Of a stretch of DNA of 64,000 nucleotides, positions 1-64,000 are shown one piece after another. Positions within the stretch are counted from its first letter, which is position 1; each line of letters opens with the position of its first letter. The notes below the pieces were generated by a model, which was not told the origin of the DNA, did not search any database, and saw only the letters and a list, made by a program, of their open reading frames with translations. This stretch comes from Pseudoruegeria sp. HB172150 (lineage in GTDB: Bacteria; Pseudomonadota; Alphaproteobacteria; Rhodobacterales; Rhodobacteraceae): positions 248,001-312,000 of the forward strand of contig NZ_JAATNG010000003.1 in the NCBI RefSeq assembly GCF_013184805.1, given 5' to 3'. The position numbers were made by a program, and so were the translations under genes.

Positions 1-1060
1 CTACATCAAGGACGTGCGCCGCGAACCGCGCGGGCCGCAGATCTTCCTGTCGCGCACCGCGCCGGAATTCATGGCCGAGCTGTTCAAGATGGAAGTGCCG
101 GAAATCTACGACGGCATCATCGAGATCAAGGCCGTGGCCCGCGATCCGGGTTCGCGCGCGAAGATCGCGGTGATCTCCTACGACAACTCGATCGACCCGG
201 TCGGCGCCTGCGTCGGTATGCGCGGGTCTCGCGTGCAGGCTGTGGTGAACGAGCTGCAGGGCGAGAAGATCGACATCATCCCGTGGAACGAGGATCAGCC
301 GACCTTCCTGGTGAACGCGCTGCAGCCGGCCGAAGTGTCCAAGGTTGTTCTGGACGAGGAAGCCGAGCGGATCGAGGTGGTGGTCCCTGAGGATCAGCTG
401 TCGCTGGCCATCGGCCGTCGCGGCCAGAACGTGCGCCTGGCGTCGCAGCTGACCGGCCTCGACATCGACATCATGACCGAAGAAGAAGAATCGCAGCGCC
501 GGCAGGCCGAGTTCGAGGAACGGACGAAGCTGTTCATGGATACGCTGGACCTCGACGAGTTCTTCGCCCAGCTGCTGGTGGCCGAAGGCTTCACCAATCT
601 GGAAGAAGTCGCCTATGTCGAGATCGATGAGTTGACCGTGATCGACGGTGTCGACGACGATACTGCAACCGAGCTGCAGGCCCGTGCCCGCGACTTCATT
701 GACGAACAGAATCGCAAGGCTCTGGAGCATGCGCGCGAACTTGGCGTCGAGGACAGCCTTGTGAATTTCGAAGGGCTGACGCCGCAGATGATCGAGGCGC
801 TGGCGCTGGACGATGTGAAGACGCTGGAAGACTTCGCCACCTGCGCGGACTGGGAACTGGCCGGCGGCTGGACCACCGAGAACGGCGAGCGCAAGAAGGA
901 CGACGGCATCCTCGAAAAGTTCGATGTGTCGCTTGAAGAGGCGCAGAACATGGTGATGACCGCGCGGATCCAGCTGGGCTGGGTCGATCCTGCCGAACTC
1001 GAGGCCGAGGAATCGGTCGAGGAAGGCGAAGAGGGCGAAACCGAGGAGGTCGGGGCCTGA
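1..1060 (+). CDS. nusA: Transcription termination/antitermination factor NusA, 3' part
   Basis: The gene enters from outside the window: the frame is already open at base 2, so only the C-terminal ~353 residues are present. NusA binds RNA polymerase and nascent RNA and controls pausing, termination and antitermination. Visible are the KH-type RNA-binding portion, with [10 protein letters not shown] and a second [10 protein letters not shown] signature, then two helix-hairpin-helix/acidic repeat segments and a strongly acidic tail ending [10 protein letters not shown]. It is followed 22 nt downstream by the YlxR gene and then infB, the usual nusA-ylxR-infB transcription/translation operon. The N-terminal polymerase-binding domain and the S1 domain lie upstream of the window. 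Confidence 0.97.
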
Positions 1061-1082
1061 TCTCAGGCCCCGGTGGTTTCGG

Positions 1083-1718
1083 ATGGCTCGGGGTGGCCAG
1101 CCAAAAGACAGGGCCGACGGCCCCGAGCGACGTTGTATCGCGACCGGAGAAGTCCAGCCGAAAGCCGGGCTGATCCGGTTTGTGACCAGTCCAGACGGTC
1201 AAATCGTCCCTGACGTCCTTGAAAAATTGCCCGGAAGGGGTATTTGGGTGGCAGCGGACCGTGCGGCCATTGACCGTGCGGTTCAGAAGCGGCTGTTTTT
1301 GCGTGCCGCAAAGCAATCCGTCTCTGTGCCGGACAACCTTGCGGACGAGGTCGAACGCCAGCTGCTGCAGCGGGTGGTCGACCAGATTGCGTTGTCGAGA
1401 AAAGCGGGCCATGCGGTGGCCGGCTACGAGAAGGTGAAGTCCTGGCTCCAGACCGGTGAAGCGCTGGTCCTGATCCAGGCCTCGGACGGGTCTGCCCGGG
1501 GAAAGTCAAAGCTCAACACGCCGCCGGATGGCAAGTTTATCGGCGTTCTGACGGCTCAGGAATTGGGTTTGGCTTTCGGGCGTGAACATGTGATACATGG
1601 CGCGCTTGCGGCTGGCGGACTCACGAGACGTGTAGTAGAGGATGCCGCGCGGCTCTCTGGCCTGCGCATGACGAACGGGGGTGAGGACACCTCCGGAAAG
1701 GATTTGAAGACGCGATGA
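1083..1718 (+). CDS. YlxR-family RNA-binding protein with C-terminal L7Ae-like domain
   Basis: 211 residues. The N-terminal ~90 residues carry the YlxR (DUF448) signature, with RRCIATGE near residue 17 and [12 protein letters not shown]. The C-terminal half ([16 protein letters not shown] and onward) looks like an L7Ae/L30e RNA-binding fold, an arrangement common in alphaproteobacteria. YlxR proteins are nucleic-acid binding and sit between nusA and infB in most bacteria; a specific role in this organism cannot be read from sequence. The stop overlaps the infB start (ATGA at 1715-1718), which suggests translational coupling. ATG at 1083 is the first in-frame start after nusA. Confidence 0.9.
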
Positions 1719-4252
1719 GCGATACCGACGGCAAGAAAACGCTTGGCCTGCGTGGCGGCCCCCGATCGGGCCAGGTAAAGCAGAGCTTCTCCCACGGGCG
1801 GACAAAGAACGTCGTGGTCGAGACGAAGCGCAAGCGCGTTGTCGTGCCAAAGCCCGGTGGCTCCGGCAAGGGTGGCGGTGGCGCGGCGGGCGGCGACGCG
1901 TCCAAACGGCCAGCCGGGATTTCCGATGCGGAACTCGAACGCCGGATGAAGGCGCTTGCCGCCGCGAAGGCGCGCGAGGCTGAAGAGGAAGAGCGCCGGC
2001 AGCGCGAGGAACAGGAGCGCGCCGAGGAACGCGAACGTCGTCGTGCCGAGGCGGAAGCCAAGGAACGCGAAGAGCGCGAGCGCGAGGAAAAGGCAAAGGC
2101 CAAGGCCGAAGAGGACGAGCGCCGCAAGCGCGAGGCCGAGGAAGCCAAGGCCAAAGCAGCCGAAGAAAAAGCCAAGCCGGCAGCCCCGGCCGCACCTGCG
2201 GCCGCAGCGGCACCGGCGACGCAGTCGCCGGCCGATGCCCAGGCCGAGGAAGCCCGCGGCACCAAGGGTCCTGCGGGAGCCCGCAAGCCCGATCGCGAGC
2301 GCGGAGAAACCCGCGAGCGCCAGGGCAAGCGCGGCCGTGACGACGGTGGCCGCCGGGCCGGCAAGCTGACGCTGAACCAGGCGCTTTCGGGCGGCGAAGG
2401 CGGGCGTCAGAAATCGCTCGCGGCGATGAAGCGCAAGCAGGAACGCGCCCGGCAGAAAGCCATGGGCGGCGCCGAGCAGCGCGAAAAGGTTGTGCGCGAC
2501 GTGCAGGTCCCCGAGACCATCGTCGTGTCCGAGCTGGCCAACCGTATGGCGGAACGCGTGGCGGATGTCGTCAAGGCGTTGATGCAAAACGGAATGATGG
2601 TCACGCAGAACCAGTCCATCGACGCCGATACAGCGGAACTGATCGTCGAGGAATTTGGCCACAAGGTCGTCCGGGTTTCGGATGCCGACGTCGAAGACGT
2701 GATCGATACGGTCGAGGACAAGTCCGAAGACCTGAAGTCGCGCCCGCCGGTCATCACGATCATGGGCCATGTCGACCACGGCAAGACCTCGCTGCTGGAT
2801 GCGATCCGGAACGCCAACGTGACCTCTGGCGAAGCTGGCGGGATCACCCAGCATATCGGCGCCTATCAGGTGACGACCGACAGCGGCGCGGTGCTGTCCT
2901 TCCTCGACACACCGGGCCACGCGGCCTTTACTTCCATGCGGGCACGCGGCGCGCAGGTGACGGATATCGTCGTGCTGGTGGTGGCCGCCGATGACGCGGT
3001 GATGCCGCAGACCATCGAAGCCATCAACCATGCCAAGGCGGCGGGCGTTCCGATGATCGTGGCGATCAACAAGATCGACCTGCCGGCCGCGAACCCCGAC
3101 AAGGTGCGCACCGACCTGCTGCAGCACGAGGTGATCGTCGAGAAACTCTCGGGCGACGTGCAGGATGTCGAGGTTTCGGCGCAAACCGGCCAGGGGCTCG
3201 ATGAGCTGCTCGAAGCCATCGCGCTGCAGGCGGAGATCCTGGAACTGAAAGCAAACCCCGACCGCGCCGCCATGGGCGCCGTGATCGAGGCACAGCTGGA
3301 CGTGGGCCGTGGCCCCGTCGCCACCGTTTTGGTGCAGAACGGCACCCTGCGTCAGGGCGATATCTTTGTCGTCGGTGAGCAGTGGGGCAAGGTTCGTGCG
3401 CTGGTCAACGACAAGGGCGACCGCGTGCAGGAAGCCGGTCCGTCGGTGCCGGTCGAGGTGCTGGGTCTGAACGGCACGCCCGAGGCGGGTGACGTCCTGA
3501 ACGTCGTCGAGACCGAGGCGCAGGCGCGCGAAATCGCCGAGTACCGCGAGGATGCCGCGAAAGAGAAACGCGCCGCCGCTGGTGCCGCGACAACGCTGGA
3601 TCAGCTGCTGGCCAAGGCCAAGGAAGACCAGAATGTCGCCGAGCTGCCGATTCTCGTAAAAGCGGACGTTCAGGGCTCTGCCGAGGCTATTGTTCAGGCA
3701 ATGGAAAAAATCGGCAACGACGAAGTCCGCGTACGGGTGCTGCATTACGGTGTGGGCGCGATCACGGAAACAGATGTCGGCCTGGCCGAGGCGTCGAATG
3801 CGCCGGTGATCGGATTTAACGTGCGGGCCAATGCGCCGGCACGGAACGCCGCGAACCAGAAAGGCGTCGAGATCCGCTATTACAGCGTGATCTACGACCT
3901 CGTGGACGACGTGAAGAAAGCGGCCAGCGGCCTGCTGGGCGCCGAGATCCGCGAAAACTTCATCGGCTATGCCGAGATCAAGGAGGTCTTTAAGGTCTCC
4001 AAGGTCGGCAACGTGGCTGGTTGTCTGGTCACCGAGGGCGTGGCGCGGCGGTCCGCCGGCGTGCGCCTGCTGCGCGACAACGTCGTGATCCACGAAGGCA
4101 CGCTCAAGACGTTGAAACGCTTCAAGGATGAAGTGAGCGAGGTGCAGTCGGGCCAGGAATGCGGGATGGCGTTCGAGAACTACGACGACATCCGCCCGGG
4201 TGACGTGATCGAGATCTTCGAGCGCGAAGAGGTCGAGCGGACGCTCGCCTGA
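1715..4252 (+). CDS. infB: Translation initiation factor IF-2
   Basis: 845 residues. IF-2 is the GTPase that brings fMet-tRNA to the 30S subunit and promotes subunit joining. The N-terminal ~200 residues are a long, highly charged Glu/Arg/Lys/Ala-rich low-complexity segment followed by an Ala/Pro stretch, as is usual for alphaproteobacterial IF-2. The G domain begins near residue 345: [11 protein letters not shown] (P-loop), DTPGHAAF (switch II) and NKID (base recognition). Domains II-IV follow, including the C-terminal initiator-tRNA binding domain. It is the last gene of the nusA operon and is followed within 20 nt by a strong intrinsic terminator; rbfA and truB, often next in other bacteria, are not here. 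Confidence 0.98.
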
Positions 4253-4270
4253 TCCGCGACCGACCGGAAT

Positions 4271-4303
4271 GAAAAAGGGCGGCCACTTGGGCCGCCATTT
4301 TTC
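4271..4303 (+). terminator. Intrinsic terminator after infB (bidirectional)
   Basis: Perfect 7-bp stem (ggcggcc 4278-4284, ggccgcc 4290-4296) with a 5-nt loop. It is flanked by AAAAA on the left and TTTTT on the right, so it can end transcription from infB and also from the minus strand. Confidence 0.9.
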
Positions 4304-4314
4304 GTTGCTCAGAT

Positions 4315-4340
4315 GAAAAAGAGGAAGACCGCTGTCCTCC
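4315..4340 (-). terminator. Intrinsic terminator of the 45-codon gene
   Basis: Read on the minus strand: stem GGAGGAC (4340-4334), loop agcg, stem GTCTTCC (4329-4323) with one G-U pair, followed by TCTTTTTC. It lies 30 nt beyond the stop codon of the small gene at 4370-4507 and is separate from the infB terminator. Confidence 0.7.
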
Positions 4341-4369
4341 CCCTGTCCGTGTCATGAGTGGTGTTCGCC

Positions 4370-4507
4370 TTAGGCGGCCAGCGCGTTCACCGGAACGCCC
4401 GAAAAAATCTTATCGCCGACGCGAACCGCGATGTACCCGTTCGGCAGGTCCCGCACGAACAGGCCCTGCACCGAAACGCAACTACCGATAACGATCGTCC
4501 TTAGCAT
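4370..4507 (-). CDS. Small conserved-looking protein, 45 residues, function unknown
   Basis: The 45-residue product starts MLRTIVIGSCVSVQG and ends GVPVNALAA. It is predicted to be mostly short beta strands (TIVIGSCVSVQGLFV, GYIAVRVGDKIF) with a single Cys and no signal peptide or membrane segment. The ATG at 4507-4505 is preceded by a very strong ribosome site (AAGGGGG, 8 nt before the start), and the stop is followed by its own intrinsic terminator. The gene therefore looks like a complete monocistronic unit between convergent infB and mutT. I recall similar tiny proteins in Rhodobacteraceae but cannot name a function. An inverted repeat sits in its leader. GC content of the region upstream is clearly lower than in the neighbours. 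Confidence 0.72.
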   Translation of the reverse strand: MLRTIVIGSCVSVQGLFVRDLPNGYIAVRVGDKIFSGVPVNALAA

Positions 4508-4525
4508 CCTACAGTCCCCCTTCTT

Positions 4526-4544
4526 TGTATCTCTCTGCGATACA
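4526..4544. promoter_or_regulatory. Inverted repeat upstream of the 45-codon gene
   Basis: TGTATC-N7-GATACA, a perfect 6-bp dyad, lies 19 nt upstream of the start codon of the small minus-strand gene, within an AT-rich 100-bp region. It could be an operator or a leader hairpin; no known consensus was recognised. Confidence 0.4.
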
Positions 4545-4669
4545 ATAATGGAGTTACAAAATCACCAAGAATCTGTGCAGAAAATTATAACTACTGATTA
4601 AACGATGCGCGAATCGCGAAATTTCGCTGAGTGAAATGGTGGATAAATCTGGGGACGGAAATCAAAGCG

Positions 4670-5068
4670 TCACAGCCAGTCGCGCAGCAGGGGAATCAGC
4701 GGGATATCAGCGGCCGGCATCGGATAGTCGCGAAGGTTGTTTGCGGTGACCCACTTAAGTGCCTGGCCTTCCCTGGAATGGGCGATACCCTCCCATTTCC
4801 GGCAGGCGTAGAGCGGCATGAGCAGGTGGAAATCTTCGTAGCTATGGCTGGCAAAGGTCAGCGGAGCCAGGCAGCTTTCCCACGTATCGATGCCCAGTTC
4901 TTCCTGCAGCTCGCGGATCAGCGCATGCTCCGGCGTTTCGCCCGGTTCGACCTTGCCGCCCGGAAACTCCCACAGCCCGGCCATCGACTTGCCTTCCGGA
5001 CGCTGGGCCAGCAGGACCCGGCCGTCGGTGTCGATCAGCGCAACGGCGGAAACAAGGACAACCTTCAC
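4670..5068 (-). CDS. mutT: MutT-type Nudix hydrolase (8-oxo-dGTP diphosphatase)
   Basis: 132 residues, the normal MutT size. MutT-type enzymes hydrolyse 8-oxo-dGTP and so keep oxidised guanine out of DNA. The Nudix box is complete: G38-x5-E44-x7-R52-E53-L-x-E56-E57-x-G59-I60. The FPGG element before the box and the AGLWEFPGG context fit MutT rather than ADP-ribose pyrophosphatases. Start is GTG at 5068, overlapping the argJ stop (GTGA), so mutT is the last gene of the ppi-argJ-mutT transcript. Substrate specificity is inferred from the family. Confidence 0.9.
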   Translation of the reverse strand: MKVVLVSAVALIDTDGRVLLAQRPEGKSMAGLWEFPGGKVEPGETPEHALIRELQEELGIDTWESCLAPLTFASHSYEDFHLLMPLYACRKWEGIAHSREGQALKWVTANNLRDYPMPAADIPLIPLLRDWL

Positions 5069-6405
5069 GACCGGTAGTCAGCGTTGATCTGGATGTAGGC
5101 GTGGGTCAGATCGCAGGTCCATACGGTGGCGCGGCCATCGCCAAGCCCCATGTCGACGCCGATCACCAGATCCTGCCGTTTCATGTAGGCAGCGCCATCC
5201 TCTTCCCGGTAATCGGGGGACACCCAGCCATCCTGTGCGACCTGGATGTCGCCGAAGGTGATGGCCAGCTTGTCGCGGTCCGCTGCTGCGCCCGATTTGC
5301 CGATCGCCATGACAATGCGGCCCCAGTTCGGATCCTCGCCAGCGATGGCGGTCTTAACCAGCGGCGAGTTGGCGACGGCCAGCGCGGCCTTCTTCGCATC
5401 GCCGTCGTTTTCGGCGCCGGTCACGGTGATTTCCACGAACTTCGTGGCTCCCTCGCCGTCACGGACCACCTGATGTGCGAGATCGAGCATGACAGTGTTC
5501 AGGGCCGACTCGAACGCATCACCGGAGGCGGTGCCAGGGCCGCCGACCTCGGCTTCCGACGCGCCGGTGGCGACAAGCAGCAAAGTGTCGGAGGTGGAGG
5601 TGTCGCTGTCGACGGTGATGCAGTTGAAGCTGGTATCGGTCAGCTTCGACAGCATCCCCTGGAGGTCAGCGCGCGCAATCTTCGCATCGGTGAAGATGTA
5701 GACCAGCATCGTCGCCATGTCGGGGGCGATCATGCCCGACCCCTTGGCGATACCGGCGATCTTCACAGGCTTGCCGCCGATCTTGACCGTCGCGGTGGCG
5801 CCTTTGGGGTAGGTGTCTGTCGTCATGATCGCCCGAGCGGCGTTGGCGATGCCGTCCTCGGCAAGGGCAGCTTTCAGCTCGCCCAGCTTTGCCGTGATAC
5901 GCTCATGCGGCAGCGGTTCGCCGATGACTCCTGTGGACGAGGTAAATATGCGCGACCCCGGCACGTCAAGAATCGCCGATATCTCCTTTGTCAGAGACGA
6001 AACCGCGCTCATTCCGTGCGTGCCGGTAAAGGCGTTGGCATTGCCGGAATTCACAAGGATCGCGGCACCCTTGTCGGAACTGCCGCCGATCTTGGCCTGC
6101 CCGTCCAGCACCGGGGCGGAGCGTGTGGCGGATTTCGTGAACACGCCCGCGATTTCGGAGCCCGGCGCCAGCTCGGCCAGCATCACGTCTGTGCGGCCGG
6201 AATAGCGGACACCTGCGGATACGACGGCGAACTTTACGCCGCCGATTACCGGCAGGTCCGGGAACCCGCCGGCGGGTGCGAGGGGAGAGACCGAGGGGGT
6301 CTTCTTGCGCATCGTCGCGGCCAGTGCCGTATCGGATGCGTGGAGCAGCGCCTGAAGCTCTTTTACCTTCTGCTTCAGGTGCTTTATCTTCTTCTTGCCG
6401 GCCAT
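5065..6405 (-). CDS. argJ: Bifunctional ornithine acetyltransferase / N-acetylglutamate synthase
   Basis: 446 residues. ArgJ recycles the acetyl group from N-acetylornithine to glutamate in arginine synthesis. The family's self-cleavage site is visible (GSGMIAPDMATMLVYIF, Thr nucleophile after Ala), as are CITVDSDTSTSD and the C-terminal DPNWGRI element. The ATG at 6405 has a strong ribosome site (GGGAGGGG). This gives a 31-residue Lys-rich N-terminal extension (MAGKKKIKHLKQKVKELQ) before the usual ArgJ start, which would be near MRKKTPSVSPLAP (residue 32). That internal ATG has no clear ribosome site. argJ sits between a peptidyl-prolyl isomerase and mutT; argC is 35 kb away. Confidence 0.94.
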   Translation of the reverse strand: MAGKKKIKHLKQKVKELQALLHASDTALAATMRKKTPSVSPLAPAGGFPDLPVIGGVKFAVVSAGVRYSGRTDVMLAELAPGSEIAGVFTKSATRSAPVLDGQAKIGGSSDKGAAILVNSGNANAFTGTHGMSAVSSLTKEISAILDVPGSRIFTSSTGVIGEPLPHERITAKLGELKAALAEDGIANAARAIMTTDTYPKGATATVKIGGKPVKIAGIAKGSGMIAPDMATMLVYIFTDAKIARADLQGMLSKLTDTSFNCITVDSDTSTSDTLLLVATGASEAEVGGPGTASGDAFESALNTVMLDLAHQVVRDGEGATKFVEITVTGAENDGDAKKAALAVANSPLVKTAIAGEDPNWGRIVMAIGKSGAAADRDKLAITFGDIQVAQDGWVSPDYREEDGAAYMKRQDLVIGVDMGLGDGRATVWTCDLTHAYIQINADYRS

Positions 6406-6423
6406 CGCCCCTCCCGTGTCCTG

Positions 6424-7293
6424 TCAGTAGCCGATCAGAGACGTGTCTTTCAGGATCGCCGGGTCGATACCGGACACATCCGGGCGTTCGATCTCGGCGC
6501 CATCGACCAGCGCGGCCACTTCGGCGCGCAGCTTTTCGTCCCAAAGCTTGGCTTCCAGCTCGTCTTTCACTTCTTCGAGCGCGGGCGCCTCTGGCAGGCG
6601 GGTCTCGTTCAGTTTGATGACGTGCCAACCGAATTGGGTCTGAACCGGCTCGGAAATCGCACCGGTTTCCATGGCCATCACGGCGTCCTCGAACGGCTTT
6701 ACCATCATACCGGGGCTGAACCAGCCGAGCTCGCCGCCGTTCGGGCCGGAGGGGCCGGTGGACTTCTCCTTGGCCAGCTCCGCGAAATCGGCGCCGCCCT
6801 CAAGCTCCTCGGCAAGTGCCTGCGCCTCTTCTTCGGTCGCAACAAGGATATGCGACGCATTGAATTCCTTGATTGGCGTGTAGTCGGCATATTCGGCGTC
6901 ATAGGCCGCCTGCAGTTCGTCCTCCGACACCACGATCGCTTCGGCCAGGTCGGTAACCTTTTTGCTGGCGATCAGCGCGCTTTCCTCGTTTTCGATGGCC
7001 AGCTTCGTGCCCTCGTCAACCTCGTCGACCGAGGCCGACACGGCGCGTTGCTGGATCAGACGTTCCAGCAGACCCTCGAAGATCACGTCATCAGGAAGTT
7101 GCTGGTTCTGTTCCGACAGGCTCAGGCGCATCGCGATCATGTGGCCGACCGTGATATCAAACCCGTTCACCGTCGCGACGACGGTGTCTCGGGTGACATC
7201 GGCCGGTGCCTCGGTCGTATCCTGCGCCAGGGCGGGCAGGGACAGCGAGAGACACAGCGCGGCGGCACCAAAGAGGGTGTTTTTACAGGCCAT
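6424..7293 (-). CDS. Periplasmic parvulin-type peptidyl-prolyl isomerase
   Basis: 289 residues. It begins with a signal peptide (MACKNTLFGAAALCLSLS, cleavage likely after PALAQ). A SurA/PrsA-like N-terminal chaperone segment follows, then a parvulin domain in the C-terminal half: FNASHILVATEEEA, GGELGWFSPG, TQFGWHVIKL. It should catalyse proline isomerisation of exported proteins in the periplasm. The ATG at 7293 is chosen because of an AAAGGA ribosome site 6 nt upstream; an in-frame upstream start would bury the signal peptide. It is transcribed divergently from secA, a fitting neighbour for a secretion-linked foldase, and is followed 18 nt later by argJ. Confidence 0.9.
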   Translation of the reverse strand: MACKNTLFGAAALCLSLSLPALAQDTTEAPADVTRDTVVATVNGFDITVGHMIAMRLSLSEQNQQLPDDVIFEGLLERLIQQRAVSASVDEVDEGTKLAIENEESALIASKKVTDLAEAIVVSEDELQAAYDAEYADYTPIKEFNASHILVATEEEAQALAEELEGGADFAELAKEKSTGPSGPNGGELGWFSPGMMVKPFEDAVMAMETGAISEPVQTQFGWHVIKLNETRLPEAPALEEVKDELEAKLWDEKLRAEVAALVDGAEIERPDVSGIDPAILKDTSLIGY

Positions 7294-7470
7294 AACGGAT
7301 CCTTTGAGCTTGGCCGCGGTATCCCGCGACGTTGACACCATACTAGCGGCCCCTTACATCGCCTTGTGGCGCGCGACCGCTTCCTCCCGGCATTCCCTAC
7401 GGGCTTGGGCGAGGGCGGGCAAGCACTCCACACACACGAAGAGATCAAAAAACATCCAGGCGGAGAAGAC

Positions 7471-10209
<2,739 letters not shown>

Positions 10210-10363
10210 CCGGTCATTGTTTCCCGTATTGACAGATTGAGCGACGAAACCCAGCGTTTCGCCGCCGACTGTTTCACATATGCAACAAGTTTCCTAGGCT
10301 AGGCCACAGTGTCACCGCAATTGACCGCCACCTGCTATGCTGTGTGGATTGAGGGCTTGGGCG

Positions 10364-11455
10364 ATGAAATCCCGAAAGAAAATTGCAACAGCAATCATCT
10401 CGGTCTCGGCGATCCTGGTTACCGCGCACGTGATGCAGCGGTCCGGGGACGCACAGGAGAAAACTGTCCCTGAAGCGGCCGTTGCGGCCGTGAGCCCGAT
10501 CCCGGCAGAAGGGTTGCCGCCCGCCAGTCCGGGCGTGGCGGTAGAGCAGCCGGCGCCTTCGGCCCCTGATGCAGCCACGGTAATGGCCGGACCGGCCGAT
10601 CCCGCAAGGACCGACAATCCGGTAGCGCTCGACGTCAGCGGCCCGGCCCTGCCCGCGGATACTGCCTCGCCCGAGCCGTTGTCGATCCCGGACCCGGCGC
10701 CGCGCATGCGGCTGACAATGAACGACGGAAGCGAAGCGATTACCCCTCAGCCGCCGCATAATGCTTTCGGCCTGACCTGCGGTGTGGAGCTGGCCACCGC
10801 CGAGAAATCCGCCGGGATGGTGGAACTGACCGTTACCGCACCTTGCCGGAGCGGCAAGACGTTCACCGTCAGCCATTCTGGGCTGCGGTTCTCTGACCAG
10901 ACCGACCGGTTTGGCCGCTACAAGTCCGACGTGCCCGCACTGACCCGGGACGCGACCTTCCGCGTGGAATTCGACGACGGCGCGAGTGCAGAGATGACCC
11001 TGGATGTCGAAGGCGCCCGCCTGGCAGAGCGTGTGGCGCTGCAATATGCCGGGGAGACCGGTCTGCAGATCCATGCCCTGGAATTTGGCGCGGGTTACGG
11101 CGACGCGGGCCATGTCTGGGCCGGCAATCCCGGAGACGCAGAGGGTGCGTTCAGGTCCGGCGGCGGGTTTCTGACAGTGCTGGGCAATACCGACTTGCCT
11201 GACGCGCAGGTCGCCGAATTCTACACGCTGCCCGCCAACACATCCGGCCGCGACGGCGTCGTGCGCCTGACTGTCGAGGCGCGGGTGACACAGGCGAACT
11301 GCGGGCATGAAGTCTCTGGCCAGACGATCCAGCGGCAGGCCGATGGCGAGATGCGTCCTGTGTCCCTGACGCTATCCATGCCCGACTGCGGGGCCGTGGG
11401 CGAGTTTCTGGTGTTGAAAAACCTGCTGCGAGACCTGAAGATCGCCTCTAAATGA
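10364..11455 (+). CDS. Exported or membrane-anchored protein of unknown function
   Basis: 363 residues. An N-terminal hydrophobic segment (IATAIISVSAILVTAHV) after MKSRKK reads as a signal peptide or anchor. A Pro/Ala-rich linker covers residues ~30-110. The ~250-residue C-terminal part carries two Cys pairs' worth of cysteines (LTCGVEL, APCRSG, NCGHE, MPDCG) and probably folds as beta-rich repeats. I do not recognise a named domain; similar genes beside secA in Rhodobacteraceae are often loosely labelled 'translocase' without evidence. It is followed 20 nt later by the binding-protein/OmpA fusion, so the two are probably cotranscribed and act in the periplasm. Confidence 0.72.
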   Translation: MKSRKKIATAIISVSAILVTAHVMQRSGDAQEKTVPEAAVAAVSPIPAEGLPPASPGVAVEQPAPSAPDAATVMAGPADPARTDNPVALDVSGPALPADTASPEPLSIPDPAPRMRLTMNDGSEAITPQPPHNAFGLTCGVELATAEKSAGMVELTVTAPCRSGKTFTVSHSGLRFSDQTDRFGRYKSDVPALTRDATFRVEFDDGASAEMTLDVEGARLAERVALQYAGETGLQIHALEFGAGYGDAGHVWAGNPGDAEGAFRSGGGFLTVLGNTDLPDAQVAEFYTLPANTSGRDGVVRLTVEARVTQANCGHEVSGQTIQRQADGEMRPVSLTLSMPDCGAVGEFLVLKNLLRDLKIASK

Positions 11456-11475
11456 GGCCATCGCGGTAGCCCGAC

Positions 11476-13041
11476 ATGTTCCATTCCCGTGCGGCGGTCC
11501 TCGCCGCACTTTTCTTGTTGGCGGTCTGCACAGTTGCCCGCGCCGAGGACGTGACGCTGACCTCGCGGGATGGTTCTGTGGAGATCACCGGGAACCTTCT
11601 GGGATATGACGGCGAATTCTACCGTGTGGACACCGTCTATGGCGTGCTGACGGTGGACGGGTCCGGGGTGATCTGTGACGGACCCGGCTGCCCCGACCTG
11701 ACGGCCTTCGTGGCGCAGTTCACCTTTTCCGGGGCGCGGACCATGGGCGAGGTACTGTTGCCGCTGCTGGTGGAAAGCTTCGCCGCACGGTCGGGCTATG
11801 CCGTGGAACGGCGGCTGATCGACGATACACACTTCACCTACATCCTCACCGACGAAGCCACCGGCGCGAAGGCGGCGGAGATCGGGTTCCGGGTAACCTC
11901 GACCGCCGAAGGTTTCGCCGACCTCTTGGCCAACGAGGCTGACCTTGTGCTGTCGACGCGGCCAGTCCTGCCGCAGGAGGCAGAGCGCGCGCATGACGCC
12001 GGGATCGGAGACCTGACCGATCCGCGCAGAAGCCTGATCCTGGCGCTGGACGCGATGGCGGTGATCGTGTCGCCGGAGTCGCAGTTGACCGGGCTGACGC
12101 TGGACCAGATCGCGCGGATCTTCGCGGGCGAAATCGGAAACTGGTCGGAACTGGGCGGGCCGGATGCGCCGATTGCGCTGCATCTGCGCTCCAGGCAATC
12201 GGGGATCGCCCAGGCTTTTGCCTCTGCGCTGCAAGATATGGCGGGACTTGCACCCGCCGACAGCGTGATCCGCCACGACAGCAACGGAGGGCTGGCCGAC
12301 GCGGTTGCGTCGGACCCGCTTGCGATCGGCATTTCGCCTTATTCAGAGACTGGAAATGCGCGGGTGCTGGCAGTTGAAGGTTCCTGCGGAATGGTCTCGG
12401 AGCTCGACGATCTGACGCTGAAGACAGAAGATTACCCGCTGCCGCTGCCGCTTTTCGTCTACACCCCGGCGCGGCGTCTTCCGCTGCTGGCGCGGGAATT
12501 CCTCAAATTCGCCCGTTCGCCCGCCGCGCAGTCCGTTGTGGCACGGGCCGGGTTCGTGGACTTGCGGCTGCTGAAGGTTCCGGTGGCGGAGCAGGGGTTG
12601 CGCCTTGCCGGTGCCATTGCCGAAGCGGGCGGCGAGGTGACGCTTGATGAACTGCAGCGCATGGTGACGGCGATGGACGGGACGGAGCGTCTGACCCTGT
12701 CGTTCCGCTTTGAACCGGGCGGCACGCGGCTGGACGCGCCGTCACGCTCGAACGTGGAGATCCTGGCAGAGCAGATCGAGGCCGGGGCGTTCGACGACCG
12801 GCCATTGGTTTTCGTCGGGTTTTCCGACGGGGTCGGCGCGGCAGAGGCGAATGCCCGGCTTGCCCGCCGCCGCGCGGTCGCAGTACGTGACGCGGTTCTG
12901 AAGGCGGCGCCAACGGCGGATCGAAGCCGGCTGAACGTGTCTGTCGAAGCGTTCGGCGAGGCGATGCCGATGGCCTGCGACGAGGATGCCTGGGGCCGAG
13001 AGATCAACCGGCGCGTCGAGGTCTGGGCCGCTCAGAGATAG
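11476..13041 (+). CDS. Periplasmic substrate-binding domain fused to OmpA-like domain
   Basis: 521 residues. A signal peptide (residues 1-23, ending VARA) is followed by a short beta-rich segment with a possible disulfide (CDGPGC). A PstS-like type II periplasmic binding domain covers ~65-360: EADLVLSTRPV, DAMAVIVSPE, LTLDQIARIFAGEIGNWSEL and SRQSGIAQAF resemble phosphate-binding proteins. The last ~120 residues form an OmpA-like peptidoglycan-binding domain (SFRFEPGGTRL, VGFSDGVGAAEANARLARRR). The combination suggests a cell-wall-anchored periplasmic ligand binder. No transporter genes adjoin it, so the ligand is unknown. Its 3' end overlaps radC by 10 nt, convergently. Confidence 0.82.
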   Translation: MFHSRAAVLAALFLLAVCTVARAEDVTLTSRDGSVEITGNLLGYDGEFYRVDTVYGVLTVDGSGVICDGPGCPDLTAFVAQFTFSGARTMGEVLLPLLVESFAARSGYAVERRLIDDTHFTYILTDEATGAKAAEIGFRVTSTAEGFADLLANEADLVLSTRPVLPQEAERAHDAGIGDLTDPRRSLILALDAMAVIVSPESQLTGLTLDQIARIFAGEIGNWSELGGPDAPIALHLRSRQSGIAQAFASALQDMAGLAPADSVIRHDSNGGLADAVASDPLAIGISPYSETGNARVLAVEGSCGMVSELDDLTLKTEDYPLPLPLFVYTPARRLPLLAREFLKFARSPAAQSVVARAGFVDLRLLKVPVAEQGLRLAGAIAEAGGEVTLDELQRMVTAMDGTERLTLSFRFEPGGTRLDAPSRSNVEILAEQIEAGAFDDRPLVFVGFSDGVGAAEANARLARRRAVAVRDAVLKAAPTADRSRLNVSVEAFGEAMPMACDEDAWGREINRRVEVWAAQR

Positions 13042-13796
13042 CCTTGGGCGCGAAAGCTGAGTTCCGTGGATTTGCCGATGATCAGGTGGTCGTGCAGCGT
13101 AACGTCGACCGCGCGAAGGGCGTCTTCGATTTTCTGGGTCATCGCAATATCAGCGTCGGACGGCGTCGGATCGCCGGACGGGTGGTTGTGCACCAGGATC
13201 AGAGCCGAGGCATTGAGTTCCAGCGCGCGTTTCGCCACCTCGCGCGGGTAGACGGGAACGTGGCTGACAGTGCCCTTCGCCAGTTCCTCGTCTGCGATCA
13301 GCACATTCTTCCGGTCGAGAAACAGGATGCGGAACTGCTCGATCTCGCGATGGGCCATAGCGGTATGGCAATATTCGATCAGCGCGTTCCAGCTTGAGAC
13401 CACGGGCCTTTGGAGGATCTTTGACCGGGCGAGGCGGTGCGCGGCCGCTTCGACGATCTTCAGTTCCTGCACCACCGCGTCGCCCACGCCCTGCACCGTC
13501 GCCAGACGGGTGGCTGGGGCAGAGAGTACGCGGTTGAAGTCGCCGAAGTTTTCCAGCAGGCGGCGGGCCAGCGGCTTCACGTCCTGCCGCGGAATGGCGC
13601 GGAACAGGATCAGTTCCAGCAATTCGTAATCCGGTAGCGCGTTGGCCCCGCCCTGCATGAAGCGGTCGCGCAGGCGTTTGCGGTGATCCCGGATATAGGA
13701 GGGCAGGCGCGCGCCTTTGGCGAGGGCGTCAGTATGCCCCTCATCCGGATCGAGGGGGAAGAGGGGCAAAGACGCTTCGGACAGCTCGCGTACCAT
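13032..13796 (-). CDS. radC: RadC family JAB-domain protein
   Basis: 254 residues. An N-terminal helix-hairpin-helix region (residues ~40-110, GDFNRVLSAPATRLATVQGVG) precedes a JAB/JAMM metalloprotease-like domain. The metal motif HNHPSGDPTPSDAD holds the His-x-His and Asp ligands, and an upstream Glu is in place. RadC was named for a DNA-repair mutant, but that assignment in E. coli was withdrawn and the biochemical role remains unclear. The start at 13796 gives the usual N-terminus ending in the SYIRDHRKRLRDRF motif. Convergent with the OmpA-fusion gene and divergent from the short-chain dehydrogenase. Confidence 0.92.
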   Translation of the reverse strand: MVRELSEASLPLFPLDPDEGHTDALAKGARLPSYIRDHRKRLRDRFMQGGANALPDYELLELILFRAIPRQDVKPLARRLLENFGDFNRVLSAPATRLATVQGVGDAVVQELKIVEAAAHRLARSKILQRPVVSSWNALIEYCHTAMAHREIEQFRILFLDRKNVLIADEELAKGTVSHVPVYPREVAKRALELNASALILVHNHPSGDPTPSDADIAMTQKIEDALRAVDVTLHDHLIIGKSTELSFRAQGYL

Positions 13797-13961
13797 TGGG
13801 AAAGGTTAGGGTCACTTAGGTTAACAGGCCGTGAATCGAGGGGGACATTCCGTTTCCTGCGCATTGGCCCGGGATGGCCGATCAAGGCGCAGGAAACGGG
13901 TCGAGAGGTCGCCGCACCGCCGCCATGGTCCGCGCGTGAAACACGCGAAACGGAGTTCGAC

Positions 13962-14714
13962 ATGATCTTGGAAAACAAAACGGTCATCATCACCGGCGCC
14001 AGTTCCGGCATCGGTGCCGCCGCTGCCCGCCTGTTTGCGCGCGAAGGGGCCAATCTGGTACTCGGCGCCCGGCGGGCGGAACGGCTGGAAGTGCTGGTGG
14101 CGGAACTTTCGAGCAGCGGCGGCCGCGCCGAGTATCTGGCGGGCGATGTGCGCGACGAAAAATTCGCCAAGGCGTTGGTGGAATTGGCGCGCGCACAGTT
14201 CGGCGGGCTGGACGCGGCGTTCAACAATGCCGGGATGACGGGGCCGGCCGGACCGGTGCCCGAGATGGCGACAGAAGACTGGAACGCTGTCTTCGAAACC
14301 AACCTGACCAGTGCCTATTATGGGGCAAAATACCAGGTTCCGGCGCTGATCGAACGGGGCGGTGGGTCGATCGTGTTCACCTCTTCTTTCGTCGGTCAGA
14401 CGGTGGGGCTGCCGGGCATGGGCGCTTATGCGGCGTCGAAGGCGGGGCTCGTCGGGTTGGCTCAGGTCCTGGCGGCGGAGCACGGGGCGCAGGGCGTCCG
14501 GGCCAATACGCTGATGCCCGGCGGGACGATGACGGAGATGGCCGGCGACGATCCGGCGTTCCACGAATTCGTCCGGGGTCTGCATGCGCTGAAACGGATG
14601 GCGGAGCCGGAAGAGATTGCCGAGGCGGCGCTGTTCCTGGTGTCGGACCGGTCAAGCTTCGTCACCGGATCGGCGCTTTATGCCGATGGCGGAAACTCGA
14701 TCTGCAAGACATGA
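13962..14714 (+). CDS. Short-chain dehydrogenase/reductase (SDR)
   Basis: 250 residues, classical SDR size. Cofactor-binding TGASSGIG is at residues ~10-17, NNAG near 87, and the catalytic Ser and Tyr-x3-Lys (YAASK) near 152. The N-terminal region has Arg residues after the glycine motif (GARRAE), which hints at NADPH, but this is weak. The substrate cannot be told. The ATG at 13962 is chosen for its GGAG ribosome site and because the glycine motif begins just after it; the open frame upstream lacks SDR similarity. Its stop codon overlaps the T-tract of the dnaJ terminator on the other strand. Confidence 0.88.
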   Translation: MILENKTVIITGASSGIGAAAARLFAREGANLVLGARRAERLEVLVAELSSSGGRAEYLAGDVRDEKFAKALVELARAQFGGLDAAFNNAGMTGPAGPVPEMATEDWNAVFETNLTSAYYGAKYQVPALIERGGGSIVFTSSFVGQTVGLPGMGAYAASKAGLVGLAQVLAAEHGAQGVRANTLMPGGTMTEMAGDDPAFHEFVRGLHALKRMAEPEEIAEAALFLVSDRSSFVTGSALYADGGNSICKT

Positions 14715-14746
14715 AAAACCCCGCCGTGCGGATGCGTGGCGGGGCC
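14714..14746 (-). terminator. Intrinsic terminator after dnaJ
   Basis: On the minus strand: stem CCCCGCC (14744-14738) and GGCGGGG (14725-14719) around a 12-nt loop, followed by TTTTT (14718-14714). It lies 22 nt past the dnaJ stop. Confidence 0.85.
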
Positions 14747-14767
14747 ATATCAGTCTATGAAAAGGGC

Positions 14768-15907
14768 CTAGCCCTTCATCCCGTCCCAAAAGCTCTTCAC
14801 CTTCGAAAAGAAGGTGGAGGACTCGGGGTTGTTGTCCTCGCCCAGCTTCTCGAACTCTTTCAGAAGCTCTTTCTGGCGCGCAGTCAGGTTGACTGGCGTT
14901 TCCACCGCCAGCTCGATGAACATGTCGCCGTGAGCGCCGCCGCGCAGGGCCGGCATGCCCTTGGAGCGCAGGCGCATCTGGCGGCCGGACTGGCTTCCTG
15001 CCGGGATCTTCACCCGGCTGCGGCCACCGTCGATGGTCGGAACCTCGATATCGCCGCCGAGTGCTGCCGCGGTCATCGAGACGGGGACAAGGCAGAACAG
15101 GTTGGAGCCGTCACGCTGGAACAACGGGTGTTCTTCGACATCGATGAAGATGTAGAGATCGCCCGTCGGTCCGCCGCGCAGCCCGGCTTCGCCTTCTCCG
15201 GCCAGCCGGATACGGGTACCGGTTTCGACCCCGGCCGGAATGTTCACCGACAGAGAGCGGTCTTTTTCGACCCGGCCCGAACCGTGGCAGACGTGGCAGG
15301 GGTTCTTGATGATCTGGCCGATGCCGTTACAGGTCGGACAAGTGCGTTCGACCGTGAAGAATCCCTGCTGCGCGCGGACCTTGCCCATGCCGGAACAGGT
15401 CGGGCACACGGTGGGTTCCGCACCGCCCTCCGCCCCGGTGCCGTTACAGGTGGTGCAGGCAACCGAGGTCGGCACCTTGATCGTCTTCTGCAGGCCCCTG
15501 TAGGCATCCTCGAGCGTGACGCGCAGATTGTAGCGCAGGTCGGAGCCGCGCGTGGCGCGCTGCCGCCCGCCACCGCCACGGCCACCCATGAAGTCGCCGA
15601 ACAGGTCGTCGAACACATCGGAAAAGGCGCTGGCGAAATCCCCCTGGCCTTGCCCGGGGCGCGGACCGCCACCCATTCCGCCATCGAAGGCTGCATGGCC
15701 GAAACGGTCATAGGCCGCCTTCTTCTGCGGATCCTTCAGTGCATCGTATGCTTCGTTGACTTCCTTGAACTGCGATTCGGCATCCGGGTTGTCCGAGTTC
15801 CGGTCGGGGTGCAGTTCCTTGGCCTTCTTGCGATAGGCTTTCTTGAGTTCTTCCGCGGTCGCGCCCTTCTGGACCCCCAGAACCTCGTAATAGTCGCGCT
15901 TTGCCAT
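14768..15907 (-). CDS. dnaJ: Chaperone protein DnaJ
   Basis: 379 residues. DnaJ is the Hsp40 that delivers clients to DnaK and stimulates its ATPase. In order: J domain (residues 1-70, HPD in [10 protein letters not shown]), Gly/Phe-rich linker (~75-125, [11 protein letters not shown] and GGRGGGG), a zinc-finger region with four CxxCxGxG motifs ([32 protein letters not shown]), and the C-terminal substrate-binding domains. It lies 73 nt downstream of dnaK on the same strand and is closed by an intrinsic terminator, so it shares the heat-shock promoter upstream of dnaK. Confidence 0.98.
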
Positions 15908-15930
15908 TGGATCAGTGTCTCCTAACGCAA

Positions 15931-15961
15931 GGACCGGCCCCTACAGTGGCGAGGCCGGTCC
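15931..15961 (-). promoter_or_regulatory. Stable hairpin between dnaK and dnaJ
   Basis: Perfect 9-bp stem GGACCGGCC / GGCCGGTCC with a 13-nt loop, lying in the 73-nt dnaK-dnaJ gap without a T-tract. It could stabilise the dnaK part of the mRNA or attenuate read-through; this is inferred from structure only. Confidence 0.5.
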
Positions 15962-15980
15962 CAACGCATCTTGGCGGCGC

Positions 15981-17903
15981 TTACGAGGCGCGCTTGTTGT
16001 CGTCGAGGTCCTCGAAGTCGGCGTCGACGATGTCGTCATCGACACTGCGAGGCTCGTCATCGTCATCCGAACTGTCGTCGCCACCTTCGGCCTTGGCTTG
16101 CTCGGCCTTGTAAATGGCCTCGCCCAGCTTCATCGCGGCTTCGGTGACGTTCTGGATGCCGCCCTTGATCTTGCCGGCATCCTCGGTCTCGAGCTGTTCC
16201 TTCAGGTTCGCGATGGCAAGCTCGATCGCCTCGATCGTGGTCGGGTCGACCTTGTCGCCATGCTCTTCCATCGACTTCTCGGTCGAGTGGATGAGCGATT
16301 CGGCCTGGTTCTTGGCCTCGACCAGCTCCTTGCGCTCCTTGTCGGCCTCGGCATTCGCCTCGGCGTCCTTGACCATCGCTTCGATCTCGTCGTCCGACAG
16401 ACCGCCGGAGGCCTGGATGGTGATCTTCTGCTCCTTGTTGGTGCCCTTGTCCTTGGCAGCAACATGGACGATGCCGTTTGCGTCGATGTCGAAGGTCACC
16501 TCGATCTGCGGCATACCGCGCGGTGCAGGCGGGATGTCTTCGAGGTTGAACTGACCCAGAAGCTTGTTGTCCGCGGCCATTTCCCGTTCGCCCTGGAACA
16601 CGCGGATCGTCACCGCGTTCTGGTTGTCCTCGGCGGTCGAGAAGATCTGCGACTTCTTGGTCGGGATCGTCGTGTTGCGGTCGATCAGGCGGGTGAACAC
16701 GCCGCCCAGCGTCTCGATGCCCAGCGACAGCGGGGTCACGTCGAGAAGGACCACGTCCTTCACGTCGCCCTGCAGCACGCCGGCCTGGATGGCGGCGCCC
16801 ATGGCGACCACTTCGTCCGGGTTGACGCCCTTGTGCGGTTCCTTACCGAAGAAGCTGGTGACTTCCTGGATGACTTTCGGCATCCGCGTCATGCCGCCGA
16901 CCAGTACCACCTCGTCGATATCAGAGGTCGACAGGCCAGCGTCTTTCAGCGCGTCCTTACAGGGCTTGATCGACTTCTTGATCAGGTCGTTGACGAGGCT
17001 CTCCAGCTTGGCACGGGTCAGCTTCATGACCATGTGCAGCGGCGTGCCGTCCGAACCCATCGAGATGAAGGGCTGGTTGATCTCGGTCTGCGAAGAGGAG
17101 GAAAGCTCGATTTTCGCTTTCTCGGCCGCTTCCTTCAGACGCTGCAGCGCCATCTTGTCCTTGGTCAAGTCGACGCCGTGCTCTTTCTTGAACTCTTCGG
17201 CGAGGTAGTTGACGATCCGCATGTCGAAGTCTTCACCGCCAAGGAACGTGTCGCCGTTGGTGGATTTGACCTCGAACAGGCCGTCGTCGATTTCCAGGAT
17301 GGTGATGTCGAACGTACCACCGCCAAGGTCATAGACCGCGATGGTCTTGGATTCCTTCTTGTCGAGGCCATAGGCCAAGGCGGCCGCGGTCGGTTCGTTG
17401 ATGATCCGAAGCACCTCGAGACCGGCGATCTTGCCGGCGTCCTTCGTGGCCTGACGCTGGGCGTCGTTGAAATAGGCGGGGACGGTGATGACGGCTTGCG
17501 TCACGTCTTCGCCAAGATAGCTCTCGGCGGTTTCCTTCATCTTGCCCAGGATGAACGCAGAAATCTGCGACGGCGAATATTTCTCGCCCTTCACTTCGAC
17601 CCAGGCGTCACCATTGCCGCCGTCGACGATGTTGTAGGGAACGAGTTTCTTGTCCTTTTCCACCTCGGCGTCACCCAGGCGACGGCCGATCAGCCGTTTG
17701 ACGGCGAATACGGTGTTGGACGGGTTGGTGACGGCCTGCCGTTTGGCGGGCTGGCCGACAAGACGCTCGTCGTCGGTAAAACCGACGATGGACGGCGTGG
17801 TCCGTGCGCCCTCGGAGTTTTCAATCACGCGGGGCTGCGAGCCGTCCATGATGGCGACGCAGCTGTTGGTGGTTCCGAGGTCGATACCGATGACTTTAGC
17901 CAT
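15981..17903 (-). CDS. dnaK: Chaperone protein DnaK (Hsp70)
   Basis: 640 residues, normal length. The N-terminal ATPase domain starts [20 protein letters not shown] and contains [25 protein letters not shown] and the [13 protein letters not shown] motif. The substrate-binding domain follows ([14 protein letters not shown], with NTTIPTKKS), then an alpha-helical lid and an acidic tail containing [12 protein letters not shown]. DnaK folds nascent and heat-damaged proteins with DnaJ and GrpE in the cytoplasm. It is the first gene of a dnaK-dnaJ operon; a sequence matching the alphaproteobacterial sigma-32 consensus lies ~105-137 nt upstream of the start. Confidence 0.99.
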
Positions 17904-18008
17904 GCTCTATATCCTCTCTTTGGCGATCTGGCGGGGCTCGGCCCTATGAGGCGCCTGGCCCCTATCCCATGGATGAGCGAAGGGGAAATGCCCTTCGCGG
18001 CTTCACGG

Positions 18009-18040
18009 GCTATATAGGGAGGGGCAAATTGGGCTGCAAG
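18009..18040 (-). promoter_or_regulatory. Probable sigma-32 (RpoH) heat-shock promoter of dnaK
   Basis: On the minus strand: -35 CTTG (18040-18037), an 18-nt spacer, and -10 CCTATATAGC (18018-18009). This matches the published alphaproteobacterial heat-shock consensus CTTG-N17/18-CyTATnTnnG except at the last base. It would give a leader of roughly 95-100 nt before dnaK. Confidence 0.7.
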
Positions 18041-18087
18041 CGAGTCTGGCTTTGAAAAATGACGCTTTCTGACAGATACGTGACAAT

Positions 18088-18696
18088 GTGACGGATGCGC
18101 CGCTGACTGTGCGGGGATTCCGGATCTACAAGGGTTTCCTCTACGGAAACACACAGGCTGCGATGGCAGCGGATATCCGCGCTGTGGCTGCGTCGGCCCC
18201 GTTGTTCTCGCCGATGACGCCCTACGGCAAGCCGATGTCGGTGCGGATGACATCCGCCGGGAAATACGGCTGGTTCGCGGACCGGCGCGGCTATCGCTAC
18301 GTGACGGAGCATCCCTTGGGCACGGAATGGCCGCCTATCCCGGACAGCGTGCTGTCGGTCTGGCGGGCGGTGACGGGGCTGGAGCGAATGCCGGATTGCT
18401 GCCTCGTCAATTTCTACGGGCCGAAGGCACGGATGGGTCTTCATCAGGACCGGGACGAGGCGGATTTCAGCTTTCCGGTAGTGTCGATATCGCTTGGCGA
18501 TGACGGGCTGTTCCGGATCGGTAGTCAGGAGCGCGGCGGGAAGACGGAGTCGGTCTGGCTGACATCCGGCGACGTGGTGGTCATGGGCGGCGAGGCACGG
18601 CTGACCTATCACGGGGTGGACAAGATCCGGCCCGGATCCTCAACCCTTTTGGAAGGCGAAGGCCGCCTGAACCTGACGCTGAGGGTGGTAGATTAA
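18088..18696 (+). CDS. alkB: AlkB-type alpha-ketoglutarate-dependent DNA repair dioxygenase
   Basis: 202 residues. AlkB oxidatively removes methyl lesions such as 1-methyladenine and 3-methylcytosine from DNA or RNA, using Fe(II) and 2-oxoglutarate. The iron ligands are seen as H-x-D in LHQDRDE and the distal His in LTYHGV. The C-terminal Arg for 2-oxoglutarate lies in NLTLRVV, and the NFYGPKARMGLHQD context is typical of AlkB. The start is GTG at 18088, a few bases after an AT-rich stretch. It is divergent from dnaK. No ada gene or other alkylation-repair gene lies nearby. Confidence 0.9.
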   Translation: MTDAPLTVRGFRIYKGFLYGNTQAAMAADIRAVAASAPLFSPMTPYGKPMSVRMTSAGKYGWFADRRGYRYVTEHPLGTEWPPIPDSVLSVWRAVTGLERMPDCCLVNFYGPKARMGLHQDRDEADFSFPVVSISLGDDGLFRIGSQERGGKTESVWLTSGDVVVMGGEARLTYHGVDKIRPGSSTLLEGEGRLNLTLRVVD

Positions 18697-18791
18697 TCCA
18701 CAGGCAACACAACCCCTTGTCCGCGGACACGCATTGGGTGTAGACGAGTCTTGGGGGCGTAGCTTGGGCAACTGCCAAGACGGGCTGAAGA

Positions 18792-19043
18792 ATGGCCATA
18801 CCCTCTAATCTCGAGACAGTACTGTCCAAGTTCCTGTTCGATACCTGTGTAAAGCATGGTTTCTGCCTTACCCATGACCGCAAGAGCCACCTTCTTGCGC
18901 AGCCGGGTTTCAACGCCACGACCTTCGTCAACCGGCTGATGCTGGCAGCCGGTATGTCGCCGACAGAGCGCGCCGAGCGGTTCGAGGCATTGCACAGCGA
19001 TCTGATCGCACGGCTGGCGCGAAGACAGGGCAACGTGGCATAG
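18792..19043 (+). CDS. Small hypothetical protein, 83 residues
   Basis: A predicted helical, soluble protein (AAGMSPTERAERFEALHSDLI). No domain was recognised and there is no signal peptide or membrane segment. It has one Cys (DTCVKHGF) and ordinary codon use. The ribosome site before the ATG at 18792 is weak (GAAG), and about 275 bases without a convincing gene follow it, so this is a moderate-confidence call. An antisense frame over the same bases was judged less likely. Confidence 0.5.
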   Translation: MAIPSNLETVLSKFLFDTCVKHGFCLTHDRKSHLLAQPGFNATTFVNRLMLAAGMSPTERAERFEALHSDLIARLARRQGNVA

Positions 19044-19318
19044 CGGAACCGCCCGCAGCTTGGGCTGCCGGCCTTGTTCCTGTTCTTTCATCTATGAAAG
19101 GCTGTCGTTGGAATCGGCGGCGCCGCCAATGGATAGATCCCGGGATTCCCCGATGCCCGGACACGCGCCAGCGCGCACCCGTTCCGTCTTTGGCCGTCCC
19201 TGCACCCAATGAAGAGGTGGTCTGAGGGACAGGATCATTCCGATACACGCTTGTCGCGCGGAAGCTTCGGCGCCGGGTATAGGCGGGCGCGGTTAGGGCG
19301 GCGTTAACCTTGCGTGCG

Positions 19319-20140
19319 CTACTTGCCGGCGCCCCAGCTTATCGAGGCGTGGCGGCGGGTGTAGAATTCGCCCATCATTCCGATCACGATCAGGGAAAGC
19401 GAGACGATCACGGGATACAGTACGCTGGAATAATGCGGGTTGTAGTTGATGAAGACGAAGCCCCGTGCCTGGTCGATGCAGTGGAACAGCGGGTTCCAGT
19501 CGAAGAAGGCGAGGATCGCCGTTGGCACATTGTTCGCCACGAACATCTTGCCGCTCGCGATCATGTTGGCGCGGGTATAGATCTGCGCGATGATGTTCAC
19601 CGCATTTGGCGCCCAGGGCTTCATCGCCAGCAGCACCAGCCCGATCGACAGGCCGGAGAACCAGGCCAGCAGGAACATCCCATAGGCCGCGGCCGGCCTG
19701 TCGATTTCTATTCGCTGAAAGCCGACATGGTAGACGAACAGCACCACGACGAGCGACAGCGTCTGGATATAGAGCGTTGCCAGTGCCGCCGAGGCGATGA
19801 CAATCGGGGTGTTCATCGGCCCGTGATGCATCATCGGCGAAGCCGGTCCCTCGGAACTGAGGATCGCGGTGACGGCCTTGTTGTGGGTCAGGAACAGGAA
19901 GATCCCTGACATGATGTAGAGCAGGAAATCACCCCTAAGCGCGCTGCCACGCAGGCCGAGAACGGCGAACATGACGTAGAAGACCGCGACTAGGATGACC
20001 GTCTGGAAAATGCTGAGCAAAAGACCCATCAGCGCGTTGCCGTGGGTCTTGCGCACATTGCGGACGGTAGCAAAAAAGATCAGCTCGACCGTGCTGAAAG
20101 CCGAGTGAAGCATCGACCGATTCGATGGCGGCTGAAACAT
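19319..20140 (-). CDS. ABC-2 type polysaccharide-export permease (KpsM/Wzm-like)
   Basis: 273 residues with about six hydrophobic segments, e.g. LLLSIFQTVILVAVFYVMFAV is too long to be anything but membrane-spanning. The layout matches ABC-2 permeases that export capsule or O-antigen polysaccharide across the inner membrane. The ATG at 20140 (MFQPPSNRSML) is preferred because of an AAAGG site 6 nt upstream; a longer frame to 20182 has none. The partner ATP-binding subunit (KpsT/Wzt) is not in the window. The gene is divergent from cysQ-kdsB, and kdsB supplies CMP-Kdo, the linker sugar in many capsule systems. Confidence 0.82.
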   Translation of the reverse strand: MFQPPSNRSMLHSAFSTVELIFFATVRNVRKTHGNALMGLLLSIFQTVILVAVFYVMFAVLGLRGSALRGDFLLYIMSGIFLFLTHNKAVTAILSSEGPASPMMHHGPMNTPIVIASAALATLYIQTLSLVVVLFVYHVGFQRIEIDRPAAAYGMFLLAWFSGLSIGLVLLAMKPWAPNAVNIIAQIYTRANMIASGKMFVANNVPTAILAFFDWNPLFHCIDQARGFVFINYNPHYSSVLYPVIVSLSLIVIGMMGEFYTRRHASISWGAGK

Positions 20141-20286
20141 TCCGGCCTTTCGACTGTCTGCCCGCGGATCGGTCCCCGTCATTTTTCGCGGGGATATGTT
20201 GCCGTTCCCTTATCGGGAAAGCATAAGAGGGGCCGAAACAACATTCAATCTCGCGCTGTGTGCCAGAGGCAGAGAAGGAGCATTCT

Positions 20287-21087
20287 TTGGATTACGATAC
20301 ACTTGTGGCGGTGATGCGGCGCCTGGCGCTGGAAGCCGGCGATGCAATTCTCGAAGTCTACAATTCCGACGATTTCGAAGTGAAATCGAAATCCGACGCC
20401 AGCCCGGTGACCGAGGCGGACGAAAAAGCCGACGCTCTGATTTCTGCCGGGCTGCGCGCGGCGTTTCCCGATGTACCGCTGGTAACCGAGGAACAGGCCG
20501 CGTCGCACGGGCAAGAGGTGTCGACTTTCCTGATCGTGGACCCGCTGGACGGCACCAAGGAATTCGTTCAGCGCCGCGGCGATTTCACCGTGAACATCGC
20601 CTATGTGGTCGACGGGGTGCCGGTGCGTGGCGTGGTCTATGCGCCGGCGAAGGAGCGGCTGTTCTATACCGGTGCCGACGGTGCGTCGGTTGAGGAAAGC
20701 GGAGACTTCGCCAAGGACGCGGCAGGGCCGGTGACGGCCATGTCAGTCTCTGATCCGGACAATTCGGCCCTGATGGTCGTTGCGTCGAAGTCCCACCGCG
20801 ATCAGGCGACAGACGACTACATCGGCAAGTACGGAGTGAAGGACATGACCTCTGCCGGGTCGTCGCTGAAGTTCTGCCTTGTCGCGACGGGGGAGGCGGA
20901 TCTGTATCCGCGCCTGGGCCGCACCATGGAATGGGACACGGCCGCTGGCGATGCCGTGTTGCGCGGTGCTGGCGGCAAGGTCGTGCGGTTCGACGACCAC
21001 AGAGACTTTACCTATGGCAAGCCCGGGTTCGAGAACCCGTTTTTCATCGCCTATGCGCCCGGCGTGGAGCTGAAGCCCGCCGAATGA
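20287..21087 (+). CDS. cysQ: 3'(2'),5'-bisphosphate nucleotidase CysQ
   Basis: 266 residues from a TTG start at 20287, chosen because AAGGAG lies 6 nt upstream; a GTG 27 nt earlier lacks a site. CysQ hydrolyses 3'-phosphoadenosine 5'-phosphate (PAP), the by-product of PAPS use, to AMP. The inositol-phosphatase-family metal motifs are present: TEEQ, DPLDGTKEF and WDTAAGDAVL. Family members can also act on inositol phosphates. The gene overlaps kdsB by ATGA. PAP removal would be relevant to the sulfotransferase-like gene 8 kb downstream, but that link is inference. Confidence 0.9.
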   Translation: MDYDTLVAVMRRLALEAGDAILEVYNSDDFEVKSKSDASPVTEADEKADALISAGLRAAFPDVPLVTEEQAASHGQEVSTFLIVDPLDGTKEFVQRRGDFTVNIAYVVDGVPVRGVVYAPAKERLFYTGADGASVEESGDFAKDAAGPVTAMSVSDPDNSALMVVASKSHRDQATDDYIGKYGVKDMTSAGSSLKFCLVATGEADLYPRLGRTMEWDTAAGDAVLRGAGGKVVRFDDHRDFTYGKPGFENPFFIAYAPGVELKPAE

Positions 21088-21884
21088 GCACGCTTGTCGT
21101 CATCCCCGCACGCTATCCGTCGACGCGCTATCCGGGAAAGCCGCTGGTGGAGCTGAAAGGCGCCACCGGTGAGAGCAAGAGCCTGATCCGGCGCACCTGG
21201 GACGCCGGGATGTCGGTGAAGGGCGTGGACAAGGTGGTCATCGCCACTGACGACGACCGCATCCGCGAGGCGGCAGAGGCGTTCGGTGCGGAGGTGGTCA
21301 TGACGTCCGGCCATTGGCGCAACGGAACGGAGCGCTGTTCCGAGGCGCTTGAGATGCTTGGCGGCGGCTACGATATCATCGTCAACCTGCAGGGCGACGC
21401 GCCGCTGACACCGCCATGGTTCGTCGAGGAACTTGTGGCGCAGCTGTCCGCGGACCCGACCGCCGAGGTCGCGACGCCGGTGCTGCGCTGCGACGGTCAG
21501 GCGCTGAACGAGTTTCTGGCCGACAGGCGCGAGGGGCGGGTCGGTGGCACAACGGCTGTCTTCGCCCATGATCGCCATGCGCTCTACTTTTCGAAGGAGG
21601 TGATCCCCTACACCTCCAAACCTTACGCCGATGATGCGGAAACGCCGGTGTTCCACCATGTCGGTGTCTACGCGTACCGTCCCGCGGCGCTCGCCGCGTA
21701 TTCCGGGCTGGCGATGGGCCCGCTGGAGGACCTGGAGGGGCTGGAGCAGCTGCGCTTTCTCGAGCACGGGCATCCTGTTCTGTGCGTGGAGGTCGAGGCG
21801 CGCGGGCAGAAATTCTGGGAACTCAACAACCCCGGCGACGTCCCGAGAATAGAGACTATGCTGGCCCAGATGGGCCTTGAATGA
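21084..21884 (+). CDS. kdsB: 3-deoxy-manno-octulosonate cytidylyltransferase (CMP-Kdo synthetase)
   Basis: 266 residues. KdsB activates Kdo with CTP to CMP-Kdo for lipopolysaccharide inner core or capsule linker synthesis. The nucleotide-binding start is VVIPARYPSTRYPGKPL; ATDDDRI and NLQGDAPL follow. It has ATGA overlaps at both ends, with cysQ and with the glycosyltransferase, so the three genes are translationally coupled. The matching Kdo-5-phosphate pathway gene kdsD lies 13 kb away beside the lpt genes. Confidence 0.95.
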   Translation: MSTLVVIPARYPSTRYPGKPLVELKGATGESKSLIRRTWDAGMSVKGVDKVVIATDDDRIREAAEAFGAEVVMTSGHWRNGTERCSEALEMLGGGYDIIVNLQGDAPLTPPWFVEELVAQLSADPTAEVATPVLRCDGQALNEFLADRREGRVGGTTAVFAHDRHALYFSKEVIPYTSKPYADDAETPVFHHVGVYAYRPAALAAYSGLAMGPLEDLEGLEQLRFLEHGHPVLCVEVEARGQKFWELNNPGDVPRIETMLAQMGLE

Positions 21885-23125
21885 CGGCACCGACAGTCAG
21901 TGTCATCGTCGTCAGCCGCCATCGTCCGGAACTCCTGCTACGCTGCCTGACCGGCATCGAGCAACTTGATTACCCGTCTTACGAAGTCATCGTCGTGGCC
22001 GATGATGAGGGGTTGGCAACCCTTTACGCCGCCGGCTTCGGCGGGCGGATCAAGTCTGTGGAATTCGATGAGCCGAACATATCCGTCGCACGAAACCTCG
22101 GGATCGCCCGCGCCGGCGGCGAGATGATCGCTTTCATCGACGATGACGCCGTGCCGGAACCTACCTGGCTGCGGCACCTCATGGGTCCGTTCGCGGACAA
22201 GACCGTTTCGGTCGCCGGCGGCTATGTGATCGGACGGAACGGCATCAGTGTTCAATACAAGGGGCGGCGCGTCGATGCGCTGGGCCGGCACCAGTCGCTG
22301 ACGATTGCCGGCGACGATCCGCAGGTGTTTGCGGGAGAGCCTGGGCTGGCGATCAAGACGGAAGGCACGAATTGCGCTTTCCGCGCCGATGCGCTGCGCA
22401 ATGTCGGCGGGTTCGATCCCGCCTTTCGCTTCTTTCACGACGACGCCGACCTGAATCTGCGTCTCGCCATCTCAGGGGCACGCACCGCCGTGGTTCCACT
22501 GGCTCAGGTGCATCACGGCTTCGCGGCGTCGGAAAGGCGAATGGCGAACCGGATGCCGCGCACCTTGCACGATGTTGGGGCGAGTCAGATGATCCTGCTG
22601 CGAAAACATGCGTCTGCCTCGCAAGTTGAGGCCGCGACCGAATCGTTGCGCCGGGAACAGCGCGTTCGATTGCTGCGGTTCATGGTGGCTGGACTGTGTG
22701 TGCCGGGCGATGTCGGGCGTCTGATGCAAAGCCTCGAAGAGGGGATCGCCGCGGGATGGCAGCGAAAGATTGCTGCGGCGCAGCAAAAAATCGTGACAAC
22801 CGAGGGATTTGCCGGCTTCGAACCGCGCCGACCATTCCGGGGAAGCCGAGTTCTTGCAGGCAAAGCGGAAAGACGCCGCCGTTTGAAAAAGGAGGCAGTG
22901 AACCTTGTCGCGGCAGGAAACAGAGTTACAGTCTATCAATTAACCAGAACATCATTCTACCATAAGGTGTATTTCGAAAAGCTGGGATATTGGGTTCAAA
23001 CGGGTGGAATATACGGCCGCTCGGCCCGCAGCGATCCACTCTTCCGGTGGTTCAAAGCAACAGATCGCGTCGCGGTTGAGGCGAATCGTGTTCGAAATGT
23101 CCGCGAAAATGCCGCAGACGCATAA
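21881..23125 (+). CDS. Family 2 glycosyltransferase
   Basis: 414 residues. The N-terminal ~230 residues form a GT2 (GT-A fold) domain: VSVIVVSRHRPELLLRCL, the metal-binding IDDDAVPE, and RFFHDDADLNLRL, with a likely catalytic acidic pair. The C-terminal ~170 residues are basic and helical with no recognised domain (EGIAAGWQRKIAAAQQK, KAERRRRLKKEA). The last third is visibly more AT-rich than the rest. It is coupled to kdsB by an ATGA overlap, so it probably adds a sugar in LPS core or a Kdo-linked polysaccharide; donor and acceptor are unknown. Confidence 0.85.
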   Translation: MTAPTVSVIVVSRHRPELLLRCLTGIEQLDYPSYEVIVVADDEGLATLYAAGFGGRIKSVEFDEPNISVARNLGIARAGGEMIAFIDDDAVPEPTWLRHLMGPFADKTVSVAGGYVIGRNGISVQYKGRRVDALGRHQSLTIAGDDPQVFAGEPGLAIKTEGTNCAFRADALRNVGGFDPAFRFFHDDADLNLRLAISGARTAVVPLAQVHHGFAASERRMANRMPRTLHDVGASQMILLRKHASASQVEAATESLRREQRVRLLRFMVAGLCVPGDVGRLMQSLEEGIAAGWQRKIAAAQQKIVTTEGFAGFEPRRPFRGSRVLAGKAERRRRLKKEAVNLVAAGNRVTVYQLTRTSFYHKVYFEKLGYWVQTGGIYGRSARSDPLFRWFKATDRVAVEANRVRNVRENAADA

Positions 23126-23249
23126 ATGTTGAACAGGAGGCGAAAATCCTTGAACGGCGTCGGCGAAAACCCGCAGGGTGTGGTACCATCCCGGAAGACA
23201 ATGCTGCGGCTGCATGATAGGCGTCGGGCAAACAACCTGAGGTGAAGCT

Positions 23250-24146
23250 ATGGCACGTAAGGTAACGAAAGCAGTCTTCCCGGTCGCAGGCCTGGGAACG
23301 CGCTTTCTTCCCGCGACGAAATCGATTCCGAAAGAGATCATGACGCTGGTCGACCGGCCGCTGATCCAATACGCGATCGACGAAGCCCGCGCGGCTGGGA
23401 TCAAGGAATTCATCTTCGTCACCTCCCGCGGCAAGAGCGCGCTGGAGGACTACTTCGACCACGCTCCCGAGCTTGAGACGTCGCTGCGCAAGAAGGGCAA
23501 GGACGACCTGCTTGAGGTGCTCAAGGATACGAATATGGATTCGGGCGCGATCGCCTATATCCGCCAGCACAAGGCGCTGGGTCTGGGCCACGCGGTCTGG
23601 TGCGCACGCCGTCTGATATCTCCGAACGAGCCCTTCGCGGTTCTGCTACCGGATGACGTGATCGCGGCGGAAACGCCCTGTCTGCAGCAGATGACCGAAG
23701 CCTACGAGGAGACCGGCGGCTGCATGGTCGCCGCAATGGAAGTTCCGCCCGAAAAGGCCTCTGCCTACGGTCTGCTGAAGGTGTCGCAGGATATCGGCCA
23801 GAAGGTGAAGGTTGCCGGCATGGTCGAAAAGCCGAAGCCGGAAGATGCCCCGTCGAATCTGGCGGTGATCGGGCGCTACATCCTGAACAACAAGGTGCTG
23901 CAGAACCTGAACAAGATGAAGGGCGGCGCCGGCGGCGAGATCCAGCTGACCGACGCGATTGCGCAGGAAATCGAACAGGGCCGCGATGTCTGGGGCTACC
24001 GCTTCCGCGGGCAGCGGTTCGACTGTGGTTCCAAGGCGGGCTTCCTGCAGGCGACCGTGGCCTTTGGTCTGTCGCGCCCGGAGCTTCAGGAAGAATTCAG
24101 CGAGTACCTGAACGAGCTGATCTCGGTCCAGCGAGCCGCACAATAA
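23250..24146 (+). CDS. galU: UTP-glucose-1-phosphate uridylyltransferase
   Basis: 298 residues. GalU makes UDP-glucose for exopolysaccharide, LPS and osmolyte synthesis. Motifs: GLGTRFLPATKSIPKE near residue 11, ending in the catalytic Lys region; DRPLIQYAIDEA; LGLGHAVWCA; VLLPDDVI; and VEKPKPEDAPSNLA. The start ATG at 23250 follows TGAGGTG. It is followed 22 nt later by galE, so the pair makes UDP-glucose and then UDP-galactose. Confidence 0.96.
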   Translation: MARKVTKAVFPVAGLGTRFLPATKSIPKEIMTLVDRPLIQYAIDEARAAGIKEFIFVTSRGKSALEDYFDHAPELETSLRKKGKDDLLEVLKDTNMDSGAIAYIRQHKALGLGHAVWCARRLISPNEPFAVLLPDDVIAAETPCLQQMTEAYEETGGCMVAAMEVPPEKASAYGLLKVSQDIGQKVKVAGMVEKPKPEDAPSNLAVIGRYILNNKVLQNLNKMKGGAGGEIQLTDAIAQEIEQGRDVWGYRFRGQRFDCGSKAGFLQATVAFGLSRPELQEEFSEYLNELISVQRAAQ

Positions 24147-24168
24147 ACGGAAAGAAGGCCGCCGCCCG

Positions 24169-25152
24169 ATGAAGAACGTTCTGGTCACGGGCGGCGCCGG
24201 CTATATCGGCTCGCACGCGTGCAAGGTGCTGAAGGCGGCGGGCTATATGCCCGTCACCTATGACAACCTGTCCACCGGCTGGTCCGATGCCGTGAAGTTC
24301 GGGCCGTTCGAGCAGGGCGACCTGTCGGACCGGGCGCGGCTGGATGAAGTCTTCGCGAAACACCAGCCGGTCGCGGTGATGCATTTCGCGGCCTTCAGCC
24401 AGGTCGGCGAGAGCATGCGCGATCCTGGTATGTACTGGCGCAACAACGTGGTCGGCTCGCTGACGCTGGTCGAGGCGGCGGTGGCGGCAGGGTGCCTGGA
24501 TTTCGTGTTCAGCTCGACCTGCGCGACCTATGGCGATCAGGACGGGGTGGTTCTGGACGAGGACACGCCGCAGGTGCCGATCAACGCCTACGGGGCGTCG
24601 AAGAAGGCGGTGGAGGAGATCCTGTCGAATTTCGGGGAGAGCCACGGGCTGCGCTCGGTGATCTTCCGGTATTTCAACGTGGCGGGGGCGGATCCGGACG
24701 GCGAGGTGGGCGAGTTCCACCAGCCCGAGACGCACCTGATCCCGCTGATGCTGGATGCGATCGACGGGAAGCGGGCGGGGCTGACCGTTTTCGGGACCGA
24801 TTACGATACACCGGACGGGACCTGCATCCGGGATTATGTCCACGTGATGGATCTGGTTGATGCCCATGTGGCGGGGGTCGAGTGGCTGGCCGCCGGGAAG
24901 GGCAGCCGGGTGTTCAACCTGGGGACCGGGACGGGATTCTCGGTGCTGGAGGTGATCGAGCACAGCCGGGCGGTGACCAATCGCGAGGTGCCCTACGAGG
25001 TGGGCGCGCGGCGGCCCGGGGACTGCGTGAAGCTGGTGTCGGGCTCGGTCCGGGCCGGGCAGGAGCTGGGCTGGAAGCCGGAGAGATCGACGCTGGAATC
25101 GATGATCACGGATGCCTGGCGGTGGCATCAGAACGGGCATTATGACGGGTGA
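24169..25152 (+). CDS. galE: UDP-glucose 4-epimerase
   Basis: 327 residues. GalE interconverts UDP-glucose and UDP-galactose with tightly bound NAD. Extended-SDR signatures: VTGGAGYIGSHA at the N-terminus, SSTCATYGDQ, the catalytic YGASKKA, and FRYFNVAGADPDG; the C-terminal KPERSTLESMI is normal. Start ATG at 24169. Oddity: glycine codons are mostly GGC in the first ~140 codons and mostly GGG afterwards, with a parallel CGC to CGG drift for arginine. The gene ends 6 nt before a 20-bp perfect palindrome that may act as a terminator. Confidence 0.96.
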   Translation: MKNVLVTGGAGYIGSHACKVLKAAGYMPVTYDNLSTGWSDAVKFGPFEQGDLSDRARLDEVFAKHQPVAVMHFAAFSQVGESMRDPGMYWRNNVVGSLTLVEAAVAAGCLDFVFSSTCATYGDQDGVVLDEDTPQVPINAYGASKKAVEEILSNFGESHGLRSVIFRYFNVAGADPDGEVGEFHQPETHLIPLMLDAIDGKRAGLTVFGTDYDTPDGTCIRDYVHVMDLVDAHVAGVEWLAAGKGSRVFNLGTGTGFSVLEVIEHSRAVTNREVPYEVGARRPGDCVKLVSGSVRAGQELGWKPERSTLESMITDAWRWHQNGHYDG

Positions 25153-25157
25153 TTCAG

Positions 25158-25177
25158 GGCGTCCCCATGGGGACGCC
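25158..25177 (+). terminator. Palindromic hairpin after galE
   Basis: Perfect 20-bp palindrome GGCGTCCCCATGGGGACGCC (9-bp stem, 2-nt centre) six bases after the galE stop. There is no T-tract, so it may be an RNA-stabilising or weak termination structure. Confidence 0.45.
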
Positions 25178-25241
25178 TCGCAAGCCTCTGTAATCGTTAC
25201 ATTAAAGTTCTAACTCGATTTTAACCCTGGCTGGCAGGGGA

Positions 25242-25305
25242 GGGGGGCTGTCTGCCCCCCGCTTGCCTGTGGCAAGCCCCCCCCGAGGATATTTTCGACC
25301 AGAAG
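25242..25305. repeat. Rhodobacterales-type intergenic element (double hairpin plus GAGGATATTTT box)
   Basis: Two tight hairpins in tandem: GGGGGGC/GCCCCCC (25242-25248, 25254-25260, loop tgtct) and GCTTGCC/GGCAAGC (25261-25267, 25271-25277, loop tgt). They are followed by a C8 run and CGAGGATATTTTCGACCAGA. I recall this arrangement as a common intergenic sequence in Rhodobacteraceae genomes; copy number in this genome cannot be counted from one window. It directly precedes the start of the next glycosyltransferase gene. Confidence 0.6.
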
Positions 25306-25309
25306 AAGA

Positions 25310-26572
25310 ATGGACGGGAATCACGGGGCGGGCTGGAGTAGGTTTGCCGCGATGGGATGGATGGACGGTGCGCCTGCGAGATGCCTTGACCTGACGCGGC
25401 TGGTGTCGCGACTGGGGCGCGGGGCGTGGACCGGGGTGGACCGGGTGGAACTGGCCTATCTGCGGCACCTGGCAGGCGAAGAGGTGCCGCTGTACCTGCT
25501 GGTGCGGACGAGCCTGGGGTTCGTGCTGGTCGCGCCGGACCGGACGGCGGACGTGCTGGCGCGGCTGGAGGGGCACGCGGACTGGGGGACGCCGGACCTC
25601 ATCGGACACCTGTCGCGCAGGGCGCATCCGCTGAAGCGGCGGGCGGTGGCGGACCTGCGGCGGTTCGCCGTGGCGCGGTGCCTGCGCGGCGGGCTGGCGC
25701 GGATGCTGGCGCGGCAGGTCCCCGCGGGCACCGTCTATTTCAATGTCGGGCACAGCGACCTGAGCGAAGAGGTGCTGGCGGCGTGGAAGGCGCTGCCGGG
25801 CGGGCGCATCGTGGCGATGGTGCATGATACCATCCCGCTGGATTATCCGGAGTACCAGCGCGCCGGGATGGTGGAGGCGTTTCTCGGCAAGCTGCGGCGG
25901 CTGTCGGTGCGGGCGGACCTTATCGTCTGTTCCACGGACGTGGTGCGGAACGACATCGCACGCTGGATGGCGCCGATGGGGCGGGTGCCGCCGGCCGTGG
26001 TGGCGCATCTGGGGGTGGAGGTACCCGAACCCGGATCGCTGCCGCCAGAGCTGGAGTTTGACCGGCCCTATTTTGTGACCGTGGGAACGATCGAACCGCG
26101 GAAGGACCACGCTCTGTTGCTGGACGTGTGGGAAAGCCTTGGCGAGGACGCGCCATTCCTGGTCATCGCGGGGCGGCGCGGGTGGCGGAACGAGCAGCTT
26201 TTCCAAAGGTTAGAGACGTCCAGTGTCGTCAATCGAACCGTGTTCGAACGCGGTGACCTGGATGACGAAACACTGGCCGCGCTGTTGCTGCGATCGGCCG
26301 GATTGCTGTTCCCGAGTTTTTCAGAGGGTTTCGGGTTGCCGGTCCTGGAGGCTACCGCTCTGAATGTGCCTGTTTTGACACGGAAATTGCCTGTTTACAC
26401 CGAGGTTCTGGGCGACATACCCGTTTACGTGGAGTCGGGCGATGTGTATTCATGGAAATCAAGCATAATACGCTTGGCAGTGGGAATTCAGGCAGGACAG
26501 AGACGGATCGCCGAGGCTCCGCGCGTTCCGACGTGGCAGGAACACTTCAACCGGGTATTGAACGCGGTATGA
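25310..26572 (+). CDS. Family 4-type glycosyltransferase
   Basis: 420 residues. The C-terminal half has the GT-B retaining signature: VTVGTIEPRKDH, IAGRRGW, then PSFSEGFGLPVLEA with the E-x7-E motif, which binds the nucleotide-sugar donor. The N-terminal half (DLTRLVSRLGRGAWTGVDRVE, VHDTIPLDYPEYQ) is typical of mannosyl/rhamnosyl-type group 1 transferases. Start ATG at 25310 has only a purine-rich stretch upstream; ATG at 25352 (MGWMDGAP) is an alternative. Codon use is strongly biased to GGG and CGG until about residue 280, then relaxes. First gene of a plus-strand glycan block running to 30785. Confidence 0.85.
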   Translation: MDGNHGAGWSRFAAMGWMDGAPARCLDLTRLVSRLGRGAWTGVDRVELAYLRHLAGEEVPLYLLVRTSLGFVLVAPDRTADVLARLEGHADWGTPDLIGHLSRRAHPLKRRAVADLRRFAVARCLRGGLARMLARQVPAGTVYFNVGHSDLSEEVLAAWKALPGGRIVAMVHDTIPLDYPEYQRAGMVEAFLGKLRRLSVRADLIVCSTDVVRNDIARWMAPMGRVPPAVVAHLGVEVPEPGSLPPELEFDRPYFVTVGTIEPRKDHALLLDVWESLGEDAPFLVIAGRRGWRNEQLFQRLETSSVVNRTVFERGDLDDETLAALLLRSAGLLFPSFSEGFGLPVLEATALNVPVLTRKLPVYTEVLGDIPVYVESGDVYSWKSSIIRLAVGIQAGQRRIAEAPRVPTWQEHFNRVLNAV

Positions 26573-26618
26573 TGCGCGGGCCATAAGAGCGAACCGAGCC
26601 TCTGCTGAAGGGGACGTA

Positions 26619-27629
26619 TTGGGTGCCTTGAGGTCATATCGGCTGAGGCTTCAGCGTAAACGCTGGCGTATTCGTGCGTTCCGCAAGAGACGCGAACTGC
26701 ACTGCATTGCGGACCGGACAAGGCAGATCGGACCCGGTGATGTTCTGGTATTCTCGACATTGCGGAACGAGAAGATCCGGCTGGAATATTTCCTGAAGTA
26801 CTATCGGCGGCTTGGCGTCAACCACTTCGTGATGGTCGACAACGACAGCGACGACGGCGGCCGCGAATACCTGGCCGATCAGCCTGACGTATCCCTGTGG
26901 CACAGTACGGCAAGCTACAAGCGTGCCCGGTTCGGGATCGATTGGCTGAACTGGCTGCAATGGCAGCACGGGCACGGCCACTGGTGTCTGAACGTCGATC
27001 CGGACGAGTTTTTCGTCTACCCGTTCTGTGACACGCGGCCGATACGGGCGCTGACCGACTGGCTGGATGCCTCCTCGATCAAGTCTTTCAGCGCGATGCT
27101 GCTGGACATGTACCCGAAGGGGCGGCTGGACGGGTTTCCCTATGTCGAGGGGCAGGACCCGTTCGAGATCGCGAGCTGGTTCGACAGCGGCAATTACACG
27201 ATTTCCAAGAACCACCAGTTTGGCAATCTGTGGATCCAGGGCGGGCCGCGTGCGCGTGCGTTCTTTCCCGACAATCCGGACCGGGCCCCGGCGCTGAACA
27301 AGATCCCGCTGGTGAAATGGCACCGGCAATATGCCTATGTCAGTTCCACGCACATGCTGCTGCCCCGCGGGCTGAATGCCGTGTACGACGAGTGGGGCGG
27401 CGAGAAAGCGTCTGGCGTGCTGCTGCATGCAAAGTTCCTGGATACGTTCAGCGTGAAGGCGGAAGAGGAGTTGGAGCGGCGCCAGCATTATGCGCGGAGC
27501 CACGAGTACAAAGCCTATGCAAGGCGGCTGCAGAAGGACCCGGACCTGTGGTGCAACTGGTCCGAGAAATACATCAACTGGCGGCAGCTTGAGATCCTGG
27601 GGCTGATGTCGAAGGGGAACTGGGCGTGA
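26619..27629 (+). CDS. Family 2-like glycosyltransferase (Glyco_tranf_2_4 type)
   Basis: 336 residues from a TTG start at 26619 with AAGGGGA just upstream. The signatures fit the Pfam Glyco_tranf_2_4 group: LVFSTLRNEKIRLEYFLKYY, then FVMVDNDSDDGG, and the metal-binding NVDPDEFFVYP. The region WHRQYAYVSSTH is also typical. The basic N-terminus (YRLRLQRKRWRIRAFRKRR) has no signal peptide, so action at the cytoplasmic face is likely. It overlaps the downstream GT14/DUF5927 gene by 4 nt (GTGA). Sugar specificity is unknown. Confidence 0.85.
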   Translation: MGALRSYRLRLQRKRWRIRAFRKRRELHCIADRTRQIGPGDVLVFSTLRNEKIRLEYFLKYYRRLGVNHFVMVDNDSDDGGREYLADQPDVSLWHSTASYKRARFGIDWLNWLQWQHGHGHWCLNVDPDEFFVYPFCDTRPIRALTDWLDASSIKSFSAMLLDMYPKGRLDGFPYVEGQDPFEIASWFDSGNYTISKNHQFGNLWIQGGPRARAFFPDNPDRAPALNKIPLVKWHRQYAYVSSTHMLLPRGLNAVYDEWGGEKASGVLLHAKFLDTFSVKAEEELERRQHYARSHEYKAYARRLQKDPDLWCNWSEKYINWRQLEILGLMSKGNWA

Positions 27630-29326
27630 CGGTGGGAATCGTCATGCTGTGCCACGATGCCCTGGACCGGGCGGAACAGGTGGCGCGGCACTGGTCCGCG
27701 CATGGATGTCCGGTGGTGATCCATGTCGACAAGAAGGTGAAGCGCGACGCGCATGACGCCTTCGTCAAGAGCCTGTCCCGGATTGAGAACGTGCGATTTT
27801 CCGAGCGGCACCGCTGTGAGTGGGGGACATGGTCGCTGGTGGCGGCATCGCAATCGGCCTCGGAGCTGATGCTGCGGGACTTTCCCGAGGTTCGGCACGT
27901 GTTCCTGGCATCGGGATCCTGCCTGCCGTTGCGGCCGGTCGAGGAGCTGAAACAGTTCCTGGCGGAGCGGCCGCTGACGAACTTCATCGAGTCGGTGACG
28001 ACGGAGGATGTGCCCTGGACAGTGGGCGGGCTGAGCCTTGAGCGGTTCACGCTGCGGTTCCCGTTCTCGTGGAAGCGGCGGCGGAAGCTGTTCGATGCCT
28101 ATGTTCTGCTGCAGCGGCGGGTCGGGTTCCGGCGGAAGATCCCGGACGGGCTTGAGCCGCATCTGGGCAGCCAGTGGTGGTGTCTGACACGATCAACCCT
28201 GCAGGCGATCCTGGAAGATCCGGAGCGGCCGGTCCACGATGCCTATTTCAAGAAGGTCTGGATCCCGGACGAGAGCTATTACCAGACGCTTGTGCGTCTC
28301 TATTCCGGGGATATCGAAAGCCGGTCGCTGACACTGTCGAAATTCGATTTCCAGGGCAAGCCACATATCTTCTACGACGATCACCTGCAGCTGCTGCGGC
28401 GATCGAACTGTTTCGTCGCGCGGAAGATCTGGCCGCGGGCGAACCGGCTTTACGATACCTTCCTGGCGCCGAAGGAAGGCGAGCCGGGGACGGCGGAACC
28501 GAACCCGGGCAAGATCGACCGGATCTTCGCCAAGGCGGTAGAGCGGCGGACGCGGGGGCGGTCCGGGCTTTACATGCAGAGCCGGTTTCCGAATTCGGGC
28601 TGGGAGAACGGGACGACCTGCGCGCCCTATTCGGTGTTCGAGGGGTTCGCGGACCTTTTCGAGGATTTCGAGGGCTGGCTGGGCAAGATGGTGGGCGCGC
28701 GGGTGCACGGGCCGCTTTACGCGCCGGACCGGGCGCATTTCGCCGGGGGGCAGGCACATTATGCGGGAGCGTTGTCGGATTGCGCGACATTGCGGAACTA
28801 CAATCCGGTGGCGTTTCTGACCAACCTCGTCTGGAACACGCGGGGCGAGCGGCAGTGCTTTCAGTTCGGGCCGCGCGACAACCAGGAGCCGTCCTGGTTC
28901 ATGGCGACGGATTCGAACGCGCAGATTTCGGTGGTGACGGGGGCGTGGGCGGTGCCGCTGTTCCATTCGAAACGCAACTTTTCCGAAGTGCGGAAGGAGG
29001 CGGCGCGCTTGCAGAAGATCGAGGTCGAGCATCTGGAGATCCTGCGGTCGCCCTATACCAAGGCGCGGGTGCGGGTCTGGACGATGGCTGATTTCGTGGA
29101 AAGTCCGATGGAGCCGCTGCAGACGATCATCGACGAGATCGGGCTGCGGCATCCGCGGCGGCTGACGGAGGTGCCGAGAATGGTGGATCTGAAGGGGTTC
29201 GGGCAGTTCCTGCAGAACCTGAAGAACCAGGGGATGCAGCCCCACGTGATGGGTGATTTCCCGGTGACGGACAGGGGTGACGGCGCGCCGGACACGCCGC
29301 GCAAGCCCTACCTGGTGAAGCAGTAG
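27626..29326 (+). CDS. Beta-1,6-N-acetylglucosaminyltransferase-like protein with DUF5927
   Basis: 566 residues, GTG start overlapping the previous stop. The N-terminal ~260 residues resemble the core-2/I-branching (GT14) fold: IVMLCHDALDRAEQVARHW, VVIHVDKKVK, FLASGSCLPLRP, GSQWWCLTR and WIPDESYYQTL. The C-terminal ~280 residues match what I know as DUF5927, a domain described mainly in Rhodobacteraceae (NSGWENGTTCAPYSVFEGF, WNTRGERQCFQFGPRDNQEP). The assignment of the DUF is from memory. The pairing with a sulfotransferase-like gene 1 nt downstream suggests a sulfated surface glycan. Confidence 0.82.
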   Translation: MTVGIVMLCHDALDRAEQVARHWSAHGCPVVIHVDKKVKRDAHDAFVKSLSRIENVRFSERHRCEWGTWSLVAASQSASELMLRDFPEVRHVFLASGSCLPLRPVEELKQFLAERPLTNFIESVTTEDVPWTVGGLSLERFTLRFPFSWKRRRKLFDAYVLLQRRVGFRRKIPDGLEPHLGSQWWCLTRSTLQAILEDPERPVHDAYFKKVWIPDESYYQTLVRLYSGDIESRSLTLSKFDFQGKPHIFYDDHLQLLRRSNCFVARKIWPRANRLYDTFLAPKEGEPGTAEPNPGKIDRIFAKAVERRTRGRSGLYMQSRFPNSGWENGTTCAPYSVFEGFADLFEDFEGWLGKMVGARVHGPLYAPDRAHFAGGQAHYAGALSDCATLRNYNPVAFLTNLVWNTRGERQCFQFGPRDNQEPSWFMATDSNAQISVVTGAWAVPLFHSKRNFSEVRKEAARLQKIEVEHLEILRSPYTKARVRVWTMADFVESPMEPLQTIIDEIGLRHPRRLTEVPRMVDLKGFGQFLQNLKNQGMQPHVMGDFPVTDRGDGAPDTPRKPYLVKQ

Positions 29327-29327
29327 C

Positions 29328-30785
29328 ATGGGCGCGCGGTTCGATTATTTCGTGGTGTTCGCGGGGATGCGGACGGGGTCCAATTTCCTGGAGGAAACCA
29401 TCAACGACTATCCCGGGCTGGAATGCCTGGGGGAGTTGTTCAATCCGCATTTCGTGGGCCATGCCGGCCGGTCCGAGAGCCACGGGATCAGTATGGCGCA
29501 GCGGGAGGAGGACCCAATGCAGCTGCTGGCGGCGATCCGGCAGGAAAGCGCGGGGCTGCCGGGGTTCCGGTTCTTCCACGACCATGACCCTCGGATCCTG
29601 GCGCATGTTTTGCCGGACAGGCGATGCGCGAAGATCATCCTGACGCGAAACCCGGTGGAATCCTACGTCTCGCAGAAGATCGCGGAGAAGACCGGGCAGT
29701 GGCGGCTGGGCGACATGACCGGGTCGCGGGTGGCGAAGGCGGATTTCGACGAGGCGGAATTCGCGGCACATCTGGAACAGGTGCAGGCGTTCCAGATGGC
29801 GCTGTTGCGCGGGTTGCAGGTGAGCGGGCAGACCGCCTATTACGTGGGCTACGACGACTTGCGTGACCTGGACGTGATGGACGGGCTGGCGCGGTTCCTG
29901 GGTGTCGAGCACCAGAAGAAGCGGGAAACGAAGGCGACGAAGGTCCAGAACCCGCAGGCCCTAGATGAAAAGGTCTCTAACTATGGGGAAATGGAGGCTG
30001 CACTGTCGAAGCTCGACCGCTTCGACCTGAGCCGGACGCCGAATTTCGAGCCACAGCGCACACCTGTGGTGCCGACCTATGTGGCGGCCGCCGAAGCGCC
30101 GTTGCTGTATCAGCCGATCCCCTGCGGGCCGGAACCGCGTATCCTGCCTTGGCTGGCGGCGCTGGACGGGGTGGAAGTCGAAAAGCTGAAAACCGGATTC
30201 TTCCAGAAGGCGTTACGCCAGTGGAAACGACAGCATAAGGGGCACCGGGCATTCACGGTTGTGCGACATCCGGTGATGCGGCTGCATGTGGCGTTTTCCC
30301 GGCATATCCTGCCGGCGGAAGGGGCGGAGGTTTATTCGGAAATCCGTGCGACCTTGCGGAAGCAGTACAAGATCCCGATCCCGGCGGGAACGCCCGGCAC
30401 GGACTGGACCGCCGAGCTGCACCGGGTGGCGTTTGTCGATTTCGCCCGGTTCGTGGCCGGGAACCTGAACGGGCAAACGAGCCTTCGCGTGGACGGCAGC
30501 TGGGCATCGCAGGAGGTCATTCTACAGGGAATGGCAGAGGTTCAGCTTCCCGACATGATCCTGCGCGAGGACAGCCTGGAACAGGGGCTGGAACAGCTGG
30601 CGGACCAGGTGGGACTTGGCGACATACCGGAACCGCCGCCATTCGTGGATCCGGGGCGGGTGCCGCTGGCGGCGTATTACGACGACGAGGTCGAGGCGGC
30701 TGTGCGGGCGGCGTATCAGCGGGACTACATGATGTTCGGCTTTGGCCAGTGGGCGCAGCCCTGGGGCGGCGAAGGGCCGTTCTGA
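29328..30785 (+). CDS. Sulfotransferase-family protein with two sulfotransferase-like halves
   Basis: 485 residues. The N-terminal half has the PAPS-binding pair of carbohydrate sulfotransferases: FVVFAGMRTGSNFLEE (5'-phosphosulfate loop) and AKIILTRNPVESYVSQKIA (3'-phosphate site with Arg and Ser). Genes of this type are often annotated NodH-like. The C-terminal half has a second 3'-phosphate-like motif, FTVVRHPVMRLHVAFSRHI, but I see no matching P-loop in front of it, so it may be a degenerate duplicate domain. Ends in a Trp/Gly/Pro-rich tail. ATG at 29328 is 1 nt after the DUF5927 stop. The acceptor is unknown; the glycan made by the three preceding genes is a reasonable guess. Confidence 0.8.
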   Translation: MGARFDYFVVFAGMRTGSNFLEETINDYPGLECLGELFNPHFVGHAGRSESHGISMAQREEDPMQLLAAIRQESAGLPGFRFFHDHDPRILAHVLPDRRCAKIILTRNPVESYVSQKIAEKTGQWRLGDMTGSRVAKADFDEAEFAAHLEQVQAFQMALLRGLQVSGQTAYYVGYDDLRDLDVMDGLARFLGVEHQKKRETKATKVQNPQALDEKVSNYGEMEAALSKLDRFDLSRTPNFEPQRTPVVPTYVAAAEAPLLYQPIPCGPEPRILPWLAALDGVEVEKLKTGFFQKALRQWKRQHKGHRAFTVVRHPVMRLHVAFSRHILPAEGAEVYSEIRATLRKQYKIPIPAGTPGTDWTAELHRVAFVDFARFVAGNLNGQTSLRVDGSWASQEVILQGMAEVQLPDMILREDSLEQGLEQLADQVGLGDIPEPPPFVDPGRVPLAAYYDDEVEAAVRAAYQRDYMMFGFGQWAQPWGGEGPF

Positions 30786-30856
30786 CGCCACAGAGGCGTA
30801 CAGCGGGTGTGCACAGGGTTCGGTAGACCGTTCCGCACCCAGACAGGACGACCGCG

Positions 30857-31321
30857 TCAGGCGGCCTCGCTGGCGGGGAGTTCCGTCAGAACGGTGTGCA
30901 GGGTGGCCGGATCGGAATTCGCGCGCAGCTTGGCGCAGACATCCTGATCGCGCAGCGTGCGCGAAACCAGAGCCAGGGCGCGCAGGTGGTCGACGCCGGA
31001 TTCCGCCGGCGCGAAGAGCGCGAAGACCAGATCCACGGGCTGCCGGTCGACCGCATCGAAATCCAGCGGCTTCTCGATCTTCAGGAAGACACCGAGCACC
31101 TCGTGCAGATCCTTCAGACGGGCATGGGGCAGGGCGATGCCCTGGCCCACCCCGGTAGGCCCGAGAGATTCACGTTCCATCAGGGCCTCGACCACATCGG
31201 TGTAAGGCAGGCGATAGGTGCTTGCAGCAATTTCGCCCAGTTCCTGGAACAGGCGCTTCTTGCTGGTCAAGGAATTGACGACCCGCACCGCGGACGGCTG
31301 CAAAATGCTCGAAAGTTCCAT
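30857..31321 (-). CDS. ptsN: Nitrogen-type PTS EIIA protein PtsN
   Basis: 154 residues from the ATG at 31321 (MELSSILQPSAV), the usual length; an in-frame ATG at 31342 would add seven residues, and neither has an ideal ribosome site. PtsN takes phosphate from NPr on a conserved His, here in GQGIALPHARL, and signals nitrogen and potassium status to other proteins. ALFAPAESGVDHLRALALVSR is family-typical. It lies 23-43 nt after hpf on the same strand, completing the lptB-hpf-ptsN order common in proteobacteria. Confidence 0.92.
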   Translation of the reverse strand: MELSSILQPSAVRVVNSLTSKKRLFQELGEIAASTYRLPYTDVVEALMERESLGPTGVGQGIALPHARLKDLHEVLGVFLKIEKPLDFDAVDRQPVDLVFALFAPAESGVDHLRALALVSRTLRDQDVCAKLRANSDPATLHTVLTELPASEAA

Positions 31322-31364
31322 AAGCCTCTGCTCGTCTGCCATGGGTCTTTCGACCCTTCGCTAT

Positions 31365-31940
31365 TCAGCTTGCGATGCTGGGATCTATCCAGCCGATGTT
31401 CCCGTCGTCCCGGCGATACACCACGTTCACACCGGAAGTACCCTCTTTACGGAACACAAGGACAGGCGCCCCGGCAAGTTCCATTTGCATCACCGCTTCA
31501 CCAACGGACAGGGAGGGGATCTTCATCTCCATCTCCGCGACGATGATCGGCTGAAGCGACTCCGGTTCCTGCGCATGATCGTCCTCGCTTGCGGCGAGGA
31601 TATACGAGGAAGCCTCGTAGAGTTCAACCGGCTGTGATCGCTCTTTATGGTGATCTTTCAACCTGCGCTTGTATCGGCGAAGCTGTTTTTCCATCTTTTC
31701 ACAGCAGCTGTCGAAGGCGGAGTAGATTTCCGTCTCCTGCGCCTTGGCCTGTGCCGTCAGGCCCGTGGAGAGGTGTACGACCGCCTCGCAGACGTAGAGA
31801 TGGGCGCTGCGAGAAAAGGTGATTACCGCCTCGGTGGGACGTTCCGCGTATTTGTCTACGACTTCGTCAAGCTCTGTCTCCACATGCGTTTGCAGGGCCT
31901 CACCGATGTCTATCTGTTTCCCACTGATCTGGTAGCGCAT
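31365..31940 (-). CDS. hpf: Ribosome hibernation-promoting factor, long form
   Basis: 191 residues. Long HPF dimerises 70S ribosomes into inactive 100S particles in stationary phase. The N-terminal ~110 residues form the S30AE/YfiA ribosome-binding domain (MRYQISGKQIDIGEALQTHV, basic helix KQLRRYKRRLKDHH). The C-terminal ~60 residues are the dimerisation domain (SVGEAVMQMELAGAPVLVFR, ending GNIGWIDPSIAS). ATG at 31940 has a strong GGGAGGA ribosome site. Upstream towards lptB lies a 275-nt gap where many proteobacteria carry rpoN; no rpoN is present. Confidence 0.94.
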   Translation of the reverse strand: MRYQISGKQIDIGEALQTHVETELDEVVDKYAERPTEAVITFSRSAHLYVCEAVVHLSTGLTAQAKAQETEIYSAFDSCCEKMEKQLRRYKRRLKDHHKERSQPVELYEASSYILAASEDDHAQEPESLQPIIVAEMEMKIPSLSVGEAVMQMELAGAPVLVFRKEGTSGVNVVYRRDDGNIGWIDPSIAS

Positions 31941-32214
31941 GGGTCCTCCCTCTGATGCTCTCAAGTAGACGCGACGTCGCCGTGTGCGGAAGATCCGCAC
32001 GCCGGTGCCGAAGCGAAGAAATCCGGGTAATCCCAGCCGCTTTTGCGGCGGTAAGGCGTACATCCTGTGCGCGAATGGGAGCGCGGCGCACGAAGGGGAA
32101 ATGACTGGTCACGCATCCCTTGCATTTGGCGCCTTCTTTGCCATCGCTGTCAACTGGACACGTAGCCACGGGGCGGAATCGTTAACCATTAGCTCAGATT
32201 TTGAACTGCAACTG

Positions 32215-32976
32215 TTAAGTGATTCTGAATGATTGGCCGAGATAGACCCGGCGCACATTCTCATCGCGTATTACCTCGTCGGTGGTGCCGCTCATCAGGA
32301 CCTTGCCGTCATGTAATATATAGGCGCGGTCGACAATCTCGAGGGTTTCGCGAACATTGTGATCGGTGATGAGCACACCGATACCACGTGTCTTGAGGTC
32401 GGCGACAAGGCCGCGAATCTCTCCTACAGCGATCGGATCGACGCCGGCGAAGGGCTCGTCGAGCAGCAGATACTTGGGGTCTGCGGCAAGGCAGCGGGCG
32501 ATTTCCACGCGACGCCGTTCGCCGCCCGACAGCGACAGGGCGGAGGCGCGGCGCAGGTGGGTGATCGAAAATTCCGACAGAAGCTCTTCCAGCCTGTCAC
32601 GGCGGCGCTTCTTGCTGGACATCGAGATTTCCAGAATGGCGAGGATGTTGTCCTCTACCGTGAGGCCGCGGAAGATCGAGACCTCCTGCGGCAGGTAGCC
32701 GATGCCGAGCTTGGCGCGGCGGTACATCGGCAGATAGGTGACTTCGCGACCGTCTATGGTGACCTGCCCGCCCTCGGGCGAGATCAGGCCGGCGATGGCG
32801 TAGAAGCTGGTGGTCTTGCCGGACCCGTTGGGGCCGAGCAGCGCCACGACCTCTCCGCGGCCGAGTTCCAGGCTGACATCGCGGATAACGGTCTTTTTCC
32901 GGTAGCTTTTTCGCAGGTTGATGACACGCAGGCCGACCTGTCCTTCGGTGACGTCGAACTGCGGGCGCGAATCCAT
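32215..32976 (-). CDS. lptB: LPS export ABC transporter ATP-binding protein LptB
   Basis: 253 residues. LptB is the cytoplasmic ATPase that, with LptFG, extracts LPS from the inner membrane and pushes it along the LptC-LptA bridge. Walker A GPNGSGKTT, signature LSGGERRRVE, Walker B YLLLDEPFAGVDP and the switch His in ITDHNVRE are all intact. ATG at 32976 (MDSRPQFDV) shares its first base with the lptA stop (TGATG), so the genes are translationally coupled. lptF and lptG are not in the window. Confidence 0.96.
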   Translation of the reverse strand: MDSRPQFDVTEGQVGLRVINLRKSYRKKTVIRDVSLELGRGEVVALLGPNGSGKTTSFYAIAGLISPEGGQVTIDGREVTYLPMYRRAKLGIGYLPQEVSIFRGLTVEDNILAILEISMSSKKRRRDRLEELLSEFSITHLRRASALSLSGGERRRVEIARCLAADPKYLLLDEPFAGVDPIAVGEIRGLVADLKTRGIGVLITDHNVRETLEIVDRAYILHDGKVLMSGTTDEVIRDENVRRVYLGQSFRIT

Positions 32977-33482
32977 CAGTTCTGGCCCGGGTTCAGCACG
33001 GTTTTGACGTTGCCCGACACGGCACCGGAGCCCGACTGGAGATTGTAGGTCAGCTGGTTGCCGGAAATCGCGGTGGCACCCTGGGTGACGAGGACGTTGC
33101 CGGTCAGGACGATGGTGTCCTCGGCCAGGGTATAGACGGCTTCGTCTGCCTCGGCGGCCTCGCTGGAGCCGACGAAGGTGACGCCGCCGAACATGCGGAT
33201 CAAGCGGATCTCGTTGTTGCCGCCGTCGCCGGAGCCGTATTCGACGAGCATGCGCTCGCATGTCATCACGAGGTCGCCCTGGCCAACGATGACGTTGCCG
33301 GTGAATTCCGCCTGGCCGGATTGCTGGTTTACCGACAGCTGTTCCGAGGTGATCTCGACGGGCTGGGTGCTGTCATGTCCCTCGATGCCGAGCGACACGG
33401 AGGTGCCCTGCGCCAGTGCGGGCGGCGTCAGGAGCAGGGCGAGCGAAACAAGCGCTGCGGAAATGCGTGCTGCGGCAATCAT
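32976..33482 (-). CDS. lptA: LPS transport periplasmic protein LptA
   Basis: 168 residues. A signal peptide (MIAAARISAALVSLALLL, cleavage after ALAQ) is followed by an OstA-like beta-jellyroll: PVEITSEQLSVNQQSGQAEF, TGNVIVGQGDLVMTCERM, ISGNQLTYNLQSG. LptA forms the periplasmic bridge that carries LPS from LptC to the outer-membrane LptD. It sits 7 nt after lptC and overlaps lptB, the normal lptC-lptA-lptB order. Confidence 0.93.
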   Translation of the reverse strand: MIAAARISAALVSLALLLTPPALAQGTSVSLGIEGHDSTQPVEITSEQLSVNQQSGQAEFTGNVIVGQGDLVMTCERMLVEYGSGDGGNNEIRLIRMFGGVTFVGSSEAAEADEAVYTLAEDTIVLTGNVLVTQGATAISGNQLTYNLQSGSGAVSGNVKTVLNPGQN

Positions 33483-33489
33483 CGAAACC

Positions 33490-34098
33490 TCATTGGTCGA
33501 ATTCGTATAGCAGGCGAACGTTGCCGTTGAAAACCAGCAGTTGCGGGCTGTCTTCGGTGCCGTCGCCCGTGAGTTCGAAACTGTCGGCGGTAAGGTTCAC
33601 TCCGGGGCCGGTGACGGCGATGGCGGTGTCGGACCAGAGGCGCATCGTATCGAAGGTGACGTTCAGGCTGTCGCCATCGAGCCGGTAGCCGTTGGAGGCG
33701 ATGACCGAAACGTCGCCGCCGAGGCCCGCGCTCTGGCCGTTGTCGCCGATCACGCCCTCACTGGCATTGATGCCGACATTGACACCGGAGGGCAGGTCGA
33801 TATCGGCGGAGAGGTCGCTGGCTGTGAAACGGTCGGGCGTTTCGGGGTCGGGCCGGGCGCTTTCGGCCGAGACGGTGAAAGCCGCGCCGCCGCCGGTCAT
33901 GCCGGTGAAGGTGGGCCGGCCTACGCGCTGTTCGCGGGTCAGTTCGTCGATGTCGACATCGGCATAGGGCAGGTCCTGCGCCGGATCGACGGCGCGGGCG
34001 ACGAGGAACAGGGTCGACAGCAACGCCAGCGCCAACAGCGGCAGAAGTACCTTCAGCCACGAGACGACGCGGGAATAGGTATTGTCGTAGACGGCCAT
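33490..34098 (-). CDS. lptC: LPS export protein LptC
   Basis: 202 residues. One N-terminal membrane anchor (residues ~12-36, VVSWLKVLLPLLALALLSTL) precedes a periplasmic beta-rich domain (AFTVSAESARPDPE, GYRLDGDSLNVTFDTM). This fits LptC, which passes LPS from the LptBFG complex to LptA. Sequence is weakly conserved in this family, and the call leans on position directly before lptA and after kdsD, a standard order. Ends FNGNVRLLYEFDQ. Confidence 0.88.
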   Translation of the reverse strand: MAVYDNTYSRVVSWLKVLLPLLALALLSTLFLVARAVDPAQDLPYADVDIDELTREQRVGRPTFTGMTGGGAAFTVSAESARPDPETPDRFTASDLSADIDLPSGVNVGINASEGVIGDNGQSAGLGGDVSVIASNGYRLDGDSLNVTFDTMRLWSDTAIAVTGPGVNLTADSFELTGDGTEDSPQLLVFNGNVRLLYEFDQ

Positions 34099-34124
34099 GC
34101 AGTCAGACGCCCGTTGCGGTGCGT

Positions 34125-35096
34125 CTAGACGATACCCGCGCGAAGGCAGTCATGCACGTGCAGGATTCCGACCACGTTGCGGCTTTTCGCCGGGTCCACG
34201 ACGAAGAGACAGGTGATGCGGCGTTCGTTCATCACCGCCACCGCTTCCTCTGCCAGGGAATCCGGCCCGATGGTGCGGGGATCGACCGTCATCACCTCGC
34301 CCGCGGTGTGGGTCAGGAGGCCGTCCATGTGGCGACGGAGGTCGCCGTCGGTGACAATGCCGAGAAGCTTGCCGTCCGTGTCTGTTACGCCGACGACGCC
34401 GAAGGTCTTTTGCGTCATGACCAGCAGAGCATCGGCCATGACGGTGTCGCGCGGGACAAGCGGCATGTCGGTGTGCATCAAGTCACGCACCTTGGCGAGC
34501 TGGGCGCCGAGCTTGCCGCCGGGGTGGAATTCGCGGAAATGCGCGGGCGTGAACTGCCGGTGTTCCATCAGCGCGATGGCCAGCGCGTCGCCGAGGGCCA
34601 GCATCATCGTGGTCGAGGTGGTGGGCGCGATGCGGTTGCTGCACGCCTCTTCGACATTTGGCATCAGCAGCTTCACGTCGGCCTGGCGCATCAGGCTGCT
34701 GTCGGCGGCGCAGGCGATGCCGATCAGCGGAATCGAGAAGCGGCGGGTATAGGCGATGACATCGGCAAGCTCCGGGGTTTCACCGGATTTCGAAAGCACC
34801 AGCGCAACGTCGCCCTGCGCCATCATGCCAAGGTCGCCATGCGACGCCTCGGCGGGGTGGACAAAGTGAGCAGGGGTGCCGGTGGAGGCCAGCGTGGCCG
34901 CCAGCTTGCGCGCGATATGGCCGGATTTGCCCATGCCAGAGACGATGACGCGGCCGTGGGCGTTGAGGATCAGCTCTGCCGCCTCGACGAAGCTGTCGTC
35001 GAGCAGATCGGCAAGCATGGTCAGACCGGTAGCCTCGCTTTCGACGACGCGGCGACCGGCGGCAATAAAGGTGTTCTTGTCCATTTTCCTGAGCAT
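34125..35096 (-). CDS. kdsD: Arabinose-5-phosphate isomerase KdsD (KpsF/GutQ family)
   Basis: 323 residues. KdsD converts ribulose 5-phosphate to arabinose 5-phosphate, the first step towards Kdo. The N-terminal SIS sugar-isomerase domain carries VIVSGMGKSGHIARKLAATL and FVHPAEASHGDLGM; two C-terminal CBS domains follow (MHTDMPLVPRDTVMADAL, VGVTDTDGKLLGIVTDGDLR). ATG at 35096 is preferred because TAGGAACGGCA lies just upstream, overlapping the rnd stop; a second in-frame ATG at 35084 is possible. It lies between rnd and lptC in a Kdo/LPS cluster. Confidence 0.95.
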   Translation of the reverse strand: MLRKMDKNTFIAAGRRVVESEATGLTMLADLLDDSFVEAAELILNAHGRVIVSGMGKSGHIARKLAATLASTGTPAHFVHPAEASHGDLGMMAQGDVALVLSKSGETPELADVIAYTRRFSIPLIGIACAADSSLMRQADVKLLMPNVEEACSNRIAPTTSTTMMLALGDALAIALMEHRQFTPAHFREFHPGGKLGAQLAKVRDLMHTDMPLVPRDTVMADALLVMTQKTFGVVGVTDTDGKLLGIVTDGDLRRHMDGLLTHTAGEVMTVDPRTIGPDSLAEEAVAVMNERRITCLFVVDPAKSRNVVGILHVHDCLRAGIV

Positions 35097-35104
35097 TGCC
35101 GTTC

Positions 35105-35716
35105 CTAGTGCGCGAAGATGTCGATCTCGGGCCAGCCGGCAAGGTCGAGCCGGGCCCGGGTGGGGAGGAAGTCGAAGCAGGCCTGCGCCAGATCGGCGCG
35201 GCCCTCGCGCACGAGGCGCTTGTCGAGCTCTTCCTTGAGGCGGTGCAGGTAGAGAACGTCGGAGGCGGCGTAGTCGAGCTGTGCCTTGCTCAACTCTTCG
35301 GAGCCCCAGTCGCTCATCTGCTGCTGTTTGGAGATATCCACGTCGACCAGTTCCTGAAGCAGGTACTTCAGGCCGTGACGGTCGGTGAAGGTGCGGATCA
35401 GTCTCGAAGCGATCTTGGTACAATAGACCGGCGCGGCGAGCGTGCCGAAAGCATTGTACATCGCGGCGATGTCGAAGCGTCCGAAATGAAACAGCTTCAG
35501 CACGTTGGGATCGGCGAGCATGCGGCAGAGGTTGGGCGCGTCCGTCTGGCCCTTTGCCACCTGGATCATGTGCGCATGGCCGTCGCCGCCGGACATCTGG
35601 ACCACGCATAGGCGGTCGCGGTGCGGGTTGAGGCCCATGGTCTCGCAATCGATGGCCACAACCGGGCCGAGATCGAGATCGTCAGGAAGGTCGTTCTGGT
35701 AGAGATGATTGGTCAT
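35105..35716 (-). CDS. rnd: Ribonuclease D, short form
   Basis: 203 residues, a 3'-5' exonuclease domain only; the HRDC domains of E. coli RNase D are absent, as is common in alphaproteobacteria. DEDD-family metal ligands are visible: D and E in VAIDCETMGL, D in LFHFGRFDIAAM, and the final motif LDYAASDVLYL. RNase D trims tRNA and other stable RNA 3' ends. It heads a minus-strand run through kdsD, lptCAB, hpf and ptsN, with 8 nt to kdsD. Confidence 0.9.
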   Translation of the reverse strand: MTNHLYQNDLPDDLDLGPVVAIDCETMGLNPHRDRLCVVQMSGGDGHAHMIQVAKGQTDAPNLCRMLADPNVLKLFHFGRFDIAAMYNAFGTLAAPVYCTKIASRLIRTFTDRHGLKYLLQELVDVDISKQQQMSDWGSEELSKAQLDYAASDVLYLHRLKEELDKRLVREGRADLAQACFDFLPTRARLDLAGWPEIDIFAH

Positions 35717-35785
35717 GCGCCAATGTTCTTCGTGCTTCAGACCGCGAATAGGGGTTTCGCCCGGCCATGTAAACCGGGGCGGGAC

Positions 35786-36280
35786 TCATGCGGACCGAAG
35801 TGCGGCTTCGAGGACCCGCACCAGCGCGGAAAATGGCCTGTCGATGTCGACGGTCAGGCCGATTTCGTCGTCCTGCAGCGGTTCGAGCGTGGCGAACTGG
35901 CTGTCGAGCAGGGAGAGCGGCATGAAGTGACCTTTGCGGGCCTTCATTCGCGTCTCTATTAAGGCCCGACTGCCGCTGAGATGCAGGAATCCGACCGGCT
36001 CCCGTGCGGCGTCCCGGATGATGTCGCGATAGGCCCGGCGCAGGGCGGAGCAGCCTATCAGGGTGCGGCCGGGGTGATCGCGAAGTTCTTCGCCGACGGC
36101 ATGAAGCCAGGGCGCGCGGTCTGCGTCGGTCAGCGGTTGACCGGCGGACATCTTCGCAATGTTGGCGGGCGGGTGCAGGTCATCGCCGTCGATATAGGTA
36201 GCCCCAATCCTGCGCGCGACGGCGGCGCCGACGGTGGATTTCCCGCAGCCCGCGACGCCCATGACGACGAAGGCGCGCAT
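35786..36280 (-). CDS. gntK: Gluconokinase
   Basis: 164 residues from the ATG at 36280; longer in-frame starts exist but add no family sequence. Gluconokinase phosphorylates D-gluconate to 6-phosphogluconate for the pentose-phosphate or Entner-Doudoroff routes. Walker A GVAGCGKST near residue 8, DGDDLHPPANIAKMSAGQPL, and KARKGHFMPLSLLDSQFATLE are typical. It starts 1 nt past the stop of the gluconate 5-dehydrogenase-like gene, so the two form a gluconate/5-ketogluconate pair; a gnt transporter is not adjacent. Confidence 0.92.
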   Translation of the reverse strand: MRAFVVMGVAGCGKSTVGAAVARRIGATYIDGDDLHPPANIAKMSAGQPLTDADRAPWLHAVGEELRDHPGRTLIGCSALRRAYRDIIRDAAREPVGFLHLSGSRALIETRMKARKGHFMPLSLLDSQFATLEPLQDDEIGLTVDIDRPFSALVRVLEAALRSA

Positions 36281-36281
36281 G

Positions 36282-37055
36282 TCAGAGAGAGGCCGTGATA
36301 CCGCCATCGACGTAAAGGATATGACCATTGACGAAGGTGGAGGCGGCGGAGGCGAGGAAGACGCAGGCGCCGACCAGTTCCTCGACCATTCCCCAGCGGC
36401 CGGCGGGCGTACGCTTTTCCAGCCAGCTGGTGAATTCGGGATCGTTGACCAGCGCCTGGTTCAGAGGTGTGTCAAAATAGCCGGGGGCGATGGCATTGCA
36501 GTTCAGGCCGTGCTGCGCCCAGTCGGTCGCCATGCCTTTCGTCAGGTTGGCGACGGCGCCCTTGGTTGCGGTGTAGGGCGCGATGCCGGGGCGGGCGAGC
36601 GCGGTCTGCACGCTGGCGATGTTGATGATACGGCCGGATCCGCGGGCGATCATGTGGCGCGCGGCGGCCTGCCCGGCATGGTAGACCGAGGCGATGTTCG
36701 TCTGCAGCAGGGCCTGGAACCTGTCTGGCGGAAAATCCTCCAGCGGTGCGCGGTGCTGCATGCCGGCGTTGTTGACGAGAATGGTGATCGGGCCGGTATG
36801 CGCCTCGAACCCGTCGATGGCGCGGCGGGTGGCATCGTGATCGGTGACATCGAAGCGTAGCTCGTGGGGCGAATGGCCTTCGTTGCGCAGTTCTTCGGCG
36901 GCGTCGCCCAGCTTGTTCGGGTCGCGGCCGTTGAGGACCACTTCGGCGCCCGCCTCGGCCAGCCCTCGGGCAAGGGCGAGGCCGATGCCCTGCGACGAGC
37001 CGGTGATCAGCGCGCGTTCGCCGCCGAGGTCGAATAGATCGGATCCGGTCTTCAT
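36282..37055 (-). CDS. idnO: SDR oxidoreductase, probable gluconate 5-dehydrogenase
   Basis: 257 residues. SDR motifs: ITGSSQGIGLALA, NNAGMQHR, and the catalytic YTATKGA, preceded by the Ser region IINIASVQT. Strong similarity in layout to IdnO, which reduces 5-ketogluconate to gluconate with NADPH; pairing with gntK supports this reading, though substrate is inferred. ATG at 37055 has a strong GGAGGAG ribosome site. The gene lies 49 nt downstream of cueR on the same strand; this is probably a separate unit. Confidence 0.85.
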   Translation of the reverse strand: MKTGSDLFDLGGERALITGSSQGIGLALARGLAEAGAEVVLNGRDPNKLGDAAEELRNEGHSPHELRFDVTDHDATRRAIDGFEAHTGPITILVNNAGMQHRAPLEDFPPDRFQALLQTNIASVYHAGQAAARHMIARGSGRIINIASVQTALARPGIAPYTATKGAVANLTKGMATDWAQHGLNCNAIAPGYFDTPLNQALVNDPEFTSWLEKRTPAGRWGMVEELVGACVFLASAASTFVNGHILYVDGGITASL

Positions 37056-37104
37056 GTGCTCCTCCGTGGAGGAGTGGTAGCAGGGCGGAATGCCGGGCGG
37101 AAGT

Positions 37105-37497
37105 CTACCGCAGCGTCCCGCCGAGATCCTCGAGGATCGGGCAGTCGGGTCGGTCATCCCCCGCGCAGCAATGGACGAGGTGCGAGAGCGTGCCGTGCAT
37201 CGACTGCAGTTCGGAGATTTTCGTCTCTATCTGAGCCAGATGTTCCTTTGCGATGCGTTTGACGTCGGCGCTGGCGCGGGTCTCGTCCTCGTACAGCGCG
37301 AGCAGGGCGCGGCATTCCTCGATGGAGAAGCCAAGCGCCCGGGCGCGGCCTAGGAAGGTGAGCTTGTGCAGGTGCTTTTCGCTGAAAGACCGGTAGCCGT
37401 TGGCGCCCCGGTCGGGGCGGATCAGGCCGATATCCTCGTAATATCGGATCGTCTTGGGCGGCAGGCCGGACCTTTCGGCGACGTCGGAGATGTTCAT
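37105..37497 (-). CDS. cueR: Copper-responsive MerR-family regulator CueR
   Basis: 130 residues. An N-terminal winged helix-turn-helix ([20 protein letters not shown]) and dimerisation helix precede the C-terminal metal loop [14 protein letters not shown], which has the Cys-x7-Cys spacing of Cu(I)-sensing CueR. CueR activates copper export genes by untwisting a promoter with a long spacer; such a promoter is present upstream of copA. The start overlaps the copA stop (ATGA), so the regulator is made from the same mRNA and autoregulates. Confidence 0.93.
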
Positions 37498-39959
37498 GTG
37501 CGTGCCTCCTGTTTCGGGGCGACCCAGCGCAGGCGCAGGGCGTTGGAGAGGACGAAGACGCTGGACAGCGCCATGGCGCCGGCGGCCAGAATCGGCGAGA
37601 GCAGCAGGCCGGTGGCGGGATAGAGGACCCCGGCGGCGACGGGGATCAGCAGGATGTTGTAGCCGAAGGCCCAGCCGAGGTTCTGGCGGATGTTGCGCAT
37701 GACGCGGTGCGACAGGTCGACGGCGTTGACCACGCCGGTCAGCTCGCCCGACATCAGCACGACGTCGGCGGCCTCGATGGCGATGTCGGTGCCGGTGCCG
37801 ATGGCGATGCCGGTATCGGCGGCGGCGAGCGCCGGGGCGTCGTTGATGCCGTCGCCGACGAAGGCGAGCTTGCCCTGTCTGCGCAGATCCTCGACGGCCT
37901 GCACCTTGCCTTCGGGGAGAACCTCGGCGGTGACGTGGTCGATCCCGAGTTCCTGCGCGATGGCGTCGGCGGTGGCGCGAGCGTCGCCGGTGATCATGGC
38001 GACGGTAAGTCCGGCGTCGTGGAGGACCTGGATGGCATGTTTAGTGCCTTTCTTGATCGGGTCGGCGACGGAGAGGACGGCGGCGATCTGGCCGTCGGCG
38101 GCGATGTAGAGCGGCGTGCGGCCCCCGGCGGCGAACTCCGTTTCGGCGCTGCGCAGGTCGTCGGGGATGGCGACGTTTTCGCGTTCCATCAGGCGGCGGG
38201 CACCGATGAGCACGTGTTGGCCGCTGACGGTGGCGCGGGCGCCGAAACCGGTGATCGACTCGAAAGCGTCGGGCTGCGGCAGCTTGATGCCGCGGATCTC
38301 GGCGGCGCGGGTGATCGCCTGCGCGATGGGATGCTCGGACCGCGATTCGACGGCTGCCGCGAGGCGGAGGACGGTGGTTTCGTCATGCCCTTCGGCCAGA
38401 TGCAGGTCGGTCAGTTCCGGGCGGCCCTCGGTCAGGGTGCCGGTCTTGTCGAGAGCGATGACGCGGGCCTCCTGCAGGGTCTGCAGCGCGTCGCCCTTGC
38501 GGAACAGTACACCGAGTTCGGCGGCGCGGCCGGTGCCGACCATGATCGAGACCGGCACGGCGAGGCCCATGGCACAGGGACAGGCGATGATCAGGACGGC
38601 GACGCCGGCGACGAGCGCGTTGCCGAGGGAGCCGGTGACGGCCAGCCAGACGACGATGGTCAGCAGGGCGGCAGCGATGACGGCGGGGACGAACCAGCCG
38701 GTGATGCGGTCGACGACGTTCTGGATCGGGAGTTTGGCGCCCTGGGCCTGCTCCACCATCTTGACGATGCGGGACAGCATGGTGTCGGCTCCGACGCGGG
38801 TGGCGCGGAAGGTCAGCGCGCCGGTGCCGTTGACGGTGCCGCCGGTGATCCCGGCGCCTTCCGCTTTTTCGACGGGGACGGGTTCGCCGGTGACCATGCT
38901 TTCGTCGACATAGCTGGTGCCGCCGGTCACCTCGCCATCCACGGCGATGCGTTCGCCGGGGCGCACGTGGATGATGTCGCCCACCGTGATCCCGGAAACG
39001 GGGCGTTCGACGATTTCGCCATTGCTTTCGACGCGGGCGGTGGCGGGCTGCAGGTCGATCAGCTTGCGGATTGCCTCGCCGGTCTGGCCCTTGGCGCGCG
39101 CCTCGAGCCAGCGGCCGAGCAGGATCAGCACGACGATGACGGCGGCGGATTCGAAATAGACGTTGTCAGAGCCTTCCGGCAGCAGGCCGGGAGCGAAAGT
39201 AGCGACTGTCGAGAAGCCATAGGCCGCGGCGGTGCCGAGGGCGACGAGCGAGTTCATCTCTGGCGAGCCGCGGAACAGGGCGGGGAAGCCGATGCGGTAG
39301 AATTCGCGGCCGGGGAAGACGAGGATCAGGGTGGTCAGGACGAATTGAATTAGGCGGCTGGCCTGCATGCCGATGGTGTTCATCACCAGCTCGTGCATGC
39401 CGGGGATCAAATGGCTGCCCATTTCCAGCACGAAGACCGGGAGCGCCAGCAGCGCGGCCAGAAGGGTGGCGCGGCGCAGGCGGGCGGCATCCTCGGCTTT
39501 CGTGTGGCTCATGTGGTCGTGGCCGCCGCGGGCGTGGTGCTCATGCCCGTGCGGCGTGGCCGGATAGCCGGATTTTCCGGTGGCCTCGGCGATCGACTTT
39601 GGCGTCGCCGTTCCGCAGAGGTAGCGTACCTGCGCCGTTTCGGTGGCGAGATTGACGCTGGCTTCCACCACGCCGGGGACGGCGCGGAGCGATTTCTCGA
39701 CGCGGCCGACGCAGGAGGCGCAGTGCATGTTCTGGATATCCAGCGTCAGGTCGGCGACCTCGGCCGGGTAGCCGGTTTTTGCAAGCGCATCGACAAAGGA
39801 CCCGGCAGTCGCCGGCGCATCGAAGGCGACCTGACCCGTTTCGGCGGCGAGGTTCACGTTTGCCTCGCGCACGCCGGGAACGGCGCGCAGAGCCTTCTCG
39901 GCCCGCCCGACGCAGGATGCGCAGTGGAGACCCTGGATGTGGAGTGTCAGATCAGTCAT
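37494..39959 (-). CDS. copA: Copper-exporting P1B-type ATPase
   Basis: 821 residues. Two N-terminal heavy-metal-associated domains, each with a Cys-x2-Cys site (LHCASCVG near residue 12, MHCASCVG near 80), are followed by a His-rich stretch ([13 protein letters not shown]) and eight predicted membrane segments. The transmembrane metal site is [10 protein letters not shown], the phosphorylation site DKTGTLTEG, and the hinge [10 protein letters not shown]. It pumps Cu(I) out of the cytoplasm. First gene of the copA-cueR operon, with a CueR-type promoter 31-61 nt upstream. Confidence 0.97.
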
Positions 39960-39989
39960 GTCGGCCCTGCCGGAGTGGTTACGGCAGGA

Positions 39990-40020
39990 GAGATAAGGCT
40001 TCCAGTCACTGGAAGGTCAA
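39990..40020 (-). promoter_or_regulatory. CueR-type promoter/operator of copA-cueR
   Basis: On the minus strand: -35 TTGACC (40020-40015), a 19-bp spacer, and -10 TATCTC (39995-39990). The spacer is filled by the dyad CTTCCAGTGACTGGAAG (39999-40015). The long 19-bp spacer with a central dyad, and the CCTTCC...GGAAG half-sites, match known MerR-family copper promoters. Confidence 0.85.
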
Positions 40021-40119
40021 GGGATAGGCCAGGCGAAAGGCAAAATACTTTGTAAACCCCGAAGAAAAGTGGGCTTTTCCTCTTTTAGAGACATGTCAGA
40101 TCCGCCTGGATGCGGAGAA

Positions 40120-41061
40120 TTACTCCGCCGCGGCACGCAGACCGTCGTCGAGACCGGCTGCATCGTCGGCGCCGAGCATGATGTTCAGGTTCTGAACCGC
40201 CGCGCCTGACGCGCCCTTGCCGAGGTTGTCGAGCACCGCGACGAGCACGGCTGCGCCCGTTTCCGGATTGCCGTGGACCGACAGTTCCAGCCGGTTGGTG
40301 CCGTTCAGGCGCTGCGGCATTACGCGCGGGGCGTGGAGTTCAGCGGGAACGACCGCGACGAAAAGTTCGCCGTCATACGCGGTGCGCAGGGCGGTTTCGG
40401 CGGCGGCCATGCCGTCGGTGCCGAGGTTCGGCAGGTGGATCGCGACGGCCATGCCCTGAGCGTATTGCCCGACAGACGGCACGAAGACCGGCGGAAGGGA
40501 TAGAAGCCCGTGCTTCACGATTTCCGGCAGGTGCTTGTGCGCCTGCGTGGTCGCGTAGAGGAAACTGCCGTCAATGCTGCCGCCTCCATACTCGGCGATC
40601 ATCGACTTGCCGCCGCCGGTATAGCCGGAGACGCCGGAGATGGCGGGCGCCGAGCCGGGCTCGATGAGGCCGGCCCCGACCAGCGGGCGGATCAATGCGA
40701 TTGCGCAGGTTGACCAGCAACCGGGATTCGAGACGTATTGCGCGGCGGCGATATCGGCGCGCTGGCTGCGTGTCATTTCGGGGAAGCCGAAGACCCAGCC
40801 GTCGGCCACGCGATGCGCGGTGGAGGCGTCAATGAACCGGGTGCCGCCATTGGCGAGGGCGACAGATTCGCGGGCGGCATCGTCGGGCAGGCAGAGGATG
40901 GCCACGTCAGCCTCGGCAAACGCCTCGGCCCGGGCGCCGGCATCCTTGCGGAGGGCGGGGTCGACCTGCACGAGCGTGATGTCCGAGCGGGTGGTCAGCC
41001 GGTCGCGGATCTGCAGGCCGGTCGTGCCGGCTTCGCCGTCGATGAACACCTTGTAGGACAT
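40120..41061 (-). CDS. argC: N-acetyl-gamma-glutamyl-phosphate reductase, type 2
   Basis: 313 residues, the short type 2 form. ArgC reduces N-acetylglutamyl phosphate to the semialdehyde in arginine synthesis. Evidence: the N-terminal nucleotide-binding segment FIDGEAGTTGLQIRDRL, the active-site Cys in SNPGCWSTCAIALI, and GYTGGGKSM. It stands alone between copA and the MetE-like gene; argJ lies 34 kb away. The start codon ATG at 41061 has a GGAGGCG-like ribosome site. Confidence 0.95.
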   Translation of the reverse strand: MSYKVFIDGEAGTTGLQIRDRLTTRSDITLVQVDPALRKDAGARAEAFAEADVAILCLPDDAARESVALANGGTRFIDASTAHRVADGWVFGFPEMTRSQRADIAAAQYVSNPGCWSTCAIALIRPLVGAGLIEPGSAPAISGVSGYTGGGKSMIAEYGGGSIDGSFLYATTQAHKHLPEIVKHGLLSLPPVFVPSVGQYAQGMAVAIHLPNLGTDGMAAAETALRTAYDGELFVAVVPAELHAPRVMPQRLNGTNRLELSVHGNPETGAAVLVAVLDNLGKGASGAAVQNLNIMLGADDAAGLDDGLRAAAE

Positions 41062-41145
41062 AGCGCGCCTCCTGACGTCAGTGGGCGCGCAGATAGCAGA
41101 GACCGGGGCGAAAGGGAACGTTGCCGTTCGCCCCGGACCGGCGGA

Positions 41146-42261
41146 TCAGACGCCGCCCCAGATTTCCTCGGCGCATTTGACGACGAGTTCCAGCTTTTTG
41201 CGCTGGTCGTCCTCGGTGACGGTGTTGCCTTCCTCGGTCGAGGAGAAGCCGCATTGCGGCGCGATGCCGAGCTGGTTGATGTCGCAGTATTTCGAAGCTT
41301 CCTCGAACTTCGACTTCAGCCAGTCCATCTTTTCCAGTTCCGGGGTCTTGGTGGTGATGAAGCCGGGCAGGACAATCTGTTTGCCCTTGGGCAGCAGGCT
41401 GAGCGGTTCCAGCCCGCCAGCGCGGTCGGTGTCGTATTCCATGAAGTAGATGTCGACGCCGGTGGAGAAGATCGCCTCTGCCGCCTGGTCATAGGCGCCT
41501 TCGGCGGCGTGGGTCGATTTGAAGTTGCCGCGGCACATGTGCATGCCGATGAACATGTCTTCGGGGCGGTCCTTGATCGATTCCCGCAGCATCCAGCCGT
41601 AGCGTTCGATCAGCCAGTCGGGATCCTGGCCCATCTCGGCCTTGGCGGCCCGGTGTTTCGGGTCGCAGAGATAGGCGAAAAAGATGTCGTCGAGCTGCAG
41701 ATAGCGGCAGCCGACATCGTAGAAGGCCTGCACAACCTTTTTGTAGGTCTTCACAAGGTCGTCGAACATGTTCTGCGGATCGTCGCGATAGAGCGCGACG
41801 TGGTCATCCTCTGCCAGCGTGCGGAAGTGGCAGGCGGAAGGGCCGGGGATCGAGATCTTGGGGACGACGTTGGTGTGTTCCTTGACGAACCTGAAGTGCT
41901 CCAGCATCGGGTGGTCGGACGGGAAATCGAAGCGCTGGCGCACGACCGGGGTCACCGGGATCGCGGTGGTGTTGGAGAAGGTGATGCCGCCGGAGCGCTC
42001 CTCGAGCGAGAGACCGGTGAGGCCCTCCATGAAGTCGTAGTGCCAGTAGGCGCGGCGGGCTTCGCCGTCGGTCACGGCCTTGAGGCCAACCTCTTCCTGC
42101 ATCTTGATGAGGGCCGGAATCTCGGCATCCTCGACCGCCTTCAATTCATCGGCGGAGATGGATTTGTCCTGAAAGAATTTCTTGCGCGCTTCCGCGATCG
42201 GCTTCGGGCGAAGAAGGCTGCCGACATGGTCGGCGCGGAACGGCGGCGTAAGGTCGCTCAT
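41146..42261 (-). CDS. MetE-like cobalamin-independent methionine synthase family protein
   Basis: 371 residues, about half of full MetE, corresponding to its catalytic C-terminal domain (Pfam Meth_synt_2). Zinc-ligand-type residues are seen in IGMHMCRGN and PQCGFSS; also FRADHVGSLLRP, KISIPGPSACHF, and QLDDIFFAYLCD. Stand-alone proteins of this kind transfer methyl groups to thiols, but their substrates are often unknown and true methionine synthesis should not be assumed. It lies 33 nt after the TPP-enzyme gene of the TRAP operon on the same strand, separated by a hairpin and a GTATAC palindrome, so it may or may not be cotranscribed. Confidence 0.85.
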   Translation of the reverse strand: MSDLTPPFRADHVGSLLRPKPIAEARKKFFQDKSISADELKAVEDAEIPALIKMQEEVGLKAVTDGEARRAYWHYDFMEGLTGLSLEERSGGITFSNTTAIPVTPVVRQRFDFPSDHPMLEHFRFVKEHTNVVPKISIPGPSACHFRTLAEDDHVALYRDDPQNMFDDLVKTYKKVVQAFYDVGCRYLQLDDIFFAYLCDPKHRAAKAEMGQDPDWLIERYGWMLRESIKDRPEDMFIGMHMCRGNFKSTHAAEGAYDQAAEAIFSTGVDIYFMEYDTDRAGGLEPLSLLPKGKQIVLPGFITTKTPELEKMDWLKSKFEEASKYCDINQLGIAPQCGFSSTEEGNTVTEDDQRKKLELVVKCAEEIWGGV

Positions 42262-42278
42262 GGGTTTCTCCCTGGAAA

Positions 42279-42303
42279 TGTATACACCGGGGGGTTACCC
42301 CGG
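42279..42303 (-). promoter_or_regulatory. Hairpin plus TGTATACA palindrome before the MetE-like gene
   Basis: CCGGGG/CCCCGG stem (42287-42292, 42298-42303) spans the stop codon of the TPP-enzyme gene. The 8-bp palindrome TGTATACA (42279-42286) follows, 18 nt before the MetE-like start codon. GTATAC is also the core of both palindromes near the GntR gene, so this may be a third operator; a six-base core can occur by chance. Confidence 0.35.
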
Positions 42304-44001
42304 CAATGTTGCGATGTCGAGGAGGGCGAGGCGGCCGGTGTCGGCAATCTCGAGCGCCTCGCGGATCGCCTGGGCCACGTCTGCGGGGTCAGTGATCCGC
42401 TTTGCCCAGGCGCGGCTGGCCTCTGCCGTCCTGACGAAATCGGGCGTGGGTTTGAGGGCGGTCAGCGGCATGCGGTTAGCCTTGGCAGCGAAGCCGTCGG
42501 GGTAGAGCCCGGTGACGGACCCGCGGACGGCGCCCCATTCCTCGTTGTTGAGGATGATGACGACTATGCCGATCCCGTGCGCCTCTGCGATCTGGTGGCA
42601 GGCGGTGGGGTTGGCGAACATGTAGCTGCCGTCGCCCATGGTCGCAACGATGGTGCGCGACGGGTCGGCGAGCTTGGCGCCCATTGCGGCGGGGAAGGAC
42701 CAGCCGAGGCCGCCGGAATGCGGCTCGACGAACCAGCTGATATGGTCTCGGCGGTCGAGCGGGCCGAGAAACGTCCCTAACTCGGAGAAAACCGAGGATT
42801 TCCGGCCTTCGAGAGCGTCACTGAGGCAGGCGCTGACATGGGCCTTTGTGATGCCCTGCGCGGTGTCGGCGGCGGTTTCGCGGGCGTTCTGGCGGGTCTT
42901 TTCGGACGCTGCCGCGATCTTCGCCCGGCGGGCGGCGATTGTGTCTTCGTCGCGGTCGCAGGCGGCGAGGGCGTCGGCGAGGGCGGGGATCGTCACTGCG
43001 TTCTCGCCTGCGATACTGAGGTCCGAGCGGAAGGTCCGGGTCGGGTAGCGGTGGAAGATCGGGTCGGGGCCGATGTTGATGACCTTTGCATCCGGGTTCA
43101 GGCGGTGCTGATCGGGCCACCAGGGGGCGAGGCAGTCTAGGACGACGACGACGTCGGCCCGTTCCAGCCAGGGCATCGGGTTGCCGCCGATATGGCAGGG
43201 ATGGTCGGTGGGAATGGCGAGATGTGTCGCCCACCAGGAGCAGACCGGGATCGCCCATTTGTCGACAATCTGCGAGAAGCGCCGGAAACTGTCGGCATCG
43301 CCAGCGCCGCGCTGGGCGATGATCAGCGGCGCCTTCGCGCCGGCGAGCCAGCGGGCGGCGTCCTTTATCGCATGTATACCGGCGCCGGGTTCGGCGGGGC
43401 GCATGGAGGGACCGGCGCCGATGTCGGAGGCATCGATGGTTTCGCAGAGGATTTCGCGGGGGAGCGAGAGGTAGACCGGCCCCTTGGGGGTGGAATTGGC
43501 GACGGCAAGGGCACGGTCGAGAAACGGGGCGACCTGTTCCGGGAAGCGCAGCTCGTTTTCCCACTTGCAGGATTCGCGGACCAGCGCGCCCTGGTCGCGC
43601 ATCTCTTGCCCCCAGCCGATCGGCACGGTGCGGGCGCCGAAGCGTTCGGATTCGGTGACCGGGGTCTTGCCTGACATCAGGATCATCGGGATGTGCTCGC
43701 AGGCGGCGTTGATTGCGCCGATGGCACCGTTGGCGAGGCCGACATTGGTGTGCAGCATCACCGCCTGCGCCTTGCCGGAGATCAGGTAATAGCCGTGTGC
43801 CATGCCCATCGCCGCGTGCTCGTGCGGGATGACGATGGCCTGCGGCAGGTCCTCTCCCTTGGCGGCGGCCTCGGCGAGGCCCTCGATGATTGGCGGGAAG
43901 TCAGTTCCGGAATTGGCGAAGACATAGTCGACGCCCAGCGCCTTGAGGCGGGGAAAGATCGCCCCGCCCGCGGTCAGCGTTCTGGTTTCACCCTTGGCCA
44001 T
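42295..44001 (-). CDS. Thiamine-diphosphate-dependent enzyme (acetolactate synthase/benzoylformate decarboxylase-like)
   Basis: 568 residues. The N-terminal pyrimidine-binding domain has the catalytic Glu in PHEHAAMGMAHGY. The central domain follows, then the C-terminal pyrophosphate-binding domain with GDGSYMFANP...LNNEEW, the GDG-x~26-NN cofactor motif. The family carries out decarboxylation or carboligation of 2-oxo acids. No IlvH-type small subunit is adjacent and the partners are a TRAP transporter and a GntR regulator, so a catabolic decarboxylase is more likely than acetolactate synthesis. ATG at 44001 overlaps the DctM stop (TAATG). Confidence 0.87.
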   Translation of the reverse strand: MAKGETRTLTAGGAIFPRLKALGVDYVFANSGTDFPPIIEGLAEAAAKGEDLPQAIVIPHEHAAMGMAHGYYLISGKAQAVMLHTNVGLANGAIGAINAACEHIPMILMSGKTPVTESERFGARTVPIGWGQEMRDQGALVRESCKWENELRFPEQVAPFLDRALAVANSTPKGPVYLSLPREILCETIDASDIGAGPSMRPAEPGAGIHAIKDAARWLAGAKAPLIIAQRGAGDADSFRRFSQIVDKWAIPVCSWWATHLAIPTDHPCHIGGNPMPWLERADVVVVLDCLAPWWPDQHRLNPDAKVINIGPDPIFHRYPTRTFRSDLSIAGENAVTIPALADALAACDRDEDTIAARRAKIAAASEKTRQNARETAADTAQGITKAHVSACLSDALEGRKSSVFSELGTFLGPLDRRDHISWFVEPHSGGLGWSFPAAMGAKLADPSRTIVATMGDGSYMFANPTACHQIAEAHGIGIVVIILNNEEWGAVRGSVTGLYPDGFAAKANRMPLTALKPTPDFVRTAEASRAWAKRITDPADVAQAIREALEIADTGRLALLDIATLPG

Positions 44002-45359
44002 TACCAGCCTTCCATGATCTTTGGCAGCCACAGCGTGATGGCAGGGAACAGGAACAGGATGGTGACGCGCACCATCTCTGCCCCGAAGAAGGGGAGAACG
44101 CCCTTGAACGTCTCTGACATTGGGGTTTCTTTCGCCATCGCCGAGATGACGAAGACGTTCATGCCCACGGGGGGCGTGATCAGGCCGAGTTCCACGACGA
44201 TGAGTGCAAGGATCCCGAACCAGATCTTCAGGTCCTCGGTCGACATGCCGAAGCCGGAGCCGTCGGCGGGGGCATAGAGGCCGCCGTTGATTTCCACCAG
44301 AACCGGCCAGAAGAACGGGATGACCAGAAGGATCATCGACAGGGAATCCATAAGGCAGCCGAGGAAGATCAGCGCCAGCAGCAGGATCGCGACGACGGCC
44401 ATCGGCGCCATGCCGGAATTGGCGATCCATTCCGCCATCGCCTGCGGCAGGCCGATGCGGGACATGAAGATCTTCATCAGTTCGGCGCCGAAGACGATCA
44501 GATAGATCATGCCGGTGGTGCCGGCGGTTTCCTTGAGCGAGTCGATCAGCTCGTGCCAGCCGATCTTGCGGCGAAGCAGGCCGTAGACCCAGACCAGCGC
44601 CGCACCGACCGCTGCTGCCGGGGTGGGGTTGAAGAAGCCGCCGTAGATGCCACCGAGGACAAGGCCGAAGATGACCGCAACAGGAACCATGCCCAGCGTC
44701 GCATCGCGCCATTCCTTGAAGTCGACGCCTTCGTGGCGCGGGCCGGCCTCTGGCTTGATGGCGACGTAGACGGCGATTGTCAGGATGAACAGGATCACGG
44801 CGAGGATGCCGGGGATCATTGCGGCTGCAAACATGGTGACGATGTTCGCCTCGACGATGATGGCATAGATGATCAGCACGACCGAAGGCGGGATCAGGAT
44901 GCCGAGGACGCCGCCCGCGGCGAGCGAGCCTGTGGCGAGCGCGCCGGAGTAGTTGTAGCGCTTCAGTTCCGGAAGGGCGACCTTGCCCATGGTCGAGGCG
45001 GTGGCGAGCGACGAGCCGCAGACCGCGCCGAAGCCGGCGCAGCCGGCGATGGCGGCCATTGCGGTGCCGCCGCGGAGCCAGCCGAGCCAGGCGTTCGCGC
45101 CGCGGAACAGGGCCTGCGACAGCCCGGCACGGGCGGCCAACGCGCCCATAAGGACAAACATCGGCACGACCGAAAGGCCATAGTTAGAGAATGTTCCGTA
45201 GGCGAGCGTCTTGAGCTGCGCAAAGACCGGCAGCGACCCGGAATGCAGGATCGTGCCGACGCCGCCGACAAGGATCATGGAATAGGCGATGGGAATCCGG
45301 ATCGCGATGAGCGCGACCAGGATGACGAGGCCGAGGATACCCAGAGTGATCGGATCCAT
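44001..45359 (-). CDS. dctM: TRAP transporter large permease, DctM type
   Basis: 452 residues with about 12-13 hydrophobic segments. The DctM subunit forms the sodium-coupled channel of tripartite ATP-independent periplasmic transporters, which import carboxylates or sulfonates. Typical sequence includes GILIPPSVVLIIYAI, GGIYGGFFNPTPAAAVGA and PPVGMNVFVI. It lies between DctQ (9 nt upstream) and the TPP-dependent enzyme (overlapping), which suggests that the enzyme acts on the imported compound. Confidence 0.93.
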   Translation of the reverse strand: MDPITLGILGLVILVALIAIRIPIAYSMILVGGVGTILHSGSLPVFAQLKTLAYGTFSNYGLSVVPMFVLMGALAARAGLSQALFRGANAWLGWLRGGTAMAAIAGCAGFGAVCGSSLATASTMGKVALPELKRYNYSGALATGSLAAGGVLGILIPPSVVLIIYAIIVEANIVTMFAAAMIPGILAVILFILTIAVYVAIKPEAGPRHEGVDFKEWRDATLGMVPVAVIFGLVLGGIYGGFFNPTPAAAVGAALVWVYGLLRRKIGWHELIDSLKETAGTTGMIYLIVFGAELMKIFMSRIGLPQAMAEWIANSGMAPMAVVAILLLALIFLGCLMDSLSMILLVIPFFWPVLVEINGGLYAPADGSGFGMSTEDLKIWFGILALIVVELGLITPPVGMNVFVISAMAKETPMSETFKGVLPFFGAEMVRVTILFLFPAITLWLPKIMEGW

Positions 45360-45368
45360 CGTGCTGGC

Positions 45369-45878
45369 TTACCTTTTCATCATGCCGTGGCCGGCTTCGA
45401 CGAGCGAGGCGAAGGCGGCGACGACGAGGAGTGCCAGCGACAGGAGACAGCCGGCGTAACCCCACCAGAGCGGGATCTGAAGAATGGCGGTGGTGGAGTC
45501 GTAGGTGCGCTGGTCGACCATGCCGTAATACATCCGCCACAGCAGGATCGCGCCGAAGGCCAGCGCCACTGTGGCGCCCAGCAGCGCGAAGAGCGACAGC
45601 CAGAATTTCGAGGCGCGGGCGGTGAAAATGTCGGCGGTGACATTCAGCCCTGCGATCTGGCAATAGGGCAGGAAGGCGAAGGCGGCGATGGCCACGCCCA
45701 TTTCCGTGAGTTCGAAATCGCCGTCGAGCGCCTTGTTGTTGATGATCTGGTTGATCACCGAGGCGACGTTGATCAGCACGACGGCCAGTAGCACCAGACC
45801 ACCCAGGATTGCCCAGGTGGTGCAGATGCGAAGGACGAGGCTGTGAAGCCTCGTCCCGGATTGAAGCGTATCGCTCAT
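45369..45878 (-). CDS. dctQ: TRAP transporter small permease, DctQ type
   Basis: 169 residues with four predicted membrane helices (TTWAILGGLVLLAVVLINVA, MGVAIAAFAFLPYCQIAGLN, FWLSLFALLGATVALAFGAI, WWGYAGCLLSLALLVVAAFA). The size, topology and position between DctP and DctM identify it as the small integral subunit. One nucleotide separates it from the dctP stop. Confidence 0.9.
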   Translation of the reverse strand: MSDTLQSGTRLHSLVLRICTTWAILGGLVLLAVVLINVASVINQIINNKALDGDFELTEMGVAIAAFAFLPYCQIAGLNVTADIFTARASKFWLSLFALLGATVALAFGAILLWRMYYGMVDQRTYDSTTAILQIPLWWGYAGCLLSLALLVVAAFASLVEAGHGMMKR

Positions 45879-45879
45879 A

Positions 45880-46917
45880 TCACATGCTGTTCTTTTCGAT
45901 CAGCTCTTTGGCGGTGTTGACCAGACCGGAGCCGTCCATGCCCTTGCCTGTGACTTCCTCGATCCAGCGCTCCTGGACTGGGGTCAGGGTGTCGATGAAG
46001 GCCTGGGTCTCGTCTTCGTTCAGCATGATGTGTGTGCGGCCCGCATCCTCGGCCATCTTGATGCCGAAGTCGTCGCCGCCGCGCCAGACCTTGGCAACCT
46101 CGCCCCACCAGTCGCGGCCGGAGGCGTCGTTGAACGCGGCCTTGATGTCGTCGGGCAGGCTGTCCCATTTCGCCTGGTTCATCGAGACCTGGAAAGTGGT
46201 GGTGCCGAAACGGGTCTGATCGGCACCCTCGATGAAGTACTGGATCTGGTTCTGCAGCTTCAGCGGCGGAATGATCTCCCACGGCAGCAGGGTTGCGTCG
46301 ACGACCTTCTTGGACAGGGCCGCAGGCACTTCGGGAACCGGCATGGCGATCGGCGAGGCGCCCAGCGCCTCGATCACCCAGGCGCCGGTGCGGGTCGGGA
46401 TGCGGATCTTCATGCCGTCGACATCGGCGGGCGAGCGGACTTCCTTGTCGACCGTCATGATCGCCTGACCGGCGTGAACATGCAGCCAAAGCGGGTGCAG
46501 GCCCTTGTAGTCGTCGGCGAGGAACTCATCGAACATGTCGTACATGGCGAGGTTGGTCGCCTCGATGTCGTTCAGGTAGACGCCGGGCAGTTCGAACACC
46601 TCGGTGCGGGGGAACTGGCCGGGCGTGTAGCCATTCACCGTCCAGATGATATCGACCACGCCGTCGCGGGCCTGCTGGACGAGTTCGGGCGGGGTGCCGC
46701 CGAGGGTCATCGAGGGGTAGATCTCGATCTTGACCTTGCCGCCGGAGTTTTCCTCGACCTTCGCGGCCCAGGGCTCGAGCATGTTGGTTTGTGCCGGAGC
46801 CTGAGCGCCGAGCATGTGGTGCAGCTTGAACACGTATTCCTGCGCCGAGACCGACCCGGCCACGAGGGCCGAGACGGCGGTTGCCGCAAGTGTGGTGATA
46901 AGGGACTTCAGTCTCAT
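45880..46917 (-). CDS. dctP: TRAP transporter periplasmic substrate-binding protein, DctP type
   Basis: 345 residues. A signal peptide (residues 1-25, ending SVSAQ) is followed by a DctP fold: FKLHHMLGAQAPAQ, WAAKVEENSGGKVKIEIYP, SLGG-like ligand region ARDGVVDIIW, and KIRIPTRTGAWVIEALGASP with the conserved Arg that binds a carboxylate. The protein captures the substrate for DctQM. ATG at 46917 lies 24 nt past the GntR-family gene stop, so regulator, binding protein, permeases and TPP enzyme appear to form one operon. Confidence 0.93.
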   Translation of the reverse strand: MRLKSLITTLAATAVSALVAGSVSAQEYVFKLHHMLGAQAPAQTNMLEPWAAKVEENSGGKVKIEIYPSMTLGGTPPELVQQARDGVVDIIWTVNGYTPGQFPRTEVFELPGVYLNDIEATNLAMYDMFDEFLADDYKGLHPLWLHVHAGQAIMTVDKEVRSPADVDGMKIRIPTRTGAWVIEALGASPIAMPVPEVPAALSKKVVDATLLPWEIIPPLKLQNQIQYFIEGADQTRFGTTTFQVSMNQAKWDSLPDDIKAAFNDASGRDWWGEVAKVWRGGDDFGIKMAEDAGRTHIMLNEDETQAFIDTLTPVQERWIEEVTGKGMDGSGLVNTAKELIEKNSM

Positions 46918-46941
46918 AGATACCTCCCTGTTAGAGACTAA

Positions 46942-47697
46942 TCAGGCCACCGGAATGGCTTCTCCGGCGACGATCATTGCGTATCCGGGGACCGTTTCGA
47001 TCGATCTCCGGTCTTCGTACATAACGGCATCGTAGTTGGCCCCCGCGAGGCGGGCATGTTCGCGGCCCAGCGCCTCGGCGCGGGTGCCCTGGCCGTTGCG
47101 GATCGCCTGCAACATGCCGCGGTGCTGTTCCTGCGCACGGTAGAGCGAGATGCGGACGGCGGGCTTGTTGAACTTGCGGATCGGAAAGGCGTTGGGCGAG
47201 GCGAAGGGCAGGCGCAGGACCCGCATCAGCTCGCGCTTCATCGTCTCGGAGCCGGAGACGTGGGCGAGCCGTTCGTGGAAATCCTCGTTGAGCTGAGCGT
47301 AGCCTTCGAAATCTAGCCGTTCGATATCGGCGCCAAGCGCGATGTCGATCCGGTCGAGGATGTCCTCGCATTGTTTCAGTACGTCCGGTTCCGGCCCGCG
47401 TTCGGCAGCGAGGCGCAGGACCGTGCCTTCGAGCACGCCGCGCAGTTCGATGGCGTCGGTGATATCCTCGCGCGTGAACTGGCGGACGGTACACCGTCCG
47501 GACGAGGTGCGGGACAGGAGGCCCTCTTCGACGAGCTGCGCGAGGGCTTCTCGGGCGGGGGTTCGGGACGTGCCGGTCAGGTCGGCGGCGGCGGCCTCGG
47601 AAATATGCTCGTCGGGGCCGATATCGCCCGACAGAATCCGCGCACGCAATTCCCTAAGGGCATGCTCGGTGAGCTGTTTCTTTCCGGATTCGCGCAC
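46942..47697 (-). CDS. GntR-family transcriptional regulator, FadR/FCD subfamily
   Basis: 251 residues from a GTG at 47697, chosen because GGGAGGGG lies just upstream; TTG at 47709 would add four residues. An N-terminal winged helix (LRARILSGDIGPDEHISEAAAADL, GTSRTPAREALAQL) precedes an all-helical FCD ligand domain with metal-type His residues (FHERLAHVSGS, EQHRGMLQAI). Such regulators usually repress a nearby catabolic operon until a carboxylate ligand binds. Two palindromes with GTATAC cores lie 37-100 nt upstream, between it and the divergent hydrolase gene. Confidence 0.92.
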   Translation of the reverse strand: MRESGKKQLTEHALRELRARILSGDIGPDEHISEAAAADLTGTSRTPAREALAQLVEEGLLSRTSSGRCTVRQFTREDITDAIELRGVLEGTVLRLAAERGPEPDVLKQCEDILDRIDIALGADIERLDFEGYAQLNEDFHERLAHVSGSETMKRELMRVLRLPFASPNAFPIRKFNKPAVRISLYRAQEQHRGMLQAIRNGQGTRAEALGREHARLAGANYDAVMYEDRRSIETVPGYAMIVAGEAIPVA

Positions 47698-47733
47698 GAC
47701 CCCTCCCAAAGTTCATGGCAGGACTTTGCTATA

Positions 47734-47797
47734 CGGTATACCGATACCGGTCAATTGAATTCAAAACTTCCTTAACGATCGCGCGACCGTATACCGT
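47734..47797. promoter_or_regulatory. Paired GTATAC-core palindromes, probable GntR operators
   Basis: CGGTATACCG (47734-47743, perfect 10-bp palindrome) and ACCGTATACCGT (47786-47797, core GTATAC), with centres 53 bp apart. They lie in the divergent region between the GntR-family gene and the fumarylacetoacetase-family hydrolase. FCD-type GntR operators commonly have a TATAC-like inverted repeat of this size. Confidence 0.65.
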
Positions 47798-47908
47798 TTG
47801 CCGGCGGGTTGTTTCGCATGCCGGAATATCCCGCCGCTGACGGGCGGGGCTGGCATTCGGTGGCGGTTTCTTTCACTGTCCGGGCGAACATCGTCCTGGA
47901 GGTCCGCC

Positions 47909-48604
47909 TTGTCTTTCGTTTTCGAACCCGCCCCCGTCCCTTCGGTCGCCGTTGCCGGCAGCGAGGCCCGTTTTCCTGTGCGCCGGATTTTCTGTGTCGG
48001 CCGGAACTATGCCGAGCATGCGCGGGAAATGGGGAACGACCCTGACAAGGAACCGCCGTTCTTCTTTACCAAGCCGGCGGATGCGGTGGTGGCGGATGGG
48101 GCGGCCATCGCCTACCCGCCGGAAACCGGGAACCTGCATTTCGAGGCGGAACTGGTGGTGGCAATCGGCAAAGCCGGGCGCGACGTACCGGAGGCCGAGG
48201 CGCCGGATCATGTGTGGGGCTATGCGGCGGGGAACGATTTGACCCGGCGCGACCTGCAGGCAAAGGCCAAGGAAATGCGGCGGCCCTGGGACTGGGCGAA
48301 AGGGTTCGACCGGTCTGCCCCGATTGGCGCGCTGCATCCGGTGGCCGAGGTCGGGCACCCGGAGACAGGGTTCATCCGCTGCGAGGTGAATGGCGAGGTG
48401 AAGCAGGATTCGGACCTGGCGGAGATGATCTGGAAGGTGCCGGGGATCGTCGCCTTCCTGTCAGCTTCGATGGAGATCCGTCCCGGGGACCTGATCATGA
48501 CGGGGACCCCGGCGGGGGTCGGGAAGCTGGAAGTCGGCGACGTCTGCACGGTCTCGATTCAGGGGCTGGGATCGGTGACGACGACGATCGGGCCGAAGGG
48601 GTGA
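47909..48604 (+). CDS. Fumarylacetoacetate hydrolase-family protein
   Basis: 231 residues from a TTG at 47909, chosen for the GGAGG site 6 nt upstream; longer frames exist without support. FAH-fold enzymes cleave carbon-carbon bonds of oxo acids or decarboxylate/hydrate them. The metal site is visible: HFEAELVVAIGK (Glu ligands) and NDLTRRDLQ (Asp). VGRNYAEHAREM and MTGTPAGVGKLEVGD are standard. Size and start resemble fumarylpyruvate hydrolases, but the reaction is not certain. It is divergent from the GntR-TRAP operon and shares its operator region, so it probably works in the same pathway. Confidence 0.87.
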   Translation: MSFVFEPAPVPSVAVAGSEARFPVRRIFCVGRNYAEHAREMGNDPDKEPPFFFTKPADAVVADGAAIAYPPETGNLHFEAELVVAIGKAGRDVPEAEAPDHVWGYAAGNDLTRRDLQAKAKEMRRPWDWAKGFDRSAPIGALHPVAEVGHPETGFIRCEVNGEVKQDSDLAEMIWKVPGIVAFLSASMEIRPGDLIMTGTPAGVGKLEVGDVCTVSIQGLGSVTTTIGPKG

Positions 48605-48659
48605 ACTGAGGCCCGCGATTTCCGGACGGGACTTGCGGAATCGTCACTAAATCCGGGTT

Positions 48660-49646
48660 TCACTGTCTAGGTGGCCCATCGAATGCGGTGACCACGCTTT
48701 CAGGCTGCCGTCCCTCGCGCACCGCAAGGACGGCATCGACAGCGCCGTTCCAGCAGGAATTGTACATGTCGTCGGTGTTGCAGATGGCGTGGGGCGTGAG
48801 AATCACGTTTTCCAGTTGCATGAGCGGGTTTTCGGCGCCGGCCGGTTCCTCGGCGAAGACGTCGAGGGCGGCGCCGGCGAGATTGCCACCTGTCAGAGCC
48901 TCCAGCAGGGCGGGTTCATCCACGAGGCCACCGCGCGATGTGCTGATGAAGTAGGCGCCGGGCTTCATCGCGGCGAACTGTGAAGGGCCCATCATGCGGG
49001 CGGTTTCAGGCATCAGTGGGCAGGCGAGACAGAGGAAATCGGACTTTGCGACAACCGCGTCGAAGGGAAGCATCGTCACACCTTCCATCCCGCCGCGGCC
49101 TGAGCCGGTACAGGCGATGACATCCATGCCGAGACCCAGGGCGAGACGGGCGGTTTCCTTGCCGATGCGCCCGAGGCCGACAATGCCGAGAGTGCGGCCG
49201 TAGGGGGCGATGCCCTGAATCGCAGAGCGCTGGGACCAGCGGCCCGCACGGATCAGCCGGTCGAGCGGACGGATCTGTGTGGCGAGGGCGAGGGTCAGGG
49301 CGATGTTGCCCATCGCGACGGGCAGTGTGACGGCATTCGGCGTGGTCGAGACGGTGATGCGCAGGCGGTCGGCGCAGGCGATGTCCACCCGGTCGAACCC
49401 GGCGCCGAAACGGGCGACATGGCGGAGCGTCGGCGTTGCCTCCATCACCTCGGAGGAAACACGGGTCTGACGGACAATGAGGGCGGAGAGGCGGTCGAGA
49501 TCGCCGGGCCGGTATTCGGTGCGTTTCGGCAGCGGGACGGGGATACAACCGGCGGTCTCGAGGCGGTCGTAGAGCGATTGCGGAATGATGGGCGTGCCGT
49601 CGAGGCGGTAGCAGTCGTGGGAAACACCCACGCGGTAATCGGTCAT
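48660..49646 (-). CDS. D-2-hydroxyacid dehydrogenase family protein
   Basis: 328 residues. NAD-binding GIVGLGRIGKETA is near residue 155. The catalytic triad is seen as Arg in ISTSRGGLVD, Glu in DVFAEEP and His in ILTPHAICN. RFGAGFDRVDI and the VTLPVAMGNIALTL segment fit the phosphoglycerate/glycerate dehydrogenase-like group. It would interconvert a 2-oxo acid and a D-2-hydroxy acid. It is convergent with the hydrolase gene and may use the product of the TRAP/TPP pathway, which is inference from position. Confidence 0.88.
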   Translation of the reverse strand: MTDYRVGVSHDCYRLDGTPIIPQSLYDRLETAGCIPVPLPKRTEYRPGDLDRLSALIVRQTRVSSEVMEATPTLRHVARFGAGFDRVDIACADRLRITVSTTPNAVTLPVAMGNIALTLALATQIRPLDRLIRAGRWSQRSAIQGIAPYGRTLGIVGLGRIGKETARLALGLGMDVIACTGSGRGGMEGVTMLPFDAVVAKSDFLCLACPLMPETARMMGPSQFAAMKPGAYFISTSRGGLVDEPALLEALTGGNLAGAALDVFAEEPAGAENPLMQLENVILTPHAICNTDDMYNSCWNGAVDAVLAVREGRQPESVVTAFDGPPRQ

Positions 49647-49949
49647 GGTAAGGTCCGGTCAGGTCTGATCCCCGTGGCTTACCGCCAAAGCGCGGCTTAA
49701 TCCATTGATCGGATTGAGGCCGGAGGACGTAATCCCGCCGAGCGGGCTTTTTTGGGGTGACGGATCGGATCCAATCGGCTACACGGACCGCACACATGAC
49801 GACGGAGAGATCGTAGGATGCGTAACTTTAGGACCCCATTTCAGCGTTAAGCGCCGGTCCTAAACGGGTGGGCGCGTGCCCCGCCCTTCTCTGACATCCC
49901 ACGTCTCAATTTTCCGAAAATCCTGCTTCTACCCAACGGATGCATCGTC
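49647..49949. other. Gene-free interval with two structured elements
   Basis: About 300 bases between the divergent dehydrogenase and ABC exporter genes. They hold a small stem (CCCGC/GCGGG, 49734-49746) followed by CTTTTTT, which looks like a plus-strand terminator although no plus-strand gene precedes it. They also hold a 9-bp inverted repeat TTTAGGACC (49827-49835) / GGTCCTAAA (49856-49864) with a 20-nt loop. No convincing coding frame was seen. Confidence 0.55.
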
Positions 49950-51788
49950 ATGTTCCGATTCTTCGAAGACCTACTGGACCCGTTCAAGCCCTTTGACGAG
50001 GGCACACCCCCCGACCGTCTTGTGCCCTACATGTGGTCGCAGATCCGCACGCTGGGACCGTGGCTGCCGATCATGGCGCTGACCAGCCTGATCGTTGCCG
50101 TGGCCGAAAGCCTGCTGGTGTTCTATTCCGGCCGGGTCATTGACCTGATGGCCAGTGCCGGGATCAGTGATTTCTGGCAGGTGCATGGGATGGAGATGCT
50201 GGTGGCGGCGGTGGCGATCCTGTTGCTGCGGCCGGCGATGATCCTGGTCAACCACCTGCTGCTGGAGCAGACTCTGGTGGGCACCCTGCATGTTCAGTCG
50301 CAGTGGCGGGCGCATAAGCACATGCTTGGCCAGTCGATGAACTTCTTCCAGAACGACTTTGCCGGACGGCTGTCGAACCGGGTCATGCAGATGGGCCCGG
50401 CGACGGAGGATTCCGCCTATATGTTCCTGGAGGCGATCTGGTTCTCGCTGGTCTACATCATCGGCGCCGGGCTGATCGTGGCTCAGATCAACCCGTGGCT
50501 GGCGGCGGTGCTGGCAGTGTGGCTGGTGCTGTACATCCTCTACACCAAGTTCCTTGTGGTGCGGATCACCGTGGCATCCGAGAAGTGGTCGGACGGGCGG
50601 TCTGCCGTGACCGGCCGGGTCGTCGACGCCTATGCCAATATCGAGGCGGTGAAGCTGTTCGCCGGGGCGAAGGCAGAGGAGCGTTATGCGCTGTCCGCGT
50701 TCAAGCGGCTGCGGCTGCGGCTGCAGCGGTTCCTGCGGCTGGCGACCGAGATGCACCTGATGCTGAACCTGCTGAACGGCTTCCTGATGGTGGGCGTCGG
50801 CGGGCTGGCGATCTGGCTTTGGTCGCAGGGCATCATCACTATCGGCGAGGTGACGGCGGCGCTGGCGCTGACCCTGCGGCTGAACGGGATGAGCGGATGG
50901 ATCATGTGGGTCACGATCCGGCTGTTCGAGCATTTCGGGGTGATCCGCGAAGGACTGCGCAGCATATCCGTACCGCATTCCGTGGTCGACGCACCTGCCG
51001 CGCCTGCGCTCATGCGGGGGCCGGGTGAGATCCTGTTCGACGATGTGAGCCATCACTTCGGCAAGGAGTCCGGCGGGCTGGATCACGTGTCGCTGCGGAT
51101 CCGGGCGGGCGAGAAGGTGGGGCTGGTCGGGCCGTCTGGCGCCGGCAAGTCGACGTTGATCTCGTTGCTGCTGCGGTTCCGCGATGCCGAGGCGGGGCGG
51201 ATCCTGATCGACGGGCAGGACGTGTCCGCCGTGACGCAGGAAAGCCTGCGCAAGGATATCGGCGTGGTGACGCAGGACAGCTCGCTGATGCACCGGTCGA
51301 TCCGGGCGAACATCCTTTACGGCCGTCCGGATGCGGGCGATGCCGCGATGGTCGCTGCCGCGAAGCGGGCGGAGGCACACGGGTTCATCCAGGACCTGAA
51401 GGACCGGGAGGGGCGCGAGGGCTACAACGCCCATGTCGGTGAGCGCGGCGTGCGGCTGTCCGGCGGCCAGCGTCAGCGGATCGCGATTGCTCGGATGATC
51501 CTGAAGGACGCGCCGATCGTGGTGCTGGACGAAGCAACCTCGGCCCTGGACAGCGAGGTCGAGGCGGCGATCCAGCGGTCGCTTCATACGGCGATGGAAG
51601 GGAAGACGGTGATCGCGATTGCGCACCGGCTATCTACCATCGCCGAGATGGACCGGATCGTGGTGCTGAACGCGGGCCGGGTCGTCGAGGACGGGTCGCA
51701 TGACGCGCTGCTGCGGAAGGGCGGGCTTTATGCCCGGCTGTGGCAGCGGCAGTCCGGCGGGTTCCTGGCCTACTCGGCGGCGGAGTAG
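49950..51788 (+). CDS. ABC exporter, fused permease and ATPase
   Basis: 612 residues. An N-terminal ABC-transporter transmembrane domain (six helices, residues ~30-320) precedes the ATPase domain: Walker A GPSGAGKST, Q-loop, signature LSGGQRQR, Walker B IVVLDEATSALDS and switch IAHRLSTI. All catalytic elements are intact. The MsbA-like layout with a rather long first periplasmic loop allows lipid or drug export; substrate is unknown. ATG at 49950, with no strong ribosome site seen. Followed by two hairpins and a convergent secreted-protein gene. Confidence 0.92.
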   Translation: MFRFFEDLLDPFKPFDEGTPPDRLVPYMWSQIRTLGPWLPIMALTSLIVAVAESLLVFYSGRVIDLMASAGISDFWQVHGMEMLVAAVAILLLRPAMILVNHLLLEQTLVGTLHVQSQWRAHKHMLGQSMNFFQNDFAGRLSNRVMQMGPATEDSAYMFLEAIWFSLVYIIGAGLIVAQINPWLAAVLAVWLVLYILYTKFLVVRITVASEKWSDGRSAVTGRVVDAYANIEAVKLFAGAKAEERYALSAFKRLRLRLQRFLRLATEMHLMLNLLNGFLMVGVGGLAIWLWSQGIITIGEVTAALALTLRLNGMSGWIMWVTIRLFEHFGVIREGLRSISVPHSVVDAPAAPALMRGPGEILFDDVSHHFGKESGGLDHVSLRIRAGEKVGLVGPSGAGKSTLISLLLRFRDAEAGRILIDGQDVSAVTQESLRKDIGVVTQDSSLMHRSIRANILYGRPDAGDAAMVAAAKRAEAHGFIQDLKDREGREGYNAHVGERGVRLSGGQRQRIAIARMILKDAPIVVLDEATSALDSEVEAAIQRSLHTAMEGKTVIAIAHRLSTIAEMDRIVVLNAGRVVEDGSHDALLRKGGLYARLWQRQSGGFLAYSAAE

Positions 51789-51853
51789 GACGGGCCGCCT
51801 GTTCCGGATGTGAGCGAAAGTTACGCAGCCGCTGTGGTTCGCGCCAGCAACAT

Positions 51854-51938
51854 GCCGGGCGATGGGCACCGATCCCACCGCCCGGACTGACTGAACCGGA
51901 TCCGTTGCCGTCAAAAGGCAGCGACAGCAACGGGTCCG
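51854..51938. terminator. Two hairpins between convergent genes
   Basis: CCGGGCG/CGCCCGG (51854-51860, 51878-51884) and a 13-bp stem CCGGATCCGTTGC (51895-51907) / GCAACGGGTCCGG (51926-51938) with one G-U pair. Both lie between the ABC exporter stop and the convergent secreted-protein gene. There is no T-tract, so they may act as bidirectional RNA barriers and not as classical terminators. Confidence 0.45.
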
Positions 51939-51947
51939 GACATGGCT

Positions 51948-52544
51948 TTAATGGCAGTCATGAAGGGGCACCAGGCCCAGACCCCAGCTATTGCGCTTGG
52001 CCCAGATGCCGTTGATCACCTCGCCGTCGACTACCGGAAAGACGAAGGGAACGTATTCGCCCTCTTCTTTTTCGTTGAATGACTTCCAGTGCGTGTCGCC
52101 ACTCCATTTCACCTGGAAGTGAACTTCAAAGCCGTCCTCCCAAGGTACGTTGAAGATCGCAATGGTATTGGGCCGGTTTTTGACATGATCAACGAAAAGA
52201 CCCTGAAAATCACGCACCTCCGTTTTCGTGATGTTTTCACTACGGGTTTTCTTGGCAACAAGGTTGCTGTCAGACGTGTTGCCGCCCTTGTAAACGGCCA
52301 TCCTGATTTCGTTTATGTTCTTGTCTTCTCCATTTATGAGAAAGAACTTTCTTGTGGACGTCTCCGCGCTACCGCCGCGTTTCAGGTAGTCTTCCCAAAG
52401 GCCGGTATCCTCGTACTTTCGGGTGCCTTTGAATAACTTATCGCCTTCGAACCTGCACTTGGTTGCCAGAGCAGGGCTTGCAGCCGCAACAGCGAGCGGC
52501 AGGACCAGCGCGGCCAGGCTTAAGGGTTTCTTGAACCCGATCAT
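51948..52544 (-). CDS. Secreted protein of unknown function
   Basis: 198 residues. A signal peptide covers residues 1-26 (LSLAALVLPLAVAAASPALA, cleavage after ALA). The mature part is charged and beta-rich with Cys near each end (ATKCRFEG, LHDCH), which could form one disulfide. No domain was recognised. ATG at 52544 has AAAGGAAG 6 nt upstream; longer frames upstream are not protein-like. GC content is lower than average for the window. Monocistronic, with ~300 bases of gene-poor DNA on its upstream side. Confidence 0.72.
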   Translation of the reverse strand: MIGFKKPLSLAALVLPLAVAAASPALATKCRFEGDKLFKGTRKYEDTGLWEDYLKRGGSAETSTRKFFLINGEDKNINEIRMAVYKGGNTSDSNLVAKKTRSENITKTEVRDFQGLFVDHVKNRPNTIAIFNVPWEDGFEVHFQVKWSGDTHWKSFNEKEEGEYVPFVFPVVDGEVINGIWAKRNSWGLGLVPLHDCH

Positions 52545-52846
52545 GACATGCTTCCTTTCAGTATCGTTGCCGTGCCCCAAGCCCGCGGTGCCCACGGCTG
52601 AAAACACAGTTCGCCAGAATGGCCGATTGTGGCATCGATCTTTTCGCCGCGCTTGGAGAGTGGATGAAGAGTTCCGGGAGAAGATCTGCACAAGGCCCGG
52701 CGATTGGCAGAGGTTCGCTCTTCCATCTCGCCCGCATTGCATCGGCCCGGGCGCGGCCTATGGCGGGGGGCTGAAACGAAATGGCCCCGCAGTCATACCT
52801 GCGGGGCCCACTTGTCACCTGGAGCGGAGAGAGAATTTCGGGTGCG
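52545..52846. other. Gene-free interval upstream of the secreted-protein gene
   Basis: About 300 bases with no supported gene; the plus- and minus-strand open frames lack ribosome sites and protein-like composition. It holds the terminator at 52783-52808 and must contain the promoter of the secreted-protein gene. Confidence 0.5.
52783..52808 (-). terminator. Terminator-like hairpin of the 28-codon gene
   Basis: Perfect 10-bp stem GGCCCCGCAG / CTGCGGGGCC (52808-52799, 52792-52783) with a 6-nt loop, followed on the minus strand by ATTTCGTTTC. It lies 38 nt past the stop of the 28-codon minus-strand frame. Confidence 0.65.
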
Positions 52847-52933
52847 CTAAAGCGACAGCCAGAATGCGAATGCCGTCGCCGCGAACATCGCCAAATCGCC
52901 GAGCGGAACGCTCGACACATCAATCGAATGCAT
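52847..52933 (-). CDS. Putative 28-residue membrane peptide
   Basis: The product is 28 residues: an eight-residue polar start (MHSIDVSS) followed by one hydrophobic helix ending the protein (GDLAMFAATAFAFWLSL). It looks like a single-pass membrane miniprotein. ATG at 52933 has AGGA just upstream (AAAGGCAGGACTC). An AT-rich stretch (TATATATA near 53003) that could serve as a promoter lies ~70 nt upstream, and a strong hairpin follows the stop. The self-contained unit argues for a real gene, but the frame is short enough to arise by chance. Function unknown. Confidence 0.5.
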   Translation of the reverse strand: MHSIDVSSVPLGDLAMFAATAFAFWLSL

Positions 52934-53219
52934 GAGTCCTGCCTTTGTGAACTGGTTAATTTTCTCCCCGTGCAGCTTCTATCGGCAGAAACCGATTCGA
53001 TATATATAACCATTTGTACAGGCGTGATTTTCCAAGTCGGTAATGTCCGTAACCGTACACAGGGCCCGGCCGTCGACGGCCAAAAGCTGCCACCGATTGG
53101 CGCGATGCCGCCGCCCGTGCGATGGCGCCTTGGGTTTCGGCGGATCCAGCACATATGCTCTTAAAGAGTAGACGGTGCTGAAGTGTCTTCATGGCGGTTG
53201 TCTCATGCAGGAGGTGCCG

Positions 53220-53456
53220 ATGAAATCCCCCGACCAGCGTGCAATCCAGGAATTCGAGGACAAGGCTGCCTACGTGGCCATGAACATCGAATCTCATCCG
53301 AAATTCAGTGTGAAGCAGTCCCGGCTCATGAACCTGATGATGGGCGCCGAGTTACCCGCCAGCTCGCCCGAAAGCGATGCGCTGGAAGCGGCGCTTTTCC
53401 TGCTCGAACAGGTGCATCCCGCCGAGGATTATCCAGCGCTGGCCCTTCGCCGATAA
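53220..53456 (+). CDS. Small hypothetical protein, 78 residues
   Basis: ATG at 53220 has an excellent ribosome site (AGGAGG, 5 nt before). The product is soluble, acidic and helical (QRAIQEFEDKAAYVAMNIES, SPESDALEAALFLLEQ), with no Cys and no recognised domain. Monocistronic; the next gene begins 70 nt later in another frame. Function unknown. Confidence 0.68.
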   Translation: MKSPDQRAIQEFEDKAAYVAMNIESHPKFSVKQSRLMNLMMGAELPASSPESDALEAALFLLEQVHPAEDYPALALRR

Positions 53457-53526
53457 TATGATAGCTGCACTGACTGTCTTTCGCCCAGGCGCGGCGCACG
53501 ATGCAATGGAGCAGGTTGGCAGAATA

Positions 53527-53916
53527 ATGTCGCTCTGCCGTTCCGGTCGGACCTTCGCCCTGTCCATCGTGCTGGCCGTTTGCATGGCCGTTCCCGGCCA
53601 TGCGCAGGACCTGCCGCAGGCTTGGGTGCCGGAGCTCATCACGTTGCCAGCAGATACCGAAGTGATATCGAGCCGGGAGGTTGGCAGTGCAGTCAGGATG
53701 TTCTCCATCGCGACGGAGGAAGATCCGATTGCGCTGCTGGAAGGTTGGGCCGCGGCGCTGAGGGACGCTGGCTATGTTATCGAGACGGACCCGGACGAGA
53801 GTATTTTCGACGCGGTGGAGTTTTCCGGCGAAGGGCTGGTGAACGCGAAGATCGCGGTGTCTCCCACCCGGCAGGATGGGCGGGCCGTGATCGAGTTCGA
53901 TGCGACGCTGCCGTAG
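53527..53916 (+). CDS. Small secreted protein of unknown function
   Basis: 129 residues from the ATG at 53527; ATG at 53506 is an alternative. A signal peptide covers residues 1-27 (FALSIVLAVCMAVPGHAQ). The mature 100 residues are acidic (EEDPIALLEGWAAALRDAGY, DPDESIFDAVEFSGEG) and look like one alpha/beta domain in which a stress-type lipoprotein or BON-like role cannot be excluded, but I recognise no family. It is the last gene before the tRNA-derived islet. Confidence 0.65.
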   Translation: MSLCRSGRTFALSIVLAVCMAVPGHAQDLPQAWVPELITLPADTEVISSREVGSAVRMFSIATEEDPIALLEGWAAALRDAGYVIETDPDESIFDAVEFSGEGLVNAKIAVSPTRQDGRAVIEFDATLP

Positions 53917-54115
53917 GGAGGGTGGCGAGCCGCAGGGGTAACGTCGACAGTTCGATTGGTTCGTTCGCGCTTTGTCTTACCGGGACGCGTGCAGAACGTG
54001 CGCAGGCGTCCGGTGGAGCTTCGCCAAATTGGACGCCCGACGCGCCAGTCTCGCGGCGGGAGACGTCCGGACAGTCTCCGCCGGTTAGACTCTATTCGCG
54101 ATACTCGGAGTGCAC

Positions 54116-54132
54116 GGTGCCCAGGAGAGGAC
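54116..54132. repeat. Left attachment-site copy (tRNA-Leu 3' end)
   Basis: GGTGCCCAGGAGAGGAC is identical to 57647-57663, the 3' end of the tRNA-Leu gene. Neither flank matches further, so this is a direct repeat of the type left by tRNA-site integration. Confidence 0.75.
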
Positions 54133-54145
54133 CATAGATCCATAT
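54133..54145. repeat. Inner repeat, left copy
   Basis: The stretch ending AGATCCATAT (54136-54145) recurs at 57613-57622; with the preceding bases it reads CCATAGATCCATAT here and CCATAAGATCCATAT there. It lies just inside the left core repeat. Confidence 0.45.
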
Positions 54146-54299
54146 CTGGGTGTACCGTGGAAAACCACTCGCCGGTCAGCCAGAAACCAAAAGGGATATC
54201 GGGCGCCTCGGTGAATCATCCCGAGCGCGGCCAACTTCGCAGCGTACGAAGCACCATAACCCGCCAAGAAACGGGACCTTCAGCAGATCGGGCTTAGCC

Positions 54300-56819
54300 T
54301 CACGGCTTCAGCAGCTCCGCGAAGGCGCGACATTGTTTTGCTTCTTGGAGCCGGCCCGATGCTTCCTGTGCGTCGGCAAGGACCCCGTATGCGGACCGGT
54401 TCGACGGATTGCTGACTAGCGCCTGCAGCGCGTAGAGTTCCGCGCGATCGAATTTGCCGACGCGGTACGCAGCGCGCGCTGCCAACAGCCAACGTTGAGA
54501 GATATGCGGAGTCGACAACGCGATATCCTCGCATAACCGCAGCAGTTTCGCGCCTTTGGCTTTGTCTTTGCTGAAGACGCGAAACAGCGTGGCGACTGGT
54601 GCGTTGTCGATTGGTGAAAGCCGATTGGCCCGTTCAAGTGCTGTTATCGCCTTACCGGTCCGGCCCTTTCGGGCCAGAACCTGGCCGAGCAGCAGATTTG
54701 CCTTCATGTTCTGCGGATGCAGTTCAACGGCGAGGCGGGCCTCTTTTGGCGAGGTCCTCTTTGCCGCCTCAACGCGGTCGCGGATCTTCCAAGACTTCCG
54801 GACCCGGCTGATTGATTTCAGCGCGCCGAGGACATAGATGGCCGCGCCGAATTTCACTCCAATTCGCAGTCGGGTAAGTCCGACGCCTGGCGGAAGGTCT
54901 GCATACTGCATAGCCGGTAGCTGCCGCGCCGTACGTTGTGTGTAAGCTTCCCACAGCCCGCGCAGGAATCGAGGTCGATTCGCAACAGTTGCCAATGGCG
55001 AATGCTGTCCAGCTCGGCGGCCCCGGACAAACATGTCGCGAGTGAACGCTTGCCAATGTGTATGCGCCGGGTGAATGGTCTGGACATCCCGAGCCCATGC
55101 GATGCAACTCCTGGGCCTGATGCGCCGATTGAATTCGGCATCTTCCGCGATGCGAAGGCCAGGGGCGAAATAGCCGAACCTCCGAAACAGGCGTCTGGCG
55201 TAGGACACGCCGAAATGGCCCACCTTGTCCGGCGGGGTATCGGGCAACCTCCAGGCATAAAGAGAGAGGTGTGACACCAGGCTGACTACTGTATCTCCCG
55301 GTTGCGGAACCACGGCCGAAGAGACTGCGTCCGCTCCGGCATGATGCCGTTGCAGCCGCCCGGATATCCAGCCCTGGCGCGCCCGACAGTCCGAAGCAAG
55401 AAATGCGACATACGCCCCCTCCGACGCATCGATGCCGATGTTACGCGCGGCCCCGACATACAGTCGTTCTTGCACATTGATCAGACGTATGTGGTCGAGG
55501 TGTTCAGCCAGCACAGCAATAGGGTCGCCGCCGCCCGAGTTGACGACAACTATCTCGGCGGCCGTGTCCTGAGCCCGAATTGATTTCACGGCCGATGCAA
55601 GGCCCTGCGGGGCTCTTAGACCGATGACCACGACAGCCATCTCGGCGGCCGTCACCAACTTCCCTTCGTGGATTTCGGCGTCACCCGAAACCCATCGCCG
55701 CCAGTTTGCGGTGTCCAATGAGAAGCGATCGGCGCCGTCCGACAGTTGGTGGAGCAGGCGGTCAGCCGGGATCATGCCCGGATCGACAGTCAGAAGCCGG
55801 CTTAGCCATTCGCGGGCCTCCACCGGTCGACCGGATGCCAAAAGCGCATTTGCCTTTAGCCAGAAGCCTGCAGTGAACTCTGGCCGGTTCCGAAGTAGTG
55901 CATCCGCAATCTCTACCGCCTCGCGAGCGGCACCCGCTTCGAGGGCAACTGCATTGCGCACGGCTTGCAGCGCAAGGACCTGTGGATTCCGGGACGCGAG
56001 CCTTTCCGCAACTTCGCCGGCCTGTTGAAGATTGCCCGTCCTGCGATGGTGTTGCAGAATGCCGAGTTGCGCGACCATAGGATCGTCGGCGGGAACACCT
56101 TTATTCTTACACGGGGCAGCAGCCCAGAGACCACAATCCTCAACATGGGCTGGACTGAATTCCCTTCCTGGGGGAATGGTCTCGAGTTGCAGGTCGGTTT
56201 CATCGGTCAGGTAATCATAGCCAATTGCTTGGTATCGGCGATCAGGATCGAGTCGGGCATATAGGTCCCTGCGAAGACGACGACGTTCTGGCAGTATCAT
56301 TCTCAAGTGGTAAAGGTTCAGCCCGGTTTGCCTCATCTGCAGCCTTGCCTGCGGATCAACCCATCGTCCGTGCAGAGCCTCTCCGCTGGCTGCGACTCCG
56401 TCGAGCAAAGGAAAAAGCCGCATCTGCTTTTTTCGACCCCAGATCCCATCAACTCGATAGGCGTCCGGGGCATACAATTCCCGCGCGTCAAACACCCAGC
56501 CAACGGGCTCGGCCGTCGATGTCAGCGCCCGAATCTCGTCTGCCAAACGGTTCTCGAAGCGCTCGTCTGGATCGACTGCCAGCAACCAATCCGCCCCAGC
56601 CTTTCGGGCTGCGGCGATGAGGGCGCTTCGTCTCGCCGGTTCGCTGGAATAGGCATTCTCTGCGTCCCGGTCGTCCCAGGATACCCAGCCATCAACAATT
56701 GGTGTCAGGTTCTCAATCAGCGCAGGGACAAGATTGACGTCATAGCGAAAGGAAAAAGCGGCAAATACCGCGGTTGCTCTGGCAGCTCGCGGTCTTCCCG
56801 TAGTCTGGGTCTCAATCAA
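54300..56819 (-). CDS. Large protein with two glycosyltransferase-like domains and TPR segments
   Basis: 839 residues from a TTG at 56819 with GGAG 8 nt upstream. Residues ~15-230 resemble a family 2 glycosyltransferase with metal site VDPDERFE. Residues ~250-370 and ~690-839 look like tetratricopeptide helices (AVELHPQNMKANLLLGQVLA, RKGRTGKAITALERANRLSP). Residues ~400-620 are a second GT2-like domain (VVVIGLRAPQGLASAVKSI, LYVGAARNIGIDASEG, FLASDCRARQGW). GC content is visibly below the neighbours. It is the only clear gene inside the tRNA-Leu islet. Enzymatic activity and substrate are inferred from fold only. Confidence 0.8.
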   Translation of the reverse strand: MIETQTTGRPRAARATAVFAAFSFRYDVNLVPALIENLTPIVDGWVSWDDRDAENAYSSEPARRSALIAAARKAGADWLLAVDPDERFENRLADEIRALTSTAEPVGWVFDARELYAPDAYRVDGIWGRKKQMRLFPLLDGVAASGEALHGRWVDPQARLQMRQTGLNLYHLRMILPERRRLRRDLYARLDPDRRYQAIGYDYLTDETDLQLETIPPGREFSPAHVEDCGLWAAAPCKNKGVPADDPMVAQLGILQHHRRTGNLQQAGEVAERLASRNPQVLALQAVRNAVALEAGAAREAVEIADALLRNRPEFTAGFWLKANALLASGRPVEAREWLSRLLTVDPGMIPADRLLHQLSDGADRFSLDTANWRRWVSGDAEIHEGKLVTAAEMAVVVIGLRAPQGLASAVKSIRAQDTAAEIVVVNSGGGDPIAVLAEHLDHIRLINVQERLYVGAARNIGIDASEGAYVAFLASDCRARQGWISGRLQRHHAGADAVSSAVVPQPGDTVVSLVSHLSLYAWRLPDTPPDKVGHFGVSYARRLFRRFGYFAPGLRIAEDAEFNRRIRPRSCIAWARDVQTIHPAHTHWQAFTRDMFVRGRRAGQHSPLATVANRPRFLRGLWEAYTQRTARQLPAMQYADLPPGVGLTRLRIGVKFGAAIYVLGALKSISRVRKSWKIRDRVEAAKRTSPKEARLAVELHPQNMKANLLLGQVLARKGRTGKAITALERANRLSPIDNAPVATLFRVFSKDKAKGAKLLRLCEDIALSTPHISQRWLLAARAAYRVGKFDRAELYALQALVSNPSNRSAYGVLADAQEASGRLQEAKQCRAFAELLKP

Positions 56820-57645
56820 TCATTCTGCTCCGGGGGATTCCTAGTATGTATCCTGCCTAGGCAATCTCCTTGCCGGGGTGGAATGTGCAGGTGCAAAGGC
56901 CGGCAGGCCCTTGTCCCATTCAGATTTGGAAAGGCGATAGTGGGCTGTTCAGCGGCGAGCTTTGATTCAGTGTATGTGATTTGTTAACTGCTTTTGCACC
57001 CTTGGGCTGGGCTTATGCAACCGCTTCCATATGTTCATCCGCGAGTGGCCCTCGCAGCGCCTCCCCCGCTCCATGGAGTGTTCGGCGCAGTCCCCCATTC
57101 CACTGGTATCCTCAGGTTACCGAATGGGTCGGTTGCGAAGTTGGTGTTTGGCGGAAAAGTCAGAAACCCATATGGGTCGTCTTCGGGTTTGCCGTCCTTC
57201 ACCTTCCGAATTGATTTCGACTCGGGCACATGTTGGCGAGTCAGGAAAACGCACCGTCAGCGTCTCGGAGCTGAGAACTCTTGCTGCTGCGATTGATCGG
57301 TTCGGTGAACTGGCCAAACGGAACCACGTACGAGTGCTCGGGCCCCCAGCGCCGACAGTGCGGCGAACCGGTGTTGAGGATATTTGGTACGCCGCGATCC
57401 GCGTTCCTCTTGATGAACTGCGGTGGCGGCGCTCAGGGCAAATTCGATGCCGACGTGAAGCCATTACACAACTGGACCGCTACATGAGCAGCGGGAACCG
57501 TTCCGGTCCACCCGTATCTCGTAGGCGGATTCATGAACTTACTTCGCCAAACGGTTGTCTGGCGTCGCGAAGGTCGGCGGGAAAGTGGATTGGTTTCGCA
57601 CTGCGGTCCATAAGATCCATATAACATGACGTTGCTTTGGATATA
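56820..57645. other. Unassigned 0.8-kb part of the islet
   Basis: Several overlapping open frames exist on both strands, the longest at 57031-57624 (plus), 56994-57296 (plus) and 57035-57229 (minus). None has a ribosome site, known motif or convincing codon use. I looked for integrase signatures (Arg...His-x-x-Arg, catalytic Tyr) and did not find any. It may hold a decayed gene. Confidence 0.55.
57608..57622. repeat. Inner repeat, right copy
   Basis: CCATAAGATCCATAT, matching the left inner repeat at 54132-54145 with one extra A. It lies 24 nt inside the right core repeat. Confidence 0.45.
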
Positions 57646-57732
57646 TGGTGCCCAGGAGAGGACTCGAACCTCCACGTCCATACGGACACTAGCACCTGAA
57701 GCTAGCGCGTCTACCAATTCCGCCACCTGGGC
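57646..57732 (-). tRNA. tRNA-Leu (anticodon CAG)
   Basis: 87 nt including an encoded CCA. Acceptor stem GCCCAGG (57732-57726) pairs with CCTGGGC (57656-57650), and the anticodon loop TTCAGGT gives CAG at 57698-57696, reading CUG. A long variable arm marks a class II leucine tRNA, and the T-loop GGTTCGAGTCC is normal. Its 3' end is the islet integration site and remains intact. A near-consensus promoter lies just upstream. Confidence 0.95.
57647..57663. repeat. Right attachment-site copy within tRNA-Leu
   Basis: The 17-bp core GGTGCCCAGGAGAGGAC covers the terminal CC, discriminator, acceptor 3' strand and part of the T stem. It is identical to 54116-54132. Confidence 0.75.
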
Positions 57733-57749
57733 CGGTGTCGTGAGAGCCG

Positions 57750-57778
57750 CATTTATACACCGTGCCGGGGGGTGTCAA
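57750..57778 (-). promoter_or_regulatory. Promoter of tRNA-Leu
   Basis: Minus strand: -35 TTGACA (57778-57773) and, after 15-17 nt, overlapping -10 candidates TATAAA (57757-57752) or TAAATG (57755-57750), about 20 nt before the tRNA. Confidence 0.7.
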
Positions 57779-57887
57779 CGGGCGATCTGCGGGAAATCGG
57801 GAGGCGTGGAGGGGCGCATGTTACGGGCGTTCCAGGCGCCCGCCCCGGGGCATGATCCGGGGCGGGCGGGGATCGCGGGGCCCTGCG

Positions 57888-58688
57888 TCAGAGCAGGCTG
57901 GCGATGTTGTCGACGAAGGTGTCGCGGGTTTCTCCGAGCACGATTTGCGTCTCCTGGAAGGCGCGCTCGGTGAGGCTGATCAGAGCGTGATCCACCGGCA
58001 GTCCGAGCGCCGGGAACAGCGACACTTCGAGCACAGTGCGGTTGGTGTCCGTCGTGCGGACGCCTTCGACCACACCGATATGTTTCATGTCGCTGGACAG
58101 GACCGGCAGGCCGACCAGAATCGCGGGGTTGATCGGTTGACCGGGACCTGAGGCGGAACCGTTGCCGGTGCCGGCGGGCGAGGTGGCGACGAATTCAGCG
58201 GTGCCGGTCGCGGCCGAGGCGCCGGAGGTGCCTGTTCCGGCGGCTGGATCGGTGCCCGCAACGGCCGTGCCGCCGCCTTCAGATCCACCGATCTCGACAT
58301 CGGTACCGACACCGGAGCCGGCACTGCCGTTAATGTCGGCTGTGGCTGTACCGCCGAGCAGGTCGATGTCGGCATTGGTTCCGTCGCCGCCGCCTATGTC
58401 CGCGTCGGCCCCGGCGACGTCGTTGCCGATATCGACATCTGCTTCGGCGCCGTCCCCGCCGCCGACATCCACATCGGCCTCGGCGACGCTGTCGCCGACG
58501 GAAGCGTCCGCCTCGGTCCCGCTGCCGCCGCCGATGCTGACATTTGCTTCGGCAGTGTCGGCGGCGCCCACATTGGCGTTGACGCCGTCATCGGTATTCA
58601 CGTCGACATCGAGGGTTTGCGCATTGAGCACACCTGCGGCGCCCAGAACAGTTGCACTGACTACAAGGATTCTCGAGATACTACGCAT
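57888..58688 (-). CDS. Exported acidic-repeat protein with C-terminal PRC-barrel-like domain
   Basis: 266 residues. A signal peptide covers residues 1-24 (ILVVSATVLGAAGVLNAQ). Residues ~25-125 are imperfect ~14-residue repeats of the form GGGDGxxADVDIG, very rich in Asp, Gly, Ala and Val. Residues ~130-180 are a Gly/Ala/Thr linker. The last ~80 residues (LVGLPVLSSDMKHIGVVEGV, DHALISLTERAFQETQIVLG) resemble a PRC-barrel fold. The repeat resembles Asp/Gly-rich calcium-binding or secreted matrix segments, but no function is established. Monocistronic, between tRNA-Leu and an NDUFA9-like gene. Confidence 0.8.
   Translation of the reverse strand: MRSISRILVVSATVLGAAGVLNAQTLDVDVNTDDGVNANVGAADTAEANVSIGGGSGTEADASVGDSVAEADVDVGGGDGAEADVDIGNDVAGADADIGGGDGTNADIDLLGGTATADINGSAGSGVGTDVEIGGSEGGGTAVAGTDPAAGTGTSGASAATGTAEFVATSPAGTGNGSASGPGQPINPAILVGLPVLSSDMKHIGVVEGVRTTDTNRTVLEVSLFPALGLPVDHALISLTERAFQETQIVLGETRDTFVDNIASLL
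58313..58616 (-). repeat. Imperfect coding repeats encoding GGGDGxxADVDIG units
   Basis: Roughly seven degenerate ~40-nt units, within the acidic-repeat protein gene, share the alternating GGCGGCGAC/GCCGACGTCGATATC pattern. Confidence 0.65.
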
Positions 58689-58911
58689 GGTTCTCTCCTT
58701 TCAGTAGAGTTGGCCTGCGACGTAATGTCCCGATGCGCGACGGCGCGTATCTGCCATTTCAGCGCCACAATCTGAGCGGAAATCCGCCGATTCATGTCGA
58801 CTCAGGAGTGGGTAAGTGGGTGGCTGGCCAGTACCGGCGCGACTTATTGGCGGGTTGTTCTGCGCGCGCGCGGCAGCTAAGGAATTGGCCAGCGAAAGGC
58901 GGAGGCTGGCC

Positions 58912-59892
58912 ATGTCGAAACTCGTTACCATCTACGGCGGATCGGGCTTTATCGGGCGGTATATCGCTCGGCGGATGGCGAAAGAGGGCTGGCGCGTGCG
59001 GGTGGCCGTGCGGCGGCCGGAGCTGGCCGGTTTCGTGCGGCCCTATGGCGTGGTCGGGCAGGTCGAGCCGATCTTCTGCAATATCCGGGACGATGCCAGC
59101 GTGTGCGCGGCGATGCACGGATCTGACGCGGTGGTGAACTGCGTCGGCACCTTCGACGCGAAGGGCAAGAACAATTTCGATGCCGTGCAGCATGAGGGTG
59201 CCGAGCGGATCGCCCGGATCGCGGCGGAGCAGGGCGTTTCGCGGCTGGTGCATATCTCGGCGCTGGGCGCCGATGCCGAGAGCGAAAGCGGCTATGCCCG
59301 GAGCAAGGCCGAAGGCGAAGCGGCGGTTCTGTCGCATTTCCCCGGCGCTGTCATCCTGCGGCCTTCGGTCGTATTCGGCCCCGAGGACGAGTTCTTCAAC
59401 CGCTTCGGGGCGATGGCCCGTTTCGGCTGGGTGCTGCCCGTTGTCGGCGGCGAAACGCGGTTTCAGCCGGTCTATGTTGACGATGTGGCGAGGGCCGCAG
59501 TCATGGGCGCGCTGGGACAGGCGGAGCCCGGCGTGTACGAGCTGGGCGGGCCGCACGTGGCGACATTCCGCGAACTGATGGAAGACATGCTGGAGATCAT
59601 CCGGCGCAAGCGCCTGATCTTCAACATGCCGTTCTGGCTGGGCGGTCTGGTGGCCTGGCTAGGTGAGCTTGCATCCATCCTGACCGTCGGCCTGATCAAT
59701 CCGCCGGTCACGCGCGACCAGGTGCGGCAGTTGCGCGCCGACAACGTCGTGTCGGAGGGCGCCAAGGGCTTCGCGGCGCTGGGCATTCAGCCGACGGCGA
59801 TGGAAGCGGAACTGCCGGAATACCTGTGGGCCTACCGGCCATCGGGGCAGTATGCGGCGATCAAGGAATCGGCGCGGAACCAGCGGGCGTGA
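58912..59892 (+). CDS. NAD(P)-binding protein, complex I NDUFA9 subunit-like
   Basis: 326 residues. An atypical SDR fold with the nucleotide motif TIYGGSGFIGRYIARRM at the N-terminus, VVNCVGTF, RLVHISALGAD and FQPVYVDDVARA. It matches the NDUFA9/39-kDa subunit family, members of which are linked to alphaproteobacterial complex I assembly or membrane redox proteins. No catalytic Tyr-x3-Lys pair is obvious, as usual for this group. ATG at 58912 has GGAGG 7 nt upstream; longer frames do not align. No nuo genes lie nearby. Confidence 0.85.
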   Translation: MSKLVTIYGGSGFIGRYIARRMAKEGWRVRVAVRRPELAGFVRPYGVVGQVEPIFCNIRDDASVCAAMHGSDAVVNCVGTFDAKGKNNFDAVQHEGAERIARIAAEQGVSRLVHISALGADAESESGYARSKAEGEAAVLSHFPGAVILRPSVVFGPEDEFFNRFGAMARFGWVLPVVGGETRFQPVYVDDVARAAVMGALGQAEPGVYELGGPHVATFRELMEDMLEIIRRKRLIFNMPFWLGGLVAWLGELASILTVGLINPPVTRDQVRQLRADNVVSEGAKGFAALGIQPTAMEAELPEYLWAYRPSGQYAAIKESARNQRA

Positions 59893-59983
59893 GCCGTTAG
59901 GCGCGCTGCCGCGCATGTGGATAGCGCGTTGTCAGCTTCTGGCTCACCATGGAAGATGCAGCCGTGGAAACCGTGTTCAGGGC

Positions 59984-60787
59984 CTAGCTGTACGCGTACC
60001 AGAGCAGGAATATGCCTAGGATGACCCGGTAGATCACATAAGGCGTGAAGCTTACCGTCTTCAGCAGCTTCATCATGAACCACAGGGCGAAAAGTGCCGC
60101 GAGGAAGGCGAAGACTGCTGCGATGGCGGCGTCGCGGGCGGCCTGTGCATCGGCATTGGCGGCGACTTCGGCGCCCAGCAGGAGGCCGGAGGCAAGGATG
60201 GTCGGGATAGACATCAGCATCGCAAGCTTGGCAGCGCCCTCGCGGCTGTAGCCGAGGAAACGTCCGCCGGTGATGGTGATGCCCGATCGCGAGGTGCCCG
60301 GGATCAGCGCCACCGCCTGCCAGAGACCCATGATGAAGGCGTTCTTGATCGACCAGAATTCCGCGGGCATGCCCTTGCCATCGCCGCGGTCGGACCACCA
60401 GAGCACGATACCGAAGATTAGCATCGTCCAGCCGATGACAGCGGTGGAGCGCATCATGTCGTCGAGGCCGGTGAGATTGAGGATCAGGCCGACGACGACC
60501 ACGGGGATGGTGGCGATGATCAGGCAGAACATCAGCCCGGCGCCCGCGCCGTGGATGCGGCCGCGCAGCAGGTTCGGGATGCCGGACAGCGCCAGTTTCA
60601 CGTCCTGCCAGAAGTATAGGATGACCGCGCCGAGGGTGCCGACATGGACGGCGACGTCGATGACCTGACCCTGATCTTCCAGCCCGGTGAGATTCGGCAG
60701 GAGAATCAGGTGACCGGATGAGGAGATCGGCAAAAACTCGGTAAGACCCTGGATGATGGCAACCAGAAGAAGGTGGAGTAGCGGCAT
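59984..60787 (-). CDS. uppP: Undecaprenyl-diphosphate phosphatase
   Basis: 267 residues with about eight membrane helices. UppP (BacA) dephosphorylates undecaprenyl pyrophosphate so the carrier can be reused for peptidoglycan and surface polysaccharide synthesis. Signatures: QGLTEFLPISSSGHLIL near residue 13 and LIPGTSRSGITITGGRFLG near 160, which hold the catalytic Glu and Arg/Ser residues. ATG at 60787 is the natural start at the first helix. It is convergent with the NDUFA9-like gene. Confidence 0.95.
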   Translation of the reverse strand: MPLLHLLLVAIIQGLTEFLPISSSGHLILLPNLTGLEDQGQVIDVAVHVGTLGAVILYFWQDVKLALSGIPNLLRGRIHGAGAGLMFCLIIATIPVVVVGLILNLTGLDDMMRSTAVIGWTMLIFGIVLWWSDRGDGKGMPAEFWSIKNAFIMGLWQAVALIPGTSRSGITITGGRFLGYSREGAAKLAMLMSIPTILASGLLLGAEVAANADAQAARDAAIAAVFAFLAALFALWFMMKLLKTVSFTPYVIYRVILGIFLLWYAYS

Positions 60788-60931
60788 ACAGTGGGTTCCG
60801 GTGATTCGGCTCGCTCACACTAACCGCGTGCGAGTCAAAGGAAAGATGATAGATAGGTAAATATATATGACCTAAAATTGGGGCGGTTTGGGGTGCGGCG
60901 GGAATTTTGACCATTCGGACAGGAAATTATG

Positions 60932-60946
60932 GTCAGCATTTCTGAC
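60932..60946. promoter_or_regulatory. Inverted repeat in the gltD upstream region
   Basis: GTCAG-N5-CTGAC in an AT-rich stretch ~60-75 nt upstream of gltD. It could be an operator for a nitrogen-status regulator, but no known consensus was recognised. Confidence 0.3.
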
Positions 60947-61006
60947 TTTATTTTAGTTTCGACTTTCCGTATAGCGTGCGGACACGGCTTTTGGAGGTTG
61001 GCCCGT

Positions 61007-62440
61007 ATGGCTAAGCAGATGATGTTGAAATTCGTATCCGTGGAACGGGACATGCCCGAAAAGCGGCCGCCGGACCTGCGCCGGCAGGATTTCGACGAGA
61101 TCTATGCGGAATACGCGCATGAGAAGGCGGCGATCCAGGCCGGGCGCTGCTCCCAATGCGGTGTGCCCTATTGCCAGTCGCATTGCCCGCTGCACAACAA
61201 CATCCCGGACTGGCTGAAGCTGACTGCCGAGGGGCGGCTGCAGGAAGCCTACGAGATCAGCCAGGCGACCAATACGTTTCCGGAGATCTGCGGGCGGATC
61301 TGTCCGCAGGACCGGCTGTGCGAGGGAAACTGCGTGATTGAGCAGTCCGGGCACGGCACGGTGACCATTGGGTCGATCGAGAAGTACATTACCGACACGG
61401 CGTTCGAGATGGGCTGGGTGAAGCGGATCAAGGCAGCGGAAGACCGGGCCGAGAGCGTTGGGATCATCGGCGCCGGACCCGGCGGGCTGGCCGCGGCGGA
61501 CCGGCTGCGCCGCGCGGGGCTGCAGGTGACGGTGTATGACCGCTACGACCGCGGTGGCGGGCTGCTGACTTACGGGATCCCCGGCTTTAAGCTGGAGAAG
61601 GACATCGTCATGCAGCGCGTGGAGCAGCTGCGCGAGGGTGGTGTCGAATTCGTGCTGAACTGCAATGTCGGCGAAGACCTGTCGTTCGAGGCGATCCGCG
61701 GCAAGCATGACGCGGTTCTGATCGCGACCGGCGTCTACAAGTCGCGCGGGCTGCAGGCGCCTGGCGTCGGCGCGCAGGGGATCGTGCGGGCAATCGATTA
61801 CCTGACCTGCTCTAACAAGGTGAGCTTTGGCGACGAGGTCGAGGAGTTTGAGAGCGGCGAGCTGAACGCGGCGGGCAAGAAGGTCGTCGTAATCGGCGGC
61901 GGCGATACCGCGATGGACTGCGTGCGGACGGCGATCCGGCAGGGTGCAGAGAGCGTGAAGTGTCTCTATCGCAGGGACAGGGACAACATGCCCGGCTCGC
62001 AGCGTGAAGTGGCGAATGCCGAGGAAGAAGGTGTCGAGTTCGTCTGGCTGACCGCGCCGAAGGGATTCACCGGCGAGACCGTCGAGGGCGTGATGGTGCA
62101 GAAGATGCGCCTTGGGGCACCAGACGCGTCGGGACGACAAAGCCCGGAGCTGATCGAGGGCGCGGATTACATCGAAGACGCGGATCTTGTGGTGATGGCG
62201 CTGGGCTTCGAGCCCGAGGACCTGCCGAAGCTGTGGGGCGTCGAAGGGCTGGAAGTGACCCGCTGGGGCACGGTGATGGCCGATTTCCGTACCCATGCGA
62301 CAAGCCTGGATGGCGTCTATGCGGCGGGTGACATCGTGCGCGGCGCGTCTCTGGTGGTCTGGGCGATCAGGGACGGGCGCGAGGCGGCGGACGCAATTCT
62401 CGACTATATCAATGCGCCGGCTCAGGTGGCGGCGGAGTGA
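61007..62440 (+). CDS. gltD: Glutamate synthase small subunit
   Basis: 477 residues. GltD carries FAD and feeds electrons from NADPH to the large subunit GltB for glutamate synthesis from glutamine and 2-oxoglutarate. N-terminal Cys clusters for Fe-S centres (CSQCGVPYCQSHCPL, CGRICPQDRLCEGNC) precede an FAD motif (GIIGAGPGGLAAADRL) and an NADPH motif (VVVIGGGDTAMDCV). ATG at 61007 has GGAGG 9 nt upstream; longer frames are AT-rich and not family-like. gltB follows, but only after two GFA-family genes. Confidence 0.95.
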   Translation: MAKQMMLKFVSVERDMPEKRPPDLRRQDFDEIYAEYAHEKAAIQAGRCSQCGVPYCQSHCPLHNNIPDWLKLTAEGRLQEAYEISQATNTFPEICGRICPQDRLCEGNCVIEQSGHGTVTIGSIEKYITDTAFEMGWVKRIKAAEDRAESVGIIGAGPGGLAAADRLRRAGLQVTVYDRYDRGGGLLTYGIPGFKLEKDIVMQRVEQLREGGVEFVLNCNVGEDLSFEAIRGKHDAVLIATGVYKSRGLQAPGVGAQGIVRAIDYLTCSNKVSFGDEVEEFESGELNAAGKKVVVIGGGDTAMDCVRTAIRQGAESVKCLYRRDRDNMPGSQREVANAEEEGVEFVWLTAPKGFTGETVEGVMVQKMRLGAPDASGRQSPELIEGADYIEDADLVVMALGFEPEDLPKLWGVEGLEVTRWGTVMADFRTHATSLDGVYAAGDIVRGASLVVWAIRDGREAADAILDYINAPAQVAAE

Positions 62441-62536
62441 CATCGGCGACTGCCCGGAGGCGGGCAGCGTTTCGATCTGACAAGGGAACGACCCAATGAC
62501 AATCCGGCGTGTCGGATGCGCGAAAGGGACGGCGCG

Positions 62537-62977
62537 ATGAGCGGGCGCGAGGGCGGCTGCCTGTGCGGTGCCGTGCGCTTCGTCGCGGCGGCGGTGCCGG
62601 CGACGGCCGGGATCTGTCATTGTGAGATGTGCCGGCGCTGGACCGGCTCTGCCCTGATCGGGGTGACTGTGAAGGCCGAGGACCTGAGCTGGCAGGGCGC
62701 GGAGCATATCCAGGAAAAGCAGACTTCGGGCTGGGCAAAGCGCGGCTGGTGCGGGGAATGCGGGTCGAACCTGTTTTTCCAGGTGACGATGGACGGGCCC
62801 TATTTGGGCGGTGTCGAGATACCGATGGGGTTGTTCGACGATCCGAACGGGTTCGAGATCACCAACGAAATCTATATCGACCACAAGCCCCACAGCTATG
62901 CCTTTGCCGGTGAGGGCCGGCAGGTGCTGACCCGGCAGCAATGCGTCGAGAAATTCGCGGTGCTGGACGGTGAGTGA
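62537..62977 (+). CDS. GFA-family (glutathione-dependent formaldehyde-activating-like) zinc protein
   Basis: 146 residues. The GFA fold's zinc ligands are visible: GGCLCGAVRF, the CHCEMCRRWTG motif and RGWCGECGSNL, giving two Cys-x-Cys/Cys-x2-Cys sets. The family was named for formaldehyde-glutathione adduct formation, but the activity of most members is unknown. ATG at 62537 has a GGGA site; an ATG 21 nt earlier is less likely. It is one of two neighbouring paralogues lying between gltD and gltB. Confidence 0.85.
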   Translation: MSGREGGCLCGAVRFVAAAVPATAGICHCEMCRRWTGSALIGVTVKAEDLSWQGAEHIQEKQTSGWAKRGWCGECGSNLFFQVTMDGPYLGGVEIPMGLFDDPNGFEITNEIYIDHKPHSYAFAGEGRQVLTRQQCVEKFAVLDGE

Positions 62978-62978
62978 G

Positions 62979-63404
62979 ATGCGCGGAAAATGCCTGTGCG
63001 GGGCGGTCAGGATCGCAGTGGCGGACCAAGTGGCGGAGATCAGCGCCTGCCATTGCGACCTGTGCCGTGGCTGGACCGGTGCCGCGCAATGGGGCTTCGA
63101 GGCACCCGCCCCGGGGGTGACCGTAACCGGCGATGTGAAGACCTATCGCGCGACGTCCTTTTCCGAGCGGGCGTTCTGCCCCAACTGCGGCACGCATCTT
63201 TGGCTGCGTGACGATGACGGCCCTTACGAATTCGTGCCGGGGCTCTTTGAAGAGCTCCGCGCTGTCCCGTTGGAGCGAGAAGTTTATGCCGACCGCGCCT
63301 TTGCCTGCGTCCGACTTGCGGGCGAGCACCGGCGCGTCACCCGAGACGCCTACGAGCGGGATCATCCGCACGTGAACACGGAGGTTTGCGATGACCAAGT
63401 ATGA
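62979..63404 (+). CDS. Second GFA-family zinc protein
   Basis: 141 residues from the ATG at 62979; a GTG at 62970 overlapping the previous stop is an alternative. Zinc ligands: GKCLCGAVRI, SACHCDLCRGWTG and FCPNCGTHLWL. About a third of positions appear identical to the preceding protein in pairwise reading, so the pair likely arose by old duplication. Its last 14 bases overlap the gltB start in another frame, so it is cotranscribed with gltB. Confidence 0.85.
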   Translation: MRGKCLCGAVRIAVADQVAEISACHCDLCRGWTGAAQWGFEAPAPGVTVTGDVKTYRATSFSERAFCPNCGTHLWLRDDDGPYEFVPGLFEELRAVPLEREVYADRAFACVRLAGEHRRVTRDAYERDHPHVNTEVCDDQV

Positions 63405-64000
63405 CGCCGAATGGGTTGCCCGCGAGGAAGCGAAGCGTGCCTACATGGCAGAAAAGGGTCTGTACCGGCCGGATGACGAGCATGCCTCCTGCGGGGTGGG
63501 TCTTGTCGTGTCGGTCGACGGCAAGCCGAGCCGCAAGGTGGTGGAGAACGGGATCGCCGCGCTGAAGGCGATCTGGCACCGGGGTGCGGTGGATGCCGAC
63601 GGCAAGACCGGGGACGGCGCGGGCATTCATGTGCAGATCCCGGCTCCGTTCTTCTTCGAGCAGATCGAACGCACCGGCCACAAGCCGCACGAGGATCAGC
63701 TGATCGCGGTGGGGCAGGTGTTCCTGCCGCGCACGGATTTCGGCGCGCAGGAGACCTGCCGGACCATCGTGGAATCCGAGGTCCTGCGGATGGGCTATTA
63801 CATCTACGGCTGGCGTCATGTGCCGGTGAACGTGGATGTGCTGGGCGAGAAGGCGAACGCGACACGGCCGGAGATCGAGCAGATCCTGATCTCTAACTCG
63901 AAGGGCGTGGACGAGGAGACCTTCGAGCGCGAGCTTTACGTGATCCGGCGGCGGATCGAGAAGGCGGCCGCGGCGGCCGGTGTCGGCCAGCTCTACCTGG
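63391..64000 (+). CDS. gltB: Glutamate synthase large subunit, 5' part
   Basis: About 203 residues are present; the gene runs out of the window. The start ATG at 63391 has GGAGG 7 nt upstream. A 33-residue propeptide precedes the N-terminal nucleophile Cys34 (HASCGVGLVVSVDG) of the glutaminase type 2 domain, which must be exposed by processing for ammonia release from glutamine. HRGAVDADGKTGDGAGI is family-typical. Partner of gltD upstream; the synthase, FMN and iron-sulfur domains lie beyond base 64000. Confidence 0.95.
   Translation, partial: MTKYDAEWVAREEAKRAYMAEKGLYRPDDEHASCGVGLVVSVDGKPSRKVVENGIAALKAIWHRGAVDADGKTGDGAGIHVQIPAPFFFEQIERTGHKPHEDQLIAVGQVFLPRTDFGAQETCRTIVESEVLRMGYYIYGWRHVPVNVDVLGEKANATRPEIEQILISNSKGVDEETFERELYVIRRRIEKAAAAAGVGQLYL

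Follow-up and report, generated by a model that had tools for sequence, protein, structure and literature searches.

The window, by which we mean the whole stretch of 64,000 nucleotides that was analysed, contains an intact tRNA-Leu(CAG) gene at 57646–57732 on the minus strand, called by ARAGORN and with its CCA encoded. The 17 bp GGTGCCCAGGAGAGGAC at the 3' end of this gene (57647–57663, minus strand) recur exactly and on the same strand at 54116–54132, with a spacing of 3531 bp. We refer to these copies as the tRNA-side and the displaced attachment core, and to the DNA between them (54133–57646) as the islet, which is delimited by the repeat, a post-core profile match, a pair of arm-type sites and its GC content. 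The islet has a GC content of 59.0% against 63.2% in the window, placing it within the lowest 0.7% of 3.5-kb stretches. The initial annotation had described the repeat, its orientation, the intact tRNA end and the lower GC, and the sequence search, the tRNA call and the base counts bear it out on each of these. In the genome of the strain (5,055,836 bases) the 17-mer has two exact copies, both at the islet ends, and allowing up to two mismatches adds a single further place on another contig. The outer match stops short of the last A of CCA; the distal copy of the islet has a C at the corresponding position, while all 10 other distal copies, from nine genomes, have a T. The unmatched A speaks against an integration origin; a single later substitution would explain it.

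Among the tRNA-Leu regions of 20 relatives, 18 contain no repeat of the tRNA end longer than 11 bp, and the two exceptions, G013 and G022, are elements with integrases, so a repeat of 17 bp is beyond chance; four of the 20 stretches (L054, L058, L064 and L072) extend for under 4 kb past the tRNA, and a farther repeat could escape there.

The cargo gene is an open frame at 54300–56819 on the minus strand, encoding an 839-aa protein with a glycosyltransferase family 2 (GT2) domain and TPR according to Pfam, alignments and a structure model, which confirms the one large glycosyltransferase-TPR gene first proposed. Pfam places the GT2 domain at residues 401–511, and the N-terminal part weakly resembles a second such domain (PF13704, E 0.18). 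The structure model (mean pLDDT 83.9, pTM 0.67) finds sugar transferases such as WrtF and AvpGT as its top matches among solved structures, with low TM-scores over the whole length. The label of a surface-glycan gene is a guess. Partial GT2 or TPR matches are all that four congeners yield (best per genome E 6.5e-4 to 8.6e-7), none having a full-length homologue; vertical conservation of the segment, which the initial annotation had named as evidence against its reading, is thus not seen. Scoring of the two top candidates in each genome gave a match at E<=1e-40 for 6 of 393 other genomes of the family, and the strain itself yielded no second copy at this threshold. Identity to 12 aligned homologues is 35–40%. 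The glycosyltransferase gene is rare and fast-diverging, and its frame has stayed open beside a gene in decay. A tRNA lies within about 7 kb of the homologue in six of 36 loci, some of them short (Thr in L131, Ala in L134, Leu-CAG in L139 and L154, Leu-GAG in L145 and Lys in L160), a number for which we claim no significance. One tRNA-Arg, called within the glycosyltransferase gene of L138, was taken as false. Queried as a single protein, the glycosyltransferase had no match in IMG/VR; an alignment query returned nine contigs there, matching only within about residues 11–227. None was found in the PLSDB plasmids.

The decaying neighbour is an SOS-response-associated peptidase (SRAP) gene, which lies in two frames at 57038–57432 on the minus strand and occupies part of the approximately 0.8 kb that the initial annotation had been unable to assign. 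Its two pieces were matched separately in plasmid records annotated as SRAP, the first with 63.6% identity over residues 3–45 (E 8e-9) and the second with 43.3% identity (E 4e-5). A Pfam scan of the pieces gave nothing, and the open reading frame at 57031–57624 had no match in viral contigs, PHROGs or Pfam. Because this broken gene adjoins the glycosyltransferase, the latter was not the sole original cargo, contrary to what had been suggested. No transfer genes were seen among the islet reading frames scanned.

No integrase, nor any recognisable remnant of one, was found in the islet by tblastn: queries consisting of three integrases and a single N-terminal piece returned noise only, the best match (E 0.067) falling outside the islet. 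This agrees with the earlier remark that no integrase is visible. The genome-wide search for tyrosine integrases that had been recommended at the same time located eight PF00589 places, all outside the islet. With at most four candidates scored per genome, relatives of the G013 element's integrase were detected at E<=1e-30 in 204 of the 394 family genomes.

The tRNA-Leu(CAG) gene is an integration hotspot, at which other elements of the family occupy the same core. In 20 of the 22 loci compared from relatives it is accompanied by the epimerase gene on its right (58816–59892 in the window). A genome scan located a 15-bp version of the core in 185 of 295 family genomes, and 20 genomes have at least two copies on the same strand, which lie on a single contig in 14; the other six (G070, G140, G230, G247, G254 and G275) were excluded, their copies being on separate contigs. 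Four of the 14 single-contig cases are two whole tRNA-Leu genes (G106, G212, G095 and G257). The other 10 consist of a tRNA and a displaced fragment: the present strain, G013, G022, G072, G285, G269, G179, G161, G143 and G149, in the last of which a contig end cuts the tRNA, hence the lack of a tRNA call. Among the elements that the core bounds in the nine other genomes, that of G285 is the smallest (1.0 kb) and that of G143 the largest (about 23 kb), and the repeats are 17–26 bp long in the eight measured. The position of the integrase was settled in four of the nine, G013, G022, G072 and G161, where it immediately follows the displaced core on the inner side; the 1.0-kb islet of G285 has none inside. 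G247 and G157 likewise have an integrase adjacent to a core, and in the congener G001 a tyrosine integrase directly adjoins tRNA-Leu(CAG), on a contig that breaks off 2 kb from the tRNA. Prophage insertion at tRNA-Leu in Rhodobacteraceae has already been published, the consulted part of that source not stating the isoacceptor (PMC8224337).

Many integrase-associated ends share a motif just inside the core, whatever tRNA-like core is present. It reads roughly CATnnAATnCCTATATCTTG. A profile was built from the 45 bases inside the core at 24 such ends (22 loci plus L070 and L085), excluding the core itself and the window. Its top match in the 64 kb of the window is at 54136–54168 on the plus strand, just inside the left 17-mer, with 13.2 bits (E 0.0058) against 5.1 bits for the runner-up. 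A profile of all 30 integrase loci, which do not include L070 and L085, gave the window match 11.7 bits (E 0.019; runner-up 2.7 bits), compared with 13.7 bits for L070, a true end outside that profile. Searched against 57 other loci (880 kb, partly overlapping), the 24-end profile scored above the window only in L088, L069 and L070, which are themselves profile members, and the strongest remaining score was 8.2 bits. With a profile from only the 18 ends whose cores are unlike tRNA-Leu(CAG), the same place still came first, weakly (8.3 bits, E 0.23). The displaced ends of G285, G269, G179, G161, G143 and G149 score below 8 bits, so the mark covers one integrase subfamily only; L085, although part of the 24-end profile, is one of these six. 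The islet thus carries, at what would be its integrase-proximal end, the post-core motif by which the G013-type subfamily is recognised.

At the right end of complete elements, two arm-type words 12 bp apart start 76–77 bp before the core. The islet has a degenerate version of this pair (AGGTCGGC and AAGTGGAT, 12 bp apart) at 57571–57590 on the plus strand, 76 bp from the core and with 3 mismatches of 16. Equally good pairs with the 12-bp spacing occurred at 75–79 bp in 16 of 20000 random stretches of the window, and over a wider range in 195 of 20000. The right-end pair is exact in L069, L070 and L088, has two mismatches in L084 and is absent from L089, L083 and L086. The arm profile by itself does not report the right pair of the islet, and no left arm pair was found in the islet. 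All 30 integrase loci with flanks (L070 and L085 not among them) show a core-like GGTGC start upstream, and in 27 an arm-type pair lies just ahead of the integrase. On this comparison both ends of the islet bear putative marks of a single tyrosine-integrase subfamily that targets tRNA genes, the right one degenerate.

We consider 54116–57663 to be an old, integrase-deleted relic of an integrative element of tRNA-Leu(CAG), similar to a CIME, and give this reading a probability of about 0.85. The islet proposed in the initial annotation is supported by the same-subfamily marks at both ends and by the use of the same core by other family elements. Two origins were offered there, and the loss of the left arm sites together with the degenerate state of the right pair favours a deleted element over a minimal unit mobilised in trans. 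Integration, as we infer it, would have been carried out by a P4-type tyrosine integrase at the 3' end of tRNA-Leu(CAG), with the crossover inside GGTGCCCAGGAGAGGAC; the element's own copy would have restored the tRNA, and the original end would have been displaced by 3.5 kb. A later deletion would have taken the integrase gene and the left arm pair. About 150 bp separate the core start from the beginning of the integrase in relatives; in the islet the glycosyltransferase frame ends about 170 bp inward of the core. What remains would be a CIME-like unit of two att sites with a GT2-TPR gene that is still open. The islet is probably unable to move by itself, and its movement would require an integrase of the same specificity acting in trans, which the damaged arm sites make doubtful. 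A gene-transfer-agent origin was also considered.

To the left of the islet, synteny with the congeners G002 and G004 is present up to 48604, and from there to the tRNA nothing is in common with them. G003 shares no left-side gene except for a weak ABC match, and only 2 kb of the left side is offered by the contig of G001. The segment 48660–54115 is not at this place in congeners with readable flanks and no empty site was seen among them; since this left flank is not shared at the locus, an empty site cannot be displayed. Six of 197 other family genomes have the gene at 53377–53916; G003 has it on a contig other than that of the tRNA-Leu. The absence of 48660–54115 from this place in the congeners would also be expected if that segment were a second, older element and 54116 an internal att site, making the islet the middle piece of a tandem array. 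The low GC of 51790–53376 (56.5%) is in keeping with such an arrangement, as is accretion at att sites, a process that the consulted part of PMC5704250 describes for CIMEs. A third copy of the core is absent from the window, however, and we regard the array, which is compatible with the relic interpretation, as unlikely.

The glycosyltransferase could alternatively be an old family neighbour of tRNA-Leu(CAG) inherited vertically, the 17-mer then being a chance remnant of a tRNA. Homologues do lie near tRNA-Leu(CAG), about 100 bp away in Gemmobacter tilapiae and some 6 kb away in Fuscovulum blasticum, and in six loci of Rhodobacter, Tabrizicola, Fuscovulum and Gemmobacter type the homologue adjoins one conserved multi-gene cluster, which we take to be ccm-like and which also flanks tRNA-Leu in other relatives. 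Yet the Gemmobacter and Fuscovulum genes have the opposite orientation relative to the tRNA from that in the islet, the Tabrizicola aquatica homologue is about 170 kb from tRNA-Leu, and both the lack of a full-length homologue in all four congeners and the low identity to the aligned homologues speak against descent in place. As the integrase marks would also be left unexplained, we consider vertical inheritance extremely improbable. A non-autonomous mini-element that never had an integrase, moved in trans by the tRNA-Leu integrases of resident elements, has in its favour the integrase-free islet of G285 at the same core and the strain's own genome, which has at least one integrase of the G013 subfamily, 49% identical and on another contig. 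That integrase adjoins a different core-like sequence, however, and the damaged arm sites, the single glycosyltransferase copy and the decayed gene, which speaks for age, all make such a mini-element very unlikely. Similarly improbable, in our estimation, is the broader idea that tRNA-Leu(CAG) of Rhodobacteraceae hosts a class of integrase-free mini-islets, namely the present 3.5-kb islet and the NYN-gene islet of G285, that borrow the integrases of larger elements with the same core; the glycosyltransferase would then have been captured, as in specialized transduction, from a lineage in which it is naturally beside the tRNA, as in Gemmobacter.

As a probable deletion relic, the islet resembles previously described systems. 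Its two att-like sites, its lack of an integrase and its retained cargo correspond to a CIME, in which attL and attR are kept and the integration genes lost, as far as the consulted part of PMC5704250 describes it; the islet shows no sign of a conjugative ancestor. The intact tRNA gene and the displaced 3' fragment in direct orientation are in the order and orientation of an Islander-type tRNA island, whereas the Islander method, in the part of PMC4383910 consulted, requires an integrase gene within the island, so its pipeline would reject the islet. Complete tRNA-Leu(CAG) elements such as G013 (4.3 kb) and G072 (4.6 kb) share its core, post-core motif and arm-pair distance, but have an integrase next to the distal core. 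No description of this locus was found in the literature searched, judged mainly from listings.

The islet is real, well marked and of an already known kind, a fairly ordinary genomic leftover of modest biological weight. It illustrates how an integrase-less islet, passed over by searches that require an integrase, can be identified through two short marks in non-coding DNA. The post-core motif and the arm pair 76–77 bp from the core could serve to locate further elements of the subfamily that have been orphaned in Rhodobacteraceae.

Elements at tRNA-Leu(CAG) were also found in other Rhodobacteraceae. Genome G285 contains an islet of 1.0 kb (locus L089, 3550-4556) at the same tRNA-Leu(CAG) core as the islet of the window (54116-57663). 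Its content is a single NYN-domain ORF, with no integrase within the islet, and close to its left end GTTGCGGGAATG is repeated three times. Two whole tRNA-Leu(CAG) genes, separated by 0.3 to 15 kb, are found in each of four genomes (loci L080, L081, L082 and L087).

Within congener G001 the tRNA-Leu(CAG) gene is adjoined by a tyrosine integrase (L054, 603-1787), and at the integrase end the repeated words differ (GATACCCGCA). The same tRNA gene in relative G007 is adjoined by a 132-aa piece (L066, 14774-15172) that is akin (48%) to the N-terminal part of this integrase from G001 and is possibly another decayed element. The genome of strain HB172150 itself carries, at C1:2436616-2437740 (L101), an integrase belonging to the subfamily defined by that of the complete 4.3-kb element in G013, to which it is 49% identical. 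This integrase is adjoined by the core-like GGTGCGGTCGAGAGG and an arm-like pair, and no tRNA was found within the 3.4-kb locus.

The left flank of the window islet (48660-54115) is absent from the corresponding place in congeners, and the best match of its ABC transporter (64%) is located at a different place of the G007 genome. To the right, between tRNA-Leu(CAG) and the epimerase gene (58816-59892), lies a repeat-rich gene of 266 aa (57888-58688) with 69-bp repeats, whose counterpart is absent from the relatives' loci compared.

Homologues of the glycosyltransferase-TPR gene (54300-56819, minus strand) are adjoined by one conserved gene cluster across genera (L131, L138-L141 and L154). Despite this conserved neighbourhood, the glycosyltransferases are only 34-72% identical among these loci, whereas many of the cluster proteins are 73-94% identical, with others down to 38%.
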